A stretch of 64,000 nucleotides of DNA, taken from assembly GCA_002839315.1 (NCBI GenBank), contig PGXV01000010.1, positions 1 through 64,000 of the forward strand. The letters are read 5' to 3'. The DNA is from Spirochaetae bacterium HGW-Spirochaetae-3. Lineage in GTDB: Bacteria > Spirochaetota > Spirochaetia > Treponematales > UBA12059. A program made the position numbers and the translations under genes. The notes under the pieces are model-generated. The model worked only from the letters and a program-made list of their open reading frames with translations, did not search any database and was not told the origin of the DNA. Positions 1-64,000 of the stretch are shown here, piece by piece (the first letter of the stretch is position 1; every line of letters starts with the position of its first letter).

Positions 1-120
1 AGTAATCAGTAATCAGTAATCAGTAATCAGTGGAAGATACGCTATCTTGATCACAGATCACAGATCACAGATCACAGATCACAGACCACTGATCACCGAT
101 CACTGATCACGGATATCTTC
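1..120. repeat. Heptamer tandem repeats flanking a short hairpin (site A)
   Basis: Four copies of AGTAATC (1-28) lead into the perfect hairpin AAGATA-CGC-TATCTT (34-48). Nine heptamers of consensus GATCACN follow (49-111), the first five identical (GATCACA). The block ends with GGATATCTTCTCC just inside the 3' end of the pepF gene. The same core, inverted and with fewer heptamers, recurs at 44466-44520. No coding potential is evident. It lies at the 3' end of pepF, so it might act as a termination or mRNA-end structure; that is inference. Confidence 0.85.
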
Positions 121-122
121 TC

Positions 123-1928
123 CTACACTCCGAGCGCGACTTTCAGCTCGCCGCACAATCGGGCGAACTCGGCGCAGGCGGCGGCGACGGGCTCGGGGCT
201 CGACATGTCGACGCCGGCTACCTTCAGCGACTCGATAGGGAAGCGGGAACCGCCCGAGCGCAGGAACTCGTAGTATTTCCCCGTGGCGCCCTTCTCGCCG
301 GACAGCACCTTCTTGGACAGCGCTATCGACGCGGATATGCCGGTCGCGTACTTGTACACGTAGTACGAGTTGTAGAAGTGCGGGATGCGGAGTCCTTCGA
401 GGTCGCTCGTCGATTCGAAGCGCATTTCCGGCCCGAAGTACTTCTCCAGGAGCCCTCGGTACTCGGAGCGCAGCGCGTCGACGGTCAGGGGCTCGCCGGC
501 CTCGAGCATGGCGTGGGCGCGGTGCTCGTACTCGGCGAACATGGTCTGCCTGAACAGGGTGGCCAGGATGTCGTCGACCCTGGAGGCGAGGAGGTAGGTC
601 TTGAGCTCGGTCGACTTCGCGGTCTTCGTCATGTAGTCGAACAGGAGCGCCTCGTTGAAGGTGCTCGCGACCTCGGCCTCGAAGATCGTGTAGTTGTAGT
701 GCATGAACGGATTGGCCTTGGCGGAATAGTACGAGTGCATCGAGTGGCCACCCTCGTGGGCCATCGTGAACACGTCGCGTATGACGTCGTCCTTGTAGTT
801 CATCAGGATATAGGGGGCGCCCGCGAACGAGCCCGCGGAGAAGGCGCCGGAGCGCTTGCCCTTGTTCTCGTAGCGGTCAGCCCATGAGCCCAGGAGGCCG
901 CCCCGGAGCGTCGATACGTACTCCTCGCCGAGCGGGGCGAGCGCGGCGGAGACCGCGTCGACGGCCTGTTCCCAGGTATGGGATACCTTGACCTGGCCGA
1001 CGAGGGGTACGTAGACGTCGTAGTGCCGCAGCTCGTCGAGCCCGAGGGCCTTCTTCCGCAGCGCGTAGTACTCGTGGAGGACGGGCAGGTTGGCGCCGAC
1101 GGTGGAGACGAGGTTGTCGTAGACGCTCTCGGGCACGTCGTCGGCGAACAGCTCGCGGGCGCGGCTGGACGGGAAGTTCCGGACGGTCGACTGGTACGAG
1201 TCGAGCTTGCACTGGCCGGCGTACAGCTGGGCTACCGTGTTCTTGTGGGCGTCGTACTCGGCGTAGAAGCGGAGGTAGGCGTCTCGGCGGACCCTCCGGT
1301 CGGAACCGTGCATGAACGACGAGAAGGTGGACTGAGAAAGCGGCCGGGATCCTTCCGGGGTATCGACGGAGCCGAAGTCGAGGTCGACGTTGGTCAGCAC
1401 CGAGAACGCCTCCTGGGGCGTCGTGGCGGCGTCGGCGGACAGCGCGAGCAGGCGCTCCTCGGCCTCGGACAGCACGTGGGGCTTGTAGCGCAGTATCCTG
1501 GACAGGAAGACGCGGTATTCGCCGTAGCGCTCCTCGGCCATCCAGGCCTGGATGGCGGCCTCGGGAACGCGCTGCAGCTCGGGAGTGAACCAGCTCCACG
1601 CGCCCGCCCCCTTGGTCGCGGCCATCATGTACCTGGCCATGCGCCCGCGCGAGCCCGAATCGCCCTCGTCCTCGGTCTGGCGCAGGTGGGCGTAGTAGCC
1701 GAGGCGCTCGTCGAGCATCGAGTATTCCTTGCGGAACGACAGCGCCGCGTACAGCGAGTCGGAGGAGGCGGCGATGGTGCCGCGGAACGCGGGAATACCG
1801 TCCATCATCGCCTCGTAGGCCGCGAGGTCGGCCTCCCAGGCCGATTCGTCCTTGGAAAGGCTGGAAAGATCCCAGCGGTGCGCCGCGGGTACGTCCTTGC
1901 GGGCGGGGATGTCATGCGTCTCGGTCAT
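123..1928 (-). CDS. pepF: Oligoendopeptidase F (M3B zinc metallopeptidase)
   Basis: This 601-residue cytoplasmic peptidase would hydrolyse short peptides. The zinc signature HEGGH lies near residue 390, followed by the M3 family's downstream glutamate-rich helix (EAEVASTFNE). The length matches the usual ~600 residues of PepF. I chose the ATG at 1928 because AAAGGAG lies about 8 bases upstream; an in-frame ATG at 2027 would add 33 residues with no family resemblance and would run through the predicted promoter. The gene is transcribed divergently from the phosphatase gene at 2049. The family assignment is firm, but the physiological peptide substrates cannot be read from the sequence. Confidence 0.95.
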   Translation of the reverse strand: MTETHDIPARKDVPAAHRWDLSSLSKDESAWEADLAAYEAMMDGIPAFRGTIAASSDSLYAALSFRKEYSMLDERLGYYAHLRQTEDEGDSGSRGRMARYMMAATKGAGAWSWFTPELQRVPEAAIQAWMAEERYGEYRVFLSRILRYKPHVLSEAEERLLALSADAATTPQEAFSVLTNVDLDFGSVDTPEGSRPLSQSTFSSFMHGSDRRVRRDAYLRFYAEYDAHKNTVAQLYAGQCKLDSYQSTVRNFPSSRARELFADDVPESVYDNLVSTVGANLPVLHEYYALRKKALGLDELRHYDVYVPLVGQVKVSHTWEQAVDAVSAALAPLGEEYVSTLRGGLLGSWADRYENKGKRSGAFSAGSFAGAPYILMNYKDDVIRDVFTMAHEGGHSMHSYYSAKANPFMHYNYTIFEAEVASTFNEALLFDYMTKTAKSTELKTYLLASRVDDILATLFRQTMFAEYEHRAHAMLEAGEPLTVDALRSEYRGLLEKYFGPEMRFESTSDLEGLRIPHFYNSYYVYKYATGISASIALSKKVLSGEKGATGKYYEFLRSGGSRFPIESLKVAGVDMSSPEPVAAACAEFARLCGELKVALGV

Positions 1929-1998
1929 ATCGTTCGCTCCTTTATTCCGATGGGAAGAAGGCCCGAAGGTCGTTCCTAAACATCGATTCGTAGGGTAC

Positions 1999-2027
1999 AC
2001 TATAGCCGCTGAGCGAAGGCGCTCCAA
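1999..2027 (-). promoter_or_regulatory. Putative sigma-70 promoter of pepF
   Basis: On the minus strand a -35-like TTGGAG (2027-2022) is separated by 17 bases from TATAGT (2004-1999), a 5/6 match to the -10 consensus. It lies about 65 bases upstream of the chosen pepF start. The -35 match is weak. Confidence 0.5.
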
Positions 2028-2048
2028 GCCCGTTTCGATGGACGGCCG

Positions 2049-3278
2049 ATGGTGAACGATCAGGACATGGCGACATTGCGTCTCGTGCTATCATTGCTGG
2101 GGGCCGGCAGTTCGTCGTTGATAGCGCTGGGCCCCGAGGGCCGTATTCGGGGCGTATTGCCCGCCGACCGGGCCTTCGCCGGCCACGCCGTAGCCGATCT
2201 GGTAGGCAAGCCCTTCGCCGCCGCGCTGAAGGCGGATTTCGTGCGGGTCTTCGACGGCAAGGACTCGTGGGACGAGTTGGGGTACTTCGTCGACGGCTCG
2301 GGCGAGCGCAATCCCTATATGGTGCGGCGCTTCGAGGGGGCGGGCCAGCCGTTCAGCGGCCTGTTCCCCGCGTCGGAACGCTTCGTACTGGCCTCGCCGC
2401 TGTCGGTCTACGCGTCGCTCGAAGGCATGCACGAACGGGCTATCGCCGAGCACTCGCGGGAGCTCGAGGAGATGAACCGGAAGCTCAAGCGCCGCTCGGG
2501 CAGGCTCAAGAAGGCCATGGCCATACTCGAGACGCGCAACAAGCAGATGATAGCCGACCTCAACCTCGCGGTGGAGCTGCAGAAGAGCCTCCTGCCCAAG
2601 GACTATCCCGACACGGACCACATCTCGTTCACGCACCGCTATATCCCGATGGCGATGGTCGGCGGCGACTTCTTCGATATCGTCAAGCTTTCGGAGAACG
2701 AGATCGGGGTGATGATGAGCGACGTATCCGGGCACGGCGTGGCGCCGGCGTTCATCACGGCGATGATAAAGAGCTCGTTCGACTACCTCGTAGGCAAGGA
2801 GGCGGGGCCAGCGGCGGTGCTGTCCAGGCTTAACGACGAATTCGCCAAGATCATCGAGACCGACCATTACGTGACGGCCTGCTTCGCGGTATTCGACTTC
2901 GGCACGATGACATGCCGATACTGCAACGCGGGTCATCCGCCGCAGCTCATCGCCCACGTGGACGGTAGCTTCACCGAGCTTCCGGCGAACAATCCCATCA
3001 TCGGGATGCTCGAGGACTACGAGTACGAGGAGGCCGTCGTGCCGTTCGGGGGCGGCGACGTCATATGCTTCTATACCGACGGCGTCATCGAGGCGCGCGC
3101 CGGCGACGACTCGATGTTCGGCGTCGACGGCATCAAGGCGAGCGTCAGGGCCGCCATGGCGGAGTCCCTCGACGGCATGGCGGACAAGTTGATCACCGAC
3201 CTCATACAGTTCATGAAGGACCCGTACTTCGAGGACGACATAACGATGCTGTTCGGTCAGGCGATAGAGAGCCTCTGA
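2049..3278 (+). CDS. PP2C-type (SpoIIE/RsbU) serine phosphatase with N-terminal sensor-like region
   Basis: A 409-residue protein. Residues 1-120 look like a PAS-type sensor fold, residues 125-180 are a charged coiled coil, and residues 195-409 are a SpoIIE/PP2C phosphatase domain. The metal-binding motifs are GGDFFD (205-210), DVSGHG (225-230) and FYTDGV near residue 348. Enzymes of this type dephosphorylate anti-anti-sigma (STAS) proteins in partner-switching pathways. No STAS or anti-sigma kinase gene is adjacent, so the partner is unknown. There is no transmembrane segment, so it should be cytoplasmic. The ATG at 2049 has a poor ribosome site; an ATG at 2067 (preceded by CAGGA) is an alternative. 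It ends 10 bases from the convergent peptidase gene. Confidence 0.9.
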   Translation: MVNDQDMATLRLVLSLLGAGSSSLIALGPEGRIRGVLPADRAFAGHAVADLVGKPFAAALKADFVRVFDGKDSWDELGYFVDGSGERNPYMVRRFEGAGQPFSGLFPASERFVLASPLSVYASLEGMHERAIAEHSRELEEMNRKLKRRSGRLKKAMAILETRNKQMIADLNLAVELQKSLLPKDYPDTDHISFTHRYIPMAMVGGDFFDIVKLSENEIGVMMSDVSGHGVAPAFITAMIKSSFDYLVGKEAGPAAVLSRLNDEFAKIIETDHYVTACFAVFDFGTMTCRYCNAGHPPQLIAHVDGSFTELPANNPIIGMLEDYEYEEAVVPFGGGDVICFYTDGVIEARAGDDSMFGVDGIKASVRAAMAESLDGMADKLITDLIQFMKDPYFEDDITMLFGQAIESL

Positions 3279-3288
3279 CGGCCGACGA

Positions 3289-4203
3289 TCAGGCTACGGA
3301 GGCGGGGACCCGGAGCGCCGCCAGCCTGCGCAGGAAGCGGGAGACGAGGTCGAACGCGTCGTCGGTGTACAGCGCGGGCGTATCGTCGGGGCCGTGGATG
3401 CGGCGCCAGGTCTCGGGCGTCCTCGAGCCGGGCTCGGACGGAGAGGCCCATGCGGGCAGGTCGCCGGGTCGCGCCAGAGCCTCGGCCTCGGCGCGCGGCA
3501 GCACGGTCACCGTGAGCGCCGGCAGTCCGGCCAGCATGAATCCCAGGTCTTCCCCGAACGGCACCGACGCCCGTATCACGGGCGCCCTGCCGGCCATCAT
3601 TCTCTCGACGGTCCTCGCCATGGCGTCGGTCTCGGCGACCATGGATTCCGACGCCCCGCCCCTCCTGCCGCCGTCGTTCCGCCTCGCGAGCCGTTCCGTC
3701 GCCCTGGACAGCACGAGCGCGTCCCCGCGTCCCGAAACGTCGAGAGGGAAGACCATGGACGATCGCAGGCCCATCGCCTCGGGGAAGCGCCCTTCCGCGG
3801 AGGCCCCCAGGAACGCCCGGCCCAATGCGTAGGATCCCTGGTCGCTCGGAGTAGCGGACTCCGCGAGGAACGCCGGCGAGCCGAGCTCCTCGCGGTCGGT
3901 AAACACGACGAGCGTATTGAAGGCGCCCTGGCCGGACGACAGGAATCCGACGAGCTGGAGGCACGCGGCCGAATTATCGAGGGCGCCCGGCGTCCCGGGA
4001 ACCCGGTCGTGGTGGGCGGTGACGACCTTGACCCGGTACCGCGGGTCGCGGGAGCCGCCCCTGGGCCAGGCGACGACGAATCGTCCCCCCGAGAGCTCGA
4101 GCGCGCGATGGCGTACGCCCGCGGCCCCGAGCGCCCCGGCGATCACGGAGCTCCGGTCGGCGAGCGGCGACATGAAGCGATCGAACCACGGGGGCAGGTC
4201 CAC
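3289..4203 (-). CDS. M28-family-like zinc peptidase
   Basis: A 304-residue protein with the metal-ligand pattern of M28 aminopeptidases. HHD is at 64-66, the bridging Asp is in GALDN (73-77), the acidic pair is in DREE (103-106), an FGED motif follows, and the terminal His is in IHGPDDT (269-275). M28 enzymes remove N-terminal residues or act on related amide substrates. There is no signal peptide. The GTG start at 4203 lies five bases after the stop of the upstream LacI gene, which suggests one transcript; an internal ATG at 4173 is possible. Being co-transcribed with a sugar-type repressor is unusual for a peptidase. The substrate is unknown. Confidence 0.75.
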   Translation of the reverse strand: MDLPPWFDRFMSPLADRSSVIAGALGAAGVRHRALELSGGRFVVAWPRGGSRDPRYRVKVVTAHHDRVPGTPGALDNSAACLQLVGFLSSGQGAFNTLVVFTDREELGSPAFLAESATPSDQGSYALGRAFLGASAEGRFPEAMGLRSSMVFPLDVSGRGDALVLSRATERLARRNDGGRRGGASESMVAETDAMARTVERMMAGRAPVIRASVPFGEDLGFMLAGLPALTVTVLPRAEAEALARPGDLPAWASPSEPGSRTPETWRRIHGPDDTPALYTDDAFDLVSRFLRRLAALRVPASVA

Positions 4204-4208
4204 GCGGG

Positions 4209-5303
4209 CTACGCCCCGGACCGCGGCGTAGCCGTAGAGCCCCTGACGACCAGCTCGTACGGCATAGCCGAGGCGTCTCCGCTCAGCGCGCCGTCCTGGA
4301 AGCGGAGCAGCGAGGCCCCTTCCGTCGAAGCGCCCTTCAGCATCGACAGCAGGGCCCTGGCGGCCACATAGCCCTTCATATAGCCCGGCTGGCGAATGCT
4401 CGTCAGGCCTGGGCTCAGGAGCGACGCGAACTCTATGTCGTCGAACGACGCTATCGACAGGTCCGAGGGGATGGAAACGCCCCTGTCGGCGCAGACCTGG
4501 TACAAGCCCATCGCCACGATGTCGGCCATGGCGATGACGGCGGTGGCCGAACCGTCGTCGAGTATGCGCGAGGCCGCGGCCCGTCCGCCGTCGAGGGAAC
4601 CGGCGCTCCGGTACGCCGCGAGGCCCGTGCGGCTCGGGTCGAGCCCGAAGGCGGCCATCGCGCGGCCGAAACCGGCCATGCGCCTGCGGCAGACGATGGA
4701 TCCGCGAGCCGGTACGTCGCGACCGTTCGAGGGGAAACAGGGGGCGGATTCCAGCTCTATCACCGCTATGCGCCGGTGCCCGAGCCCGAGCACGTGGCTC
4801 ATCAGCTCGAAGGCGGCGGCCTCGTCGTCGATGCCGACGTTGGGAAACCCCGCCTCGGAGTCGCCGTCTATCGTCACGAGGGGGATATTACGGTTGCGAA
4901 TCAATGTAACGACGTCGTGGTCCTGGCCTACGCCGATAGCGAGCATCGCGTCGACGACGGCCCGTCTGGCCGCCTCCATGACGCGCCCCCCGATGGGCGG
5001 CACGATCATCAGGGCCGACTCGCGCTCGAGGCACGCGGCCCCTATGCCCTGCGTGAGCTCCCCGAGGTAGGGGTTCCTCAGCGCCTCGTGGATGGGCTGG
5101 GGCAACAGGAGGCCGATCGCGCCGATGCGCTTCGTGGTGAGGGTTCGGGCTATCGGATCGGGTACGTACCCGAGCTCCTCGGCGATGCGCAGGACCCTCT
5201 CGCGGGTCGCGGCGGACAGCTTGGAGGGGTTGTTGAACGCGAACGATACGGTCGTCTTGGAAACACCGGCCTTCAAGGCGATATCTTTGATGGTAATCCT
5301 CAT
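4209..5303 (-). CDS. LacI/GalR-family transcriptional regulator
   Basis: A 364-residue repressor-type protein. The N-terminal helix-turn-helix (residues 4-25, IKDIALKAGVSKTTVSFAF) and hinge helix (about 48-56) are canonical, followed by a periplasmic-binding-protein-like effector domain ending with VVRGST. It heads a two-gene unit with the M28-like peptidase. It is divergent from the nucleoside kinase gene, whose upstream region it shares, and it may regulate itself or both directions. The ligand cannot be predicted. A residue run around 195-210 (SNGRDVPARGS) is longer than in most family members. Confidence 0.93.
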   Translation of the reverse strand: MRITIKDIALKAGVSKTTVSFAFNNPSKLSAATRERVLRIAEELGYVPDPIARTLTTKRIGAIGLLLPQPIHEALRNPYLGELTQGIGAACLERESALMIVPPIGGRVMEAARRAVVDAMLAIGVGQDHDVVTLIRNRNIPLVTIDGDSEAGFPNVGIDDEAAAFELMSHVLGLGHRRIAVIELESAPCFPSNGRDVPARGSIVCRRRMAGFGRAMAAFGLDPSRTGLAAYRSAGSLDGGRAAASRILDDGSATAVIAMADIVAMGLYQVCADRGVSIPSDLSIASFDDIEFASLLSPGLTSIRQPGYMKGYVAARALLSMLKGASTEGASLLRFQDGALSGDASAMPYELVVRGSTATPRSGA

Positions 5304-5326
5304 GGCGCCCCCGCTCGCCTGGGTCT

Positions 5327-5355
5327 ATAATATGGCCGTACATCGCAAAAGTAAA
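5327..5355 (-). promoter_or_regulatory. Putative promoter of the lacI-type gene at 5303
   Basis: Minus strand: TTTACT (5355-5350), 17 bases, then TATTAT (5332-5327), about 24 bases upstream of the ATG. The same AT block reads TATAAT on the plus strand (5326-5331), which could serve as the -10 of the kinase gene, although no good -35 is visible there. Confidence 0.5.
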
Positions 5356-5385
5356 TCCAAAGCCTATCGTTAGAGGAGTACGAGC

Positions 5386-7038
5386 ATGCATCAGGTTACC
5401 ATACGCTATCCGTCGGGCAAGACGGTGGCGTTCCCGTCGGGCATCAAGGTCTCGGAAGCGACGGGCGGCTTCGGACCGCTGTCGCGACCGTTGGCGGCGG
5501 TGCTCGTAAACAACGAGCTCCAATCGCTCGACGCCCACGTCCTCACGAACTGCGCTATGGAGCCGGTCCTGATCGACTCGGCCCAGGGCGCCTTCTCGTA
5601 TCGCCGCTCGCTGTGCTTCCTGGCCGCGATAGCCGCCCGGGACCTTTTCCCCGGGCGCGACCTGGTCGTAGGCCAGGCCATAGGGTACGGCTTCTACCAT
5701 CGCTTCGAGGACGGCCCGACGTCGAAGGCGGACATCGAGGCCCTCGGCGATAAAATGAGGGAGCTCGTCGCCAGGGACATCCCGGTCGCGATGCAATGGT
5801 GGAGCTACGAGGACGCTATCGCGTACTTCGAGCATAACGGCCAGGAGGATACGCTCCTCCTCCTCGAACTGACGAACGAGCCGCGCATAGCGCTCAACGA
5901 GTGCGCCGGGTTCCGCGACCTGCACGTGACGCCCCTCGTCCCGTCCACCGGCGTGCTGACCACCTTCGAGCTGCTGCCGTACGACGAGGGCTTCCTCCTG
6001 CGCTACCCTCGCAAGGAGAATCCCGACGAGATACCGGAGTTCACCGACGATCCGCTCCTCTACAAGATCACCGACGACGCCAGGCGGCGCTCGGGGGTGC
6101 TCGGCGTGTCGAGCGTCGGAGCGCTCAACCGTATCAACGCGCCGAAGAAGATAAAGGACTACATTACGGTCGCCGAGTCGCTCATGACCAAGAACGTCGC
6201 GGAGCTGGCCGACCAGGTCGCGGCCCGGCGCGATACGGCCAAGGTCGTGCTGATAGCCGGCCCGTCGAGCTCCGGCAAGACCACCACGTCCAAGAAGCTG
6301 TCCATACAGCTACGCGTGCTCGGTTTCGAGCCGATGGTGATCGGTCTCGACGACTACTTCGTCGACCGTACGCGCACGCCCCGCGACGAGAACGGCGAAT
6401 TCGACTTCGAGTGCCTCGAGGCCCTCGACGTGGACTACCTGAACGAGCAGCTCCTCGAGCTGTTCGCCGGCGGGGAGGTCGAGCTGCCCGCCTTCGACTT
6501 CAAGTCGGGCGAGCGCAGGCCGTCGGGCAAGCGCCTCAAGCTGGGGGAGCGCACCATACTGATCATGGAGGGCATACACGGCCTCAACGACCGGCTGACG
6601 CCGCGCATTCCCAAGGAGCAGAAGTTCAAGATATACGTTTCGGCGCTGACGCAGATCAACCTGGACGAGCACAACCGCATATCGACGACGGACAATCGCC
6701 TGATACGGCGCATGGTCCGCGACAACCAGTTCCGCGGGCGTACGGCGCTCGAGACCATCAAGATGTGGCCGAGCGTCCAGCGCGGCGAGCGGCTGCACAT
6801 CTTCCCGTTCCAGAACGGAGCCGACGCGGCCCTCAACTCGGCCCTCGACTACGAGCTGGGCGTGCTCAAGGTCTACGCCGAACCGATACTGCGCTCCGTC
6901 AAGCCGATGGATCCCGAGTACTGCGAGGCCAAGCGCCTGCTCAACTTCCTCGCGTTCTTCGCCCCTATCCCGGCGCAGTACGTGCCCCAGGACAGTCTCG
7001 TCAGGGAGTTCATAGGCGAGAGTTCGTTCAAGTACTGA
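5386..7038 (+). CDS. Nucleoside (uridine-type) kinase with N-terminal TGS and ThrRS-like module
   Basis: A 550-residue protein. Residues 1-65 form a TGS-like domain. Residues 70-180 resemble the second additional (editing) domain of threonyl-tRNA synthetase. Residues 285-500 form a phosphoribulokinase/uridine kinase domain with Walker A GPSSSGKTTT near 291-300. The kinase would phosphorylate a nucleoside with NTP, probably in pyrimidine salvage; some homologues are annotated simply as nucleoside kinase. The ThrRS-like part lacks the HxxxH pair that is present in the ThrRS encoded at 24328-26064. AGAGGAG lies 7 bases before the ATG. A GC-rich hairpin follows the stop codon. Confidence 0.9.
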   Translation: MHQVTIRYPSGKTVAFPSGIKVSEATGGFGPLSRPLAAVLVNNELQSLDAHVLTNCAMEPVLIDSAQGAFSYRRSLCFLAAIAARDLFPGRDLVVGQAIGYGFYHRFEDGPTSKADIEALGDKMRELVARDIPVAMQWWSYEDAIAYFEHNGQEDTLLLLELTNEPRIALNECAGFRDLHVTPLVPSTGVLTTFELLPYDEGFLLRYPRKENPDEIPEFTDDPLLYKITDDARRRSGVLGVSSVGALNRINAPKKIKDYITVAESLMTKNVAELADQVAARRDTAKVVLIAGPSSSGKTTTSKKLSIQLRVLGFEPMVIGLDDYFVDRTRTPRDENGEFDFECLEALDVDYLNEQLLELFAGGEVELPAFDFKSGERRPSGKRLKLGERTILIMEGIHGLNDRLTPRIPKEQKFKIYVSALTQINLDEHNRISTTDNRLIRRMVRDNQFRGRTALETIKMWPSVQRGERLHIFPFQNGADAALNSALDYELGVLKVYAEPILRSVKPMDPEYCEAKRLLNFLAFFAPIPAQYVPQDSLVREFIGESSFKY

Positions 7039-7045
7039 GCCCTCG

Positions 7046-7080
7046 CGCCTCCCGGCGTCGATTCCGTCGCCCGGGAGGCG
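7046..7080 (+). terminator. Strong hairpin after the nucleoside kinase gene
   Basis: CGCCTCCCGG (7046-7055) pairs perfectly with CCGGGAGGCG (7071-7080) eight bases after the stop codon. There is no T-run, so this is either a non-canonical terminator or an mRNA 3'-end stabiliser. Confidence 0.55.
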
Positions 7081-7190
7081 TGGAAAGCCCTGAGACGCTT
7101 CTACATGTAGTCTCGTAACTATATATAATATCAAAATTTATCAAAAATACTCATCAAAACAACGTTAGTACAGAAAATGAAACTCATTTC

Positions 7191-7219
7191 TTTACAAATC
7201 GTCCGGTATGCTACACAAT
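7191..7219 (+). promoter_or_regulatory. Putative promoter of the family-5 ABC operon
   Basis: TTTACA (7191-7196), 17 bases, then CACAAT (7214-7219), 39 bases upstream of the binding-protein ATG. It lies in an AT-rich stretch (about 7110-7240) that contrasts with the GC-rich surroundings and also holds a TATAAT at 7124-7129. Nothing else was recognised in this 219-base gap. Confidence 0.5.
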
Positions 7220-7257
7220 GCGCTATCTATTCTCGTTCTCATGTAAGGAGGTTTTAC

Positions 7258-9789
7258 ATGAAAAAGGCACTAACCGCGTTAGCGATAGGCCTATGCATCG
7301 TAGCCGCCGCGACCGCCCAGGTCAAAAGCGGCCCGATCGTCGACAAGGTAATCTATACGGTCAGCATGGATCAGTCCCTGGCCATGAAGGACATCGTCGA
7401 GGGCAAGGGAGACGTGTTCTTCCAGGCCGTCCCGGCCAACATCCTCCGGACGCTCAGCGAAACCGACAAGGCCAAGCTCGACATCTACGCGGTGCCGTCC
7501 GGCTCGTGGTCGCTGATGCTCAACCCGATCCCGAACAAGGCTCCGTACACATGGACGAAGACCGACGGGACGACGGAATTCAACGCGTTCGCTATCCGCG
7601 AGGTCCGCTACGCCCTCAACTGGCTGATCAACCGCAAGAAGCTGATCGACGAGATCCTCCTCGGCGACGGCGACCCGATGTTTACCCCGATGACGCCCGG
7701 ACAGCCCGGAACGTATCGCTACAACCTGATCGCGTCCAAGCTGGGCATGACCGCCACCGGCAACGAGCGCAAGGCTATAGCCGATATCGACGCCGCCATG
7801 ACCGCCGCGTCGAACCTGCCCGAGAACAAGGGCAAGCTCGTCAAGAAGGGCGCGTTCTGGCAGTACGCCGGCAAAGACGTCTCGATTAAATTCCTGATCC
7901 GCGTCGACGACCCGAACGGACGGCTTCCCGCCGGCCGCTACATCGCCGACCAGATCGAGAAGGCCGGCATCAAGGTAGAGCGCCTCGAGTGGGACCGGTC
8001 CAAGGCTTCCACCCTCGCCTACTACAGCAACCCCGCCGACCTCTCCTGGCACATGTACACCGAGGGCTGGGGCGCCGGCGCCACCCGCGCCTGGTGGGAC
8101 GTAACCGTCAGCCAGATGTACGCTCCGTACTACGGCTACATGGCCGGCGGCGCCGACCCGGCTAACTGGAACTACACGAACGCGCGTATCGACGAGCTCG
8201 GACAGAAGGGCATGAACGGCCAGTTCCTCACCGAGGAAGACTACTGGGCCGGCAACCTCGAGGCTACCGAGCTCGGCATCAAGGACGCCTGCCGCGTCTA
8301 CCTGGCCAGCCAGCTCGACAAGTTCGTGGCCAACAAGGCCCGCTTCAATTCCCGCATGGCGTACGGCCTCGGCGACGGCCTCAACGGCTGGTCCATCACC
8401 ACCGCCGACGTCAAGCCCGACTCCTCCGGCAAGAAGGTCCTCCGCGTCATCCAGTACTCCGCCCGCGGCAGCATCTTCATGAGCTCCTGGGACCCGATCG
8501 GCATCGACGGCTATTCCGACGTCTATTCCAACGCGATCGCCAACGCGGTCTCCGAGAAGGCCGTCTTCGAGTCGCCCAGCGACGCCAAGGATACCCCGCT
8601 CCGTATCAAGTACGACGTGAAGTCGGTCAAGGCCGCGCCGGTGATCCTCGCCAGCGGTAGCCTCGGCGGTACCATCCCCGTCCCCGCGACAGCGGAGTAC
8701 TACGACAGCGCTTCCAAGGCCTGGAAGGCCGTAGGCGCCGGCAAGACCACCGCGGTCTCCGCCACAGCGCCCTATATCGGCGGCAAGTGGCACAACGGCG
8801 AGGCGATAACCGTCGCCGACATGCGCTACGCGCTCGCGTTCCAGTACGAGTGGGCCAACCAGGACGGCGCCGCCGACAAGTACTTCGACGACGCGTACGC
8901 CTCGATGTACAAGCCCCAGCTCGACACCTGCAAGGGTTTCGTCTATAACAAGGACGGATCCGTCACGTCCTACGTCGACTACTACTTCGCCCCCGAGATG
9001 CTCCGCACCGGCACGACCGTCGCCGCCTACGGCGCCGACGTCAAGGCCGGCAACCCCGGCGGCCAGGTCACCGTGTCGTGGGAAGTCACCGAGGCTCTCG
9101 CGCTGATGGTCGCCGAAGGCGCCAAGAGCGGCACCACCTACTCCTTCACCGCCTCCGACGCGATCACCGAGGTCGACGTCGTCGCGCCCAAGTGCGTCGC
9201 CGACATCAAGGCCAAGCTCGAGGACATGGTAGCCAAGAACTACGTGCCCGCGTCGCTCAAGGGCTTCGTGACCCCGGCCCAGGCCGTCCAGCGCTACAGG
9301 GCGACCCTCGCCTTCATCGCGAAGTACGGCCACGCGTTCGTGTCCAACGGACCGTTCCTCATCTCCAACATCGACTCCACGACGAATTCGGTGACGCTCG
9401 ACGCGTTCCGCGATTATCCGTACAAGAGCGACTACTGGCCGAAGTACTTCCGCCAGCAGATCACCCAGATAGACAACGTGAAGGCCCCGACCACCCCGTC
9501 CAAGAAGGTTGACGCCGTGTTCGAGATCAGCGCCTCCAGCTTCGTCTATCCCGATACCGCCACCGTCCCGCTCTCCAGCAAGGCGAAGGTCGAGCTCAGG
9601 CTCCAGCTGCCCGACGGCTCCGAGAAGATCTACGCCGCCAAGTACCAGAAGCCCGGCTCGTTCAAGGCGACCATCCCGGCCAAGGACCTCGCGGCCCTAC
9701 GCTCCGGGCAGGCCTACACCGTCGTAGTCATCTCGTCGTTCGCGACCGAGGCCCCGTCGGTAGTCCCGACCAGCCTCGTCCTGTTCTGA
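7258..9789 (+). CDS. Oversized family-5 ABC transporter substrate-binding protein
   Basis: An 843-residue exported solute-binding protein. The start at 7258 has an ideal AAGGAGG six bases upstream and gives a clean signal peptide (MKKALTALAIGLCIVAAATA). No lipobox cysteine follows, so it may be soluble in the periplasm or anchored differently. Family-5 features include VRYALNWLINR, the GPF motif near the C-terminal part and an ORD-like lobe. At 843 residues it is about 300 longer than a typical DppA/OppA, with extra central and C-terminal beta-rich segments. Such long forms, to my recollection, occur in transporters for oligosaccharides or peptides in thermophiles. It is the first gene of the operon, followed by a hairpin. 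The substrate could be a peptide or a glycan. Confidence 0.88.
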   Translation: MKKALTALAIGLCIVAAATAQVKSGPIVDKVIYTVSMDQSLAMKDIVEGKGDVFFQAVPANILRTLSETDKAKLDIYAVPSGSWSLMLNPIPNKAPYTWTKTDGTTEFNAFAIREVRYALNWLINRKKLIDEILLGDGDPMFTPMTPGQPGTYRYNLIASKLGMTATGNERKAIADIDAAMTAASNLPENKGKLVKKGAFWQYAGKDVSIKFLIRVDDPNGRLPAGRYIADQIEKAGIKVERLEWDRSKASTLAYYSNPADLSWHMYTEGWGAGATRAWWDVTVSQMYAPYYGYMAGGADPANWNYTNARIDELGQKGMNGQFLTEEDYWAGNLEATELGIKDACRVYLASQLDKFVANKARFNSRMAYGLGDGLNGWSITTADVKPDSSGKKVLRVIQYSARGSIFMSSWDPIGIDGYSDVYSNAIANAVSEKAVFESPSDAKDTPLRIKYDVKSVKAAPVILASGSLGGTIPVPATAEYYDSASKAWKAVGAGKTTAVSATAPYIGGKWHNGEAITVADMRYALAFQYEWANQDGAADKYFDDAYASMYKPQLDTCKGFVYNKDGSVTSYVDYYFAPEMLRTGTTVAAYGADVKAGNPGGQVTVSWEVTEALALMVAEGAKSGTTYSFTASDAITEVDVVAPKCVADIKAKLEDMVAKNYVPASLKGFVTPAQAVQRYRATLAFIAKYGHAFVSNGPFLISNIDSTTNSVTLDAFRDYPYKSDYWPKYFRQQITQIDNVKAPTTPSKKVDAVFEISASSFVYPDTATVPLSSKAKVELRLQLPDGSEKIYAAKYQKPGSFKATIPAKDLAALRSGQAYTVVVISSFATEAPSVVPTSLVLF

Positions 9790-9804
9790 TCCTCGTATGA
9801 GGTC

Positions 9805-9835
9805 AAGCGGCGCCCTTAGCGGGGCGCCGCTTTCG
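9805..9835 (+). terminator. Intra-operon attenuating hairpin after the binding-protein gene
   Basis: AAGCGGCGCCC (9805-9815) pairs with GGGCGCCGCTT (9822-9832), followed by a short T stretch broken by CGG. Its position between a binding-protein gene and its permease genes suggests partial termination or 3'-end protection, giving excess binding protein. Confidence 0.65.
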
Positions 9836-9900
9836 GTTCAGACCGTTTCCCTACGGATACTACGGACTCTGGAACCAATCGATCTATTGTAGGTGGTGCT

Positions 9901-10941
9901 ATGTACAAGTGGTATGCGCTCAAGCGCATTCTCCGCGGTGTGTTCATGTACGCGCTCCTGATGTTCCTGTTCTCGCTACTCTTCAACCAGGTTAACGAAC
10001 AGACTCAGCGATCGCAAATCAACGAGCAGGTCAAGATGGAGTCATCGCGCCTCCGCAACCTCAAGCCGGACCAGCTAGTCGCGTGGCGCGACAACCGGAT
10101 GAGCCAGCTCACGACGATGTACAAGCTGGACAGGCCGCTCGGCGAGCGCGTCCTGTTCCGCGCCGTTAACACGATAACATTCAAATTCGGTCGTTCGACC
10201 ATCATCAAGTCGTCCAAGGGCGAGCAGGACGTCCTGTCCATACTGATGGAAGCCTTACCGAGGACGATGATGCTCTTCAGCTCGGCCATCGTGCTCGAGC
10301 TGGTGTTCGGAGTTTGGCTCGGCCTCAAGAAGGCCCAGAAACCGGGCGGGAGGCTCGACAAGTCGACCAGCTTCGTGACGATGATAATCTACGGCATGCC
10401 GTCGTGGTGGCTCGGCATGATGCTGATACTCCTGTTCGTCTACGTGCTCAAGCTATTCCCGTCGGGCGGCGTCAACTCGGTCCCGACGCCCGAGGGCTTC
10501 ATGTTCGTACTGGACAGGCTATGGCACATGATCCTCCCGATCATGACGCTCGTGTTCCTCGGGTTCTGGAGCCTCGCGTTCGTCATACGCAACCTCGTGC
10601 TCGGTATCCTGCAGGAAGACTACATCATGAGCGCCCGCGCCCGCGGCGTACCCGAGAACAAGGTACTGTTCGGGCACACGCTCAGGACCGCCGCTCCGCC
10701 GATCGTGACGATGGCCCTCCTGTCCCTGCTCGCGTCCCTGTCCGGGGCGATCATCTTCGAAGGCATATTCTCGTGGCCCGGCCTCGGCAATCTCTATTGG
10801 GTCGCGGTACAGCAGAACGATATACCCGTGCTGATGGGCGATCTCGCCATCACGACCGGCATCTACCAGGCCGGCCTCGTCTTCCTGGACCTCATCTACG
10901 GGTTCCTGGATCCGCGCATCAAGGTCGGAGGCAAGGCATGA
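9901..10941 (+). CDS. ABC transporter permease, DppB/OppB type
   Basis: A 346-residue inner-membrane permease. Residues 8-28 form the first transmembrane helix, and a hydrophilic ~90-residue extracytoplasmic stretch follows (about 30-120). Five further helices carry the ATPase-contact EAA loop (ARARGVPENKVLFGHTLR, about 244-262). It pairs with the next gene product to form the channel. The upstream AGGTGG ribosome site is modest. Its stop overlaps the next ATG (ATGA), so translation is probably coupled. Confidence 0.92.
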   Translation: MYKWYALKRILRGVFMYALLMFLFSLLFNQVNEQTQRSQINEQVKMESSRLRNLKPDQLVAWRDNRMSQLTTMYKLDRPLGERVLFRAVNTITFKFGRSTIIKSSKGEQDVLSILMEALPRTMMLFSSAIVLELVFGVWLGLKKAQKPGGRLDKSTSFVTMIIYGMPSWWLGMMLILLFVYVLKLFPSGGVNSVPTPEGFMFVLDRLWHMILPIMTLVFLGFWSLAFVIRNLVLGILQEDYIMSARARGVPENKVLFGHTLRTAAPPIVTMALLSLLASLSGAIIFEGIFSWPGLGNLYWVAVQQNDIPVLMGDLAITTGIYQAGLVFLDLIYGFLDPRIKVGGKA

Positions 10942-12353
10942 GCATGAAGGATTTCACCTATCGCCTCGGCGAATTCTGGGCCGATTTCCGCAAGGAGACC
11001 TCCGGCCTGATCGGCCTCGGCATCCTGGCGCTGTGCGTCGTCGTCGTACTGGCCGAGCCGTTGTTCCTGCCGTACAGCGACGTCAACGGCAACTGGCGCA
11101 ACATCTCCTATTGGGAGGACAATCCCCAGGCGGCCCCGCCGGCGTGGACCAATCTCTTCGCCAAGGAGAAGTCGGCCACGACGTCGAGATACAAGTCCCC
11201 CGTCGTCACCGACGAGGACGATCCGGAGTTCGGGGCCGTCCGCGTCTATACGTTCAAGTACGGCTACAAATTCGACAAGGCCCCGCTCGACATCATACTC
11301 CGGGCAAAGGGCACCGGCATGCTGTTCATGAACATCTCCATAGAGCGGCCGGACGGCGAGTCCGTGTTCCTCGGGCAGGTCTACCAGGACGGCCTCGACG
11401 GCGATCCTATACGGTTCGCCGTGGAGACCGACGCCCGATCCGCGGTATACGAGTTCATACGCAACTTCGCGAGCGACGAGGCCATATCGAATTCCGACTC
11501 CTCCAACGTGAAGCCGACGGATATCATCTTCTCGAAGGCCGGAGAGAACATGCTTTCCGCCCGCGAGCCGCTCAAGGGCGAGTACCTAGTCAGGATAAAG
11601 ATACCCGCGTCTATCCTCGAGGACGGCACGAACACCATAGAGGACCTGAGGCTGCTCGTCACCGGTCGCGTGTCCGGGGTGCTCGGGACCGACACCGCGA
11701 AACGGGACCTCTACTCAGGCATCATCGCGGGCCTCAAGTGGGCGCTGTTCATAGGCCTCGTGACGAGCGTCATATCGGTACTCGTCGGCGTGATGTACGG
11801 CATCATCTGCGCGTACTTCGGCGGGCTGACCGATACGCTGATGTCCTTCGTTTTCGAGGTCTTCGTGTCGATGCCGATGCTCCCGATACTGATCGTGCTT
11901 TCCGCGATATTCAAGCCGAGCATCTGGATAATCATAGGCTCGATGATCGTGTTCTACTGGGTAGGACCGGTGAAGACCGTGAGGTCGATGGCGCTGCAGA
12001 TAAAGGAAGAGACCTATATCGAGGCGGCCAAGGCCCTCGGCTCGGGAAAGTGGCGCATCATCTTCAAGCACATGGCGCCGCTCTTGCTGCCCTACTCCTT
12101 CGCCAACATGGCGCTGTCGGTACCGGGGGCCATCGTCGCGGAATCGTCGCTATCGCTCTTGGGTCTCGGAGACCCGAGCATCATAACCTGGGGACAGATA
12201 CTCCACGACGCGCAGCTCTCCGGGGCCACGCTGAACGGTCTCTGGTGGTGGATCGTGCCGCCTGGACTCTTCATAGCGCTGATGGGCATGACGTTCGCCT
12301 TCCTGGGTTTCGCCATGGACAAGATCCTGCACCCGAAACTCCGCACGAGGTAA
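10938..12353 (+). CDS. ABC transporter permease, DppC/OppC type, with large extracytoplasmic domain
   Basis: A 471-residue permease. After one helix (about 22-45) comes an unusual ~200-residue extracytoplasmic domain (about 46-245) rich in beta-type sequence. The standard permease core follows (about 250-470), with the EAA loop EAAKALGSGKWRIIFKH near 355-372. Typical DppC proteins are about 300 residues, so the insert is additional. It may dock the enlarged binding protein; that is inference. The start is the ATG overlapping the upstream TGA. The true reading frame continues upstream without a start that fits the family. Confidence 0.92.
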   Translation: MSMKDFTYRLGEFWADFRKETSGLIGLGILALCVVVVLAEPLFLPYSDVNGNWRNISYWEDNPQAAPPAWTNLFAKEKSATTSRYKSPVVTDEDDPEFGAVRVYTFKYGYKFDKAPLDIILRAKGTGMLFMNISIERPDGESVFLGQVYQDGLDGDPIRFAVETDARSAVYEFIRNFASDEAISNSDSSNVKPTDIIFSKAGENMLSAREPLKGEYLVRIKIPASILEDGTNTIEDLRLLVTGRVSGVLGTDTAKRDLYSGIIAGLKWALFIGLVTSVISVLVGVMYGIICAYFGGLTDTLMSFVFEVFVSMPMLPILIVLSAIFKPSIWIIIGSMIVFYWVGPVKTVRSMALQIKEETYIEAAKALGSGKWRIIFKHMAPLLLPYSFANMALSVPGAIVAESSLSLLGLGDPSIITWGQILHDAQLSGATLNGLWWWIVPPGLFIALMGMTFAFLGFAMDKILHPKLRTR

Positions 12354-12356
12354 GCC

Positions 12357-13328
12357 ATGGACAAACTACTGGAAGTCAAGAACCTTAAGCTGTACTACCA
12401 TACCGTAGCGGGCGCGGTCCGCGCCCTCGACGACGTCAGCTTCGACCTCAAGAAGGGCGAGACGCTCGGCCTCGTGGGCGAATCCGGCTGCGGCAAGACG
12501 ACGACCGGCGTCGCGCTGCTCAAGATGCCCTCGCCGCCCGGCCGCATCGAGGAAGGCTCGCAGATCATCCTGGACGGCCGCGACATCATGACGCTCTCCG
12601 AGAAGGAGATACGCAAGAACGTCCGCTGGGAAGAGGTATCGATGGTGTTCCAGGGCGCGATGAACTGCCTGACGCCGGTCTATACGATCGGCAAGCAGAT
12701 GCTCGAGACCCTGCAGGAGCACCGCGACATGGACAGGAAGCAGGCGGTGGACCTCATCACCGAGTACCTCGGCCTCGTCGGCCTGCCTCCCGAGGTGATG
12801 GGCCGCTACCCGCACGAGATGTCGGGCGGCATGAAGCAGCGCATCGTCATCGCGACGGCGCTGTTCCTCAAGCCCAAGCTCGTCATACTCGACGAGCCTA
12901 CGACGGCGCTCGACGTCATCGTGCAGGCCCAGATCATCAACCTGCTCAAGAAGCTCAAGAAGACCTTCGACCTGTCGTTCATCTTCATCACCCACGACCT
13001 GTCGCTCGAGGCCGAGGTATCTGACCGCATCTGCGTCATGTACGCGGGCAAGATAGCCGAGCTGGGCACCAACGGGCAGATATACGGCGCGCAGGGGCCG
13101 ATGCACCCGTATACCGAGAAGCTCCTGCAGGCCACGCCGCTCCTGCGCAAGAAGGTCGATAGCCTGTCGTACATCCCCGGAACCCCGCCGGACCTCATCG
13201 ATCCGCCCAAGGGCTGCCGCTTCCACCCCCGCTGCCACAAGGTCATGGACAAGTGCAGCCGGGAGGAGCCGCCGCTCCTGGAGATCGAGCCCGGACACAT
13301 GGTCGCCTGCTGGAGGTGCGGCAAATGA
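12357..13328 (+). CDS. ABC transporter ATPase, DppD/OppD type
   Basis: A 323-residue ATPase that energises the importer encoded just upstream. Walker [11 protein letters not shown] is near 41-50, the signature SGGMKQR near 155-161 and Walker B/D-loop DEPTTALD near 178-185. The C-terminal oligopeptide/dipeptide extension includes CRFHPRC, a Cys-rich stretch that in some relatives binds an iron-sulphur cluster. The start lies three bases after the permease stop, and the stop overlaps the next ATG. The signature SGGM instead of SGGQ is common in this subfamily. Confidence 0.94.
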
Positions 13329-14341
13329 GCATCGATAAGAACGACGTAATACTCGAGATCAAGGATCTCAAGAAGCATTTCGCCCCGCACCAGAGCCTCG
13401 CGCAGACCCTGACCGGCAAGAACCGCAAGGTCGTCAAGGCGGTGGACGGCATCAGCTTCGCCATCCGCCGCGGCGAGATATTCGGCCTCATCGGCGAGTC
13501 CGGATCGGGCAAGACCACCACGGGCAAGCTCGTGATGAAGCTCATAGACCCGACGAGCGGCACGATCGAGTTCAACGGCGAGGACGTCACGAAGACGGAC
13601 AAGGAGCGCACCAAGGCCTATCGCCGCCAGGTCCAGATGATATTCCAGGACCCGTACGCGTCGATGAACCCGCGCTTCAAGATCAAGGACGTGCTCGAGG
13701 AGCCGCTGATCATCCACAAGATCCCCGGCGGCCACGTTGAGCACGAGGAGATGATCGTCAAGGCGCTTACCGAGGTCAAGCTCAACCCTCCCGAGGAGTT
13801 CATGGGCAGGTACCCGCATATGCTCTCGGGCGGGCAGAGGCAGCGCGTAGCGACCGCCCGCACGCTGATCCTCAACCCGCTGATGCTCGTCGCCGACGAG
13901 CCGGTATCGATGATCGACCTGTCGACGCGCGCCGAGATCCTGCACATGATGAAGGACGTCCAGCGCGACCTGGGGCTGACGTACCTGTACATCACGCACG
14001 ACCTCTCCACCGCGCGCTACTTCACCGACCGCATCGCGGTCATGTACCTGGGCCGCATCGTCGAGATGGGCGACGCGGACGACGTCATCGACCATCCGCT
14101 GCACCCGTACACCAAGGCCCTCATAGACGCCGTGCCCGAGCCGGAGACCGGCAAGGTCGACGTCATCAAGGAACTGCCGATATCGGGGGAGATACCGTCG
14201 CCGGCGAACATCCCGCCCGGATGCCGGTTCCACACCCGCTGCCCCTACGCCAAGCCCGAATGCTCCGCCGAGGCGGAACCCGAGCTCATAGACGTCGGCA
14301 ACGGCCATTACCAAGCGTGCAGGCGGTATAAAGAGATTTAG
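13325..14341 (+). CDS. ABC transporter ATPase, DppF/OppF type
   Basis: A 338-residue ATPase partner of the preceding one. Walker [11 protein letters not shown] is near 57-66, the signature LSGGQRQR near 167-174 and Walker [11 protein letters not shown] near 191-200. The C-terminal oligopeptide-transporter tail contains [14 protein letters not shown]. The ATG at 13325 overlaps the upstream TGA. The gene closes a complete five-gene importer (binding protein, two permeases, two ATPases) and is followed by a strong terminator. The D-loop reads MID rather than the usual ALD, a conservative departure. Confidence 0.94.
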
Positions 14342-14354
14342 TATTCAGACGAGC

Positions 14355-14388
14355 GGGCCGCTCCCTCCGGGGAGCGGCCCTTATTAAT
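14355..14388 (+). terminator. Rho-independent terminator of the ABC operon
   Basis: GGGCCGCTCC (14355-14364) pairs with GGAGCGGCCC (14371-14380), followed by TTATTAAT. It sits between two convergent genes; on the minus strand the U-tract is poor. Confidence 0.85.
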
Positions 14389-14412
14389 AGCGCTGACGAT
14401 AGAACGGCTTCG

Positions 14413-15387
14413 CTACTCGAGGAAGTCGCTTAGCCTCTCGGACTCGGTCACGACGGAAAGGCCGCCGGCCCCGTCGACGGACACCTTGACGCAGCCGTCG
14501 AGGAACGTCGCGAAGACCCTGGCGCCGACCTTTCGGTAGTTCTTGTACACGGAGAGGCTCGCCAGGTTATCGTGCATCATCACGGCGACCGCGGGCGCGA
14601 CCGCGCGTACGAACGACTTACTCGACGACGTATCGCTACCATGGTGACCGACCTTTATGACGTCGGCCTTCAGGCTGTCCCCGTATCCCTCCAGGAGGTC
14701 GAGCTCGCGCGACGTATAGACGTCGCCCATGAACAGCATCGAGGAGTCGCCGTAGGCGAACCTCATTACGAGCGAGCGGTCATTGACGAATTGGGTGCTA
14801 TTCTTGGGGTAGCCGTCGTAGTACTCGATGTCGGGCTCCGGGTTATACACCGCCACGCGGACGAGGTCGCCGAACCGGAATTCCGAGCCGGCCTCAAGGT
14901 AGACTACCTCGACTCCCCTCTTCGCTATCGCCGCGATATAGTCCCGATACGTCGCGGTCGGGTATTCCACTCGGCTCATGTATACGGTCCCGACGTCATA
15001 GGAGGCGAGCAGCCGTACGAGCCCGCCTATATGGTCGATATGCGGATGGCTGGCGACGACGGCGTCGAGCCTGGTTACGCCCATCGCGCCCAGGTAGGCG
15101 GCTACCTGGGCGCCGCACTCGGGGGCGCCTCCGTCTATGAGCATCGTCTTGCCGTCAGGCGAGACGAGGAGAGCGCTGTCCCCCGATTTATCATCGGTAT
15201 CGGACGGAAGGCTCAGCCGCCAGAACCTCGCGACGAGATTGCCCGCGTCGCCCGAGCGATCGAGCACCTCGTCGAGTCGGCCGGGCGCGACCTCCTGGGC
15301 GGCCGCCGGGAGGACGCTCCCGCTACCGATGAGGACGGCGAGCGCCAGGGCGGCCCAGGCCCCGGAAGCGCGGCCGCCGCGCGTCAT
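14413..15387 (-). CDS. Exported metallo-beta-lactamase-fold hydrolase (ComEC/Rec2 C-terminal type)
   Basis: A 324-residue protein with a signal peptide (residues 1-30, ending AAA). It has an MBL fold with HPHIDH (114-119), GDV near 216 and KVGHHGSD near 239-246, the layout seen in the DNA-uptake nuclease domain of ComEC and in stand-alone phosphodiesterase-like relatives. It should act outside the cytoplasm as a metal hydrolase, perhaps on a phosphodiester. The start ATG overlaps the permease stop (ATGA), making it the last gene of the uptake operon. A secreted MBL hydrolase fits with the nearby GDPD in a phosphodiester-handling role, but the substrate is unproven. Confidence 0.82.
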   Translation of the reverse strand: MTRGGRASGAWAALALAVLIGSGSVLPAAAQEVAPGRLDEVLDRSGDAGNLVARFWRLSLPSDTDDKSGDSALLVSPDGKTMLIDGGAPECGAQVAAYLGAMGVTRLDAVVASHPHIDHIGGLVRLLASYDVGTVYMSRVEYPTATYRDYIAAIAKRGVEVVYLEAGSEFRFGDLVRVAVYNPEPDIEYYDGYPKNSTQFVNDRSLVMRFAYGDSSMLFMGDVYTSRELDLLEGYGDSLKADVIKVGHHGSDTSSSKSFVRAVAPAVAVMMHDNLASLSVYKNYRKVGARVFATFLDGCVKVSVDGAGGLSVVTESERLSDFLE

Positions 15388-16253
15388 TTGGACGCCGCCT
15401 TCGAGAAGCCGGTCAGGATGTACTTCTGCAGCACGATGAACAGGATGATGATGGGCACGACCGCCATGACGGCGCCGGCCATTATCTGGTTCTGGTTCAT
15501 CGTCTCGAGCCCCGCGTAGGATCGCTTGAGCTCGTAGACGCCTTGCGCGATGGTCCTGCGCGCTGACGTCGTCGTTACCATCTTCGGCCAGAAGTACGAA
15601 TTCCATCCGTCTATGAAGGCGATGATGCCCACGGTGAGCATCGTCGGCTTGCACATCGGAACGAGTATCTTGAATACGAGGCCGAAGCGCCCCATGCCTT
15701 CCAGCCTTGCGGCCTCGAGGAAGCTGTCGTCGACCGACTTGAAGGTCTGCCTGAGCATGAAGATCATATAGGCGGATACCGCGTTGGGCACGATGAGGCC
15801 GGCGAAGGTATTGATCCATCCGAGCTTCGCTACCATCACGTATATCGGCACGAAGGTGACCTGTATCGGGATCATGAGCGCGCCTAGCACGAGGATGAAG
15901 AGTACGTCACGCCCGGGGAATCGCCCCTTCGCGAAGCCGTAGGCGGCGAAGGACCCGATGGATAGCTGCAGGCCCATGATGCCGGCCGTCATGACCACGG
16001 TATTGAAGAAATACCGGCCGAACGGCGCCATTCTCAGGGCGTCGGCGTAGTTGCGCCAGTGGAACCGCTCGGGCCATAGCGAGGGCACGGGACGCAGCAA
16101 TTCCTCGCTCGTCTTGAGCGATGATATTATCATCCAGAATATAGGGAACATCACCACCGCGACGACGAGCGTCGCGACGGCGTACTGCAGTATCGTCGTC
16201 AGCAGCCTGAGCCGCTTCGCCCGCGCGTTCCTAGCGTTCTGATCGGTCGCCAT
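15384..16253 (-). CDS. Carbohydrate ABC transporter permease (MalG/UgpE type)
   Basis: A 289-residue inner-membrane permease with six predicted helices and an EAA loop (EAARLEGMGRFGLVFKI) about two-thirds along. I took the ATG at 16253 because AAGGAGAG precedes it by six bases; a TTG five codons upstream overlaps that site. Eleven bases separate it from the partner permease. CUT1-family importers move sugars, polyols or glycerol-3-phosphate derivatives. No ATPase gene is in this cluster, so the transporter probably uses a shared MsmK/UgpC-type ATPase from elsewhere. Confidence 0.92.
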   Translation of the reverse strand: MATDQNARNARAKRLRLLTTILQYAVATLVVAVVMFPIFWMIISSLKTSEELLRPVPSLWPERFHWRNYADALRMAPFGRYFFNTVVMTAGIMGLQLSIGSFAAYGFAKGRFPGRDVLFILVLGALMIPIQVTFVPIYVMVAKLGWINTFAGLIVPNAVSAYMIFMLRQTFKSVDDSFLEAARLEGMGRFGLVFKILVPMCKPTMLTVGIIAFIDGWNSYFWPKMVTTTSARRTIAQGVYELKRSYAGLETMNQNQIMAGAVMAVVPIIILFIVLQKYILTGFSKAASK

Positions 16254-16264
16254 AGCGCTCTCCT

Positions 16265-17206
16265 TCAAGAATCGTAATGGACGTTCTTATTCGATATCTT
16301 CATCGTAGCGGCGGTAAAGGCCAGCAGTATGACGAAGAAGACGCCCGCGACGACCGCGGCGCGGTCGACCCTGAACTGAACGAAGGCGAGATCGTATATC
16401 CAGTAGACCATGACGTTGGTGCTCTCGTACGGTCCTCCGTCCGTCATCACGTCGACGGACTGGAATACCTTCATCGACGCGATGAAGGTCGTGACGAAGA
16501 GGAACAGCGTCGTAGGCGACAGGAGCGGCAGCGTGACGAACCGGAACCGCTGGAAGCCGTTGGCCCCGTCGAGCTGGGCGGCCTCGTAGTAATCCTTGGA
16601 GATGCCCTTCATCGCGGAGAGGTATATCATCATGCCGTAGCCGACGACGCGCCATCCGGTAAGGATGAGCAGCGACGTGAAGGCCGTCTTCTCCGAGTTG
16701 AGCCATGACACCGGGGCGACGCCGAAGAGCCCGAGCAGGTAGTTCATGAAGCCGTACTGGTCGTTGAGTATCCACATGAATACGATCGCCGACGTGGATA
16801 CGGCGATGTACTTCGGCATGAACACGAGCGAGCGCATCGCGGCGAAGGCCTTGCTCTCCCTGTTGAACAGCGCGGCCAGCAGCATGCCGCCTATCAGGGT
16901 AATCGCTATCTCCCAGAAGGTGTAGCTGAACGTTATACGGAGCGACGACAGCCAGGTCCCGAGGCCGGATCCGTGGAACAGCCACTTGTAGTTCTTGAGG
17001 CCGACGAACTTGTAGCTGTCGCGTATGAGGTTCCAGTTGGTGAACCCGATACGGAACAGGTCCGCCAGCGGATAGTAGACGAATACGGCGAAGAAGGCCA
17101 AGGCCGGAGCGACGCAAAGGAAATCCTTGACGCTCTCCCTCTTCCTGTATCTCGGCACGCGTATCCGCGTCCTCCCGCTCGGCACGGCGCTTGTATCCAC
17201 GCGCAT
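16265..17206 (-). CDS. Carbohydrate ABC transporter permease (MalF/UgpA type)
   Basis: A 313-residue permease with a basic N-terminus (about residues 1-27), six helices and the EAA loop (EAAQLDGANGFQRFRFV). GAGGGAG lies a few bases before the ATG at 17206. It forms the heterodimer with the following permease. A 100-base gap containing a 13-bp hairpin separates it from the upstream binding-protein gene. The short form without extra periplasmic loops is closer to UgpA than MalF. Confidence 0.92.
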   Translation of the reverse strand: MRVDTSAVPSGRTRIRVPRYRKRESVKDFLCVAPALAFFAVFVYYPLADLFRIGFTNWNLIRDSYKFVGLKNYKWLFHGSGLGTWLSSLRITFSYTFWEIAITLIGGMLLAALFNRESKAFAAMRSLVFMPKYIAVSTSAIVFMWILNDQYGFMNYLLGLFGVAPVSWLNSEKTAFTSLLILTGWRVVGYGMMIYLSAMKGISKDYYEAAQLDGANGFQRFRFVTLPLLSPTTLFLFVTTFIASMKVFQSVDVMTDGGPYESTNVMVYWIYDLAFVQFRVDRAAVVAGVFFVILLAFTAATMKISNKNVHYDS

Positions 17207-17250
17207 CGCTCCCTCGTGTGCGGCGCCATCGGCGCCTGTTCGGTACGGAG

Positions 17251-17281
17251 ACCGGGCGCCGCGGCTGGCGCGGCGCCCGGT
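17251..17281 (-). terminator. Intra-operon hairpin between binding-protein and permease genes
   Basis: A perfect 13-bp stem, ACCGGGCGCCGCG (17251-17263) with CGCGGCGCCCGGT (17269-17281), loop of five. No U-run follows on the minus strand, so it more likely stabilises the binding-protein mRNA than fully terminates. It parallels the hairpin at 9805-9835. Confidence 0.65.
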
Positions 17282-17306
17282 TCATTGCGGCCCTCGGAGC
17301 CGAGGA

Positions 17307-18590
17307 TCAGTCCTCGAGCGCCTCGTCTATCAGCACGGCGGCGCGATTCATCGCGGCCTGGACGTCGCCGCCCTCGATGATAACCTTGGCCAGCTCCTGC
17401 ATCCATATCTTCGACAGGGCCGAGTACGCCGTATGCTGGATACGGGGATAGATATGGTCGAGGTTGTCGAACACCGCCTTGAAGGCGGGCTTCTCGGCGA
17501 GGTAGGCCTTGCCCTCGGACGTCTTGGTCACGGAGTTCCGCGTCGGCATATAGCCGGTTTCCCTCGCCCAGAGCATATTCACTTCCTTGCCCGTCAGGTA
17601 CGAGAGGAGCTTCCAGCCGGCGTTCTTGACGTCCTGCTTGTTCTTCGCGGGGATGAGGAGCACGCAGCCGCCTATCTCCGAGTCCCTCGTCGAGGCGCCG
17701 GGCAGGTAGTGCATGCCGACCTTGAAACCGCAGTTGGTCGCGTACATGTTGTAGAGCGACGTGGTATGGATTACCGAGAAGGTCTTCCCCTCCATGAAAT
17801 TCTGGCGCATGACGCTCGACGCGTCCTTGCCGTAGGCCCAGTAGGATACCTTGTCGTCGCACCACTGCTTGAGCTTCTTGGCGACGCCGACGGCCTTGGG
17901 AGAGGCGAGATCCGTCGAGAGGCCGTCCTTATTGACGATCTTGACGCCGTTGTTGAGGAAGAACGGCTCGAAGTACCATTGGTCCCAGCCGGGGAACACG
18001 GTGGCGTATCGCTGCACGGTTCCGCCGGAAGACTTCGCGGCCTTCTTCATGAACGCGTCCATGTCCGCCCAGGTCTCGGGCAATCGTATGCCCTCGGCGT
18101 CGGCCATGTCCTTGTTGTAGAACATGATCTGGGTAGATATGAGGAAGGGCAGCGACACCTGCTTCCCGTCGTAGCTCGAGGCCGCGCGGAGGCCGGTCCC
18201 GAAGTCGCCGATATCGAATTTCGTGGCCTTGATATAGGGATCGAGTACCTCGCAGAGGCCGGAGGCGCCGTACTCGGCTATGTACGGGGTATTCGCGACG
18301 ACGACCGCGGGAAGCGTCGTACCGGCGGCCTGCGCCGCGATAAGCTTCTCGTTAAGGTCCTTGTAGCTGCCCTGGTATATCGCCGTCACGTCGATATTGG
18401 GATTCTGCCGCTCGAAGTCGGCGACGACCCTCTCGATAAGGGGCGCGTACTGGGATTCCAGCGCGTGCCACCACTCGATCTGTATCGGGGACTTCACCTC
18501 GTACTTCTTGGCGTCCTGGGCCCCTACGCAGAATACCCCTCCGGCCACGAGCAATGCGATGGCCGCCATACAACCGCGTCTTCCGTTCAT
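17307..18590 (-). CDS. Extracellular solute-binding protein, family 1 (UgpB/MalE type)
   Basis: About 427 residues with an export signal (MNGRRGCMAAIALLVAGGVF then GAQ). The only lipobox-like Cys is within VFC, so lipidation is uncertain. The family-1 fold is indicated by VVADFERQNPNIDV, the NKDMADAEGI segment and EVNMLWARETGYMPTR, which resembles UgpB proteins that bind glycerol-3-phosphate or glycerophosphodiesters. Two adjacent ATGs (18593, 18590) follow GGAGGAA; the second has better spacing. It is the second gene of the minus-strand operon, and the GDPD gene divergent to it supports a phosphodiester-type substrate. A sugar is equally possible. Confidence 0.88.
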   Translation of the reverse strand: MNGRRGCMAAIALLVAGGVFCVGAQDAKKYEVKSPIQIEWWHALESQYAPLIERVVADFERQNPNIDVTAIYQGSYKDLNEKLIAAQAAGTTLPAVVVANTPYIAEYGASGLCEVLDPYIKATKFDIGDFGTGLRAASSYDGKQVSLPFLISTQIMFYNKDMADAEGIRLPETWADMDAFMKKAAKSSGGTVQRYATVFPGWDQWYFEPFFLNNGVKIVNKDGLSTDLASPKAVGVAKKLKQWCDDKVSYWAYGKDASSVMRQNFMEGKTFSVIHTTSLYNMYATNCGFKVGMHYLPGASTRDSEIGGCVLLIPAKNKQDVKNAGWKLLSYLTGKEVNMLWARETGYMPTRNSVTKTSEGKAYLAEKPAFKAVFDNLDHIYPRIQHTAYSALSKIWMQELAKVIIEGGDVQAAMNRAAVLIDEALED

Positions 18591-18630
18591 CATTTCCTCC
18601 TTCGAGATAGTGCGAGCACAGAAATCATAG

Positions 18631-19482
18631 CTACAGCCGCGCCGCTAGTACGGGCGAGGCGTTCCATGCGTACCCGGATCCGGCATCCGCGCCGGGAGAG
18701 AGCGCCTCCTCGAGGAAGGCCCTGCTTTCCGCGAGCCTCTCAAGCCCGGTTCCGATATTGAACTCGAGCACCAGTCCGAGGTCCCGCCCCGTAGCGGCCG
18801 CGGCCGCCAGCACCGAATTCCAATCGATCGAACCGTCCCCGAGCGGCGCGTGCGAATCTACGGAACCGTCGTTATCGTGTAGATGGAGGGCGTGCAGCCT
18901 GTCCTTTAGCGCCGGCAGCAGCGTATCGAGGCTCCAACCGCTGATGAAGGCGTGGCCCACGTCGACGATATAGCCTACGCTCTCGGGGAAACCGTCCAGG
19001 AAGTGGACATACTCGCGCTCGGACAATACGGAAGCCGAGGGCGACCCGACATTCTCGACGAGCAGAAGCTGACCGTAGTCCGAGTTGAATTCGGCTAGCC
19101 GCTCTACGGCTTTATGCGCCCTGCGCCGCGCGGTCTCTCGGCTAAAATGCGGATCCGAGCAATACCCAGGATGGAGCACGACGTGGCGCGCGCCTATCAT
19201 CGCGGCGAACTCTATCGTCCCTCGGTACGATTCCTCCACTGCCGCCCTGACATGCGAGCTCTCGCTCGTAAGGTTAGCGTCCCAGACGGGGACATGGACC
19301 GAGTAAGCCACCCCCTTCGAGGCGAGAGAGGAAGCGAGCTCGGTCATCCTCAGATGGAATCCGTCCCAACCGGCGCCGTCGAGCATCAGCTCGATACTGT
19401 CGGCTCCATTGGCGATAAGCCTATCTACGTTCCTCTCGACCTTACCGCCGATGAGGCATAGTTCCGAATAATAAATACGCAT
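18631..19482 (-). CDS. Sugar phosphate isomerase/epimerase-like TIM barrel (xylose isomerase-like)
   Basis: A 283-residue AP-endonuclease-2/IolE-type barrel. Metal-ligand positions are visible in VVLHPGY, LLVENVG, YIVDVGHA, HLHDNDG and LVLEFN, the usual E/D/H/E set. The ATG at 19482 is preceded by GAGGG; an ATG five codons upstream lacks a site. It is the first gene of the operon, directly behind the strongest promoter in the window, so its substrate is probably derived from the imported solute. Members isomerise or epimerise sugars, inositols or keto acids; the reaction here is undetermined. Confidence 0.85.
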   Translation of the reverse strand: MRIYYSELCLIGGKVERNVDRLIANGADSIELMLDGAGWDGFHLRMTELASSLASKGVAYSVHVPVWDANLTSESSHVRAAVEESYRGTIEFAAMIGARHVVLHPGYCSDPHFSRETARRRAHKAVERLAEFNSDYGQLLLVENVGSPSASVLSEREYVHFLDGFPESVGYIVDVGHAFISGWSLDTLLPALKDRLHALHLHDNDGSVDSHAPLGDGSIDWNSVLAAAAATGRDLGLVLEFNIGTGLERLAESRAFLEEALSPGADAGSGYAWNASPVLAARL

Positions 19483-19592
19483 CGTGCACCCTCGCATCGT
19501 CGGCTCGGTATCTGCCGCGACTCAGTATCGAATATGGATATGAGAAATCCATTAAATAATTGTTCTTGTTCATTAAATTTTTTAGTTTTTTT

Positions 19593-19636
19593 ACTATACA
19601 GCATCCTGCTATTATGTCAACTATTTACGAATAGTT
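19593..19636 (-). promoter_or_regulatory. Consensus sigma-70 promoter with overlapping palindromic operator
   Basis: Minus strand: TTGACA (19620-19615, perfect), 16 bases, then TATAGT (19598-19593, 5/6), in a 255-base AT-rich divergent spacer. A palindrome AACTATT-TACG-AATAGTT (19619-19636) overlaps the -35, a natural site for the LacI-type protein encoded divergently. The leader to the ATG is about 105 bases. Confidence 0.75.
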
Positions 19637-19643
19637 AGCATTA

Positions 19644-19662
19644 TTCAATATTTTTCATTGAA
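19644..19662. promoter_or_regulatory. Second inverted repeat in the divergent spacer
   Basis: TTCAAT (19644-19649) and ATTGAA (19657-19662), with an AT-rich 7-base centre, lie between the two divergent promoters. It is a candidate secondary operator, weakly supported because the region is AT-rich. Confidence 0.35.
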
Positions 19663-19690
19663 ATCTTCAATACTTACCATTTTTTCTACG

Positions 19691-19720
19691 TTGCGTAATC
19701 TAAAAAATCCGGCTTATAGT
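19691..19720 (+). promoter_or_regulatory. Putative promoter of the second lacI-type gene
   Basis: TTGCGT (19691-19696), 18 bases, TATAGT (19715-19720), 32 bases before the ATG at 19753. The -10 is good and the -35 moderate. Confidence 0.55.
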
Positions 19721-19752
19721 AGTGATACGTTTAATGGCGAAGCGAAACGAGC

Positions 19753-20853
19753 ATGGGAAAAAAACTGAATCCTACCCTTAAGCAAATAGCCGAACTCACC
19801 GGATTCTCGCAGGCTTCGATATCGATGATCCTGAACAGGCGCAAGGACGTCTCGTTCTCCGATGAGACGATACGCGTCGTCATGTCGGCGGCCGAGAGCC
19901 TCGGCTACGACCGTAAGATAGCTCAGGCGGGCGCGAGGAGGCTCTTCGGTGAAGGACTGGTCGCGGTGCTCTGCCCGAACATATCAAATCCCTATTATTC
20001 GACGCTCGTGCAAGCCATAGAGCAGTCCGCGTGGGAAAAAGGATTCCAGGTCGTTACGTTCAATACCTATCGATCGCCCGAGGTCGAGGCGAGGAACCTG
20101 GAGCTGTTACGCAAGGCGGGCATCGACGGTATCATATTCACCATGCGGCCGCTCGAGAGCGGCGCGCTGGCGCGGGCTATCGAAAGCATCCCGACCGTCG
20201 TCATCGGGGACAAGGGTAGCACCTTCAATATCGATACCGTCGAGATGGATAACTACAGCGCCAGCGTGCTCGTAGCCCGACACCTCATCGGATTGGGGCA
20301 TAAGCGCGTCGCGTATATCTCCACGACGCTCGACCCGAACAATACGATACGACTCCAACGCCTTCGCGGGCTCGAGGACACGTTCAGGGCCGAGTGCCCC
20401 GACGGATCGATAACGGTCCGATCGAGGGACGTAACGCCGGCCGAAGAGCTCGGCGACCTATTCATCGAGCATCGGGTAGGGTTCGAGCTTGCCGGCGAAA
20501 GCCTGCCGGAAGGCGCGGAGACCGCGTTCGTAGCGGTCAACGATATGGTAGCGTACGGCGTCATCGACGCCGTGATAGCCGCCGGCTTTTCCGTCCCAGG
20601 AGACTATAGCGTCTGCGGTTTCGACAACGTCTATCCTTCGAGGCTTTCTCCGCTATCCTTGACGACGGTCGATAATTATATCGTAGACAAGGGCCACAAC
20701 GCGTTCGTGATGCTGGCGTCGCGCATGGCGGGCGTCAAGGAAAACTCGAAGGAGCATACGCCCGATATCATCACCCGAGTCGAATACCCCCCAAGGCTCA
20801 TCGTACGGGGATCGACCGCGGTCGCATGCGAGAGGAAAGGGACGCAACGATGA
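19753..20853 (+). CDS. LacI-family regulator of the divergent uptake cluster
   Basis: A 366-residue LacI/GalR protein. The helix-turn-helix reads LKQIAELTGFSQASISMIL (about 9-27), followed by a hinge region and an effector domain ending LIVRGST. It is divergent from the solute-uptake operon and co-directional with the GDPD gene, whose ATG overlaps its stop. Local control of both transcripts is likely, with the palindrome at 19619-19636 as a candidate operator. The ribosome site is weak (AGCGAAACGAGC). The ligand is not predictable, but a metabolite of the imported compound is the obvious guess. Confidence 0.93.
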   Translation: MGKKLNPTLKQIAELTGFSQASISMILNRRKDVSFSDETIRVVMSAAESLGYDRKIAQAGARRLFGEGLVAVLCPNISNPYYSTLVQAIEQSAWEKGFQVVTFNTYRSPEVEARNLELLRKAGIDGIIFTMRPLESGALARAIESIPTVVIGDKGSTFNIDTVEMDNYSASVLVARHLIGLGHKRVAYISTTLDPNNTIRLQRLRGLEDTFRAECPDGSITVRSRDVTPAEELGDLFIEHRVGFELAGESLPEGAETAFVAVNDMVAYGVIDAVIAAGFSVPGDYSVCGFDNVYPSRLSPLSLTTVDNYIVDKGHNAFVMLASRMAGVKENSKEHTPDIITRVEYPPRLIVRGSTAVACERKGTQR

Positions 20854-21569
20854 CGAGGATATTCGCCCACAGGGGCTACAGTCGATCCTACCCGGAAAAC
20901 ACGATGCTCGCGTTCGGGGAAGCCTTGAAAACGGGCTGCCACGGCATAGAGCTGGACGTCCAGCTATCGAAGGACGGACGCCTCGTCGTATTCCACGACG
21001 AGACGGTCGATCGCACGACGAACGGGACGGGCAAGGTACGGGACCTGAGCCTCGAGGAGCTCCGGAGGCTCGACGCCAGCGCGGGCTTCGCGGGGCTTTA
21101 CGGCGTAAACGCCATCCCCACCCTGGAGGAGTACTTCGATCTCGTGGCGGATTCCGGCATGGTGACGAATATAGAGCTCAAGAACGGCATCTATCCCTAT
21201 CCCGGCATGGAACAAGGGCTTATGCGCCTGATAGTCGAGCGCAAGCTGTCAGGCCGCGTCATACTATCGTCGTTCAACCATCAATCGCTGACCGCCTGTC
21301 GCCGGCTCTGCCCCGGATGCGAGACGGCGTTCATCGAGTCGTCCTGGCTGATCGGCGCCGGCGCCTACTGCGCCGCGAACGGTGCGGACTATCTCAACCC
21401 CCGGCACGTGTTCCTGACGGATGACAACTTCGAGGAGCTCGCCCGTCACGGCGTGCGGGCCCAGGCGTGGACCGTGGACGACGAGGCAGAGATGCGAAGG
21501 CTGACGGCCCTGGGCGTCGACTCTATCATCACCAACGATCCCGCGACCGCGATGGGGCTCTCGGCGTAA
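20850..21569 (+). CDS. Glycerophosphodiester phosphodiesterase (UgpQ type)
   Basis: A 239-residue cytoplasmic GDPD. It begins MTRIFAHRGY with catalytic His7/Arg8; YPENT (14-18), ELDVQLSKDG (34-43) and FHDE (48-51, second His) follow, and IELKN supplies a further metal ligand. It hydrolyses glycerophosphodiesters to sn-glycerol-3-phosphate and an alcohol. The start overlaps the LacI stop (ATGA). Together with the UgpABE-like importer this suggests uptake and cleavage of deacylated phospholipid headgroups. Similar GDPDs also occur beside unrelated sugar transporters. Confidence 0.92.
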   Translation: MTRIFAHRGYSRSYPENTMLAFGEALKTGCHGIELDVQLSKDGRLVVFHDETVDRTTNGTGKVRDLSLEELRRLDASAGFAGLYGVNAIPTLEEYFDLVADSGMVTNIELKNGIYPYPGMEQGLMRLIVERKLSGRVILSSFNHQSLTACRRLCPGCETAFIESSWLIGAGAYCAANGADYLNPRHVFLTDDNFEELARHGVRAQAWTVDDEAEMRRLTALGVDSIITNDPATAMGLSA

Positions 21570-21581
21570 GCGCCCGTCGAC

Positions 21582-22823
21582 TCACCGTACGGGAGCGACC
21601 GTCTCGACGGACGGAAGCGGCCGCCCGTCCGGAGCGCCGAAATAGAGAAAGGCGGATCCGAGGAGCAGGGAGCCGACCGCTACCCAGACGGCACCGATCG
21701 GGAAGAAGCGCAGAGCCGCGCTACACGCCAGTGCGGACAGTATGCCGCCCGCCTGTACGGCCAACGACGCCAGGGACAAGAGCGACGCCCGGACGGTTCC
21801 GGGTATCGCGGCGTTGAACGCCGTGCCCTCGGGAATCGACATCATGCCGTTACAGCACATGACGGTAAGGAACAGCGCGACGAACCCGGGCGCGGCGCCC
21901 TGCATGGCCAACGCGACGATGGCGCATCCCGTAGCGAGCCTCAGGACGCCGATGGCGGCCATGCCGGAAGACGGGCGCGCCTTTTTGAGGAACGCGCCAG
22001 CGACGACGTTCCCGGCTATCGCGGTCGCGAAGTAGGCGCTGCCGACGATGCCGAACAACCAGGTAGCGTCGGCGCCGCCAAGCAGACCGCGCATCCTCGG
22101 CTGCCAGTACACCTCGATCGCGCTGAACGAGAAGCCCCAGAATACCGCGCCTATCAACAGGCGAGCGACGACGGGGTTGCCCCGGACCGCCCGAGCAGAC
22201 TCTCGAAACAGTTCCTTGATCTTCGTTTTGGCGGCCGGCGCGTCGCCTCGGGGCGCGTCGCGATGAGGCGCGAGGACGGTCAACGCGAGCAACGCGACAA
22301 GCAGGGCGACCTGAACCAGCAGGTTGCCGTTATACGGGTTCGATAGCGGATACAGGCGCTTCCAGAGCAGCGGAATATATCCCCCCGCCAACGCCCCGAC
22401 CGCGAGGCCAAGCGTCTCTCCGACGCTCATCGCGGCCACGAGCGAATGCAGCCCGCCCTTTCCCCGCCTCGCTATGAACGAGTCGATATAGAGCGCCTCT
22501 ATGGATCCAGACGAGAACGCGCGCGACACGCCGTAGAGCGCTACCGCGACGCATACGACCGCGAGCCGATCGGCTACGAACATGATTACGTATCCCGCGA
22601 CCGCTATGGCTATCGAGGCCATATAGACGCGCCTCCTGCCCATCAGGTCGGAGAGCACGCCGCTCGGCAACTCGAATACGACGACGGAGAGCGACATCGC
22701 GGCCATCGCGAAGCCCACTTCCTCGAGCTGCGCGCCCTTCGACATGATCATGAGGACGAGCACCGGACTGATGGTACCTACGACCGCCCAGTGGAAGAAT
22801 CGGTTTACGAAGGGTATCAGCAT
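21582..22823 (-). CDS. Major facilitator superfamily transporter
   Basis: A 413-residue membrane protein with about 12 hydrophobic segments. The MFS loop 2-3 motif appears as GVLSDLMGRRRVYM (about 56-69). Its start overlaps the ArsR-type regulator stop by seven bases, so the two form an operon in which the regulator is translated first. ArsR/MFS pairs usually act as inducible efflux systems. The substrate is unknown. It converges with the GDPD gene, with only 12 bases between stops. Confidence 0.9.
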   Translation of the reverse strand: MLIPFVNRFFHWAVVGTISPVLVLMIMSKGAQLEEVGFAMAAMSLSVVVFELPSGVLSDLMGRRRVYMASIAIAVAGYVIMFVADRLAVVCVAVALYGVSRAFSSGSIEALYIDSFIARRGKGGLHSLVAAMSVGETLGLAVGALAGGYIPLLWKRLYPLSNPYNGNLLVQVALLVALLALTVLAPHRDAPRGDAPAAKTKIKELFRESARAVRGNPVVARLLIGAVFWGFSFSAIEVYWQPRMRGLLGGADATWLFGIVGSAYFATAIAGNVVAGAFLKKARPSSGMAAIGVLRLATGCAIVALAMQGAAPGFVALFLTVMCCNGMMSIPEGTAFNAAIPGTVRASLLSLASLAVQAGGILSALACSAALRFFPIGAVWVAVGSLLLGSAFLYFGAPDGRPLPSVETVAPVR

Positions 22824-23452
22824 ACCGCTCGCCCCTTTCCATCACCATTCCCCTGCTCGGGGAACCGCGGCAATAGCTGTATCTGCGCGGCGACCATCGT
22901 CGTCCCGGGAACGGCCGGCTCCTCGGGATCGAAACGCGCGTAGCGGGCCACGACGGCCTCGAGTTCAGCCTGCAGGCGCTTGAGCTCGGCGGGCGTCAGC
23001 CGGAGTCCCCAGTCGCTTATCGTTCCGGCGTAGCGCCAATCGCCCGAAGAGTCGGGAAGGCCGCCTATCCATCCGGCCATCCGGGTCGCGTGCGCGCCGG
23101 CGATGGAACGGAGGAACTCCGCTCCGAGCAGGCCCGACTCCAGGTCCTCGCCTATCGAGCGCTCGTCGAAGTAGGTGCTGCCGTGCGACGCCCTCCACCA
23201 ACGCTCCTTCTTGGAAGGCCGCGGATCCTCTTCGATGAATCCGAACGACGCCAATTGCCGCAGATGGTAACTCGTCGCGCCGCTGGACTCCCCCAGGCGC
23301 CGGGCCAGCATGCTCGAGGTCGCGGGGCCGAATTCACGGAGGGCGCCCAGCAGGCGCAGGCGTAATGGATGGGCGAGGCCCTTCAAATTCTTCGGGTCGA
23401 GGCTGAGGACGGCGCCGTAAGCGGCGGTCGCGTCTGGTCCTTCGGTTTCCAT
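22817..23452 (-). CDS. ArsR-family winged-helix regulator
   Basis: A 211-residue protein. The N-terminal winged helix (about 18-85) includes LKGLAHPLRLRLLGAL, SSGATSYHLRQL (recognition helix) and FIEEDPRPSKKERWWRA (wing). The C-terminal half is a helical extension of unknown role. No metal-binding ELCVCDL motif is present, so it is probably not a classic arsenic sensor. No Shine-Dalgarno sequence precedes the ATG, and the -10 element ends six bases before it, consistent with a leaderless transcript. It is likely autoregulatory through the palindrome covering its promoter. Confidence 0.88.
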   Translation of the reverse strand: METEGPDATAAYGAVLSLDPKNLKGLAHPLRLRLLGALREFGPATSSMLARRLGESSGATSYHLRQLASFGFIEEDPRPSKKERWWRASHGSTYFDERSIGEDLESGLLGAEFLRSIAGAHATRMAGWIGGLPDSSGDWRYAGTISDWGLRLTPAELKRLQAELEAVVARYARFDPEEPAVPGTTMVAAQIQLLPRFPEQGNGDGKGRAVC

Positions 23453-23455
23453 GCC

Positions 23456-23506
23456 GCTAGTGTACTAGCGCACGCATATTTTTGCAAACATTATTTTGCA
23501 ACATTA
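23456..23506 (-). promoter_or_regulatory. Promoter/operator of the arsR-MFS operon, probably leaderless
   Basis: Minus strand: TTGCAA (23487-23482), 17 bases, TACACT (23464-23459), ATG at 23452. The predicted transcript start coincides with the ATG. A perfect palindrome GCTAGTGTACTAGC (23456-23469) spans the -10, and two direct repeats (TTTTGCAAACATTA at 23480-23493 and TTTTGCAACATTA at 23494-23506) cover the -35 region. Confidence 0.65.
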
Positions 23507-23559
23507 TCGGATGCATGCCCTATCATGCCGCCGCGCACGGACGCGCGGCCTACATACGG

Positions 23560-23580
23560 CCGGTCGCCTCAAGCGACCGG
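23560..23580 (-). terminator. Hairpin after the DUF1361-like gene
   Basis: CCGGTCGC (23560-23567) pairs with GCGACCGG (23573-23580), loop of five, 18 bases beyond the stop codon at 23598. There is no U-run. The rest of the 145-base gap holds the arsR promoter. Confidence 0.5.
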
Positions 23581-23597
23581 AACGTCATGGATGACGA

Positions 23598-24311
23598 TCA
23601 GGCGTCCAGCTCGCCTAGCTCGCCGCGTTTCGTGAGGTAGAAGATGATGTAGGTCAGGGCGATGAACAGCGAGAAGGCCAGGGAGAACAGCCGCGCCGCC
23701 GGATCGGCGAGGGCTCGCCACATAACGCTGAGAGCCTGTATCGGGTGCAGCATCAGGTCCCAGCTATTGAAGCGAGAGAACCTTCCGAGGTGGATGCCGA
23801 AACCGGACAGCAGTATGGCCGGTAGCATCGTCGCCCATCCCGCCACGCGCCCGAAGAGCCGGCGCATCGCGCCGTGCATCAGGTACATAGACACGAGGCC
23901 GAGATAGTGCCCTACGAACGCGAAGGCAGCGTTCATCACGATATCGAACCACAGCAGATCGTACTCGGACAGCCAGGGAGCCGCGACGGCGCCGAGTCCG
24001 GCGCGCCGCACGACGTGGATGAAATCGGTGAAGACATAGGGCGCGTTGGGGTAGAAGATCAGCCAGGCAGCTAACGACGCGAGCCCCATAGCCTTCGACG
24101 CGCCAGCCATCCGCCTGCGGATGCCGAATTCGACGGCGCACCAGGCAATCAGCACCGGAACGGCTGCGAGGAAGAGGTTCCATAGGAGGTATCCCTGCGC
24201 GAAGCGCCCCGTCAGCCCGAAACGGACGACGACGAACAGCGCGCAGGACAGAAAACCGAGGGCGGCGACGAGAAGCAACCTCGTCGCCAGCCTCCGGGAA
24301 CGTAGTTCCAT
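23598..24311 (-). CDS. DUF1361-like integral membrane protein
   Basis: A 237-residue protein with about seven hydrophobic helices. The conserved stretches LLWNLFLAAVP, WLIFYPNAPYVFTDF and WFDIVMNAAF match my recollection of the DUF1361 family of unknown function. The start has CGGAG five bases upstream and lies 16 bases after thrS, so it is probably expressed from the thrS T-box transcript. No enzymatic motif is visible. Linkage to threonine supply could be accidental. Confidence 0.8.
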   Translation of the reverse strand: MELRSRRLATRLLLVAALGFLSCALFVVVRFGLTGRFAQGYLLWNLFLAAVPVLIAWCAVEFGIRRRMAGASKAMGLASLAAWLIFYPNAPYVFTDFIHVVRRAGLGAVAAPWLSEYDLLWFDIVMNAAFAFVGHYLGLVSMYLMHGAMRRLFGRVAGWATMLPAILLSGFGIHLGRFSRFNSWDLMLHPIQALSVMWRALADPAARLFSLAFSLFIALTYIIFYLTKRGELGELDA

Positions 24312-24327
24312 ATGACTCCGACCGCTA

Positions 24328-26064
24328 CTATAGCTCCAAAGCGCGGGCCGCTACCAGAGCGTCGACCATGTCGACGAACTCGCCTACCTTCATAGCCGGC
24401 AACTGGCGCCCGTCGCGCACTCGTACCGCCACGGTCCCCTCTTCCCTCTCCTTGGCTCCGACGACGAGCATGTACGGGATCTTCTGGCCCTGCGCGTCGC
24501 GTATCTTGGCGTTCATGCGCTCGTCCGAGAGCATAGCATTGGCCCTGATACCGGCCTTCTTCAGGTCGGCGGCTACCCGGGTAGCGTAGTCGGCGAAGTC
24601 GGCGCCGACGGGGATGACCGCCGCCTGCTCGGGCGCCAGCCATATCGGGAAGGCGCCGGCGGTATGCTCGAGGTACACGCCGAAGAAACGCTCAATCGAT
24701 CCCAGGAGGGCGCGGTGCACCATGTACGGGCGCTTCTTCTGACCGTCCGAGTCGATGTAGGTCATGTCGAATCGCTCGGGAAGGTTGAAGTCGAACTGTA
24801 TGGTGGTCAACTGCCATTCCCGCCCGAGGGCGTCCTTGACCTTGAGATCGATCTTGGGGCCGTAGAACGCTCCGCCGCCCTCGTCCATCTCGTAGGCGAG
24901 GCCTTCCTTGTCGACGGCCTTGCGCAGAGACTCCAGCGCCGTGTCCCACATCGCGGGCTCGCCGACGGCACCGTCTCCCGCGGGCCTGGTAGCGAGGTAC
25001 GCCTTGATCTCCTTGAAGCCCAGGGTCTTGTGCATGAACAGCGAGAACCGGAGCACCTCGGCGATCTCGTCCTCGATCTGCTCGGGGGTGCATATGATAT
25101 GGGCGTCGTCCTGGGTAAAGCCGCGGACGCGCATCAGGCCGTGCAGGGTACCCGAGCGCTCGTAGCGATACACGGTACCGAGCTCGGCCCAGCGCATCGG
25201 CAGCTCGCGGTACGAGTGCACGCCGTTCTTGTATATCATGATGTGGAACGGGCAGTTCATCGGCTTGATGTAGTAATCGTCCTCGTCTATCTCCATCGGA
25301 GAGTACATGCCCTCCTTGTAGAAGCCGAGGTGCCCGGAGGTCTGCCACAGCCAGCTCTTGCCGATATGCGGGGTGAACAGTATCTCGTAGCCGTTCTTGT
25401 AGTGCTCGTCGCGCCACCAATTCTCCAGCTCGACGCGGAAGCGGCCGCCCTTAGGGTGCCAGTAGACGAGCCCCGGGCCCGCCTCCTCGTGGGTGCTGAA
25501 CAGGTCAAGCTCCTTGCCTAGCTTGCGGTTGTCGCGCTTCTCCGCCTCCTCGAGCATCTTGAGATGCGCCTCGAGCTCGGCCTTGCTTATGAAGGCGTAC
25601 GCGTAGATGCGGGTGAGCATCGGACGCTTCTCGTCGCCGCGCCAGTACGCGCCGGCTATCGACTTAAGCTTGAAGGCGTCGGGTCGCAGATCGCGGGTAG
25701 AGTCGACGTGGGGACCTCGGCACAGGTCCCTGAAGGTACCTTGCTCGTAGACGGTGATGGCGCCGTCGTCCAGGCCTTCTATCAGCTCCAGCTTGAACGG
25801 CTCCTCGGCGAACATGGCCCGGGCCTCCGCCTTGCTGACCTCCACGCGCTTGAACGGCACGTTCGCGGAGATGATACGCCGCATCTCCTTCTCGATCGCC
25901 GGCAAGTCGCTAGGCTGGATAGGAGCGGGCAACTGGAAGTCGTAGTAGAAGCCGTCGTTTATTGCGGGGCCTATCGCGACCTTGGTGCCGGGATACAGCT
26001 TGATTACGGCCTCGGCCATGACGTGTGACAGGGAATGGCGAACGGTTTCGACGGGGTGACTCAT
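24328..26064 (-). CDS. thrS: Threonyl-tRNA synthetase lacking the TGS domain
   Basis: A 578-residue enzyme that charges tRNA-Thr. It starts directly in the editing domain, with HSLSH (10-14, the HxxxH pair) and CRGPHV near residue 112. The class II catalytic core follows, with the zinc ligand Cys in MNCPFHI near 270, motif 2 (YRYERSGTLHGLMRVRGF) and motif 3 (LAPEQAAVIPV), then the anticodon-binding domain. The usual N-terminal TGS domain of ~60 residues is absent. The start at 26064 has GAGGAG upstream and no extended frame encodes a TGS. A T-box leader precedes it, giving control by uncharged tRNA-Thr. Confidence 0.96.
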   Translation of the reverse strand: MSHPVETVRHSLSHVMAEAVIKLYPGTKVAIGPAINDGFYYDFQLPAPIQPSDLPAIEKEMRRIISANVPFKRVEVSKAEARAMFAEEPFKLELIEGLDDGAITVYEQGTFRDLCRGPHVDSTRDLRPDAFKLKSIAGAYWRGDEKRPMLTRIYAYAFISKAELEAHLKMLEEAEKRDNRKLGKELDLFSTHEEAGPGLVYWHPKGGRFRVELENWWRDEHYKNGYEILFTPHIGKSWLWQTSGHLGFYKEGMYSPMEIDEDDYYIKPMNCPFHIMIYKNGVHSYRELPMRWAELGTVYRYERSGTLHGLMRVRGFTQDDAHIICTPEQIEDEIAEVLRFSLFMHKTLGFKEIKAYLATRPAGDGAVGEPAMWDTALESLRKAVDKEGLAYEMDEGGGAFYGPKIDLKVKDALGREWQLTTIQFDFNLPERFDMTYIDSDGQKKRPYMVHRALLGSIERFFGVYLEHTAGAFPIWLAPEQAAVIPVGADFADYATRVAADLKKAGIRANAMLSDERMNAKIRDAQGQKIPYMLVVGAKEREEGTVAVRVRDGRQLPAMKVGEFVDMVDALVAARALEL

Positions 26065-26221
26065 ACGGTACTCCTCGGACGGGAGAACCCCGAGCGGGAC
26101 GCGTCCGCACGCTTCCCGCCAGGGACTAATCCCGGCGTTCTAAGCGTAAGGACGAACCCGCATAGACCCGATCGATCGCCACGCGGCCGAACAGGCTGCC
26201 CGAACGCGACGACGTCGCCCC

Positions 26222-26460
26222 TAGGCTCGCGGAATCCGCGGTACCACCTTACTTCGGGGAGGCGAGCGTCACCGCCGCCAATCCCCGCGCTCTTACCGCT
26301 ATAACGGGCGCGCCCGGCTCCTATTACCGACCGCACCACGGCGGCGTTCACGGGAGCGGCTCCGGAGCGGTTTTCGTCGGTATCGCGTCGGGCGCCTTCC
26401 AGCCAAGGGCGCCCTCTCTGTCGGCGCGATCATCCGCCTACTCTTCTCCATCAAAGCCTG
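26222..26460 (-). promoter_or_regulatory. T-box leader (tRNA-Thr sensing riboswitch) of thrS
   Basis: Reading the minus strand: GATGGAGAAGAGTAGGCGG (26452-26434) matches the conserved Stem I start. CAGAGAGGGCGCCC then GGCTGGAAGGCGCCC (26420-26390) form the distal Stem I arm. The specifier ACC (26381-26379, a Thr codon) is followed by GACGAAAACC, whose AAAACC can pair with the upstream GGCTTT. CTCCGGAG and a GTGAAC motif come next, then the diagnostic antiterminator TGGTACCGCGG (26246-26236) with its partner CCGC. About 155 bases separate it from the start codon and there is no U-tract, so control may be translational. I did not fold the RNA computationally. Confidence 0.88.
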
Positions 26461-26527
26461 TACCGACGAATATGCCGCCGAGAGCGGCCGTTCGTCAAGC
26501 GGGACACGCAATCCCCCCTACCAAGCC

Positions 26528-26832
26528 AAGCGGCGAGCGCGTAGCGCGAGTCCGCTTGAACCCGGTACAGCCGCTCCTATCAGGCTCAAGCGACTCGTAG
26601 CGCAGCTACGAGTACGCTACTCCAACCAGCCAAGCGACAAGCGGCGTAGCCGCGAGTACGCTTCCCCTAACAAGCCTTCTATCGAGCCCAAGCGACGAGC
26701 GGCGTAGCCGCGAGTACGCTTCCCCTACCGGCCACGCCTACCAGCCCAAGCGACTCGTAGCGCAGCTACGAGTACGCTCCCCCCCGCAAAGCGCCCGGAG
26801 TTAAGCGGCGAGCGCGCAGCGCGAGTCCGCTT
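26528..26832. repeat. Cluster of six REP-like palindromic repeats
   Basis: Six hairpin units of about 30 bases lie at 26528-26557, 26588-26618, 26632-26663, 26690-26721, 26748-26778 and 26803-26832. All share an AAGCG start and a CGCT(T) end. The inner stem varies: GCGC-GTA-GCGC, CTCGTAGC-GCA-GCTACGAG (twice), GCGGC-GTA-GCCGC (twice) and GCGC-GCA-GCGC. The outer units end CCGCTTGAACCCGG. The related cluster at 36356-36487 shows this is a dispersed family. There is no coding potential. Confidence 0.85.
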
Positions 26833-26842
26833 GAACCCGGGC

Positions 26843-26880
26843 GGCGTATGCGGCCCGCAGGGACCGCATACGCCTTGTTT
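26843..26880 (+). terminator. Terminator-like hairpin upstream of clpS with no gene ahead of it
   Basis: GGCGTATGCGG (26843-26853) pairs with CCGCATACGCC (26864-26874), followed by TTGTTTTT. It is a good plus-strand rho-independent terminator, yet no plus-strand gene precedes it for several kilobases. It may end a transcript through the repeat cluster or insulate clpS. Confidence 0.7.
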
Positions 26881-26903
26881 TTCTCGCGGGGGTTGTTTAT
26901 TTT
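26875..26903 (+). promoter_or_regulatory. Putative clpS promoter
   Basis: TTGTTT (26875-26880), 17 bases, TATTTT (26898-26903). The -10 ends eight bases before the GTG start at 26912, so the leader would be nearly absent. The -35 doubles as the T-run of the terminator-like hairpin. Confidence 0.45.
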
Positions 26904-26911
26904 AAGGTACG

Positions 26912-27223
26912 GTGGCTACAGAAAACGATATAGAAGACGGAATTCTCGTAGATGAGGATACCGAGACGAGAGAACCGGACGAATACCGGGTTATACTCCT
27001 TAATGATGACTATACGACTATGGAATTCGTCGTGGCGGTCATAATGTCGGTATTCCACAAGGACCTATTCGAGGCGACGCGCGTCATGTTGGACGTGCAC
27101 AGGAAGGGTCGAGGGGTCGTAGGCGTATACACCTACGATATAGCGGCCACGAAGATCAATAAGGTGCATTCCATGGCGAGGGAGAACGGATTCCCGCTAA
27201 AATGCATCATGGAGAAGGCTTAA
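26912..27223 (+). CDS. clpS: ATP-dependent Clp protease adaptor ClpS
   Basis: A 103-residue adaptor that binds destabilising N-terminal residues and hands substrates to ClpA. The substrate pocket is visible as LLNDD (29-33) with VHRKGRG (62-68), and the acidic N-terminal tail (about 1-22) is the ClpA-inserting segment. It starts with GTG, preceded by AAGG. Six bases separate it from clpA, and aat follows, so adaptor, unfoldase and tagging enzyme are together. Confidence 0.96.
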   Translation: MATENDIEDGILVDEDTETREPDEYRVILLNDDYTTMEFVVAVIMSVFHKDLFEATRVMLDVHRKGRGVVGVYTYDIAATKINKVHSMARENGFPLKCIMEKA

Positions 27224-27229
27224 CACGAT

Positions 27230-29698
27230 ATGAAGGTCAACCAGCAGGTTCAAGCGATATTCAACGCCGCATACAACGAGGCCAAGCTCAGGGGGCACGA
27301 ATACCTGACGCCCGAGCACATCCTGTACGCCTCTTTGTCGTTCGAGCAGGTTCGCTCCATCCTGGAGGCCTGTGATGCGGACATCGAGCACATCAAAGTA
27401 GGCATGGAAGCCTATTTCGAGCAGAAGATCCCTGCCGTCAAGGATCAGGAACCGATTCAGACGGCCGGGTTCCAGAGCGTCATCGAACGCGCCGTCCTTC
27501 AATCCCAGGGATCGGGTAAGTCCGAGGTGGGCATCCCGGAGATCCTCGTGTCGTTGTTCGACGAAGAGCGAAATTATTCCGCCTACTACATGCGCAAGGC
27601 CGGCGTCAACCGCTTGCACCTACTCGAGGTGATATCCCACGGCCTCGACGTCGACCTGAGCCAGGGCGGCGACGCCGAGATCGGATCGATAGACGAACCT
27701 TCCGCCGGAGGCCCGTTCTCGGCTCCCGACGAAGAAGATGAGGACGAGCCGGGTTCTCGGCAGAAGCCCCGTTCCACCATAAAGGCGGGCGCGCTGGAGA
27801 AGTTCACCACGGACCTGAACAAAGCGGCGCGTGAAGGCAAGCTTGAACCCGTGATAGGCCGCGAAGCGGAAATAGAGCGGACCGTGCAGGTGCTGTGCCG
27901 CCGCCTCAAGAACAACCCGATACACGTCGGCGACGCCGGCGTCGGCAAGACCGCGATAACAGAGGGCCTCGCCCAGCGTATCGTCGCGGGCAAGGTGCCG
28001 CCGAAGCTCCGAGACTATACCGTCTACTCCCTGGACATGGGTTCCATCATCGCCGGAACCAAATTCCGCGGCGACTTCGAGGAACGCATAAAGCGCGTCG
28101 TCGACGAGCTCCTCAAGAAGGAGAAAGCCATCCTGTTTATCGACGAGATCCATACCATCGTCGGCGCCGGGGCCGTCTCCGGAGGCTCGATGGACGCGTC
28201 CAACCTCCTCAAGCCGGCGCTAACGAGCGGCAGGCTACGGTGCATCGGTTCGACGACCTATGACGAGTACAACAAGTTCTTCGATAAGGATCGGGCGCTG
28301 TCACGGCGTTTCCAGAAGATAGACATCGTCGAGCCGTCGGTCGCCGAGGCGATAGAGATACTCAGGGGGCTCAAGTCGAAGTACGAGGAATACCACGACG
28401 TGGTCTATTCCGACGAGGCGATAGAATTGGCCGCGAAGCTATCGGCTCAGTTCATCACCGAGCGCCGATTACCCGACAAGGCCATAGACGTTATCGACGA
28501 GGCCGGCGCCTGGGCTCGCATCCGAGCCTACAAGGCGGAGGAAGCGGCCCCCGGCGTCGCCGCCGCGCCCGCCCAAGAGGCGTCGACCGATACGGCTGAC
28601 GCTACGGGAAAATCGACCGCCGCTTCGGAGACGCCCGTCGTCGCCGAGATGCCCGTCATCACCGAGACGAACGGCTCTACTGAGACGAACGGCTCTACCG
28701 AGACGAAAACCCTGGCCATCGGCAGGAGCGAGATAGAGATAGTCGTCGCCAAGATTGCCCGTATCCCTGAGAAAAGCGTCACCCAAGGCGAGCGCGACAG
28801 GCTGGCGACCATCGAGGCCGACCTCAAGGCCAGCGTATTCGGCCAGGACGCGGCCGTAGAGACGGTCGCCAAGGCCGTGAAGCGAGGCCGCGCGGGCTTC
28901 CGGGCAGCGGATAAGCCGGTCGCCAATTTCCTGTTCGTCGGCCCGACCGGCGTCGGCAAGACGGAACTGGCGCGAAGGCTCGCCGACACGCTCGGCGTGG
29001 CGCTGCACCGCTTCGACATGAGCGAATACCAGGAGAAGCATACGGTCAGCCGGCTCATAGGCTCGCCGCCCGGTTACGTGGGCTACGAGGAAGGCGGACT
29101 ACTCACCGACGCGATACGCAAGACGCCTCACGCGGTGGTCCTCCTCGACGAGATAGAAAAGGCCCATCCGGACGTCTACAACATCCTCCTTTCGATCATG
29201 GACTACGCGACACTGACCGACAACCAGGGCCGCAAGGCCGACTTCCGCAACGTCGTGCTCATCATGACGAGCAACGCCGGGGCCCGCGACATAGGCAAGC
29301 CGATGATAGGCTTCGGCGAGCGCGCCTTCACCGAGGCGGCCATAGACGACGCGGTGCAGAAGGCCTTTACGCCCGAGTTCCGCAACCGCCTGGACGCGGT
29401 CGTACGCTTCGGGCGCCTACCCCAGGATGTCATAGAGCGTATCGTCCTCAAGGCCCTGGACGATTTCCGCGTCCAGCTCGCGGAAAAGAAGGTGACGCTC
29501 GATACGACCGACGCCTGCGTGAGGAAGCTGGCGGAGCTAGGCTACTCGGACGAATTCGGCGCCCGCAACGTCGGCCGAGTCGTCGAGGACAGGATAAAGA
29601 CGTGGTTCGTCGACGAGGTGCTCTTCGGCAGGCTCAAGGACGGCGGCGCGGCGAAGGCCGACGTCAAGGACGGCGAGATCGTCATAGACATAGCGTAG
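27230..29698 (+). CDS. clpA: ATP-dependent Clp protease ATP-binding subunit ClpA
   Basis: An 822-residue double AAA+ unfoldase. It has an N-domain (about 1-145), the first AAA module with Walker [10 protein letters not shown] (about 234-242), the second with [10 protein letters not shown] (about 570-579), and the ClpP-docking IGF loop in KPMIGFGER near 695. It feeds N-degron substrates to ClpP, which is not in the window. Between the two modules lies a low-complexity Ala/Glu/Thr stretch (about 440-500) containing a six-residue tandem repeat (ETNGST) encoded by an 18-base duplication (28664-28699). That insertion replaces the compact linker of other ClpA proteins. Confidence 0.95.
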
Positions 29699-29712
29699 CC
29701 GGGGAGACGCGC

Positions 29713-30507
29713 ATGCTTCGTACGATCCGCCGACGGGTTTCCCGTTCCGACCCGCGGTTCCCCTGGCTCGGAGAGGACGATCGCTTCGACTTCCCTCCCG
29801 TCGGGAGCGCCGCCGAGGACGGAGTGCTGTGCACCGGCGGCAACCTGTCGCCCGGCATGCTCCTCTCGGCTTACCGCCAGGGCGTGTTCCCGTGGTTCAA
29901 CGATGAGGACCCAATAGTCTGGTGGAGTCCGGACCCTCGCTTCGTGCTCGTACCGTCCGAGTTGCACGTTTCCGCGACGATGCGGAAGATACTGAAGAAG
30001 CGCCGTTTCGAGCTCAGCCTCGACCGGGCCTTCGGCGAGGTTATACGCGCCTGCTCGTCGACGCCCAGGCCGGGACAGCGAGGCACGTGGATAACGGGCG
30101 ACATGGTGGAAGCCTACGAGCGCATGCACGCCCTCGGCTACGCGCACTCGGTGGAAGCGTGGCTGGACGGGCGGCTCGCAGGCGGCCTGTACGGCCTGTC
30201 CCTGGGTTCGGCGTTCTTCGGAGAATCGATGTTCAGCCTTGAGCCGGACGCTTCGAAGGCGGCGTTCATACCCTTCGTATGGGCGATCTCCGAGGCCGGT
30301 TTCACGGTGGTCGACAGCCAAGTGCGGACCGCCCACGTGCAGGCTATGGGAGGCGCGTCGGTCACGCGCGAAGCGTACCTCGAGCTACTAGCCACCGCCA
30401 TCGAGTCGCCTACGCTGAAGGGCGACTGGTCGGCCCTTTTCCCCCGTTTTCCCGATTCCGCGCCGTACAAGAGCCTATGCGAGGGGCGGCCTTCCGGAGT
30501 ATCCTGA
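29713..30507 (+). CDS. aat: Leucyl/phenylalanyl-tRNA--protein transferase
   Basis: A 264-residue enzyme that adds Leu or Phe to proteins with N-terminal Lys or Arg, creating N-degrons for ClpS/ClpA. Family motifs are GVFPWF (about 58-63), WWSPDPR (about 70-76), HSVEAW and GGLYGLSLGSAFFGESMFS. It starts at ATG 29713 after GGGGAG, 14 bases after clpA. The family is usually 200-250 residues; the slight excess is in the N-terminal basic segment. The operon clpS-clpA-aat holds the whole bacterial N-degron branch apart from ClpP. Confidence 0.96.
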   Translation: MLRTIRRRVSRSDPRFPWLGEDDRFDFPPVGSAAEDGVLCTGGNLSPGMLLSAYRQGVFPWFNDEDPIVWWSPDPRFVLVPSELHVSATMRKILKKRRFELSLDRAFGEVIRACSSTPRPGQRGTWITGDMVEAYERMHALGYAHSVEAWLDGRLAGGLYGLSLGSAFFGESMFSLEPDASKAAFIPFVWAISEAGFTVVDSQVRTAHVQAMGGASVTREAYLELLATAIESPTLKGDWSALFPRFPDSAPYKSLCEGRPSGVS

Positions 30508-30516
30508 CTCTCAGAC

Positions 30517-32322
30517 ATGAGAATCCTCTGCATACAGTTACCCAAGCAAGATACCTCCGGCGACGGAGCCCGAGAGAACGTCCCGTTAACCGCGTCCAGG
30601 ATGATGGCCTATGCCGAATCGTCGAGCGCGCTCACGCGCGACGACTGGGCCTTCATCGATCGGAACGTAGCCGATCACGGCGGCGACGCGGCTATAGCCG
30701 CGGCCGCGATGGCCGATGAACCCGAGCTCATACTCTTCTCCCTCTTCGACTACAACCTGGAACGGAGCCTTTGGCTCGCGAGGCGGCTCAGGGCGGTGAT
30801 GCCCGCTACTCATTTCGCCGCCTTCGGCCCGGAGATCGCCCAGGGCATGCCTATATTCAAGGCGCAGACCTTCGACGCGCTCATTGAGGGCGAACCCGAG
30901 ACGCCTTTCCTGGAGTTGCTCTCCGACCTCTCCGCGAGATCCCTCAAGCCGCGCTACGTCGCTTCCGCCCCGGTCGATCCCGCTATCCTCCCGGACCCCT
31001 ACCTCTCGGGCGCGTTGCCGATGATCCCGGGAAAGCCCGTGCTCATAGAGAGCGCCCGCGGGTCGCCTTCGACCCCGGCCTTCTCCTCCCGCTACGCCCC
31101 CGGCCCCAGGTATTTCCAGCGCGACGTCGCGCCGCGCGTACTCAGGCTCGCGTCGGATCGCGGCGCCGACGAGGCGCGCTTCGTCGACGCCGCGCTCGAC
31201 CGGCGCCCCGATTTCAAGGGCTTCGTGAAGTCGCTCGCGGCGGCCAACGAGTCGGGCGTGGCTCTTGTAGCCCGATTCGATCCATCCGTCGTAGACGACG
31301 AGGCGGTGAAGCTGCTCGCCGACGCGGCCTTCGTCGCGGTGCAGGCGGACCTCGGCAGCGTCAACGCCAAGGCTCTCGAGGCGGTCGGCATGAGCCTGGA
31401 CAGGGACGGGCTGGAACGCGGCTCGCGCCTGCTATGGACCCAGGGCATCATCGTCAAGCCCGACGTGTACCTGGGCCTGCCCCGGGACGGATACGATTCG
31501 ACTATCGACACGTTCGATTTCCTCGGTATGATCGGCATGGGACAGGACGCCGAGCTTCGCCCCATGCCCGTGTCGCCGGGTTCCGCGATACGTGCGGACT
31601 CCGCCGCGTTCGGCGTCAAGGAGTACCTCGAGCGCCCGCCTTACTGGGTCGTGGAGACGGACTGGATGGACGAGGACGACCTGTTAGACGCCATCGCAGA
31701 CTTCGAGGAAAGCTTCGACGTCGCCTGGGGCGCTCCGGTCGCCCCCGACTTCACGCCGTCTCGCGGAGGCTTCGTGTCCTTCGCGGACCTTCGCGCCGCG
31801 GGAAGCCTCGACGCGCTGCTCGTCGCCCCCGAGAGACTAAGCTCGTCGGTAACGCTGTTGCTCGACGCCGACGACCCTGAACGCGTAGCCAGGGTCGTGA
31901 GGGCCGCCAAGGACCTGAGAAAAGAAAATCCGTACTGCCTATGGCAGATCGCGCTGCTTTCGGACGCCGGCATCCCGCCCGCGGCGATGGTAGAAAGGCT
32001 ATCGGACGCCTTCTCGATGCCCGAGCATTACTTCGAGCTGTCGAGGCTCTACGCGCTCGATCCCCAGCCCGATTTCCAGGTACGCATCTTCTTCGCCACC
32101 GCGTCGGAGGCGCTGGCTCTGGTAGCGATGCGCGACAGGCAGGACCTGGAGACGCTGTTCGCGCTCGGCGACGCGCTACCCGGCGCGCGGCTACTGGAAT
32201 CGATGCCATTCCTGGCCTTCGATCGTGAAGCCGCGCCGTTCGAGCTGCTGTACGACGTTATGAGCGCCTATCGCGACTACCCCGACCTGCTGGTCGAGGC
32301 GCCGCGATCCCTGTTCAGATAG
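30517..32322 (+). CDS. B12-binding/radical-SAM-like protein that has lost its cluster cysteines
   Basis: A 601-residue protein. Residues 1-130 have the shape of a cobalamin-binding domain (MRILCIQLPK, LILFSLFDYN, FAAFGPEIA). Residues 175-340 align with a radical-SAM barrel, but the canonical RGCPxxCxFC reads RGSPSTPAFS (181-190). All three cluster cysteines, at positions 183, 187 and 190, are Ser, Pro and Ser. LGLPRDG and the surrounding barrel segments are retained, as is a C-terminal domain of ~200 residues. The frame is intact throughout, which argues for a selected, non-radical function. It starts nine bases after aat and is probably in the same transcript. The function is unknown. Confidence 0.7.
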   Translation: MRILCIQLPKQDTSGDGARENVPLTASRMMAYAESSSALTRDDWAFIDRNVADHGGDAAIAAAAMADEPELILFSLFDYNLERSLWLARRLRAVMPATHFAAFGPEIAQGMPIFKAQTFDALIEGEPETPFLELLSDLSARSLKPRYVASAPVDPAILPDPYLSGALPMIPGKPVLIESARGSPSTPAFSSRYAPGPRYFQRDVAPRVLRLASDRGADEARFVDAALDRRPDFKGFVKSLAAANESGVALVARFDPSVVDDEAVKLLADAAFVAVQADLGSVNAKALEAVGMSLDRDGLERGSRLLWTQGIIVKPDVYLGLPRDGYDSTIDTFDFLGMIGMGQDAELRPMPVSPGSAIRADSAAFGVKEYLERPPYWVVETDWMDEDDLLDAIADFEESFDVAWGAPVAPDFTPSRGGFVSFADLRAAGSLDALLVAPERLSSSVTLLLDADDPERVARVVRAAKDLRKENPYCLWQIALLSDAGIPPAAMVERLSDAFSMPEHYFELSRLYALDPQPDFQVRIFFATASEALALVAMRDRQDLETLFALGDALPGARLLESMPFLAFDREAAPFELLYDVMSAYRDYPDLLVEAPRSLFR

Positions 32323-32326
32323 ACCC

Positions 32327-33310
32327 TCAGTACGACGCCGCCAGGTCGACGCGATGCTCCGCGTCGCCCGTCCGTATCCAGCGCTCGATATTGGCGACGG
32401 TTTGGCTCACGTTGAGCTCCACGGCCTCGAACGTCGAACCGGCCACGTGCGGCGACAGGATGACGTTGGGCAGCGTATGGATCGGGAATCGGGACGGGGC
32501 GCCGGTGACCGCCCCGTGCGGCGGATACACGTACCAGACGTCCAGGCCGGCTCCCGCTATGGTCCCGCCTGTCAGCGCGGCGTAGAGCGCGGCCTCGTCT
32601 ACGACCTCGCCTCGGCCCACGTTTACGAGATAGGCCCCGCGCATCGCTTCCAGCTCGGCGGCGCCGACGAGCCCTCGGGTCGCGTCGGTCAGCGGCAGCG
32701 CGACGAAGACGATATCGGCGCCGGCGACCGCGGCGCGCAGGTCGGTCGTCACCTCGTCGAAATACGCCGGTTTCGGGGCGTCGGCCCTGCGGCGGTACCC
32801 GACGACGGGACAGTCGAAGGCCTTGAGCAACCGCGCTAGCTTCTCCCCGATCGCTCCGGTACCTAATATGGCGCAGCGTTTCCGGAAGATCGAATGCCAG
32901 AAGTCTTCCTGCCCCTTGTCGACCCAGAACCCGTGCCATTTCTCGGCGCGGAGGTCGTTATGGTACTCGACGACGCGCCCGAACCCTGCGAGCGCCAGCG
33001 CGAGCGCCCTTTCGGCTACGCTCTCGGCGTTGCCGTGGCAGTTGAATACCGATATGTCGCGGCTCAGAAGCAGGGACGCAGGCAGGTGATTGACCCCGAC
33101 GAAGGGGACGAACACAGCCTTGAGGCACGACGCCTTCTCGAAATACGAGGCGTCTACACGATTGGCCACGACCGCGTCGAGCCCGGAGAAAGCCTCAAGG
33201 CTCGCCTCGACGCCGCGTATCGCCTCCAGGTCGTCTCCGAGGCTGCGTTCGAGCCCGTCTACGGCCGCCGTCCACATTGTATTCATAGGAACGCAGAATC
33301 CTACTCGCAC
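32327..33310 (-). CDS. D-isomer-specific 2-hydroxyacid dehydrogenase family protein
   Basis: A 327-residue NAD(P)-dependent dehydrogenase. The Rossmann motif GTGAIG is near residues 149-154. The catalytic Arg is in VNVGRGEVVDE, the acidic residue in the LDVW segment and the catalytic His in LSPHVAGST. Such enzymes reduce 2-keto acids or oxidise D-2-hydroxyacids such as phosphoglycerate, glyoxylate or lactate; the exact substrate cannot be read. The GTG start at 33310 is preceded by CGGAGG. It converges on the radical-SAM-like gene with four bases between stops. Confidence 0.9.
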   Translation of the reverse strand: MRVGFCVPMNTMWTAAVDGLERSLGDDLEAIRGVEASLEAFSGLDAVVANRVDASYFEKASCLKAVFVPFVGVNHLPASLLLSRDISVFNCHGNAESVAERALALALAGFGRVVEYHNDLRAEKWHGFWVDKGQEDFWHSIFRKRCAILGTGAIGEKLARLLKAFDCPVVGYRRRADAPKPAYFDEVTTDLRAAVAGADIVFVALPLTDATRGLVGAAELEAMRGAYLVNVGRGEVVDEAALYAALTGGTIAGAGLDVWYVYPPHGAVTGAPSRFPIHTLPNVILSPHVAGSTFEAVELNVSQTVANIERWIRTGDAEHRVDLAASY

Positions 33311-33410
33311 GATATACCCTCCGAAATATACGGCAACCTGAAACGAAGGCGGCCGTAGTTTGTTTAAGGTAAAGATAGGCTATTCCGATCATTAAAAGAA
33401 GACCTATGCG

Positions 33411-33439
33411 GCCTCGACGGCCGAAAAAGCCGTCAAGGC
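33411..33439. other. Hairpin in the leader of the ankyrin lipoprotein gene
   Basis: GCCTCGACGGC (33411-33421) pairs with GCCGTCAAGGC (33429-33439) with one mismatch, in the 170-base divergent spacer. It is 42 bases upstream of the GTG at 33481. No convincing promoter was picked out in this spacer, although it is AT-rich around 33355-33400. Confidence 0.4.
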
Positions 33440-33480
33440 TCCTGGCGACTAGATCGTTTTTTCCCCGGAAGGAATACATC

Positions 33481-36285
33481 GTGAACAAGAAGCGAACGCT
33501 GTCGATAGCGGCCTGCGCGCTGATCCTTGGATCCTGCGTATCGGCTCCCGACAAGAGCGGAACCCCGACCGCGACCGCGGCGGCTACCGCCTCCCAGGCC
33601 GAACCGAGTATCGCCGAACTAATAGAGAGAGGGGACGCCGCCGGGCTACAGGCGCTGTTCAAGGGTCGCGAAAAGGCGAGCGAGGCGGGCCCCGACGGCC
33701 TCTACCCGCTCCATTCGGCCGTGCTGAAGGGGTCGAGCGAGATGGTCGGGATACTGCTGGCTATGGGCGCGGTTCCCGATACCGTAGATCCCGACGGGAA
33801 GACGCCGCTCCGGTACGCGGTCGATAGGCGCGACGAAGAATCGGCCAAGGCCCTCGTTCGCAGGGGAGCGTCGCTATTCATCGCAGACTCGGCCGGCGTA
33901 AGCCCGCTGGACGCCGCGATCGCCAAGGGATTCGTCGCGCCGCTCGTAGACAAGTCTTCGGTATCGACCAAGGGCCCGAAAGGCGAGACGCCGTTACACG
34001 TCGCCGTGGACAGGCTGTCGCTCGACGCCGTCAAGGTCATGCTGGCTCTCGATCCCGACCTGGCGATACGCGACGCCTCCGGCAGGACGACGCTCGACGC
34101 GGCGTTCCTCCACCCGGCCAGCCAGGATAGCGCCGCGATCGCCGAGCTCCTCGTCGCGCGCAACGCTCCGAGCTCTATAGACGACTTCGCCTACTTCGTA
34201 CGCGCCGTCAGGGACACGAACTACTCCCGGGCCCGCTTCGCCGACGGGGCCACCGTGCTCCATGAGGCGGTCCGGTACGACCACCGAGGGTACCTGCAGT
34301 TCTTCCTCGACCGCGGCGTACCCGTGGACGCGAAGAACGCGTCCGGAGCGACGCCGTTGCACGACGCCATCAGGCTCGGCCGGCTCGAATCCGCCAAGCT
34401 CTTGCTGGCCAAGGGAGCGGATCCCAACGCCCGCGACGGATCGGGCAACACGCCGATGCACCTCGCGTTGCCGACGGCCGGGGCTCAGGCGGCCATGGAT
34501 CTGCTTCTCTCGTCCGGCGCGGATCCTTCGATCAAGGACAAGGCGGGAAACACCGCCCTGCACGTCGCCGTATCGCTTGGCTTCGCCCCGGCGACCATCG
34601 ACGCGCTCATAGCGAAGGGAGCGCCCGTCGACGCTACCAACGCCGACGGCGATACGGCGCTCGCGACGGCGATGCGCCGCCGTAACGCCGCGATAGTATC
34701 GACGCTCGCCGGGAAAGGCGCCGGCATGTTCGTCAAGAACCTGAAGGGCGAGACGCCGTTGTCCATAGCCCTGAAGGACGGCCCCGAGTCCACGAGGCCC
34801 CTGATCGCCTCCTCGGCCAAGGACGCCCGCGACGACTCGGGCGATTCTCCGTACCATCATGCCGTCCGCCTGCGCGCGACAGCCGCCACCATCGCCGTGC
34901 TAAAGGAACTCGGCCTCGACGCGTCGGCCCGCAACAACGAAGGCGACACGGCGCTCCATCTGGCAGTCCGCGCCAACGCGGCGCCCCAGGGCGAGGCGCT
35001 GCTCAACGCCGGCGCCGATCCGTTCTCGATCAACGCCGCCGAGGCGACGCCCATGTCCCTAGCGCTGTCCGCCGCCGGAGGCCCCCTCGCCTGGTTCTTC
35101 TCTCCCGCGGTCCTCGCTTCCAAGGACTCCGGCGGCAACGGTCCGCTGCATTACGCCGCGATGGCCGGATTAGCCGACGGTTGCGCCTTCCTCGCGTCCA
35201 AGGGGATCCCTGTCGACTCGAGGAACGCTGACGGGCAGACGCCGATGATGCTCGCGCTCCGGAAGGATTCGACCGGAACGGTAAACGTCCTCCTGTCGCT
35301 CGGCGCTGACGCACGCGCCCGCGACTCGTCCGGCTCCACGGCCCTGCACCTGGCCGTCTACTGGCACGCCTCGGAATGCCTGCGCCTTCTCGCGCGTTCC
35401 GCCGGCGACCTCGATCCGCGCGATTATACCGGCAAGACGCCGCTCCGCGACGCCGTCGACAAGGCCGACGCGGCCGCTACGGCCTTCCTCCTCGAGCGCG
35501 GCGCCGACGCCCTGGCCCGGGATAATTCCGGAGAGACGCCGCTCCACGCCGCCGCGCGCCAGGTAGACGACCGCTACGCGACGGCCCTCGCGTCCAAGGC
35601 GCGGCGCATAGACGCACGGGACGATTCGGGCGCGACGCCCCTCCTGGAGGCGGTCTACGCCGAGAACGCCAAGACGGCCAGGGCGCTCGCGTCGCTCGGC
35701 GCATCTATCCACGCGCGCGACTCGTCGGGCGAGAGCCCTCTCAGCTACGCGCTCAAGAAGGGCGGCCCGGTACTCAAGTCGCTCCTCGACGATAAGACCG
35801 CGCGAAGTTCCGACGCGGACGGTCGCTCCGTCGTAAGGGTAATACTGGAGGCCAAGCCGTCCGTCGAATTCCTCGATATGGCCTTCGCGGCCGGCGCGTC
35901 GCCCGACGACCGGGACGCGTTCGGCCGGGCCCCCCTCCACGTCGCCGTGGCCAACGGCTACGCGGATATAGCCGCCCGACTGGTCTCGGCAGGCGCGGAC
36001 AGATTCTCCAGGGACGCCACCGGAGCGACGCCCGTCCTCCTCGCGATGTCGCGGGACGAGCGGATGCTCAAGGCCCTATTCGGTACCGCCCCGAACGCCG
36101 CCGACTACCTCGGCGAGACCGCCCTCCACTACGCCTCAGCCTCCGGCCTCGAAAAAGCGGCCCAATCCCTGCTCGCGATGGGAGCGGACCCGACCCTACG
36201 CAACGCCGCCGGTGAAACCCCGTCCGACGTCGCCAGGCGCCGCGGCTACGAGACCCTAGCCGCGCTGCTCTCGCCAGGCAAATAG
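33481..36285 (+). CDS. Large ankyrin-repeat lipoprotein
   Basis: A 934-residue exported protein. Starting at GTG 33481 (AAGGA upstream), the signal peptide MNKKRTLSIAACALILGSC ends in a lipobox (LGSC), so it is probably a lipoprotein. From about residue 55 to the end it is built of roughly two dozen ankyrin repeats with the pattern G-x-TPLHxA and L-x-GAD. Ankyrin repeats form a solenoid for protein binding. Placement outside the cytoplasm suggests an envelope scaffold or host/partner interaction. Codon use matches the neighbours. An upstream in-frame ATG (33406) would bury the signal peptide. A strong terminator follows. Confidence 0.9.
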   Translation: MNKKRTLSIAACALILGSCVSAPDKSGTPTATAAATASQAEPSIAELIERGDAAGLQALFKGREKASEAGPDGLYPLHSAVLKGSSEMVGILLAMGAVPDTVDPDGKTPLRYAVDRRDEESAKALVRRGASLFIADSAGVSPLDAAIAKGFVAPLVDKSSVSTKGPKGETPLHVAVDRLSLDAVKVMLALDPDLAIRDASGRTTLDAAFLHPASQDSAAIAELLVARNAPSSIDDFAYFVRAVRDTNYSRARFADGATVLHEAVRYDHRGYLQFFLDRGVPVDAKNASGATPLHDAIRLGRLESAKLLLAKGADPNARDGSGNTPMHLALPTAGAQAAMDLLLSSGADPSIKDKAGNTALHVAVSLGFAPATIDALIAKGAPVDATNADGDTALATAMRRRNAAIVSTLAGKGAGMFVKNLKGETPLSIALKDGPESTRPLIASSAKDARDDSGDSPYHHAVRLRATAATIAVLKELGLDASARNNEGDTALHLAVRANAAPQGEALLNAGADPFSINAAEATPMSLALSAAGGPLAWFFSPAVLASKDSGGNGPLHYAAMAGLADGCAFLASKGIPVDSRNADGQTPMMLALRKDSTGTVNVLLSLGADARARDSSGSTALHLAVYWHASECLRLLARSAGDLDPRDYTGKTPLRDAVDKADAAATAFLLERGADALARDNSGETPLHAAARQVDDRYATALASKARRIDARDDSGATPLLEAVYAENAKTARALASLGASIHARDSSGESPLSYALKKGGPVLKSLLDDKTARSSDADGRSVVRVILEAKPSVEFLDMAFAAGASPDDRDAFGRAPLHVAVANGYADIAARLVSAGADRFSRDATGATPVLLAMSRDERMLKALFGTAPNAADYLGETALHYASASGLEKAAQSLLAMGADPTLRNAAGETPSDVARRRGYETLAALLSPGK

Positions 36286-36300
36286 AAACCAGCAGCTGAT

Positions 36301-36338
36301 ATAGAAAAGGCCGCCCCGAAAGGGACGGCCTTTTCTAT
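36301..36338 (+). terminator. Rho-independent terminator of the ankyrin gene
   Basis: ATAGAAAAGGCCG (36301-36313) pairs perfectly with CGGCCTTTTCTAT (36326-36338). The T-run is inside the stem, so the structure works on either strand. Confidence 0.9.
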
Positions 36339-36355
36339 CGCTTGCAATAAGGCCC

Positions 36356-36487
36356 AGCGGCGAGCGCGCAGCGCAATGCCGCCTCTCCCAACCGCCTCGA
36401 TCGCCCAGCGGCGAGCGCGAAGCGCAATGCCGCCTCTATAAAGCCCCACACGCGCTTGTTAAGCGGCGAGCGCCAGCTCGTCCGCTT
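36356..36487. repeat. Second cluster of REP-like palindromic repeats
   Basis: Three units. Two near-identical direct copies of CAGCGGCGAGCGCG...GCGCAATGCCGCC lie at 36356-36383 and 36407-36435. A third, TTAAGCGGCGAGCGCC...CCGCTTGAAC (36459-36491), closely matches the outer units of the 26.5 kb cluster, including the trailing TTGAAC. The stems share GCGAGCGC cores. Confidence 0.85.
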
Positions 36488-36498
36488 GAACAATACCG

Positions 36499-36570
36499 CC
36501 CGCATCGCCGCGCCAGTCGGCGATGCGGGGTCAGCGTAGCTGATCGCGGCCTACCGGACCGCGATCAGCT
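36499..36570 (-). terminator. Double hairpin at the sigma-factor 3' end, the first overlapping the stop codon
   Basis: CCGCGATCAGCT (36559-36570) pairs with AGCTGATCGCGG (36538-36549); the TGA stop lies inside this stem. A second perfect 12-bp stem follows (36518-36529 with 36499-36510). No U-run is present. Confidence 0.7.
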
Positions 36571-37581
36571 GTTTTCATTGTACTCGTCGAGCCGTTTCAG
36601 ATCCTTGAGCTTCTGTATGGCCTTCTCCTGAATCTGCCGTACCCGCTCGCGCGTTATGCCGAGGAGCTTGCCGGTCTCTTCCAGCGTCAGGGGACCTTCG
36701 CCGTTTAGCCCGAAGCGCAGGGTAATGATCGTTATCTCCCGCTGGTTCAGGCTCTTGAGCACGTCGTCAAGCGTTTCCTGCAACGTAAGGCTGAATACTT
36801 CCTCGAACGGCTCCGTCGCGTTCTCGTCCTTGATCAGGTCGGCCAGGTGGGTGACGTTATCCTCGTCGACGGTCGTATCGAGGGACGCCGTTTCCTGGGA
36901 CAGCTTCATTATCTCCTTGACCTTCTTGGAGTCCATGCCGAGCTTATCGGCAAGCTCGTCCGCATGCGGATCTCGCCCCAGGTCCTGCGTCAGCTGCTTG
37001 GCGACGAAATAGCACTTCTTGATCGTATTGAGCATATGGATGGGAATACGAATGACGCGGCCCTTGTCGGCGAGGCTCTTGATGATAGCCTGCCGGATCC
37101 ACCATGTGCCGTAGGTCGAGAACCTGCAACCCCGCGTATAGTCGAAACGCTCTACGGCCTCGATAAGCCCGATGTTGCCTTCGTCTATTATATCGAGCAG
37201 CGACAGGCCTCGGTGCTGATAATTCTTGGCTATCGAGACGACGAGCCTCAGGTTGCTGGATATCATCTTGTGCTTGCACGCCAGTAGCTCGGCCTGCTTA
37301 TCGGCATATACTGAACGGTTCTCCGCGTACTCCGGCGAATGCTCGTCGGCGATGGAATCAAGCGCGGCGATTCCGTTCCTCATCTCCTGGATTCGACCGC
37401 CCAGCTCTATTTCTTCCTGGGCGTTCAACAAGGAGTAGCGGGATATTTGCTTTAGATACAGGGCTAGCGGATCGGTCTCCTTGATCGCCTTGGGCTTTCT
37501 CTGCTTTTTCTGAAGAAGTACCGGCTTCTGCTTCTTTATTCGCTTTACGGGGGTTGCTTTTTCCATTACGCTTTCGCTCAT
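36565..37581 (-). CDS. Sigma-70 family RNA polymerase sigma factor (RpoD/RpoS-like, group 2 size)
   Basis: A 338-residue sigma factor without region 1.1 or the non-conserved insert. Region 1.2 begins DPLALYLKQIS. Region 2 contains EGNIGLIEAVERFD and FSTYGTWWIRQAI (core and -10 recognition). Region 3 follows, and region 4 contains EETGKLLGITRERVRQIQ (-35 recognition helix-turn-helix). A Lys/Arg-rich tail occupies about residues 5-30. The ATG at 37581 has GGGAGA upstream; ATGs at 37602 and 37593 are less well placed. It could be an alternative general-stress or stationary-phase type sigma factor. The regulon is unknown. Confidence 0.92.
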   Translation of the reverse strand: MSESVMEKATPVKRIKKQKPVLLQKKQRKPKAIKETDPLALYLKQISRYSLLNAQEEIELGGRIQEMRNGIAALDSIADEHSPEYAENRSVYADKQAELLACKHKMISSNLRLVVSIAKNYQHRGLSLLDIIDEGNIGLIEAVERFDYTRGCRFSTYGTWWIRQAIIKSLADKGRVIRIPIHMLNTIKKCYFVAKQLTQDLGRDPHADELADKLGMDSKKVKEIMKLSQETASLDTTVDEDNVTHLADLIKDENATEPFEEVFSLTLQETLDDVLKSLNQREITIITLRFGLNGEGPLTLEETGKLLGITRERVRQIQEKAIQKLKDLKRLDEYNENS

Positions 37582-37677
37582 ACGGTCTCCCATCAGAACC
37601 ATTACGGTCCGGCCTGCGTGAAGAACCCTCGTTTGCTACGCGCTTTCTAATCTAAGCGAAACACAAGTTTATACTTT

Positions 37678-37706
37678 TCTATATGGAAATCAAGATATTT
37701 CAGCAA
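37678..37706 (-). promoter_or_regulatory. Putative promoter of the sigma-factor gene
   Basis: Minus strand: TTGCTG (37706-37701), 17 bases, TATAGA (37683-37678), in an AT-rich 225-base spacer (37582-37806). The leader would be ~90 bases. Nothing else recognisable is in the spacer. Confidence 0.45.
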
Positions 37707-37806
37707 AAACCGTCGAAGAAATAAGAAATAGTAGCCGCAACGCGTTCTTGTTAAAATAGTTACTTATCGATTGTGGCACTAAACTTATATCGGTACTATA
37801 TATACC

Positions 37807-38652
37807 TTAGTCTCGAGGAGCGGAATTCGGGTCGATAGTATCGGCGCCCTTGAAGACGAAGAAGTACGCCGCGGCGTCTCGCTCCGACGAGACCTTGCCT
37901 ATCGCCGATCCCTTCCGAACGCCGTCTCCCACCCTCACGGACAACGCCCCGGCGCCTCCGTACACGTATACGAGCCCATCGGTGGACTGGACGAACGCGA
38001 CGAGTCCGAAACCCCTGAATGGGCCAGCGGAGATCACCGTACCCGCGCGAATCGCGAGCAGGGTCGAGGATGGCTCGGCGGCGATAGAGACGCCTTTCAG
38101 CTTGCCCTGAAGGTATGATACGGAGCCGGCGGCGGGCCAGGTTTTCGATGCTGCTACCGGCGACGACGTCGCGGCGGCTTCTGGCGCCGCGATCGGTGCC
38201 GCGGGCGTCGGAATCGCCTTATCGACGGCGACGGGTACCCGTAGCCGCTGCCCGACCTTGATGGTCGTCGACTTCATACCGCTGGCGCTTACGATGGCGT
38301 CTACCGTCGCGCCATGAGCCTTGGCGATCCCATAGAGCGTATCGCCCTTCTTGACTACGTACTCGATCGTCCGCTTCTCGCCGGCAGGCTGAGAGATAGT
38401 CGCCGGGGGCGGATCAGCCTGCGCGCCCGGTATAGTCAGCTTCATGCCGACGAACAACCGGCCCGCGTCCGCGATGCCATTGGCCTTCATCAGCGAATCG
38501 ACCGTTATATCGTATTTCCTCGCGATGGCGTAAAGCGTCTCGCCCTTCTGTACGGTATGGACGAGAGGATCTGCGGCGGCCGCCGCCGTGGCGCCGGCGA
38601 GGCATAACGATGCGGCGAGTAGAAGGACGGCTATGGTTTTAGGTCGGCTCAT
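37807..38652 (-). CDS. Exported double-LysM protein with degenerate LytM (M23) domain
   Basis: A 281-residue protein with a signal peptide (about 1-27). Two LysM peptidoglycan-binding domains follow (about 31-75, HTVQKGETLYAIARKYD; and about 96-141, YVVKKGDTLYGIAKAHG). An Ala/Pro linker leads to a C-terminal LytM-like domain. The M23 zinc ligands are missing: the YGHLS position reads YGGAGALSV and the PHLHFE position reads AYFFVFKG. It is therefore probably non-catalytic, like EnvC or NlpD, which activate amidases. It should act in the periplasm at the cell wall. Confidence 0.88.
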   Translation of the reverse strand: MSRPKTIAVLLLAASLCLAGATAAAAADPLVHTVQKGETLYAIARKYDITVDSLMKANGIADAGRLFVGMKLTIPGAQADPPPATISQPAGEKRTIEYVVKKGDTLYGIAKAHGATVDAIVSASGMKSTTIKVGQRLRVPVAVDKAIPTPAAPIAAPEAAATSSPVAASKTWPAAGSVSYLQGKLKGVSIAAEPSSTLLAIRAGTVISAGPFRGFGLVAFVQSTDGLVYVYGGAGALSVRVGDGVRKGSAIGKVSSERDAAAYFFVFKGADTIDPNSAPRD

Positions 38653-38708
38653 GCACTCTTATTGTCGGCCCGTCTCGTACGGCCCATGAGAGGCTTTTCA
38701 GGCGGTAG

Positions 38709-40457
38709 CTATAGCGAATACTCGACGAACATGCGGACGCATGACCCGGAATCGGAGACGTCGGAATCCAGCAGCGATTCGGCGGAATAACCGATGAACT
38801 CGATACCCCATAGAAACGGCTTCGGCAGGCGAAAACCGGCCCCGGCGGAATACGCGATACTAGAATCGTAATACGCCTCGGATTCGCGCGGCCTAAGCTC
38901 GAAGCCCGCGCTGAGCTCTACGGCCGAGCCCAGCCGCAGCAGCCCGTCCAGGCCGAAGTTGAACACGTTGACGGCCTCGAATTCATCTATCCCGTAGGGC
39001 GGTTCCCAGGACAGGACCATCAGCCACGACGCCAGGCGCCTGGCACGATCGACGCCTCCGGCGAGGGCGCGGAGCTCGATCCGCTTCTCGACGTTCTCTC
39101 CCCCCGCTCTCCGTAACCAGTCCCAGGAAAACCCTATCCCGAGCATGCCTCGGCCGTAGAATCCCAGGTCTATCGACTGTGAATATCCGGTGCTCTTGGC
39201 GAGCCCGCCGTCTTCGGTCGAGGCGGCGAGAGCGGAGTCTTCCTTAGACAAGGACGAGGCTATCCAGACCCCCTTCTCGTCGCCGAACGCATGCTCGCTG
39301 CGCAGGCCGAATTCGAACAGGTCCGACCCGATGAGGCTGATGTCGTTGGATGAAGGATCGAGCCCGAAAGGCGTATAGAACCGGAACGCCAGGGATCCGC
39401 TGGGTTCGTGGAGAAAGGCCCATCGGGCGTTCTGCGCTCGCTTCGCCCTGACGATGGCGGGATTCCTGATCTCGCGATCTACGGCTACCTTCGTCGTCTT
39501 CAGATAATCGGACAGGCCGTCTATCCGCCGCCTTACGACGTCGATCCTGGCGCGCACGATCTCCTTGCTCCTGGGAACGGCGTCCTCGACGCGGCCGAGA
39601 GCGAGCCGGGAATCGGAGAGCGAGCGGTATTTCGCCTCGAGCTCGTCCCTGAACGCCGTCAGCTCCGCGCGCGGCGTCTCCTCTACCCCGCGCAGGCGAT
39701 CGGGAACGCCGTCGGCCCAGGCTTCGACCGCGGTCAGGTCCGCGTCGATATCGTCGAGCACGGCGAGCGACGACGATAGTTCCTCGTCCGCCGCCAGGCC
39801 GCGCTCGGCGGCGCGTATGCGATCGTAACCCGCGGAGGCGCTACCCCTTACCGCGACGAGCACCTCGCGGAGTTCCGGGGCCTTCTTCTTTCCGAAGGTA
39901 GAGAACACCGCGGCGTCGCCGATAGGGGATAGTAGATCGAGCCCGGAATCGCAGGCGTCGCGGGCCTGCCAATACAGGCTCATCGCGCGCCCCAGCTGAC
40001 CGTCGGTCTCGGCTTCCCGGGCCGACAGGCTTAGCCCCTCCGCATCGGAGAGCCGAGCCTCGGATCCATCCAGTATCGTAGATACCGTCGCTACGTACGC
40101 GGTGTTATAGAGAAGGCGGAGCGACTCGTCATCCACGACGAGCCTGAGCCGTACCGTCCACGAAGAGAGTCCCTTCTCGGACGACACCTTCTTCCAGTCC
40201 ATGGTGACGGGCGGATTCTTCATGAACAGCTCGGTGAACAGCCTATCCTTGCCGAGCGACTCCATGATCACGCCGATGGCCGCGCGCAACGCCGAGTTCT
40301 GGGCGGAAGCCTCGGTATCGCCCTTGCCTACGGCCTCGGCGATATAGTCAGGCCCTAAGGCCTGGAAGCTGGCGTCCCGTGGTAGCGCGGAAACGGCTCC
40401 AGACGCGGCGAAGACGAGAATTGATACGAGAGCTATTCGGACCGCGGTGTCTTTCAT
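38709..40457 (-). CDS. Exported protein with helical N-terminal half and predicted beta-barrel C-terminal half
   Basis: A 582-residue protein not assigned to a named family. The start at 40457 has GAGGAG and gives a signal peptide (MKDTAVRIALVSILVFAASG). Residues 30-330 are mainly helical, with a coiled-coil-like stretch (about 190-315). From about 345 on, alternating hydrophobic segments rich in Gly/aromatics (YTPFGLDP, GFYGRGMLGIGFSW, FVEYSL at the end) look like an outer-membrane barrel ending in a hydrophobic residue. It is downstream of the 277-residue membrane protein with a 44-base gap. A role in the outer envelope is inferred from topology only. Confidence 0.7.
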   Translation of the reverse strand: MKDTAVRIALVSILVFAASGAVSALPRDASFQALGPDYIAEAVGKGDTEASAQNSALRAAIGVIMESLGKDRLFTELFMKNPPVTMDWKKVSSEKGLSSWTVRLRLVVDDESLRLLYNTAYVATVSTILDGSEARLSDAEGLSLSAREAETDGQLGRAMSLYWQARDACDSGLDLLSPIGDAAVFSTFGKKKAPELREVLVAVRGSASAGYDRIRAAERGLAADEELSSSLAVLDDIDADLTAVEAWADGVPDRLRGVEETPRAELTAFRDELEAKYRSLSDSRLALGRVEDAVPRSKEIVRARIDVVRRRIDGLSDYLKTTKVAVDREIRNPAIVRAKRAQNARWAFLHEPSGSLAFRFYTPFGLDPSSNDISLIGSDLFEFGLRSEHAFGDEKGVWIASSLSKEDSALAASTEDGGLAKSTGYSQSIDLGFYGRGMLGIGFSWDWLRRAGGENVEKRIELRALAGGVDRARRLASWLMVLSWEPPYGIDEFEAVNVFNFGLDGLLRLGSAVELSAGFELRPRESEAYYDSSIAYSAGAGFRLPKPFLWGIEFIGYSAESLLDSDVSDSGSCVRMFVEYSL

Positions 40458-40501
40458 CGATTCTCCTCGATTCGGCTGGCCCGAAGGGGCGGATCCGGCC
40501 T

Positions 40502-41335
40502 TCAGGCCTTGGGCTCGACCACCTTGAGGAGCCAGGCGCTCGCCTCGTCCAGGATCTTCGACAGGATCACGATATGAACCTCGCTCTTGCCCCGCTCGAC
40601 CTCCCTGGCCCATCGCTGCGCTCCGTACCGCCCGGCTAATGCGACGCGCCTCGCCTCGGCGGCGGCTACGAGCCTCGCCCGTTCCGCCTCGTCCGAGGCG
40701 GCCGCGCACATCGTCCCCAGCATGAAGGCGGAGAGCACGGCGAGTATAGGATCCTTCGAAGCCATAGACGACTCGAGTCGGGCCGAGGCCTCGGGGGCCC
40801 GCTTGGCCAGTACGAGCGAAAAGGCGTGGTAGAAGCCTATCCACGCGGGATTATCCACGCCCTTGCCGTCGGCGTACTCTCCGAGGAACCGCTCGCTCGC
40901 GGCCGCGTCGTTCTTGAGTAGCCGAGCGGCACCGAAGAGCACGGCGTCACGCCTCAGCGCGGATGGTTTGTCCTTCAGGAGAGCGGCTTCGAGACGTTCC
41001 ACGGTAGCCATGTCGCCGCGCAGGAGGGAGGTATTGACGAGGAGCTTGACCGTACGGCGATCGTAGCGTCCGCGTTCGAATACCCGTTCGCACAGGAGCC
41101 TGGAGAGCTCATCCCAGCCTTCGGTCTCGAGCAACGAGAAAAGCTTCCAATTGTTGACGAAAAAGACGTTGAATCCGACGAGAACCGCCGCGAACAACAG
41201 GAACAGCGGCCAGTTCTTGCCCCAGAACGGCAACGCATAGGCTCCACCGAGCAGGAATAACGGCATCAAAAAAATAAAAGCGAACGAGAAGATCAATATA
41301 GCGTTGAAAAGAACGAATATTGTCTTAAACTTCAT
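40502..41335 (-). CDS. Membrane-anchored protein of unknown function with helical-repeat cytoplasmic part
   Basis: A 277-residue protein. Two hydrophobic helices (about 6-30 and 43-62) are followed by ~215 soluble residues of paired helices resembling TPR/SEL1 spacing (LLVNTSLLRGDMATVERLEAALL; LLKNDAAASERFLGEYADG). I do not recognise the family. It lies upstream of the predicted outer-membrane protein gene and is divergent from the HD-GYP gene; the shared 106-base spacer has AT-rich segments but no clear promoter. Confidence 0.7.
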   Translation of the reverse strand: MKFKTIFVLFNAILIFSFAFIFLMPLFLLGGAYALPFWGKNWPLFLLFAAVLVGFNVFFVNNWKLFSLLETEGWDELSRLLCERVFERGRYDRRTVKLLVNTSLLRGDMATVERLEAALLKDKPSALRRDAVLFGAARLLKNDAAASERFLGEYADGKGVDNPAWIGFYHAFSLVLAKRAPEASARLESSMASKDPILAVLSAFMLGTMCAAASDEAERARLVAAAEARRVALAGRYGAQRWAREVERGKSEVHIVILSKILDEASAWLLKVVEPKA

Positions 41336-41441
41336 GCGTGTTTACTCCAATAATAGATACGAGGGACGCGTATACCTTTGGTATATTGCTGCTACGAAGC
41401 GATTCGAGTTGGAAGCATAGAATATTGCCTGAGAGGGGTCA

Positions 41442-42611
41442 ATGGGCATGAACGCCATACCGTTCAAGGATCTGGCGCCGGATACGTACTTCAGCGCGCC
41501 GGTATTCCTCGACGACACCTATATCCTCCTGACGCCCGAGACGCCGCTTACCTCGTCTCTTATAAACAGGCTGGCCGAATGGGAGATTCGGGAGCTGTTC
41601 ACCGACGGGATCCCGCTCAACGAGGACGCCGAAGAGGCGGCCGCCGAGTCCGAAGAGGCGGACGCAGAGGGCCGGCCCGTAACGTCGCAGACGGCCGGCG
41701 ACAAGGAGAACCTCGACAAGGTCAGCCTGTTCTACGAGCAGTTCCTCAAGTACGTCGAGACGGTATACACGCGCTACGTCACGAAGGGGGAGATCAGCCT
41801 CAAGGAGCTGTCGGACAAGATCAAGACGCTCTGCGACGTGATACTCGAGAATAAGCGCTACGTGCTTCGGATACTCGGCGGAGCTTCGGCCACGGCCAAT
41901 TACCTCGTCAACCACTCGACGCGTTCGACCGTGCTGGCGATCGTGCTGGGCGGCCACCTCAAGCTGCCGCCGCATCGGCTCATCGAGCTCGGCGTCGCCG
42001 CGGTACTGCACGAGATAGGCATGGTTCGCCTGCCGCCCCAGCTCTACATGGCCGACCGGCGGCTATCGGACCAGGAACGCAAGTCGATCACCGCCCACCC
42101 GATACTCGGCTATAATATTCTCAAGGACAAGCAGTTCCCGTTGTCCATCTGCCTCGCCGCGCTCGAGCATCACGAGCGCATGAACGGTTCTGGCTATCCC
42201 CGCTCGCTGACGGGCGATAAAATTTCGCTATACGCTCGAATCATCGCGGTCGCCTGTTCCTACGACGCCGTAACGGGGTCGAGGCCGTACAAGGAGGCGC
42301 GCGAGGGCTACGCCGGCATGGTGGATATATTGAAGAACGAAGGCAAGCAATACGACGACGTGGTCATCAAGTCGCTCGTATACTCGCTGTCGGTATTCCC
42401 CGTAGGCTCCTTCGTGCTACTCACCAACGCCAAGCTCGGCCAGGTGATAGACGTGAACCCCGACAACCCCCGCTACCCGGTAGTGCTCGTACTCGGCTCA
42501 AAGACGCCGGACGGCAAGGAAACCATCGTGCAGACGTCCGAGACAGGCGTCCGCATCCTCAAGCCGGTGCGCCGGGAAGAAGCCGAGAAGGCCGCCGCGG
42601 GCAAGGAATAA
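41442..42611 (+). CDS. HD-GYP domain protein with altered metal site
   Basis: A 389-residue protein. An N-terminal ~150 residues include an acidic linker (about 60-90), followed by an HD-GYP domain (about 155-330). Such proteins hydrolyse cyclic di-GMP. GYP is intact ([11 protein letters not shown], 243-253), as are His158 and His219. The HD pair reads His190-Glu191 (LHEIGM instead of LHDIGK), and the Asp expected at 272 is Cys (AVACSYDA). These changes hit metal ligands, so the protein may be a variant enzyme or a receptor. Two start ATGs (41442, 41448) follow GAGAGGGG. Confidence 0.85.
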
Positions 42612-42613
42612 CG

Positions 42614-42645
42614 CGCGCCTAATGGCGCGATGCGCCTATTGGCGC
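42614..42645 (+). repeat. Two tandem mini-palindromes after the HD-GYP gene
   Basis: CGCGCC-TAAT-GGCGCG (42614-42629) and GCGCC-TATT-GGCGC (42632-42645) are adjacent small hairpins just after the stop codon. They may serve as a weak terminator, and the pair looks like a duplicated unit. Confidence 0.55.
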
Positions 42646-42714
42646 AAAGCGTCCCGATCCGGTATCCTTGAGGAATATACGGGCGGCCAGCCGCCCCCCT
42701 CGAAGGAGCCGACA

Positions 42715-44376
42715 ATGGAATTCTCCCCGTTACAGGAAGCCCGATACAGCTACGTGCCAAAATTGCCGCTCGTCCTCAGGGACGGCATCGATCATATAGC
42801 CGTCGAAGCCGGCGGCGCTACCGAATCAATAGCCGATCACGACGCGCTCCGCGCGCTCTTCCCTTCATGCTACGGCAAGCCGGTCCTGAAATTCGCGACG
42901 GGCAAGGGTTCGACATCCCGCAAGGCCCTGAGGCTGGGCGTCATACTGTCCGGAGGCCAGGCGCCCGGCGGTCATAACGTCATCGCCGGCATCTTCGACG
43001 GACTCAAGGCCGGTAATCCCGACTCGGTACTCTTCGGGTTCAAGGGCGGACCGGGCGGTCTCGTCGACGACAAGGCCGTGGAGCTGGACGCCGCTGCGAT
43101 AGCCGAATACCGCAACACCGGAGGATTCGACATCATCGGCTCCGGCCGTACCAAGATCGAGACGCCCGAGCAGTTCGCCAAGAGCGCCGCCGTCGCTCGG
43201 GCCAGGACCCTCGACGCCATCGTGGTCATAGGCGGCGACGATTCCAATACCAACGCCGCGCTGCTCGCCGAGTACTTCCTCGGGGAAGGCGTGCCGTGCT
43301 CGGTCATCGGCGTGCCCAAGACCATAGACGGCGACCTCAAGAACGACTATATCGAGGCGTCGTTCGGATTCGATACGGCTACCAAGACATACGCCGAGCT
43401 GATAGGCAACATCGAGCGGGACGCCGCGAGCGCGCGCAAGTACTGGCATTTCATCAAGCTGATGGGCCGGTCGGCCAGCCATATAGCGCTCGAATGCGCG
43501 CTCCAGTGCCGCCCCAACGTCGCGCTCGTCTCCGAGGAGGTCGAGGCGAAGGGCCAGACCCTCGCGCAGGTGACCGAGACCGTCGCGTCGTCCATAGTCG
43601 CGCGCGCGGCCAAGGGCATGAACTTCGGCGTCGTGCTCATCCCCGAGGGGCTCATCGAGTTCATCCCCGACTTCAAGGCGCTCATATCGGAACTGAACGA
43701 CATGATGGCCGCCAGGGGCGACGAGTTCAAGGCGCAGAAGGACGACGACGCGAGGGTCGCCTTCGTGGAAAAGGCGCTCGCGGGCGCTTCGGCCGCGCTA
43801 TACGCCAGCCTCCCCGTCGATATAAGGCGCCAGCTGATCATGGACCGCGACCCGCACGGCAACGTCCAGGTCTCGCGCATCGATACCGAGAAGCTCCTGA
43901 TCGCCATGGTCGAGAAGAGGCTTTCCACGCTCAAGGCCGAGGGGAAATTCGCCGGGGCGTTCAGCGCTCTCGCCCACTTCTTCGGATACGAGGGCCGTTG
44001 CGCCTTCCCGTCCAACTTCGACGCCGACTACTGCTACGCCCTCGGCTACTCCGCATTCGTGCTGGCCGCCAACGGCCGCTCGGGCTACCTGTCGTCGATA
44101 CGCAACCTGTCGGCTCCCGCGTCCGAGTGGATAGCGGGCGGCGTGCCGCTGACGATGATGATGAACATGGAACGCAGGCACGGCTCGGAGAAGCCGGTCA
44201 TCAAGAAGGCGCTCGTCGAGCTGGAAGGCGCGCCGTTCAAGGCCTTCGCCGCGGCCCGCGCGGACTGGGCAGTCGAGACGCGCTACCGCTTCCCCGGCGC
44301 CATCCAGTACTACGGCCCCGCCGCCGTCTGCGACCGCCCGACAGAGACACTGCTACTGGAAAGGCCTCGAAAGTAG
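42715..44376 (+). CDS. pfp: Diphosphate--fructose-6-phosphate 1-phosphotransferase (PPi-PFK, long form)
   Basis: A 553-residue enzyme interconverting fructose 6-phosphate and fructose 1,6-bisphosphate with pyrophosphate. GGDDS (173-177) has the Asp that marks PPi rather than ATP use. PKTIDGD (201-207) holds the catalytic Asp, and MGRSASH follows near 242. The length fits the long clade found in spirochaetes, chlamydiae and plants. The start at 42715 has AAGGAG eight bases upstream; frames upstream run through the mini-palindromes. It implies PPi-dependent, potentially reversible glycolysis. Confidence 0.96.
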
Positions 44377-44377
44377 C

Positions 44378-44520
44378 GTGTGAGGGTGAGTGTGAGTGTG
44401 ACAGAAGATAGTGTATCTTCCCACTCACACTCATAACTCATAACTCACACAAATTTCTGAAGCAAGGGATCAGTGATCAAGATAGCGTATCTTGCACTGA
44501 TTACTGATTACTTCTTCTCC
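44378..44520. repeat. Hairpin/heptamer repeat sites B and C
   Basis: Site B: GTGAGTGTGAGTGTGA leads to the hairpin GAAGATA-GTG-TATCTTC (44404-44420), then CACTCACACTCATAACTCAT and further copies; the flanks are mutually complementary. Site C: GGATCAGTGATC, hairpin AAGATA-GCG-TATCTT (44479-44493), then ACTGATTACTGATTACTT. Site C is the reverse complement of the core of the repeat at 1-120, with fewer heptamers. Confidence 0.85.
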
Positions 44521-44645
44521 GATGCCTGTCGTTACAATGAGCCAAGATAACAGACACGATCGACAAGATAATACCCGCGTTTCAGCCACCGCATGCAAAG
44601 AATGCCGACCGCGCTCGGAGGCGCCCGCGCCGACAACGAAGGTCA

Positions 44646-44703
44646 ACCCGCCGTGCTCAACGGTGACCCCGCCGCGCTCAACGGGCACCCTGCCGCGCTC
44701 ATG
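44646..44703. repeat. Three tandem 21-base repeats in a non-coding island
   Basis: Units recur with a 21-base period (GTGCTC at 44653, GCGCTC at 44674 and 44695), each with CCCGCCG and CAACGG. Open frames of 66 (+) and 95 (-) residues cover it; the latter has heptapeptide repeats (ERGRVPV, ERGGVTV). Neither has a ribosome site or recognisable similarity, so I do not call a gene. Confidence 0.65.
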
Positions 44704-44711
44704 GGAAAGAA

Positions 44712-44790
44712 GTGATCTGTGATCTGTGATCAGGATACGATATCCGATGCCTTTCAACGTAACTGATCACCTGATCCCCTGATCCTTCCT
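44712..44790. repeat. Hairpin/heptamer repeat site D
   Basis: GTGATCT repeated (44712-44731), hairpin GGATA-CGA-TATCC (44733-44745), CGATGCCTTTCAACGTAAC, then CTGATCACCTGATCCCCTGA. The CGATGCCT-(~5)-GTAAC flank also follows site C (CGATGCCTGTCGTTAC at 44520), so sites C and D bracket the 21-base repeats. Confidence 0.75.
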
Positions 44791-44830
44791 GCCTCTTATC
44801 ATCGTATCTGCGTCGTAGATCGGTCGCCGC

Positions 44831-44860
44831 TTGCGTAGGATGCCGGGCCGCGGGTAATAT
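44831..44860 (+). promoter_or_regulatory. Putative promoter of the TPR/zinc-ribbon gene, nearly leaderless
   Basis: TTGCGT (44831-44836), 18 bases, TAATAT (44855-44860). The -10 ends eight bases before the ATG at 44869, and no Shine-Dalgarno sequence is present. Confidence 0.5.
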
Positions 44861-44868
44861 CGGTACCG

Positions 44869-47322
44869 ATGCTCAGATTCATCAGCAAGCTTTTCAGGAA
44901 ACACGCGCCTCCCCTCCCCCCCGGCTCCTCCCCCGAGAAGCTGTGGAAGGCGGATTTCTCGTCCGCGGAGGCTTCCGGATTCGAGTTGCCCGACGAGGAT
45001 CGGTACACGGCGCGCATAGTGGACGGCGGGCTAAGCCTCGAACTGCACAAGGGCAACCTGTTCGCATGGGCTGACGCCGGCGATTACCGCTACGGCGACG
45101 CGTCCATAGAGGCCGCCATAAGCTTCGGGGCCGCCGGTCCCAAACGTTCCGCCGGGCTCATCCTGCGCAAGGCCGACGACTCGTCCTTCGTCTACGTACT
45201 CGTGTCCAGCGACGGCGAGGTCAGGCTGGACGCGGTATTCAACGGCGAACCGCGCGCGATCGTGCCGTGGACCGCGTGCCCGTGGGCGGCCGGCTCGGAC
45301 GGCGTCGTCCTCAGCGTCGTCTCCCGCGGCCCTCGCTTCATCGTGATGGTCGACGGCCGCTTCGCACTGGAAGCCGAGGACGATTCCGTCGACTCGGGCG
45401 TCGTCGCGTTCGCGGCCCAGAGCTACGACGGGCCGGCGACGTTCAGGCTGGAGTCCATGCGCATAGACTCGCGGCCGGTCGAGGCCGAGGCCGACTACCT
45501 GCGCTTCGCGAGGATCGTGGCAGCCGACCCCGACCAGCGGCGCAGGCTCGCCGAGGGATTCTTCGGATTAGGCTACTATGTGCCCGCGCTCATACAGCTA
45601 CGCAAGATCGCCGACCGCGGAGAGGGTAACGCCCGCGATAAATTCCTCGAGGCCGAATGCCTTCTACGCCTCGAGCTGAGGGACGAGGCCGCCGCCGCGA
45701 TAGACGCCTGCCTGGTAATCGACCCTTCCTTCGACGAGGCCATCGAGGAGCGGTACAACCTCCTATACCTGCGCGGCGACTACGCCGGGCTGAGGGAATC
45801 GCTCGACGCGGATCCGGTCAGGCTCGCCTCCAGCCCCCGCCTCCTTAACCTGCTGGGGCACGCGTTCTACAACCTCGGCTCGTGGCCGGGCGCGGCAGAG
45901 GCGTACGGCAAGGCCGCCGCGGGCGACTCGTCGATGCCCATCTACTCGCGCAACAGCGCCATGGCGCTCGAAAGGACGGGCGACCTCGTCGCCGCCTCCG
46001 CGGCCTGGCTGGCCGCCGCCAGGGGCTTCTACGACCAGGAAGCCTGGGACGACGCGACCGACTGCTCGCATAGGCTCAGGCAACTCGGGTTCGACGCCGC
46101 GGCCCTCGACGCGCTCGACGGTATGCTGGCGTACGGCAGGGGAGACGTAGCGGTCGCGGAGACGTTGCTCGGGAAACTCGTCAAGAAGGGCCGCGCCGAC
46201 GCGCCGGCCTCCTACGTATACGGACTCATCCTTTCGGCCGCGGGCAGGCGCGAGGAGGCCATCCGCTCGTTCAGGCGCGCCGTAGAGATGGATACGGATA
46301 AGCCCATCTACCGCTACCGGCTGGCCGAGTCGCTATTCATGGCGGGGGAACGGTGCGAAGACGAGATTTCGGCCGCGCTGGAGGCCGCTCCCGACGACGG
46401 CTGGAGCCTCAACCTCGCCGGCCAGGCGGCGCTCGCGAAGGGCGACGCCGCGACGGCGGCCGAGAGCTTCCGTAGGGCGGCGGCCGCCCTGCCGGATGAA
46501 TCCGATCCCGCGGTCAACCTTTCGCAGGCGCTATCGGAGCTCGGTCGCCATGAAGAAGCCGTCGCCGCCCTCGGAGACTGGCCCGAGCATAGCGCCAAGG
46601 CGGCCAATCGCCTCGGGAACGCGCTCGCGGCGGCCGGCGATCTGGAAGCGGCGCTCGTCGCCTACCGGAAAGCGTGCTCGACGGGAGGCGCGAGCGCTCC
46701 CGAACTCGCCGATTACCGCGTCAACGCGGCCGCGGCGCTGTTCGAGCTCGGCAGGCTAGCCGACGCGGAGGAATTCCTGCGCAAGGCGCTCGAAACGAAG
46801 GAAGACGCGAGGGCGCTCCGGCTTATGGGCGACATCGCGTCGGAGTACGGAGACCTCGGTCGCGCCGAGATGGCATACCGCGCGGCTCTCGAGCGCCAGC
46901 CGGGCGACGCCGTCCTGCTCGGCCGCCTCGCCGATCACTATCTATCCCGGCGACGCTTCGGACGCGCCGCCGCGATGGCGGAAGAGCTTGCCGGCGTCGA
47001 TCCCGAAGCCGCGGCTATCGCGCGGGCGGCCATCCGGGCGGCTACGTTCGAGACGATACGCTGCGCGTCCTGCGACCGCGCATGGGAAGCGCCGAAGCCG
47101 ACGCCGACCGTACCGCGCACGAGGCTCAGGGGAGAGCCGCCGGACGATTCGCCAGCCGGTTCCTGCCCGTCTTGCGGGAAGGTATTCTGCGTCGCGTGCC
47201 GCAAGGAGGCCTTGGCGGACGGCAGGTTCACCTGCCCGGACTGCGGCGACAACCTCAACCTTAACGACGACCGCGTCCGATGGGTCGCCATAGAACGGAT
47301 CAAGGCCTCGGAGTCCGGTTAA
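44869..47322 (+). CDS. TPR protein with N-terminal lectin-like domain and C-terminal zinc ribbons
   Basis: An 817-residue protein with no signal peptide. Residues 25-205 look like a concanavalin/laminin-G or DUF1080-type beta sandwich (FRLESMRIDS closes it). Residues 210-735 are tetratricopeptide-type helical repeats (for example GLILSAAGRREEAIRSFRRA and LGRAEMAYRAALE). The last ~80 residues carry Cys pairs CASC, CPSC, CVAC and CPDC, enough for two zinc ribbons. The combination suggests a large protein-interaction scaffold. I do not recognise a named orthologue. It sits alone behind its own promoter and after a repeat-rich island. Confidence 0.8.
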   Translation: MLRFISKLFRKHAPPLPPGSSPEKLWKADFSSAEASGFELPDEDRYTARIVDGGLSLELHKGNLFAWADAGDYRYGDASIEAAISFGAAGPKRSAGLILRKADDSSFVYVLVSSDGEVRLDAVFNGEPRAIVPWTACPWAAGSDGVVLSVVSRGPRFIVMVDGRFALEAEDDSVDSGVVAFAAQSYDGPATFRLESMRIDSRPVEAEADYLRFARIVAADPDQRRRLAEGFFGLGYYVPALIQLRKIADRGEGNARDKFLEAECLLRLELRDEAAAAIDACLVIDPSFDEAIEERYNLLYLRGDYAGLRESLDADPVRLASSPRLLNLLGHAFYNLGSWPGAAEAYGKAAAGDSSMPIYSRNSAMALERTGDLVAASAAWLAAARGFYDQEAWDDATDCSHRLRQLGFDAAALDALDGMLAYGRGDVAVAETLLGKLVKKGRADAPASYVYGLILSAAGRREEAIRSFRRAVEMDTDKPIYRYRLAESLFMAGERCEDEISAALEAAPDDGWSLNLAGQAALAKGDAATAAESFRRAAAALPDESDPAVNLSQALSELGRHEEAVAALGDWPEHSAKAANRLGNALAAAGDLEAALVAYRKACSTGGASAPELADYRVNAAAALFELGRLADAEEFLRKALETKEDARALRLMGDIASEYGDLGRAEMAYRAALERQPGDAVLLGRLADHYLSRRRFGRAAAMAEELAGVDPEAAAIARAAIRAATFETIRCASCDRAWEAPKPTPTVPRTRLRGEPPDDSPAGSCPSCGKVFCVACRKEALADGRFTCPDCGDNLNLNDDRVRWVAIERIKASESG

Positions 47323-47344
47323 TCCCGCGCTTCCGCCCTATCGC

Positions 47345-47373
47345 TTGCCATTTTATCGGGTAGCGGATACTAT
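47345..47373 (+). promoter_or_regulatory. Promoter of the lolA-rodZ-rimO-uvrD operon
   Basis: TTGCCA (47345-47350, 5/6), 17 bases, TACTAT (47368-47373, 4/6), about 30 bases before the predicted transcript-to-start interval. It is the only good candidate ahead of a run of six closely packed genes. Confidence 0.6.
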
Positions 47374-47409
47374 ATCGTAGAATCCCGACACTACGGTAGG
47401 TTGTCATAC

Positions 47410-48081
47410 GTGAAAGCGTTTACTTCGCTCATATTCGCCGGCGCGTTGCTCGTCGTTCCCGCCATGGCGCAAGATATTCTCACGGCCGATCAGTTCTTCA
47501 AGAACGTCTCCGCGAAGTACTCGACCCTTAAGGACTACGAAGCCTACGTAGACGTCATGGCCGATAAGCAATCGATGTCCGGGACGGTCATCTACAAGGC
47601 TCCGTCGCTGATGCGCATGGACTTTTCCAAGCCGGAATCCCAGGTAATCGTCTACGACGGCCAGAGCATGGTCGTCTACGTGCCGGAATTCAGGGCCGTA
47701 CTGAGCCAGCAGACGGGCTCGACCACGGGAGCCGCCGCCGCGACGGGAGAAGGGCTGCGCATGCTCGGCAGGAATTATTCCATAGCCTTCGAGACGGGAC
47801 CGACCCCGGTACCGCTCCCCGGAGCCGAGTCCGAGAGCGTCGTACAGCTCGTGCTGTCGAGGCTGACCGTCGCGGAAGGCTTCAGGACTATAAAGCTGTC
47901 TATAGATCCGTCCACCCTGCTCATCAGGAGGATGGAAGGAATAACGCTCGCCGGAGCCACGATATCCTACGATTTCACGCGGATCAAGCTAAACCAGGAC
48001 ATACCCGCGACGAGGTTCATCTACGATTCGCCGGCGTCAGCGAATATGTATAACAATTTCCTATTCAGCTCGGATAACTAG
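47410..48081 (+). CDS. LolA-like outer-membrane lipoprotein carrier protein
   Basis: A 223-residue exported protein. GTG at 47410 gives a tidy signal peptide (MKAFTSLIFAGALLVVPAMA); a TTG three codons upstream is the alternative. The mature part has the LolA/LppX half-barrel pattern: FFKNVSAKYSTLKDYEAYVD, the strand SGTVIYKAPSLMRMDFSKP and QVIVYDGQSMVVYVPE. LolA shuttles lipoproteins across the periplasm, which fits a lipoprotein-rich diderm. It is the first gene of a tight operon. Confidence 0.85.
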   Translation: MKAFTSLIFAGALLVVPAMAQDILTADQFFKNVSAKYSTLKDYEAYVDVMADKQSMSGTVIYKAPSLMRMDFSKPESQVIVYDGQSMVVYVPEFRAVLSQQTGSTTGAAAATGEGLRMLGRNYSIAFETGPTPVPLPGAESESVVQLVLSRLTVAEGFRTIKLSIDPSTLLIRRMEGITLAGATISYDFTRIKLNQDIPATRFIYDSPASANMYNNFLFSSDN

Positions 48082-48099
48082 GGGAGCGATTATCAAGAT

Positions 48100-49233
48100 A
48101 TGAACGCTATCGCCATCGGAGAACAATTAAAAACGGCTCGAGAAACCCGCGGCCTCACCATAGACTACGTCGCCGACGAGACGAACATAGCCAAGCGCTA
48201 TATCGCCGCGATGGAAAACGAAGACTTCTCTGTATTCCCCGGCGAACCGTACATCGTGGGATTCCTCCGGAACTACGCCGAGTACCTGGGGCTCGAATCC
48301 AACGCCATCATCCAGGCGTTCCGCGGCATCCGCATCCAGGAGCAGCCCGTACCTATCCAGGAACTGCTTCAACCCAAGCGCGTCCGGATATGGCCCTTCG
48401 TCGCCGCAGGGGCCGTCGTCGTCCTCGGCGTGGGCGGAGCCCTGGCCATGAGGGCCTTCTCCCCGAAGAACGCCGCCGACGCCCCGGCCCTTACCAAGTC
48501 CGAGCCGATGCAGCACACGCTCGATTCAGCCTCGTTCGAGAAGCGCCTGTACGAAGGCGACACGCTCATCGTCCCGTATGCGGGCGATACCTATAAGCTC
48601 AGGATAGCGAAGATAGACGATCGCGTAGCGATAGAGACGCCCGTCGGCGTCTCCCGTTTCATGCTCGGCGAAGAGGGCTCCATCGACCTGGACAAGGACA
48701 ATCAGCCCGAGCTCGTCGCCTTCATCGTCGACTTCCAGAAGAACGACGCGGCCCGCGGAGCGGTCATACGCTTCAGCGCCGCGGGCTCCCTCGCCGTATC
48801 CATGCCGGGCATGGAATCCGCGGCCGCGGCCGCGGAAGCGCAGGAGGCGCCCGCGCCCGCCGCTACGGAGGACCCCGCCGTTCCCGAGCGCCCGTCCAGC
48901 CAGGAGTCAATCGTATTCTCCGGCAAGCGCAGCCCCTATCCGTTCGTGATAAACGTGACGTTCCGCAACTACGCCATGTTCCGCCACGAGATAGACAGGA
49001 AGGACCGCGAGGAGCGCTACTATCATAAGGGCGATCAGATCAGCGTCACCGCCAACAACTCGGCCAAGCTATGGACGAGCAACGCGGCCGCGTGCAAGCT
49101 GACGATCCAGGCTTCCGGAGGCCAGAGCGCCGACGTCGAGCTGGGCCTACCCGGCGAGGTGGCGGTCAAGCAGGTCAGATGGACGCAGAGCGACGACGGC
49201 ACGTGGAGCCTCGGCGTCTACAACGTAAATTGA
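48100..49233 (+). CDS. RodZ-like helix-turn-helix membrane protein
   Basis: A 377-residue protein. The cytoplasmic N-terminal helix-turn-helix (about 6-75) starts IGEQLKTARETRGLTIDYVA, with FPGEPYIVGFLRNYAEYLGL typical of RodZ. A single transmembrane helix lies at about 95-115, followed by a periplasmic part with an Ala/Pro/Glu-rich linker (about 245-270) and a C-terminal DUF4115-like beta domain. RodZ links MreB to the cell wall during elongation. An extra beta-type segment (about 140-235) enlarges the periplasmic region. Its TGA overlaps the rimO TTG. Confidence 0.85.
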   Translation: MNAIAIGEQLKTARETRGLTIDYVADETNIAKRYIAAMENEDFSVFPGEPYIVGFLRNYAEYLGLESNAIIQAFRGIRIQEQPVPIQELLQPKRVRIWPFVAAGAVVVLGVGGALAMRAFSPKNAADAPALTKSEPMQHTLDSASFEKRLYEGDTLIVPYAGDTYKLRIAKIDDRVAIETPVGVSRFMLGEEGSIDLDKDNQPELVAFIVDFQKNDAARGAVIRFSAAGSLAVSMPGMESAAAAAEAQEAPAPAATEDPAVPERPSSQESIVFSGKRSPYPFVINVTFRNYAMFRHEIDRKDREERYYHKGDQISVTANNSAKLWTSNAAACKLTIQASGGQSADVELGLPGEVAVKQVRWTQSDDGTWSLGVYNVN

Positions 49234-50546
49234 AGACATTCTACATAGACAACCACGGTTGCGCCAAGAATCAGGTCGACGCGGAGGAGATGGCCGCCAG
49301 GCTCGTCGCCGACGGCTGGAAGCAATCCGCCTCCATGGCGGATACCGGACTCGTCATCGTCAATACCTGCGGCTTCATCGAGGACGCCAAGAAGGAATCG
49401 CTTGAAGCGGTGATGTCCATAAAGGCGGCCTACCCGGACAAGCGGATCCTCGTCTCCGGCTGCCTCTCCCAGCGCTACGCCGGGGCCCTCGCGAGCGACC
49501 TCGCGGAGGCGGACGGCGTCTTCGGCAACGGAGACCTGTCGCTCGTCGGCGAGGCCGCGGTATCGGCGCTGGAGGGCCGCCGAGGTACGCTGGCGCCCGA
49601 GCGCGTCGCCTACGCGCCGGCGCGCAGGAGCGCGCTGATGGGCTTCCCGCGATCCGCCTACCTGAAGATAGCCGAGGGCTGCAACAATCGCTGCTCGTTC
49701 TGCGCCATACCGATCATACGCGGGGACGTCTCGTCGCGCGATCCGGACGACGTAGCCGCCGAGTTCGCCGAGCTCGTAGCGCGCGGCGCCTACGAGATAT
49801 GCCTTATCGGCCAGGACCTCGGTTCCTACGGCGTCGACAGGTCCGGCGGGCAGCTGTTGCCCGAGCTCCTGTCCGGCCTGTCGTCGATATCCGGCGACTG
49901 GCGCGTCCGCATGCTGTACATACATCCGGACCGGTTCCCTCGGGCCGTGCTGGACGCCTGCGCCCGGGACGAGCGCGTGCTCCCCTACTTCGACCTCCCG
50001 TTCCAGCACGCCTCCGGGCGGGTGCTCCGGGCCATGAACCGGTCGGGCGACGCGGATCGCTACCTCGGGCTCCTTTCCGACATTCGCTCCGCGCTGCCCG
50101 CGGCGACGATACGCTCGACCTTCCTCGTCGGCTTCCCCGGCGAGGAGGACGCCGATTTCTCCGAGCTGAGGCGCTTCCAGGAGGCGGCGAGGCTCGATTG
50201 GCTCGGCGCCTTCGCGTATAGCCGCGAGGAAGACACGCCGGCGTACTCGATGAAGGGCCGCGTACCCAAGCGCGTCGCGTCCGCCCGCAAGAAAGAGATC
50301 GAGGACGCCCAGCGGCCGATCACCGAGAAGGCGCTGGAACGCTTCGTCGGGACGGGCCAGACCGTTCTCGTCGAGGAACGCATCGAAGGCGAGGACCTGG
50401 CGATAGCCCGGGGCTACATGAACGCGCCCGACGTGGACGGAGCCGTCGTCGTAGTCGGAGGCGAACTGGCCGCCGGCGACGTGCTCGAAGTAAGCGTCAA
50501 GGCGGTACGCGGCGTCGACCTCGAGGCGACCCCTCGTGCCCGCTAG
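49230..50546 (+). CDS. rimO: Ribosomal protein uS12 methylthiotransferase RimO
   Basis: A 438-residue radical-SAM enzyme that methylthiolates an Asp of ribosomal protein S12. Domain order is MTTase N-terminal (HGCAKNQVDAE, SGCLSQRY), radical SAM (EGCNNRCSFC near residues 148-157) and a TRAM-like C-terminal domain. HGCAKNxVD distinguishes RimO from MiaB. The start is a TTG overlapping the rodZ stop (TTGA), giving MKTFYIDNHG; longer upstream frames run inside rodZ and lack similarity. It overlaps the helicase gene by 11 bases. Confidence 0.95.
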   Translation: MKTFYIDNHGCAKNQVDAEEMAARLVADGWKQSASMADTGLVIVNTCGFIEDAKKESLEAVMSIKAAYPDKRILVSGCLSQRYAGALASDLAEADGVFGNGDLSLVGEAAVSALEGRRGTLAPERVAYAPARRSALMGFPRSAYLKIAEGCNNRCSFCAIPIIRGDVSSRDPDDVAAEFAELVARGAYEICLIGQDLGSYGVDRSGGQLLPELLSGLSSISGDWRVRMLYIHPDRFPRAVLDACARDERVLPYFDLPFQHASGRVLRAMNRSGDADRYLGLLSDIRSALPAATIRSTFLVGFPGEEDADFSELRRFQEAARLDWLGAFAYSREEDTPAYSMKGRVPKRVASARKKEIEDAQRPITEKALERFVGTGQTVLVEERIEGEDLAIARGYMNAPDVDGAVVVVGGELAAGDVLEVSVKAVRGVDLEATPRAR

Positions 50547-52716
50547 TCCCCGGGGCGGGCAGCCCGGATACCTGTCGGGCCTCAATCCCGAGCAGCTCGA
50601 GGCCGTGCTACACGAGCGCGGCAACCTGCTTATACTCGCGGGCGCCGGTTCCGGAAAGACCCGCGTCATCACGACCAAGATAGCCTGGCTGATACGCGAG
50701 CGAGGCCTCGCGCCCGAGTCGATACTCGCCGTCACCTTCACGAACAAGGCAGCCGCCGAGATGCGGGACCGCGCCTGTTCCATAGAGCCGTCCTGCGCGC
50801 GCGCCAACCTGCGCACGTTCCATTCGTTCGGCGCGTGGTTCCTGCGCCGGAACGCCGCCGCGGCGGGGCTCGACCGCGATTTCACGATATACGACGACGA
50901 CGACTCGACGACGCTTGTCCGCGCGGCCTTCCCGGACATGTCCAGGCCCGAGGCGGGCAAGCTGGCGTCCGCCATCGCCAGGGCCAAGGACTACGGCCTG
51001 GCGCCCGACTCTCCCGAGCTGGAGCGCCGCTTCGCCGAGAGGGACTTCCGCCGCCGCTACGCCGACTACGAGAGCAGGCTGCGCGCCACCGGCAACGTCG
51101 ACTTCGGCGACCTGATATCGCTGCCGGTACGCGTGCTGGACCGCGAGCCGGCCATACGCGAGCGTACGCACGCGCGTTTCCGCGTCATCCTCGTAGACGA
51201 GTACCAGGACTCCAACGTGGCCCAGTTCGAGCTCCTGAAGGCGCTCGCCGGACCGGAAGCCTACGTATGCGTCGTCGGGGACGACGACCAGAGCATCTAT
51301 CGATTCAGGGGCGCCGAGGTAAAGAACATCCTGTCCTTCCCCGACGTGTTCCCGGGCACGAGCATCGTCAAGCTGGAGCGCAACTACCGCTCGTACCAGA
51401 GCATCCTCGATATCGCCAGCAGTATCGTCGAGAAGAACGAGGGTCGCATCGGCAAGACGCTCAGGGCGACGAGGAAGGGCGGAGAGAAGCCCGTCCTCGC
51501 GGTGCTTCGCGACCACGAAGAGGAGGTCGCGTACTGCGTCCGCGTCGTGGACGCGCACGTGCGCAAGGGCGGCTCGTTCTCCGACGTCGCCATACTATAC
51601 CGCACCAACGCCCAGTCGCTCGCGTTCGAGCGCGCCCTGCCTTCGGCGGGCGTACCGTATCGGCTCGTCGGGGCGCTGCGCTTCTACGAGCGCGAAGAGG
51701 TCAAGGACGCGCTGGCGATCCTGGCTCTCGCGTCGAACCGGCGCGACGAGGTAGCCTTCAGGCGGGTCGCCAACAAGCCCGCGCGCGGGATAGGCGCCGC
51801 GAGCCTCGAGGCCGTCATAGGCATGGCCTTCGCGGAAGGCGGAGACCTCGTCGCCGCGGCCGCCAACGCTCCGGCCAAGTCGGCCAAGGCCCGCGCCGGC
51901 CTGTCGTCGTTCGCGTCGCTCATGGCCAGGCTGTCGGAGCGCCTCGGTCCGGGCGACGAGCCTCCCGACGACGACGTACCGGGCCCGTCCGCGCCCCCGG
52001 CGATGGATCCGCACGCCGAGAAGCTATCCGTCGTCGTGGAATACGCTATACGAGAGTCGGGCCTCCTCGAATTCCACAAGGGACAGGACGAGGTAGCCGG
52101 CACGCAGAAGGTCGCAAACCTCGACGAGCTCGTCAACGCGGCCGCCGATTATCCGGCTACGCGGACCGGCCTGTCGGCCTTCCTCGAGGCGGTGGAGCTC
52201 GACCGCGCGATGAGCTCCGGCGATTCCGGCCAGGACGCGGTGACGCTTATAACGATGCACAACACTAAGGGCCTCGAATTCCCGGTAGTCGTGATAGCGG
52301 GCATGGAGCAGGGCCTCTTCCCGCGGGACGACGACGGCGACGAGGACCTGGAAGAGCAACGCCGCCTATTCTACGTCGCGCTTACGAGGGCCAAGGACGA
52401 GCTGCATATCACCTATTGCAGGCGCAGGCTCTTCCGCGGCAGGATCATGGACTATCAGCCTTCCCGGTTCCTCGCCGAGGTCCCGAAGGAGATGCTGAGG
52501 TTCTTCGGAGGGAAGCTCGACCTGTCGGCGGCGGAGGCGGCGGGCAAGTGGAAAACGGGCGCGGCCGTCTACCATGACGATCACGGCTCGGGCTACGTCG
52601 TCAAGGCGGCGCCCGCCGGAGAGGCGGGCGTGTGCGTGACGGTGCATTTCGAGACCGGGCGGACCCTGCAGTTCTTCCCTAAATTCACCAAGAAGCTCGA
52701 GATTATCTCGGACTGA
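50536..52716 (+). CDS. UvrD/PcrA-type superfamily 1 DNA helicase
   Basis: A 726-residue 3'-5' helicase. Walker A AGAGSGKT is at 35-42, motif Ia TFTNKAAAEM near 66-75, Walker B DEYQDSN near 217, motif III GDDDQSIYRFRGA and motif V/VI TMHNTKGLEFPVV and RRLFYVALTRAKDEL. A short C-terminal Tudor-like region (about 670-720, AVYHDDHGSGYVV) is as in PcrA. It would act in excision repair and conflict resolution. The GTG start at 50536 lies inside the end of rimO. PcrA and Rep cannot be separated with certainty. Confidence 0.94.
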   Translation: MPASPRGGQPGYLSGLNPEQLEAVLHERGNLLILAGAGSGKTRVITTKIAWLIRERGLAPESILAVTFTNKAAAEMRDRACSIEPSCARANLRTFHSFGAWFLRRNAAAAGLDRDFTIYDDDDSTTLVRAAFPDMSRPEAGKLASAIARAKDYGLAPDSPELERRFAERDFRRRYADYESRLRATGNVDFGDLISLPVRVLDREPAIRERTHARFRVILVDEYQDSNVAQFELLKALAGPEAYVCVVGDDDQSIYRFRGAEVKNILSFPDVFPGTSIVKLERNYRSYQSILDIASSIVEKNEGRIGKTLRATRKGGEKPVLAVLRDHEEEVAYCVRVVDAHVRKGGSFSDVAILYRTNAQSLAFERALPSAGVPYRLVGALRFYEREEVKDALAILALASNRRDEVAFRRVANKPARGIGAASLEAVIGMAFAEGGDLVAAAANAPAKSAKARAGLSSFASLMARLSERLGPGDEPPDDDVPGPSAPPAMDPHAEKLSVVVEYAIRESGLLEFHKGQDEVAGTQKVANLDELVNAAADYPATRTGLSAFLEAVELDRAMSSGDSGQDAVTLITMHNTKGLEFPVVVIAGMEQGLFPRDDDGDEDLEEQRRLFYVALTRAKDELHITYCRRRLFRGRIMDYQPSRFLAEVPKEMLRFFGGKLDLSAAEAAGKWKTGAAVYHDDHGSGYVVKAAPAGEAGVCVTVHFETGRTLQFFPKFTKKLEIISD

Positions 52717-52729
52717 TATCGGAGCGGCC

Positions 52730-53563
52730 ATGAACGATCTCCTGAGGCTCCTGCCTCCAATCCGACGCGCCCGCGGCGCCCGGCTCTACGCGGCCGACGG
52801 CAGGCGTTTCCTCGACCTGTGGCTTGACGACGGCCGCGGCATACTCGGCGAGCGCGACCGGGCTACCCGCACCCACGCGGCCAACGCGGCCGACAAGGGC
52901 CTGACGCGCCCCTATCCGGGGCTTTACGACAGGCGTTTCGAGAAGGCCGCCGTCGCCATGTGGCCGGGCTTCGGGACGGTCAGGCTATTCTCCAGCGAGC
53001 GGGCGGCCCTGGAGGCCGCCGAGCGCGTCCTGGGCTCGGCGCCGACCGTCGTCGATACCGCCGCGCCGCGCAAGCCGTCCGATCCCGTAGCTAGCCATCC
53101 GCTGGCTTTGGCCCGCCCCCTGGCCGCCATACCGGACGACATCGATATCGCGATGCCTCGCCTGCCGTGCCCGAGGCCGTACGCCCCGTATTGCCTCATG
53201 GCGCGCGCGGGATCGCCCGCGGCGGCGGCCCTCGAGACGGAAACGGGAGAGCTCGTTCCCGCCCAATCGACGTTCGCGGCGGCGCGCGGCCTCGCCAGCG
53301 TGGAATCCGCCGTCCGAGACGGTTACGGCGAGGAGTCGTGGGCTCGCTTCGACAGGCGGCTCGGCGCGTTCTTCGAGCGCTCGGGCCCGTATCTCATCGC
53401 AAGGATCGGTCCCGATAGGCATGAGGAATTCTTCGAGGCGGCGCTCGAGGGCGGCGCTCTCGTTTCGCCCCGGTTCGGCGCTCCCTCGGTAGTGCCGGCT
53501 GACTTCGACGACGGCGAGCTCGTGAAGCTGGCCAGGTCGCTCGGAAAGCTCGCCAGGGAATAG
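52730..53563 (+). CDS. Short aminotransferase-like protein lacking the PLP-lysine region
   Basis: A 277-residue protein. The first ~60 residues (ARGARLYAADGRRFLDLWLD) closely resemble the N-terminus of class III aminotransferases, and the last ~70 resemble their C-terminal small domain. The central PLP-binding half, including the catalytic Lys, is missing: class III enzymes are ~400-450 residues. The frame is intact and tightly packed (14 bases after the helicase, 5 before the permease), so it is not an obvious pseudogene. It may have become a non-enzymatic binding protein. The resemblance was judged by eye. Confidence 0.6.
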   Translation: MNDLLRLLPPIRRARGARLYAADGRRFLDLWLDDGRGILGERDRATRTHAANAADKGLTRPYPGLYDRRFEKAAVAMWPGFGTVRLFSSERAALEAAERVLGSAPTVVDTAAPRKPSDPVASHPLALARPLAAIPDDIDIAMPRLPCPRPYAPYCLMARAGSPAAAALETETGELVPAQSTFAAARGLASVESAVRDGYGEESWARFDRRLGAFFERSGPYLIARIGPDRHEEFFEAALEGGALVSPRFGAPSVVPADFDDGELVKLARSLGKLARE

Positions 53564-53567
53564 AATA

Positions 53568-54431
53568 ATGCCCGCGATGGCGATGGCGCTCTTGGCGATA
53601 GCCGTATGGAGCTCGCTGGCCCTCCTGAACGCCGGGGTGGCGAATCTGCCGCCGCTGTTCTCGGCAGGCGTCGCCCTGTGCGTGGGAGGGCTCGTCGGGG
53701 CGTTCCGCGCCCGCGATTGGCGACTGCCGCCGGCGACTCTAGCGGTCGGCGTCGGCGGAATATTCGGCTACCACGCGCTGCTCTTCATGGCATTCCGCCT
53801 GGCGCCCGCGATAGAGGTGAACATACTCAATTACCTGTGGCCGTTGCTGATAGTCGTACTGTCGCCCGCGTTCCTGCGGGGCTACGCGCTGTCTCCGCGC
53901 AACGTGCTGGGCGCCGCGCTGGGCCTCGCGGGGGCCTTCGTCGTCGTGGGCGGCGGTCGGCTACGGCTCGATACGGCCTGGTTGCCGGGATACGCCTTGG
54001 CCGTGGCGGCCGCCTTCGTTTGGGCGAGCTACTCGCTTATGACGAAACGCCTGCCGGTATTCCCTACCGGAGCGGTCGGCCTCTTCTGCCTGGTTTCGGG
54101 CATACTGTCCCTCGGACTGTGGGTAGCCGGCGAAGCGGTCTCGAGCGGCGCGGTCAGCCTTCCCGCTCTGAGCCTTGCGGAGGCCGGATCGCTCCTCCTG
54201 CTCGGGATCGGGCCTATGGGAGGCGCCTTCTACGCGTGGGACGCGGCGCTCAAGCGCGGCGACCCGAGGACGATCGGCGCCCTCGCCTACCTGACGCCCC
54301 TGGCGTCCACGCTCAACCTCGTCGCGTTCGGCGGCAAGCCGCTGTCCGTCGCGTCGACGCTCGCGATGGGACTCATCGTCGCGGGCGCCGTCGTCGGTTC
54401 TACCCGGGGCCGGCCTCGCCGGGCCGCGTAG
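53568..54431 (+). CDS. EamA-type (DMT superfamily) transporter
   Basis: A 287-residue inner-membrane protein with about ten hydrophobic helices in two EamA repeats. Recognisable stretches are APAIEVNILNYLWPLLIVVLSP in the first half and the YLTPLASTLNL motif in the second. Members export amino acids or other metabolites; the substrate is unknown. Its start follows the preceding stop by four bases. Its 3' end overlaps the convergent EamA gene by 32 bases. Confidence 0.88.
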   Translation: MPAMAMALLAIAVWSSLALLNAGVANLPPLFSAGVALCVGGLVGAFRARDWRLPPATLAVGVGGIFGYHALLFMAFRLAPAIEVNILNYLWPLLIVVLSPAFLRGYALSPRNVLGAALGLAGAFVVVGGGRLRLDTAWLPGYALAVAAAFVWASYSLMTKRLPVFPTGAVGLFCLVSGILSLGLWVAGEAVSSGAVSLPALSLAEAGSLLLLGIGPMGGAFYAWDAALKRGDPRTIGALAYLTPLASTLNLVAFGGKPLSVASTLAMGLIVAGAVVGSTRGRPRRAA

Positions 54432-55302
54432 GCCTTGAATTCAGTAGCAGCACCCCTGTCAGTATAAGCGCGCCTCCTGCCAGCTGTAGACCGGAAAAAC
54501 GTTCCCCTAGCAACAAGGCCGATAGAGCCACCGTGAACAGGGGCTCTATGGTCGACACGAGGGCCGCGTCGGACGAACCGATGATGCGTATGGAGGCGAA
54601 CAGCGTGACGATGGGCACGATCGAGCCTATAACCGCGATGCCCGCCACGCCGGCGATAGCCGCCGGCGTCGTAGGCAGGAGGAAGGCGCCCGTCGCCAGC
54701 GTGACTATCCAGTAGACGACGGCGGAGGCCGCCATGATGTTCGCCGTCGCGAATACGGGATCGAGCGACGACATGACGCGCTCGCCGGCGACCAGGTAGC
54801 CCGCGTAGCTGACGGCCACCGCGAGCCCGAAGGCGTAGCCGACGAGAGGATACGAGCCTCGGGTCCACAGCGTAAGGACGCAGCCGGCGCTCGACAGCGC
54901 CAGCGCCGCGAGCTGCGAACGGCGCGGCCTGCGCCCCAGGAAGATGAACGACAGGCCGACGACGAAGGCCGGATAGAGGTACAGGAGCAACGAGGCGAGC
55001 CCGGGGTCAAGGTAGCGGACCGCGAGGAAATACAGCCCCGCCTGCGGCGCGAAGCCGAGTATCCCGAGCAGCAAGGCGTTACGGTACTGCCTCGACGGTC
55101 GCCTATAGCCGCCGTTCCTCAGCAGGACGGCCCACAGCACGACGGCCGCGAGGCTGAAGCGCCACGCGAGCGCCTGGGCCGGCGCCATGCCCTGCGAATA
55201 CGCCAGCTTGGCGAACAGTCCGAGCGTCGAGAAGCTGATCGCCGAGACGACGGCGAGCGCGACGCCTTTCGCCCTCCGGTCGCTCGCCCTCCGGTCGCTC
55301 AC
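54400..55302 (-). CDS. Second EamA-type (DMT superfamily) transporter
   Basis: A 300-residue protein with ten predicted helices. YLYPAFVVGLSFIFLGRR ends the first EamA repeat and EPLFTVALSALLLGERF is characteristic of the second. The start is a GTG overlapping the TGA of the upstream membrane protein gene (GTGA). An exact 15-base tandem duplication at the start (55270-55299) encodes the SDRRA repeat. It faces the other EamA gene and overlaps it by 32 bases at the 3' ends. Substrate unknown. Confidence 0.88.
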   Translation of the reverse strand: MSDRRASDRRAKGVALAVVSAISFSTLGLFAKLAYSQGMAPAQALAWRFSLAAVVLWAVLLRNGGYRRPSRQYRNALLLGILGFAPQAGLYFLAVRYLDPGLASLLLYLYPAFVVGLSFIFLGRRPRRSQLAALALSSAGCVLTLWTRGSYPLVGYAFGLAVAVSYAGYLVAGERVMSSLDPVFATANIMAASAVVYWIVTLATGAFLLPTTPAAIAGVAGIAVIGSIVPIVTLFASIRIIGSSDAALVSTIEPLFTVALSALLLGERFSGLQLAGGALILTGVLLLNSRPTRPGEAGPG

Positions 55303-56783
55303 GATCCGGAATCGAAGGCGACGCCGCCCAGGCGGTAGTCCTCGGGCCGTACCGACGCGCGAACCCGTTCGACGTCCGAGACCTTGCGCTCGAGCTCCAC
55401 CATGCGCCACGCGTCCCCGTCGATCGGTTCGGCGCCCTCATACGCGGCGAGGCCCTCCAGGACCCTGCGCGGGACGGACGCGTCGGACGGCCTCGCGACG
55501 GCCGGCAGCGCCTCGACCGCGGGGACGCGGACCGCCGAGGGAGAGGAGAGCGCCGCGGAGTACAGCGTCCGGCTCATGTTCTGCCGCTTGATACGCTCGT
55601 TCTCCCTGGCGACGGATCCAGCGCGTAACGCCGGGACCGCCCAGAACAGGATCGAGAATACTATCGGCACGACGCCGAGGCCTATCGCGACGATACCGAG
55701 CGGGTTGGATACGAGCTCCGACAAGAGGCTGGCGACGAACCAGAATAGATAGGTGCCGCCGGTCACGGGCCGCTGCGACAGGGCCGCCGCCGATAGCGAG
55801 CAATAAAGGAAATACGAACCGAACGCGAGGTTGGCGCCGTTGATCGCGGCGTACCAGACGTTGGACTTCGTCGCGTTGGCCGAGAACGGCCTGAGCCGCC
55901 TGAACGGGGAATCGGCGGCGCCCGAGTCGTCCGAGCGAGCCCTCAACAGTAGCTTCGGGAAATGGAAGTACACGGTGCCGTTGTCGCTGACCTCGGGGCT
56001 CCCCTCGAATTCGTACAGGTAGCGGTTGATCGCCGTATCAGCCGCCTCCGGCGACAAGCCGGTGACGGCCATGAAGTCCTCGAGGAGCACGACGCCCTTC
56101 CTGGCCCTGGCCAGCGCGACGAAGGCCCGCTTCTCGACGGCGTCGTGATCGGCGTTGGGGTCGGGCTCGCCGAACACGAACGAGAATATGGCCTTGTTGA
56201 GGGGACGCCGGTTCTCCTTCGTCCTGGCGCGGGCGCCCGCCTGGTAGCGGCGCTGGCCGGGCGACTTGAACACCTCGTTGTAGAACCATATGCGGACGAA
56301 GAGGTCCACGAGGCGGCCGGTCAGCGCCAGGCCGCCGCCCCGGCTTCGGCTCTTGCCGTTCCGGTCCGACGCGCTGGCGGCTACGGACGCGAGCAGGGCC
56401 AGCACGACGAGGGCGACGAACAGCGCGAAGTACCCGACGAGCATAACCATGATCCAGGCCTTGAACAGGAAGGTACCGACCGCGACGGCGCCCTTGCCCG
56501 AGGCGCGCAGGAAGCGCCTCAATCCCGGGCCGAAGCCCCGGTACCGGCTCCTGAGGCCGTCCGGGAACGAATAGAGGATCTCTCCGGATTCGGTAACCTT
56601 GAGGCGCCCGCCGAATTCATCGGCGACGGCTGGCAGTTCGGCGTCGACCTGGGGCTTCGGAAGCCCGGTGAACGCGACGATATCGGCGGGGGCCGCCTCG
56701 CCGCGGCGCTTCTTGAACGCCTCGACTATGGCGCTTCGTACGGCCTGCTTATTGTAATCGAGTACGTTGGTATCCTTAGCCAT
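55299..56783 (-). CDS. Membrane protein with two winged-helix-like repeats
   Basis: A 494-residue protein of a family I do not recognise by name. Two similar ~55-residue segments (about 28-80 and 225-280) each run VTGL-x-P-type helix, second helix, then a hairpin ending in GEILYSFP or GTVYFHFP, resembling a winged-helix duplication. Between and after them are two hydrophobic pairs (about 100-140; 315-400), and the C-terminal ~90 residues are soluble. AGGAG precedes the ATG. It is translationally coupled to the EamA gene. Regulation or sensing at the membrane is a guess. Confidence 0.7.
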   Translation of the reverse strand: MAKDTNVLDYNKQAVRSAIVEAFKKRRGEAAPADIVAFTGLPKPQVDAELPAVADEFGGRLKVTESGEILYSFPDGLRSRYRGFGPGLRRFLRASGKGAVAVGTFLFKAWIMVMLVGYFALFVALVVLALLASVAASASDRNGKSRSRGGGLALTGRLVDLFVRIWFYNEVFKSPGQRRYQAGARARTKENRRPLNKAIFSFVFGEPDPNADHDAVEKRAFVALARARKGVVLLEDFMAVTGLSPEAADTAINRYLYEFEGSPEVSDNGTVYFHFPKLLLRARSDDSGAADSPFRRLRPFSANATKSNVWYAAINGANLAFGSYFLYCSLSAAALSQRPVTGGTYLFWFVASLLSELVSNPLGIVAIGLGVVPIVFSILFWAVPALRAGSVARENERIKRQNMSRTLYSAALSSPSAVRVPAVEALPAVARPSDASVPRRVLEGLAAYEGAEPIDGDAWRMVELERKVSDVERVRASVRPEDYRLGGVAFDSGS

Positions 56784-56819
56784 GCTCTATCTCCTGGAAA
56801 TGCGTTCTGATATAAGCGG

Positions 56820-58304
56820 TCAGGCGATCGTATGCGCGCCCGCGCCGCGTCGCGGGGCAGATACTCCGCGATAGAGTTCCTCGTATTCCCTGGCGGCCGC
56901 TTCCCACGAGAAATCGAGCGCCATCGCCCGGCGCCGCATGGCGTCGAGCTGCTCCGCCCGATTGTAGTACGCCCAGACGGCCCAGCCCGTCGTATCGTAG
57001 ACGGCCCTCGGCGTCAGATGGTCGAAGAGGAACCCCGAGCCCGCCCCCGTCTCCTGGTTATAGTTGGAGATGGTATCCGATAGCCCGCCGGTCCGGTGAG
57101 CGATCGGCAGCGTTCCGTATCGCAGCGAGTACATCTGGTTGAGGCCGCACGGTTCGTATCGGCTAGGCATCATGAAGAAGTCCGATCCCGCCTCTATCAT
57201 GTGGGCCGTGCGCTCGGAATACCCGATCCTCGCCCTGAAGTTAGGCAGCCTGGCCGATAGCGCGAGGATCTCCGCCTCGCACCAGGAGTCGCCCGTGCCT
57301 TGGACGATGAACTGCAGGTCCATGTCCATGCACAGCTTGGCCGCGCAGCCGTAGGTAGGGCCGAACAGCTCGCCTATGCCCTTCTGGTCGGTAAGGCGCG
57401 ACACCATGCCGATAAGCGGCTTCTCCGTATCCTCGGGCAGGCCGAATTCCCGTTGCAACGCCGTCTTGCAGGCCGCCTTGCCCGACATATCCTCTATGGA
57501 ATAGCGCCGGGCGATAAGCGGATCGGTCGACGGGTTCCAGTCGACGCCGTCGACCCCGTTGAGTATACCGACGAGGTCGGGTCCCCGGGCCCTGAGCAAT
57601 CCGTCGAGCGTGCAACCCAATTCCGGGGTCTGTATCTCCCGCGCGTAGGTAGGCGATACCGTGGCCAGGCCGTCGGCGCAGGTAATGCCGGCCTTCAGGG
57701 CGTTGATGGAATCGAAATACTCGAATCCGGCGCCGTGGAACAGTTCCCACGGCAACCCGAAGGACGGGAACCCATCCTTGGGATAGATGCCCTGGTAGCC
57801 GAGGTTATGGATGGTCAGTACGCTGGCCACGGTGTCGTAGTCAGGTTCGGCGTGGCGAAGGTACACGGGCGCGAACGAGCAGGGCCAGTCATGGGCGTGC
57901 AGCACGTCGGGCTTCCAGCGCAACGCGTCGCATAGCCTGAAGGCCGCCCTGGACAGGAAGGAGAATCGTTGGGGGTTGTCCGCGAAGTCGGGCTCGGTCT
58001 TGGAGCCGTAGATACCGGGCCGGCCGAAGTATTCCTCACGATCTATGAAGAAGACGGGCACGTCGGAATCGGGCAATACTCCCTTGAAGACGACTGCCCG
58101 CTCGACGCCGTCGCCCGTCTCCACGTCGAGCCCGGAACGAAGCCGTACGAGCCCGTCCGTCGGGATGATGCCGTAGCGGGGCATAACGATGCGAACATCG
58201 TGGCCGATACGACGCAAGGCCCTCGAGAGAGCCGAGACGGCGTCGGCCAGGCCGCCGGACTTGGCGAACGGCGTAGCCTCGCTGGTTACCATGAGCACGT
58301 GCAC
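56820..58304 (-). CDS. glgA: Glycogen synthase (ADP-glucose type, GT5)
   Basis: A 494-residue enzyme that extends alpha-1,4-glucan from ADP-glucose. The N-terminal signature is VTSEATPFAKSGGLADAV (KSGGL binds the nucleotide sugar). The C-terminal retaining-GT motif region contains PSRYEPCGLNQMYSLRYGT and TGGLSDTI. The GTG at 58304 gives MHVLMVTSE and has GAGGAG seven bases upstream. It is downstream of recG with its own candidate promoter. No other glycogen gene is in the window. Confidence 0.96.
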   Translation of the reverse strand: MHVLMVTSEATPFAKSGGLADAVSALSRALRRIGHDVRIVMPRYGIIPTDGLVRLRSGLDVETGDGVERAVVFKGVLPDSDVPVFFIDREEYFGRPGIYGSKTEPDFADNPQRFSFLSRAAFRLCDALRWKPDVLHAHDWPCSFAPVYLRHAEPDYDTVASVLTIHNLGYQGIYPKDGFPSFGLPWELFHGAGFEYFDSINALKAGITCADGLATVSPTYAREIQTPELGCTLDGLLRARGPDLVGILNGVDGVDWNPSTDPLIARRYSIEDMSGKAACKTALQREFGLPEDTEKPLIGMVSRLTDQKGIGELFGPTYGCAAKLCMDMDLQFIVQGTGDSWCEAEILALSARLPNFRARIGYSERTAHMIEAGSDFFMMPSRYEPCGLNQMYSLRYGTLPIAHRTGGLSDTISNYNQETGAGSGFLFDHLTPRAVYDTTGWAVWAYYNRAEQLDAMRRRAMALDFSWEAAAREYEELYRGVSAPRRGAGAHTIA

Positions 58305-58367
58305 ATGCGGCTCCTCAATATGCGCAGACCTGCGCTCGTTATTATTCGAAGGCTATAACAACCATCG

Positions 58368-58396
58368 AGTATAGTAAGATACGGCCCCGGCGGCAA
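58368..58396 (-). promoter_or_regulatory. Putative glgA promoter
   Basis: Minus strand: TTGCCG (58396-58391), 17 bases, TATACT (58373-58368, 5/6), about 64 bases upstream of the GTG start. Confidence 0.55.
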
Positions 58397-58415
58397 CGCC
58401 GTTCTGCCTACCGCG

Positions 58416-60509
58416 CTATCCGGTGGCGGCGGTCCGTTCCGAGAACGGGCTGGCGCGCTCTATCACGGCCCTGACGATAGAGCCTTCCTGCCCGACGAGG
58501 CCCGGGTCGGATTTCAGGAGGCCGACGGCGTCGATACTGGCGGCTTCGAGGAGATCGGCGTCGCGTATAGGGTCGGCGAACGACAGCCTGAGGGCGCCAG
58601 CCTGGGTGGTCCCGGTTATCTCCCCGGGCCCGCGGATGCGAAGGTCCTCCTCGGCGATCTCGAAGCCGTCGGTCGTGGCCTTCATCGCGAGCACGCGGCG
58701 CTTACCGTCTTCCGAGAGGCTCGCGCTCCCCTCGCCTTGCCGATCGGACCACACGAGGAAGCAGTACGACTGCAGGGAGCTGCGACCTACGCGGCCGCGA
58801 AGCTGGTGCAGCGCGGCCAGGCCGAAGCGCTCAGCGTGCTCTATCACCATGCAGGTCGCCTCCGGAACGTCTACGCCGACCTCGACGACGCTGGTCGCGA
58901 CGACGAACGATAGTCTTCCCGCCGCGAAATCCGCCATCGTGGCCCGTTTAGTCTCCTCCGGGAGGCGCGCGTGTATCAGGCCGCCGCGGAATTCGGGGAA
59001 TACGTCGCCGGAAAGGCGCGCGAACATCGCCTCCGCGTCCTTGAGGGCGAGCTTGTCCGAGCGGTCGACCAACGGATAGACGAAATAGGCGCGCCGTCCC
59101 GCGGCCAGCTCGCGGCGGACGAATTCGTAGACCTTGGCCTCGTTCCCGTCCTTGGCCAGGTGCGTGATTATGGGTAGACGGCCCGCCGGCATCGTCTTTA
59201 TCGTAGACACGGACAGGTCGCCGTAGGCCGTAAGCGCGAGCGTACGAGGAATCGGGGTCGCCGTCATCATCAGCATATCGGGCTTGCGCCCCTTCGCGCC
59301 CATCGCGAGGCGCTGCAGCACGCCGAAGCGTTGCTGCTCGTCGACGACGACCAGACGAAGGTCCTTGAACGCGACGTCGTCGGAGAACAGCGCGTGCGTT
59401 CCGACGGCCAGGTCGACGTCGCCGCGGGCCAGCGCCGCGAGCAGGGGCCGCCGCGCCGCGTCGGCGACGTTGCCTGAAAGATACGCGAGGCGGACGCCGA
59501 GGGGCTCGAGGAGCCGCGCGGCGGTATCCGCGTGCTGGCGCGCGAGCAGTTCCGTCGGCGCCATCAGCGCCGCCTGGCCGCCGCCGGCTATCGCGTACAG
59601 CGCGGAGAAGAACGCGACGAGCGTCTTGCCCGAGCCGACGTCGCCCTGGAGCAGGCGCGCCATCGGCCAGGGGCCCGACATGTCCGCGACTATCTCGGCT
59701 ATGGCCGATTCTTGGTCCGGCGTCAGCTCGAAGGACAGGCGTTCCTTCAGCGCGCGCGCCAGGCCGTCCGGAGGAGCGCTCCGAGGCCGTTCCACGTCGC
59801 GGCGGGCGGCCGCCCTACGCGCTATCATCACCTGCAGGTAGAACAGCTCCTCGTAGGCCAGCGTCCGCCTCGCGGCCGCGGCGTCCGATGGAGCCAGGGG
59901 CGCGTGGAGCGATCGGAGCGCGTCGGCCTTGCGTAGGAGCCCCCGCCGCTCGCGGATCGAAGGAGGGATCTCGTCGTCGACGATGCCCCATCGCGAAAGC
60001 GCCCTGCCGGCCAGCTTGCGCACGGTAGCCTGTCCGAGCCCCTCGGTAAGCGGGTATACGGGCCTGACGCCGTCCGGCGCGTCGGCCGCCCCGTCGGGGT
60101 CGGCGATCGGGTCGGCGTCGAACGACGACGACTGGAGCTCCGAGAAGCGGTACTCGAACCTACCGTACAGCTTGAGGACGGCGCCTACGGGGTAGCTGCG
60201 CTCAAGGAAGGATCGGTTGAAGCAGACCAGCGCCGCGCGCGTCCCGTTCTCGTCCTCGACCCAGACCTTGAGCGTGCGCATGCGGCCGTACCCGAACCAG
60301 TCGTGCTCGACGACGGTAACGCGGCAGTTGACCACCCCGGAGCCGAACTCCGACAGGAGCCGCCTGGCCGTGCGGTCCTCGTAATCGCGCGGGGCGAGAA
60401 GGAGGAGGTCGGCTCCGGAGAATACGCCGAGCCTGGCGAGCCGCGCGGCGACCGTAGGCCCGGCGCCCTTGAGATCGGATACCGGCGCGGCTATTTCCCT
60501 GACGAACAA
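58416..60509 (-). CDS. recG: ATP-dependent DNA helicase RecG
   Basis: A 697-residue branch-migration helicase. It has an N-terminal wedge/OB domain (about 1-240), Walker A GDVGSGKT near 285 and the box DEQQRFGV (usually DEQHRFGV). Later motifs are TATPIPRTLALTAYGDL, VATSVVEVGVDVPEATCMVIEHAERFGLAALHQLRGRVGR and the C-terminal TRG-type motif. It reverses stalled forks. The start is TTG at 60509, 12 bases after the preceding gene, with AAGGG upstream. The Gln for His in the Walker B box is unusual but adjacent to the catalytic DE. Confidence 0.95.
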   Translation of the reverse strand: MFVREIAAPVSDLKGAGPTVAARLARLGVFSGADLLLLAPRDYEDRTARRLLSEFGSGVVNCRVTVVEHDWFGYGRMRTLKVWVEDENGTRAALVCFNRSFLERSYPVGAVLKLYGRFEYRFSELQSSSFDADPIADPDGAADAPDGVRPVYPLTEGLGQATVRKLAGRALSRWGIVDDEIPPSIRERRGLLRKADALRSLHAPLAPSDAAAARRTLAYEELFYLQVMIARRAAARRDVERPRSAPPDGLARALKERLSFELTPDQESAIAEIVADMSGPWPMARLLQGDVGSGKTLVAFFSALYAIAGGGQAALMAPTELLARQHADTAARLLEPLGVRLAYLSGNVADAARRPLLAALARGDVDLAVGTHALFSDDVAFKDLRLVVVDEQQRFGVLQRLAMGAKGRKPDMLMMTATPIPRTLALTAYGDLSVSTIKTMPAGRLPIITHLAKDGNEAKVYEFVRRELAAGRRAYFVYPLVDRSDKLALKDAEAMFARLSGDVFPEFRGGLIHARLPEETKRATMADFAAGRLSFVVATSVVEVGVDVPEATCMVIEHAERFGLAALHQLRGRVGRSSLQSYCFLVWSDRQGEGSASLSEDGKRRVLAMKATTDGFEIAEEDLRIRGPGEITGTTQAGALRLSFADPIRDADLLEAASIDAVGLLKSDPGLVGQEGSIVRAVIERASPFSERTAATG

Positions 60510-60521
60510 GTCGCGGCCCTT

Positions 60522-61637
60522 CTATCGCCAGTCGGCCGCGAGGAGAAGCCACCCGTAGAAGTCCAGCCCCGTCGCGGGAGTGTCAGGATCGAAATTCCTG
60601 CCGTCAACGAGCGACATGACGCCCTCCTCCACCACGCCGAGAACCGCGTCGAAGTACGGAGAGCCATATGGCACGTCGGGTACCGGGCTCTGGCCGCGCG
60701 ACGCGTACCTGGTCGTATAGCGGGAGGACACGCGTACGTCGCCGCGAGCCATCAATGACCACAGGAACAACGCCGCGTCCTTGCGCGAGGCGGGGGCCTT
60801 GGCTTCGGCGCCCGAGTCGGCGTACCAACCGGAAGCCTTGAGCCGTTCGAAGAGGACGCCGGCCGACCACGGAGCCCCGCCGGTGATCCTGTCGAGCGCG
60901 GTGGTCTCGGACTGGGCGACCGAGGCCATGCCGAGCATGGTGATGGGGTTCTTCGTCAGGGACGAAGCCGATCCCGCGGACGGGGCCGACTCCGAGTCGC
61001 GAAGCGCGTACGCGCGTTCCCGATCATCGCCGTACAGTCGGCCGTACTCCGGCCCGAGCCGCGGCAGGGCGGCGTCGAAGGCGGCCAGCGCCTCGCGCAT
61101 GCGCCCGAGCGCGAGCAGGGCCGAACCGAGCTCCGCCCGTATCCTCGCACCGTCGTCAGCCAGGGGGGCGGCCCGTTCGAGTATCGCCAAGCGCTCCTCG
61201 GGCGTCCTGGCCAGGCGCGACGACACGACAGAGGCGAGCTCGTCGCCGCGATAGGCGGCCTGCGAGCGCTCGAGCAGCCTGGAGGCCGTCGACTTTTCGC
61301 CTGCCTGCAGCGCGGCCTCGGCGGACAGCGACAGTATCCTCGCCGAGCGGGCGGTGTCGCTGGACGGGGCGCCGGCGAGTTCGGCGAGGCGAGCCCTGAC
61401 GGGCTGCAGACTGACGGATCCGGGCAGCGCGCGGGAGAGCGCCAACTGGGCCTCGATCTCCGCCAGCTCCGCCGGTTGCTCGCCGGCGGGGGCGTCGTAT
61501 AGTACGTCCCGCTGTATCGTCGCGCAGGAAGTCAGCGCGATGATCATCGCGGCGGCCACGGTTAGCGCGGCCGCGGCCGCGGGCGATCGCCGCTCCTTGC
61601 ATAGAATCGTCTTCATCATCGCGCCTGTGCCTTTCAT
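60522..61637 (-). CDS. Lipoprotein with TPR-like helices and SLH-like C-terminal domain
   Basis: About 365-371 residues depending on start (ATGs at 61637, 61619, 61616); 61637 overlaps the upstream TGA. The N-terminal segment ends in a lipobox-like ALTSC. Residues ~50-230 contain tandem helices like TPRs (AALQAGEKSTASRLLERSQ; ALLALGRMREALAAFDAAL). The last ~110 residues look like an S-layer-homology repeat (SRKDAALFLWSLMARG; VPDVPYGSPYFDAVLGVVEE; DPDTPATGLDFYGWLLLA), which binds cell-wall polymers in other bacteria. It is probably an envelope protein. I do not recognise an orthologue. Confidence 0.75.
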   Translation of the reverse strand: MKGTGAMMKTILCKERRSPAAAAALTVAAAMIIALTSCATIQRDVLYDAPAGEQPAELAEIEAQLALSRALPGSVSLQPVRARLAELAGAPSSDTARSARILSLSAEAALQAGEKSTASRLLERSQAAYRGDELASVVSSRLARTPEERLAILERAAPLADDGARIRAELGSALLALGRMREALAAFDAALPRLGPEYGRLYGDDRERAYALRDSESAPSAGSASSLTKNPITMLGMASVAQSETTALDRITGGAPWSAGVLFERLKASGWYADSGAEAKAPASRKDAALFLWSLMARGDVRVSSRYTTRYASRGQSPVPDVPYGSPYFDAVLGVVEEGVMSLVDGRNFDPDTPATGLDFYGWLLLAADWR

Positions 61638-64000
61638 CGTCCGGAATACGCGCGCAGAGTATCGTCGGCGCCTCGCTCGATCAGGTCCAGCCGGCCGTCC
61701 CCGTCGACGTCGACGAAGGCGGGAACGCCGGACCCCGACCTGGGATATCCGGGTAACGGAGACAGGTCGCCGGAGAACGCGTACAGCGCGTCGCCGCCGC
61801 CGGAGACGTATAGTTCCTCGCGCCCGTCCCCGTCGGAGTCGAAGGCGGTGACCGCCGAGCCTCGGGCGGCCCCGCGTCTCAGGACGACCTGCCCGAGCGT
61901 CGTACCGTCCATGCCTATCTTCCAGAGCGCGCCCTCGGCGGAGACGACGTATAGCGAGCGCCAGCCCGGAGCCCACGCCGGCGCCGCGTCGAAGGAGCCC
62001 TCGAGCTGTACGGGGAATCCCGGCGCGGCCTCGGCGAACGATCCGAACGCGAGGAGCCGGCCGGACTCGGTAATCGCCGCTACCATGCCGTCCGCCTCGG
62101 TATCGGCTCCGGCGAAGACGGGGGCGGCCGACGCTATCCCGGGCAGCTGGACCGGCCAGCCCGGCATCACGGCGCCGTCGAGGCGCATAAGGTAGAGTTC
62201 CGCGTCGAACGACCGCGGTAGCGCCGCCAGCGCGTACGACGATACGGCGGGCCGGGAACGAGGCCTCGACCCGAGCGAGCCGGAGAAGCGGGCCTGGCCG
62301 TCGGACGATACGAGCATCAGCGCGGGTTCCGAGGAAACCGGCACGACGAGCCGGCCGGACGAGATAGCGGGAGGGCCGGATACGCGCTGACCCGAGACGA
62401 GCGGGAATCCCGCCAGCGGAGCAAGTCCCGCGTCCATGCGGTACACCGTGCCGCGTTCAGAAACGGCCCATACCGCGGCTACGCGGCCGTCGGGAGCGTC
62501 GAGTACCAGCCAGCCGGGATCGTCCATGGTCGCCTCGTACCGCGCGCCAGACGACAGGTCGACGCCGACCACGACGGAGCCCTGGGCCCAGTACGCCATC
62601 GGCGCGCCGGACGTAGCCTTGCCGACTATCGGGTCGGAGGTCATCCTGCCGCCCGCCGCCTTCGGGAAGCCAGGCAGCAGGTCGGAGGCGGCGCCGGCGA
62701 CCGGGACGGCGGACAGCTCCAGTCGTATCGAGCCTTTTACGAGCCTGACGGAGGCGACGCCGCGGCCGTAGAGCCTGAGGGCGGCGCCGAGACCGGTCGT
62801 CCCTCGCATGAAGAACGGGACGCTACGGTCGAGCGAATAGAATATGGAGGCCGAGGACTCCGGAGACACGCCGCTAGAGCCGTCCTTCCATCGGTCGGTC
62901 TTTACGAGCAGGTGCCCGTCCCTGGCCTCGGCGACGCAGGCGGCGAGCAGCTCGGCGCTCTGGCTCGCGTACAGGAATCCGTCCTCAACCAGGTAGAAGG
63001 GCTCGACCAGCCTGACGCCGACCGACTCGAGGAACGCCCGCAGGAATTTCGGGAAGACTACGCGCGGCACGCGGGTATCGCCGACGAGCGCCGACACGTC
63101 GCGCCCGACGAGCAAGGAACCGAATATTCTGTCGAAGACGTCGCGACGGGCCTTCTCGTCGGCTATCGACGCGAAGAATACGGGTTCCGGGCCGAGTGAA
63201 CTGCCGTACACGCCCATTTCGTCCCCTATCCACGAGAACAGGAGCCTTTCCAGATCGATGCCGAGCGCCGCCTTGGACGCGTCGTCCGCGGCCTTATACG
63301 CCGATACGGCCTTGTCGCCCAGCTTGGGCCCGACGGCCTCCCACAGCTCCTCGGGCTCGCCGGCGGACAGCAGGCTGAAATACGACGCCGACTCGGGTAG
63401 CCGGGAGAGCGCGGCCGGAGTCCTCGAGCGTCGCTCGAGGAGATTGGCCACCGCGGGATCTTCCGAGGACGCGGGCAACTCGACGGAGACGGCGATCCTG
63501 TCGTCCTTCAGGCTCAGGTCGACTATGGCGAGCGAAGGGAAATCGATACCGGCCAGCAAGGCGCCGACGCCCTGGCCCGCTCCCGCCGCGGGAGGTACGA
63601 ACGTAGCCGGATCGACGAGGAAGCGTATCGAGCCCGGGCCGCGCGAGCCGAGCGCCGCGGCGAGCGCGGGCTCCACTCCGGAGAGGCTCGGCCTCGCGGC
63701 TTCGAGGAGGAGGGCTTCGGTCGAAGCGACGACGAGCACGTCCCGGTAGCGGACGGCGTACAGCGTCGACTCGCCGGAGGCCAGTTCGAAGCGCGCGGGC
63801 ATAGCGTCCGCGACGTACGATAGCCCCTTGACCTTGGAGAACAGGCCGGGCGCGAGGCGAAGCGCCAACGGTAGCAGCCGGAGCGCGGCGGAGCGGTAAC
63901 CGAGCGACGCGGCCGCGACGAAGGCGCCGCCGCCGTACAGGGCCGCGTCGACGCGTACGTCGGAGAGCCGGCCGAAAGCCTCCGAGCGCAGGAACGGCTC
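61634..64000 (-). CDS. Large envelope protein with DUF3352-like and propeller/FG-GAP regions (partial)
   Basis: The frame is open to the window edge, so the N-terminus is missing. The first in-window start codon (TTG at 63868) is internal: the 44 codons upstream of it are free of stops and read as protein. The visible 788 residues fall into an N-terminal half resembling DUF3352 (IGDEMGVYGSSL; FFASIADEKARRDVFDRIF) and a C-terminal half of repeated blades. The blades carry FG-GAP-type DxDxDG motifs (FDSDGDGREELYV, VDVDGDGRLDLI) that often bind calcium. Extracytoplasmic location is likely. It is coupled to the next gene through ATGA. Confidence 0.75.
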   Translation of the reverse strand, partial: EPFLRSEAFGRLSDVRVDAALYGGGAFVAAASLGYRSAALRLLPLALRLAPGLFSKVKGLSYVADAMPARFELASGESTLYAVRYRDVLVVASTEALLLEAARPSLSGVEPALAAALGSRGPGSIRFLVDPATFVPPAAGAGQGVGALLAGIDFPSLAIVDLSLKDDRIAVSVELPASSEDPAVANLLERRSRTPAALSRLPESASYFSLLSAGEPEELWEAVGPKLGDKAVSAYKAADDASKAALGIDLERLLFSWIGDEMGVYGSSLGPEPVFFASIADEKARRDVFDRIFGSLLVGRDVSALVGDTRVPRVVFPKFLRAFLESVGVRLVEPFYLVEDGFLYASQSAELLAACVAEARDGHLLVKTDRWKDGSSGVSPESSASIFYSLDRSVPFFMRGTTGLGAALRLYGRGVASVRLVKGSIRLELSAVPVAGAASDLLPGFPKAAGGRMTSDPIVGKATSGAPMAYWAQGSVVVGVDLSSGARYEATMDDPGWLVLDAPDGRVAAVWAVSERGTVYRMDAGLAPLAGFPLVSGQRVSGPPAISSGRLVVPVSSEPALMLVSSDGQARFSGSLGSRPRSRPAVSSYALAALPRSFDAELYLMRLDGAVMPGWPVQLPGIASAAPVFAGADTEADGMVAAITESGRLLAFGSFAEAAPGFPVQLEGSFDAAPAWAPGWRSLYVVSAEGALWKIGMDGTTLGQVVLRRGAARGSAVTAFDSDGDGREELYVSGGGDALYAFSGDLSPLPGYPRSGSGVPAFVDVDGDGRLDLIERGADDTLRAYSGR

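Follow-up and report, generated by a model that had tools for sequence, protein, structure and literature searches.

A threonine T-box leader on thrS in a spirochaete, with a proposed pairing between T-box bulge and Shine-Dalgarno site

The thrS gene of Spirochaetae bacterium HGW-Spirochaetae-3 follows a T-box leader with a threonine specifier. Both lie on the minus strand of the window, by which we mean the whole 64,000-nucleotide stretch of DNA that was analysed. Almost certainly the leader is a canonical T-box with a long Stem I, tuned to the charging of tRNA-Thr(GGU) and in control of thrS, and its response to uncharged tRNA-Thr would be that of the T-box family in general. A threonine T-box on thrS is, with good confidence, the best explanation overall, and control of translation is somewhat favoured for the window's lineage. 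The specific form of translational control that we put forward, a pairing of the T-box bulge with the Shine-Dalgarno (SD) site, is a tentative one.

The thrS leader and its parts

The gene (24328-26064, minus strand) encodes a threonyl-tRNA synthetase (ThrRS) of 578 aa that matches NCBIfam model TIGR00418 at 709 bits. Its product has the Pfam domains tRNA_SAD, tRNA-synt_2b and HGTP_anticodon, without an N-terminal TGS domain. Among named relatives, the closest are uncultured Spirochaetes MAGs, with 91-94% identity, which bears out the description of the host as a probable spirochaete in an earlier note on this DNA.

A search with cmscan found Rfam model RF00230 at 26463-26219 on the minus strand, scoring 80 bits with an E-value of 1.2e-17 and spanning model positions 1-219, its full length. 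An Rfam scan of the window at the gathering threshold gave no RF00230 match, because 80 bits is under the gathering score of 93 for that model; the T-box of a congener scores 96.2. No second RF00230 match turned up in the genome (3.88 Mb, 18 contigs), even at E<=10. The AGAGTA segment, AGAGAG arm, in-register ACC and antiterminator bulge that the earlier note had read on the minus strand are all present. That observation was right, and the identification as a thrS T-box is secure. The parts of the leader, from its promoter-like site onward, are as follows.

26469-26498, minus strand: sigma-70-like promoter TTGACG-18-CATATT directly before Stem I, 9/12 matches
26146-26463, minus strand: T-box leader, from Stem I to the true antiterminator 3' strand, defined by RF00230 plus a 3' extension from relatives
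26364-26449, minus strand: Stem I, with lower helix GGAG 26449-26446 / CTCC 26367-26364
26444-26439, minus strand: AGAGTA segment of Stem I
26419-26414 and 26404-26396, minus strand: elbow-binding distal arm of Stem I, AGAGAG with GGCTGGAAG
26369-26371, minus strand: specifier ACC (Thr) inside GAAAACCG, matching the anticodon GGT of the genome's tRNA-Thr
26302-26308, minus strand: CCCGTTA, Stem IIA/B element, from the Rfam alignment
26247-26252, minus strand: antiterminator 5' strand GTAAGG, pairing with 26151-26146
26240-26246, minus strand: T-box bulge UGGUACC (N = U)
26161-26234, minus strand: insert of about 80 nt atop the antiterminator, containing small hairpins seen repeatedly within the genus
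26146-26151, minus strand: antiterminator 3' strand CCTTAC, from alignment with relatives' leaders

In other T-boxes, the distal arm of Stem I makes the contact with the tRNA elbow. The specifier is in the standard register within GAAAACCG, one base ahead of the CTCC of the lower helix, and the UGGN bulge is set in the antiterminator as UGGUACC between GTAAGG and CCTTAC. Rfam closes the antiterminator at a CCT near 26222, where the leader had earlier been taken to end. Alignment with relatives' leaders instead puts the 3' strand at 26151-26146, within TTCGTCCTTAC (26156-26146) and beyond the insert. Because of this placement, the true antiterminator is 82 nt from the thrS start codon, a correction to the figure of about 155 bases given in the earlier note. 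The expression platform extends to the thrS ATG at 26064.

The position of the promoter-like site fits, but such a match is no more frequent than chance predicts, 0.8 being expected in the region. The general minimum free energy (MFE) fold of this GC-rich leader is weakly better than shuffled sequences (z -1.87) and is no evidence by itself. Farther upstream than the promoter-like site, in the interval that separates thrS from the divergent clpS-clpA, a cluster of REP-like GC-rich palindromic repeats occupies 26528-26840; a 40-nt unit with palindromes resembling ACTCGTAGCGCAGCTACGAGT is present four times and a 38-nt unit twice.

Distribution in the class and origin of thrS

A 2013 survey recorded T-boxes in Firmicutes, Actinobacteria, Chloroflexi, Deinococcus-Thermus and a few other groups (PMC3766115). 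A 2008 survey found none among six spirochaetes (PMC2494555), and Spirochaetota are unnamed in the text of the TBDB article (PMC7778990). RF00230 matches were obtained in 19 of the 23 genomes of the window's family, 77 of 291 in its order and 72 of 392 in a sample of the phylum, all but one of the last within the window's class. The number per genome is nearly always one. The T-box stands directly ahead of thrS at 59 of 68 loci in a first batch, and in 17 of 18 and 34 of 40 stretches in later batches. The set used for comparison comprises 109 thrS leaders, and the specifier is ACC in every thrS leader whose specifier loop was inspected. Because numerous families of the class have T-boxes, in most cases on thrS, the distribution of T-boxes is wider than usually stated, one of two alternatives raised earlier. 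A known kind of switch, absent for this phylum from the 2008 and 2013 survey records, is common to many families of the class.

On genes other than thrS, the T-boxes of the class have specifiers that fit the gene: GAC for aspS, and UAC for a tyrosine-phenol-lyase-like gene and for sodium symporters. The aspS example, L118 (genome G055), has its T-box at 1501-1751, some 33 nt ahead of the start codon. UAC (Tyr) T-boxes with U-tract terminators precede sodium/solute symporters in L112, L123, L125 and L126 (L123 being the one tested), and L127 has a UAC (Tyr) T-box before a tryptophanase/tyrosine-phenol-lyase-like gene; these five loci belong to other families of the class. In family f5, L122 and L376 show a T-box with U-tract terminator before trpB (L122 tested). 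Genome G280 contains two T-box leaders, L365 and L366, each before a thrS-like gene, and possibly has two ThrRS copies under separate T-boxes.

The other alternative raised earlier was that the leader came in with thrS by transfer, with a grouping of ThrRS among Firmicutes as its sign. Transfer is plausible; grouping with the main Bacillota ThrRS is rejected. ThrRS of the window's class is of the TGS-less type, also found in Chloroflexota at L055, L058, L077, L236 and L239, where a T-box motif precedes the gene by some 80-260 nt. In a 40-row mixture-model ThrRS tree, the class plus f38 grouped with L055, a Thermoflexia MAG, at 96, with Anaerolineae next at 86. Grouping the class with the main Bacillota clade in this tree cost 66.6 log units (p-AU 0.0002), which rejects a main-Bacillota source, and forcing all Spirochaetota ThrRS together cost 30.5 log units (p-AU 0.024). 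A FastTree phylogeny placed Spirochaetia inside a Chloroflexota grade; an 86-row mixture-model tree left the branching around Chloroflexota and other spirochaete classes unresolved. The nearest T-box-bearing outside relatives of the class ThrRS are Chloroflexota. It is likely that thrS and its leader were transferred with Chloroflexota involved, in either direction, and unlikely that the class thrS is a plain vertical Spirochaetota copy. Within the class, the leader was inherited after such a transfer and lost several times, with losses in families f6 and f7, in termite-gut Treponema and in the genus of L025 and L026.

Two class members, L145 and L080, have a T-box thrS in a quite different ThrRS clade, near Bacillota/Campbellbacteria, and represent a second, separate acquisition. 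The record L054, named Borreliella garinii, is a 3.4-Mb cave MAG whose ThrRS falls in Spirochaetia, loosely near Borrelia-like rows, and the name looks wrong.

Class I thrS T-boxes of Bacillota (RF00230) share with the window the long Stem I, ACC, UGGN bulge, antiterminator and thrS target. Unlike the window's leader, the Bacillota leaders examined have N = A (one G) and mostly U-tract terminators, and their ThrRS belongs to another clade and contains TGS (mostly, as judged by open frame length upstream). Chloroflexota thrS T-boxes (e.g. L055, L058, L236, L239) resemble the window in having a T-box before thrS for a TGS-less ThrRS, but differ in N = A and in a U-tract in nearly all.

Terminator-like hairpins and the Shine-Dalgarno site

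Three further features lie at the downstream end of the leader.

26094-26161, minus strand: competing OFF hairpin GCGGG..CGTCC.../GGACG..CCCGC, without U-tract, homologous to relatives' terminator
26071-26076, minus strand: Shine-Dalgarno GAGGAG
26067-26071, minus strand: SD-flanking GUACC, complementary to the bulge's GGUAC at 26245-26241

The CGUCC of the antiterminator 3' strand is able to pair instead with GGACG at 26106-26102. Antiterminator and OFF hairpin have CGUCC in common, and a mutually exclusive OFF structure is present. Across 13 leaders of the family the GGACG partner hardly varies, even though it is not part of the antiterminator; for a covariation count of the hairpin, the MAFFT alignment was too gappy beyond the core. 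A separate hairpin of GGACG with a CGUCC beside the SD was dropped, as it fits only some genus members. The tail after the OFF hairpin, CGGGGTTCT, has 3 U in 9 and is no U-tract intrinsic terminator, as had been noted earlier; ordinary U-tract terminators are present elsewhere in the window's genome. In family f13 and part of f4, the antiterminator 3' strand forms part of textbook terminators that have a tail of 5-8 U in 9 and complementarity z mostly -4 to -7. From their sequences, these close relatives would regulate by transcription termination. The window's family has kept the OFF hairpin, with the U-tract gone in most members and retained in L013, L015 and L019. In f5, thrS mostly begins 29-84 nt after the start of the antiterminator 3' strand, and there is no sign of a terminator. 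Insertions on the antiterminator are common in translational T-boxes (PMC7583486), and some relatives with terminators also carry them.

GUACC occurs at the SD in 19/19 leaders of the window's family, as GGAGUACC or GGAGCGUACC, and GGUAC occurs there in most f5 leaders; either word can base-pair with the bulge, whose GGUACC is a palindrome. As background, either word lies within 14 nt of the start in 3 of 186 SD regions in the window genome; the counts for two f5 genomes are 0 of 58 and 1 of 24. The clpS and clpA starts of the same family show no comparable GUACC conservation. Where the exact SD element occurs, it agrees with the leader's own N in 44 of 44 cases and disagrees in none: 42 of these have N = U, and the two with N = A carry GGUUCC (L359) or GGUUC (L364). 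A leader with N = C carries UGCC (L035/L356), fitting but short. Actinobacterial translational ileS T-boxes share with the window the UGGUACC bulge, the lack of a U-tract, antiterminator insertions and, as proposed for the window, SD control, but differ in Ile specificity and in having no GUACC or GGUAC at the SD in 9 of 9 leaders examined. Its absence from these nine means that translational T-boxes do not carry the element as a rule.

When the 3' domain is folded, the bulge-SD helix appears in the MFE structure of roughly half the family leaders and of 7 of 12 f5 leaders. For the window itself, the MFE structure pairs the SD in a local hairpin, and the bulge-SD fold is 0.9 kcal/mol less stable. 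Expected bulge-SD pairs number 3.56 in f1 vs 1.27 with a shuffled SD flank, and 3.47 vs 0.84 in f5, in a noisy control where 3 of 19 f1 leaders exceed all of their own shuffles. The value is 0.09 in f4, a family with terminators.

In 26 genomes with the element the tRNA-Thr(GGU) was read, and its discriminator is U in all 26, with A at position 32. N = U of the window T-box is opposed to this U, a U.U mismatch in place of the usual N-discriminator pair. Since such pairing holds in 'a majority of the cases' and has exceptions (PMC7778990), the mismatch is a departure and not an exclusion. Tracking of the tRNA discriminator base by N is ruled out, because N is U, A or G and the discriminator is U throughout.

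Proposed mode of control

Translational control in some form is somewhat favoured for the window's lineage. The earlier note had raised this mode as a possibility, and the complementarity of bulge and SD now gives it better support. That the pairing of these two is the specific form of control is suggested by sequence, and we hold it as rather less than an even prospect. What is observed is the sequences, how well they are conserved and how they match the variable base of the bulge; on this basis, the switch would work as follows. Uncharged tRNA-Thr would pair with ACC and, via its 3' end, with the T-box bulge; once bound, it would stabilise the antiterminator and turn thrS on. When tRNA-Thr is charged, the bulge GGUAC would pair with GUACC at the SD site, and the GGACG..CGUCC hairpin would hold the antiterminator 3' strand. 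Uncharged tRNA, by taking the bulge, would free the ribosome-binding site. More generally, and a shade more tentatively, the bulge may act as an anti-Shine-Dalgarno in several spirochaete lineages, where the tRNA 3' end and the ribosome-binding site would compete directly for UGGNACC, with N matched to the SD flank and the N-discriminator pair abandoned. The U.U mismatch would make sense if the SD flank is what constrains N.

The bulge-SD platform is offered as a proposal because the association of a missing U-tract with the SD element (Fisher p 7e-11, shared descent not counted) is not significant over independent pairs on the ThrRS tree, where informative pairs are too few; because some leaders carry both U-tract and SD element and some neither; and because independent N = A cases with GGUUC(C) number two only. 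A competing account, possible if doubtful, treats the hairpin at 26161-26094 as a weak or factor-assisted terminator, with GUACC a by-product or in another role. Homologous hairpins do end in U-tracts in f13, part of f4, L013, L015 and L019. Moreover, a long Stem I with an elbow-binding arm is typical of transcriptional T-boxes, most translational ones having a shortened Stem I (PMC7583486). The window's tail of 3 U in 9, in a genome with ordinary U-tract terminators, speaks against it.

The local SD hairpin of the window's RNAfold structure, in which an upstream CUCC pairs with GGAG of the SD, could also control translation if coupled to the OFF hairpin, leaving the bulge without a part. Its CC/GG columns are kept in 12 of 13 leaders, but the pairing is broken or shortened in genus members L003, L009 and L011, and GUACC conservation is left unexplained, so this arrangement is unlikely. 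Least probable, and very unlikely, is a decayed T-box, kept by descent with regulation lost. A score under the Rfam cut-off, the vanished U-tract and an N unpaired with the discriminator would suit decay, yet a diverse family has conserved the specifier, the bulge, the antiterminator strands and the OFF partner alike, and loss elsewhere (other genera, L025, L026) takes the form of outright absence.

A thrS T-box across many families of a diderm class, beside a Chloroflexota-like ThrRS, provides a concrete case for how T-boxes spread. The window's lineage possibly has a new expression platform. If the proposed pairing of bulge and SD is true, it would be a simpler route by which a tRNA switches translation directly, and relatives with terminators, with both elements or with neither would allow the change from transcriptional to translational control to be traced.

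Follow-up and report, generated by a model that had tools for sequence, protein, structure and literature searches.

The window analysed here is a 64-kb stretch (64,000 nucleotides) of the genome of Spirochaetae bacterium HGW-Spirochaetae-3. According to our analysis, clpS (26912 to 27223, + strand), which encodes the N-degron adaptor and was named from its sequence and context, is followed by clpA (27230 to 29698, +; Pfam matches AAA_2, AAA_lid_9, ClpB_D2-small, and Clp_N) and by aat (29716 to 30507, +), which encodes a leucyl/phenylalanyl-tRNA protein transferase (Pfam Leu_Phe_trans, E = 4.9e-69). Nine bases separate the end of aat from the start of the gene under study (30517 to 32322, +), an uninterrupted frame of 601 codons, as the preliminary description had read it, encoding a 601-amino-acid protein. 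This protein is here considered a cluster-less radical S-adenosylmethionine (SAM) homologue, and putatively a pseudoenzyme, on the basis of its open frame, its full-length orthologues, and AlphaFold2 modelling with Foldseek and VIA comparisons. Downstream, a D-2-hydroxyacid dehydrogenase gene (32327 to 33310, −; Pfam 2-Hacid_dh_C and synteny) converges on it. Just past the dehydrogenase, positions 33478 to 36285 encode a large ankyrin-repeat protein with 14 Ank_2 stretches. The window also holds a different radical SAM gene at 49071 to 50546, which resembles RimO/MiaB methylthiotransferases and has an intact CxxxCxxC motif (EGCNNRCSFCAIP); its true start probably lies further into the frame.

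The protein begins with an N-terminal B12-binding-like Rossmann domain (residues 1 to 150; 30517 to 30966, +). It is followed by the former cluster loop (residues 176 to 200; 31042 to 31116, +), which contains RGSPSTPAFS (residues 181 to 190; 31057 to 31086, +), by the rest of the barrel (residues 201 to 360; 31117 to 31596, +), which retains the fold without the SAM and active-site residues, and by a C-terminal domain (residues 361 to 601; 31597 to 32319, +) that shows the highest conservation of all parts within the cluster-less family. When searched alone against Pfam, NCBIfam, and PDB sequences, the window protein gave weak matches only: it scored 14.1 bits against Pfam Radical_SAM (PF04055), below the curated cut-off of 29.5, and its residues 16 to 141 weakly matched NCBIfam KedN5, a cobalamin-dependent radical SAM family (E = 5e-4). 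The sequence by itself is therefore hard to assign, and the link to the radical SAM family became clear through the orthologues. An AlphaFold2 model built from an alignment of 44 homologues reached a mean pLDDT of 93.7, the lowest values in the barrel falling on residues 181 to 200, that is, on the former cluster loop. The top matches of this model among solved structures, TokK (Foldseek E = 3.9e-19), CysS (VIA Z 33.5, rmsd 3.0 over 391 residues), and AprD4 (VIA Z 28.8, rmsd 3.1 over 379 residues, covering residues 1 to 403), are all radical SAM proteins of the B12-domain type. The model and these matches place in the protein a (partial) radical SAM TIM barrel, as the preliminary description had anticipated, and, since they span residues 1 to about 400, the N-terminal Rossmann domain as well. 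By descent and predicted fold, the protein is thus a member of the radical SAM superfamily.

Full-length orthologues were identified across most of the window's own family, f1, which consists of uncultured spirochaetes such as HGW-Spirochaetae-7 (45 to 81% identity), and in f4, another family of this order, which includes Rectinema subterraneum (Treponematales, Rectinemataceae; 41 to 47%). A single orthologue was found in a third family, f2 (38%), and one further relative, from another family of the class, keeps CxxxCxxC. In the tree, which comes from a quick search and contains some long branches although the f1 and f4 groups are strongly supported, a branch with an SH-aLRT value of 100 separates the f1 proteins from the rest, and they are sister to the f4 proteins (99); the other Cys-bearing sequences fall outside these two groups. 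The order clpS-clpA-aat-target is common to both families, as is the convergent 2-hydroxyacid dehydrogenase gene downstream, which identifies the f1 and f4 genes as positional orthologues rather than a stray paralogue. Full-length identities of 41 to 47%, the common gene order, and the matching predicted fold also dispose of chance resemblance as an explanation. Besides its cluster-less copy, genome G012 carries elsewhere a second homologue (L034:2846-4861) that is Cys bearing, unlinked, and 32% identical to the window protein.

The preliminary description had matched RGSPSTPAFS position by position to the radical SAM signature RGCPxxCxFC, and alignment with 25 f4 orthologues upholds this, as each of the three cluster cysteines is matched exactly, by S183, P187, and S190, respectively. 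RGCPxxCxYCYYGK or a close variant occurs in 25/25 of these f4 proteins, and the full CxxxCxxC is also present in the f2 orthologue, in the second G012 copy, and in distant paralogues. The window protein, with Ser, Pro, and Ser at these sites, lacks this [4Fe-4S]-binding motif, and none of the aligned f1 orthologues has it in full. The Ser/Pro/Ser replacement is peculiar to the window species: other f1 members carry different residues, the loop is deleted in genus g3, and L008 and L010 each have one cysteine in it. As to whether the three positions are uniformly non-cysteine, which the preliminary description proposed to check, no f1 member has all three cysteines, but genus g9 keeps the first two (RGCPxPC) and is missing only the third. 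Since the replacing residues vary, the f1 loop shows no conserved new motif, and residues 180 to 200 are the most variable segment in f1 (23% mean identity versus 69.5% in the sister family). A replacement cluster site was considered and rejected, as the protein has only two cysteines, at positions 5 and 474; a lone Cys at aligned position 190 in L028 adjoins a 9-residue gap and was deemed an alignment artefact.

Sequencing error was rejected as the cause of the cysteine loss because the 20 f1 genomes that bear an orthologue agree, and a recent loss in a single species was rejected because the tree places the loss on the family stem. Likewise, the case of a recent lineage-specific loss among close Cys-bearing orthologues, which would have weakened the preliminary description, is countered by the support of 100 for the f1 clade. 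Cluster loss is clade-wide in f1 and stepwise, and its family-wide occurrence therefore makes it old. The pattern of replacement suggests that the third cysteine went first, on the f1 stem, and that the other sites eroded afterwards.

The gene is under purifying selection. Maximum likelihood omega values from codon models were 0.035 in the genus, 0.038 in f1, and 0.047 in f4, figures that are rough in absolute terms since synonymous sites are near saturation; fixing omega at 1 was rejected, at a cost of 2dlnL of 2241 in the genus. Because of this saturation we used aat from the same genomes as a control. In f1, the pN/pS of the target was about that of aat for the same genome pairs (e.g., 0.275 versus 0.259), whereas in f4 the ratio of the target's value to that of aat was mostly about 0.4 to 0.7, so that constraint in f1 appears relaxed about two-fold relative to aat, which is not decay. 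Pairwise comparisons within the genus place the most relaxed stretch in the former cluster loop. That the gene is kept by selection rather than decaying, as had been proposed, is therefore sustained by an omega of about 0.04 and an aat-like pN/pS, and omega also excludes a recent pseudogene.

Slow decay, in which a dispensable enzyme leaves an eroding gene with residual selection for folding only, would account for the high variability of the loop, or its deletion, in some genera, for the loss of the gene from a genome of genus g7, and for an in-frame TAG that shortens the frame to 511 amino acids in L014 (genome G022, genus g9). This TAG reflects either an error in sequencing or the beginning of the loss of the gene. 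We consider this already disfavoured reading improbable, since the complete f1 copies other than that of G022 have full-length frames, the gene persists across eight genera, and the C-terminal domain remains constrained, in addition to the omega and pN/pS values given above. Slow loss in some branches is nevertheless possible, in view of the two-fold relaxation and of the g7 genome without the gene.

The preliminary description had also taken the rest of the barrel as intact. This is true of the fold but not of the active site, as only 4/34 of the polar barrel residues conserved in f4 remain conserved in f1 (12%), compared with 7/20 in the N-terminal domain (35%) and 23/56 in the C-terminal part (41%). 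The motifs HxELR, EGLQS, and KTG are among those lost, and the window protein does not retain the SAM and active-site pocket residues of its Cys-bearing sister. In the barrel, f1 and f4 are 38.5% identical, and in the C-terminal domain 46.7%. The comparison of f4 with the outgroups shows the opposite trend (49.4% and 28.8%, respectively), and this reversal indicates that constraint has shifted from the barrel to the C-terminal domain. The retained barrel fold and the strong selection on the gene could also be reconciled with a barrel rebuilt for a reaction that does not use an iron-sulfur cluster. A new site would, however, be expected to leave a set of newly conserved polar residues, and the barrel has only three polar residues whose conservation is seen in f1 but not in f4 (D269, E300, and D344, the last being a mere Asp in place of the sister's Glu). 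A rebuilt active site in the barrel is thus unlikely, and we regard new catalysis as just as improbable as slow decay.

Erosion also extends to the B12-binding domain. Tyr79 of the window protein aligns with TokK Trp76, which sits beneath the cobalt (PMC13331322); position 79 is aromatic or His in most of f1, and N80 is kept in all f1 members but one, but Y77 is lost. In most f1 members, the GGP and GEGE loops have lost glycines that do not vary in the sister family, namely the second of AGGP and the last of GEGE, and the substituting residues can be as bulky as Phe, Trp, or Leu; the window protein has AFGP and GEPE, and genus g8 keeps both loops. Because the loop glycines are mostly replaced, often by bulky residues, cobalamin binding by the f1 proteins is doubtful, least so in g8. 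These data bear on the proposal of the preliminary description that the protein is a corrinoid or nucleotide sensor, with the B12-like domain binding the ligand and signalling through the C-terminal domain. The confidently modelled Rossmann domain, the residues kept at positions 79 and 80, and the presence of other B12-binding proteins in the window genome would be compatible with such a function. However, apart from g8, the loss of Y77 and of most loop glycines, together with a barrel pocket that has no new conserved polar set, speaks against it, and we consider the sensor unlikely.

Where an f1 or f4 locus has sufficient flanking sequence, linkage to clpS-clpA-aat is almost always observed. 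It predates the cluster loss, since f4, with an intact motif, has the same order. That both families conserve the order suggests a common task, but for the N-degron connection hinted at in the preliminary description the evidence is only positional: in g3 the gene lies away from clpA-aat while still adjoining the dehydrogenase, and in one g7 genome clpA-aat occurs but the gene does not. The f2 orthologue lies elsewhere, unlinked to clpA-aat, and in most f3 and f5 genomes aat is present but an orthologue is absent. We therefore treat the N-degron link as a lead, not as proof, and a partnership with Aat, ClpA, or ClpS may be envisaged. A literature search on ClpS or Aat with radical SAM proteins returned nothing relevant, and no paper tying such a radical SAM enzyme to N-degron genes was found. 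In f4 loci L051 to L059 and L076 to L086, a Cys-bearing B12-binding radical SAM gene directly follows clpS-clpA-aat. Some f1 and f4 genomes have an additional gene between clpA and aat, which encodes a PAP2-superfamily membrane protein (L051:4106-5119, likewise L052, L054, L064, L066, and L076; the Pfam match is from L051 only).

Descent from a presumptive enzyme, missing catalytic residues, and purifying selection are among the marks of a pseudoenzyme, and these three are found here. Since the active site is eroded while the fold and the selection persist, the protein most likely carries out no radical chemistry. There is good support for the view that, across f1, a B12-type radical SAM protein was converted long ago and in steps into a pseudoenzyme that is still maintained. 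The common ancestor of f1 and f4 carried a cobalamin-domain radical SAM enzyme in an operon-like order, clpS-clpA-aat-enzyme. The third cluster cysteine would have been lost on the f1 stem, and the other two, with the SAM and active-site residues, then eroded, apparently several times over, while the fold was kept and purifying selection became concentrated in the C-terminal domain. The resulting, probably non-enzymatic protein may bind the same partner or substrate as the ancestral enzyme. As to present function, it is probable, though by no means assured, that the protein serves as a scaffold or regulator and that it does so by means of surfaces it has inherited from the enzyme; it would be devoid of any catalysis and have a binding role. 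The more specific idea that it is an adaptor or regulator of Aat/ClpAS, and that the sister enzyme is an unrecognised modifier in the same pathway, is tentative, and we assign it a small chance.

The window genome has 26 radical SAM matches above the cut-off, so that the organism has not abandoned radical SAM chemistry. Intact B12-binding and radical SAM proteins in the same genome, and a C-terminal domain that could bind a partner, leave some room for a two-protein system in which the target is the non-catalytic partner of an intact enzyme encoded elsewhere. We think this very unlikely, since no intact homologue adjoins the gene and its nearest relative in the window genome matches only at E = 2e-6. 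A maintained pseudoenzyme thus remains our preferred reading. Maintained radical SAM pseudoenzymes seem little documented, and we found no description of one in the open-access literature. The present case allows an unusually clean comparison: the gene occupies the same position in two sister families, of which one has the cluster motif and the other does not, there are intermediates with two of the three cysteines, and the move of constraint from the barrel to the C-terminal domain can be measured. The case also draws attention to a radical SAM enzyme, as yet uncharacterised, that Rectinema and its relatives encode near clpS-clpA-aat and that is directly testable.

Among known systems, the closest is the f4 orthologue of Rectinema and its relatives, which shares the gene position, the full-length similarity, and the same three domains but, unlike the window protein, has the full CxxxCxxC, the SAM and B12-loop residues, and a strongly conserved barrel; judging from these intact motifs, it is presumably an active enzyme. 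TokK and CysS, which are cobalamin-dependent radical SAM methylases and the best structural matches, share the fold and, in TokK, the aromatic residue at the position of Tyr79, but they have cluster, SAM, and cobalamin and are only 15 to 19% identical. AprD4, a radical SAM 1,2-diol dehydratase, matches over residues 1 to 403 but is an active enzyme with an intact cluster motif. The DUF4080-bearing B12-binding radical SAM proteins have a similar domain order; DUF4080 matches weakly in 6/44 aligned members but not in the window protein, and the DUF4080-bearing copy in the window genome (L035) differs from it in keeping CxxxCxxC.
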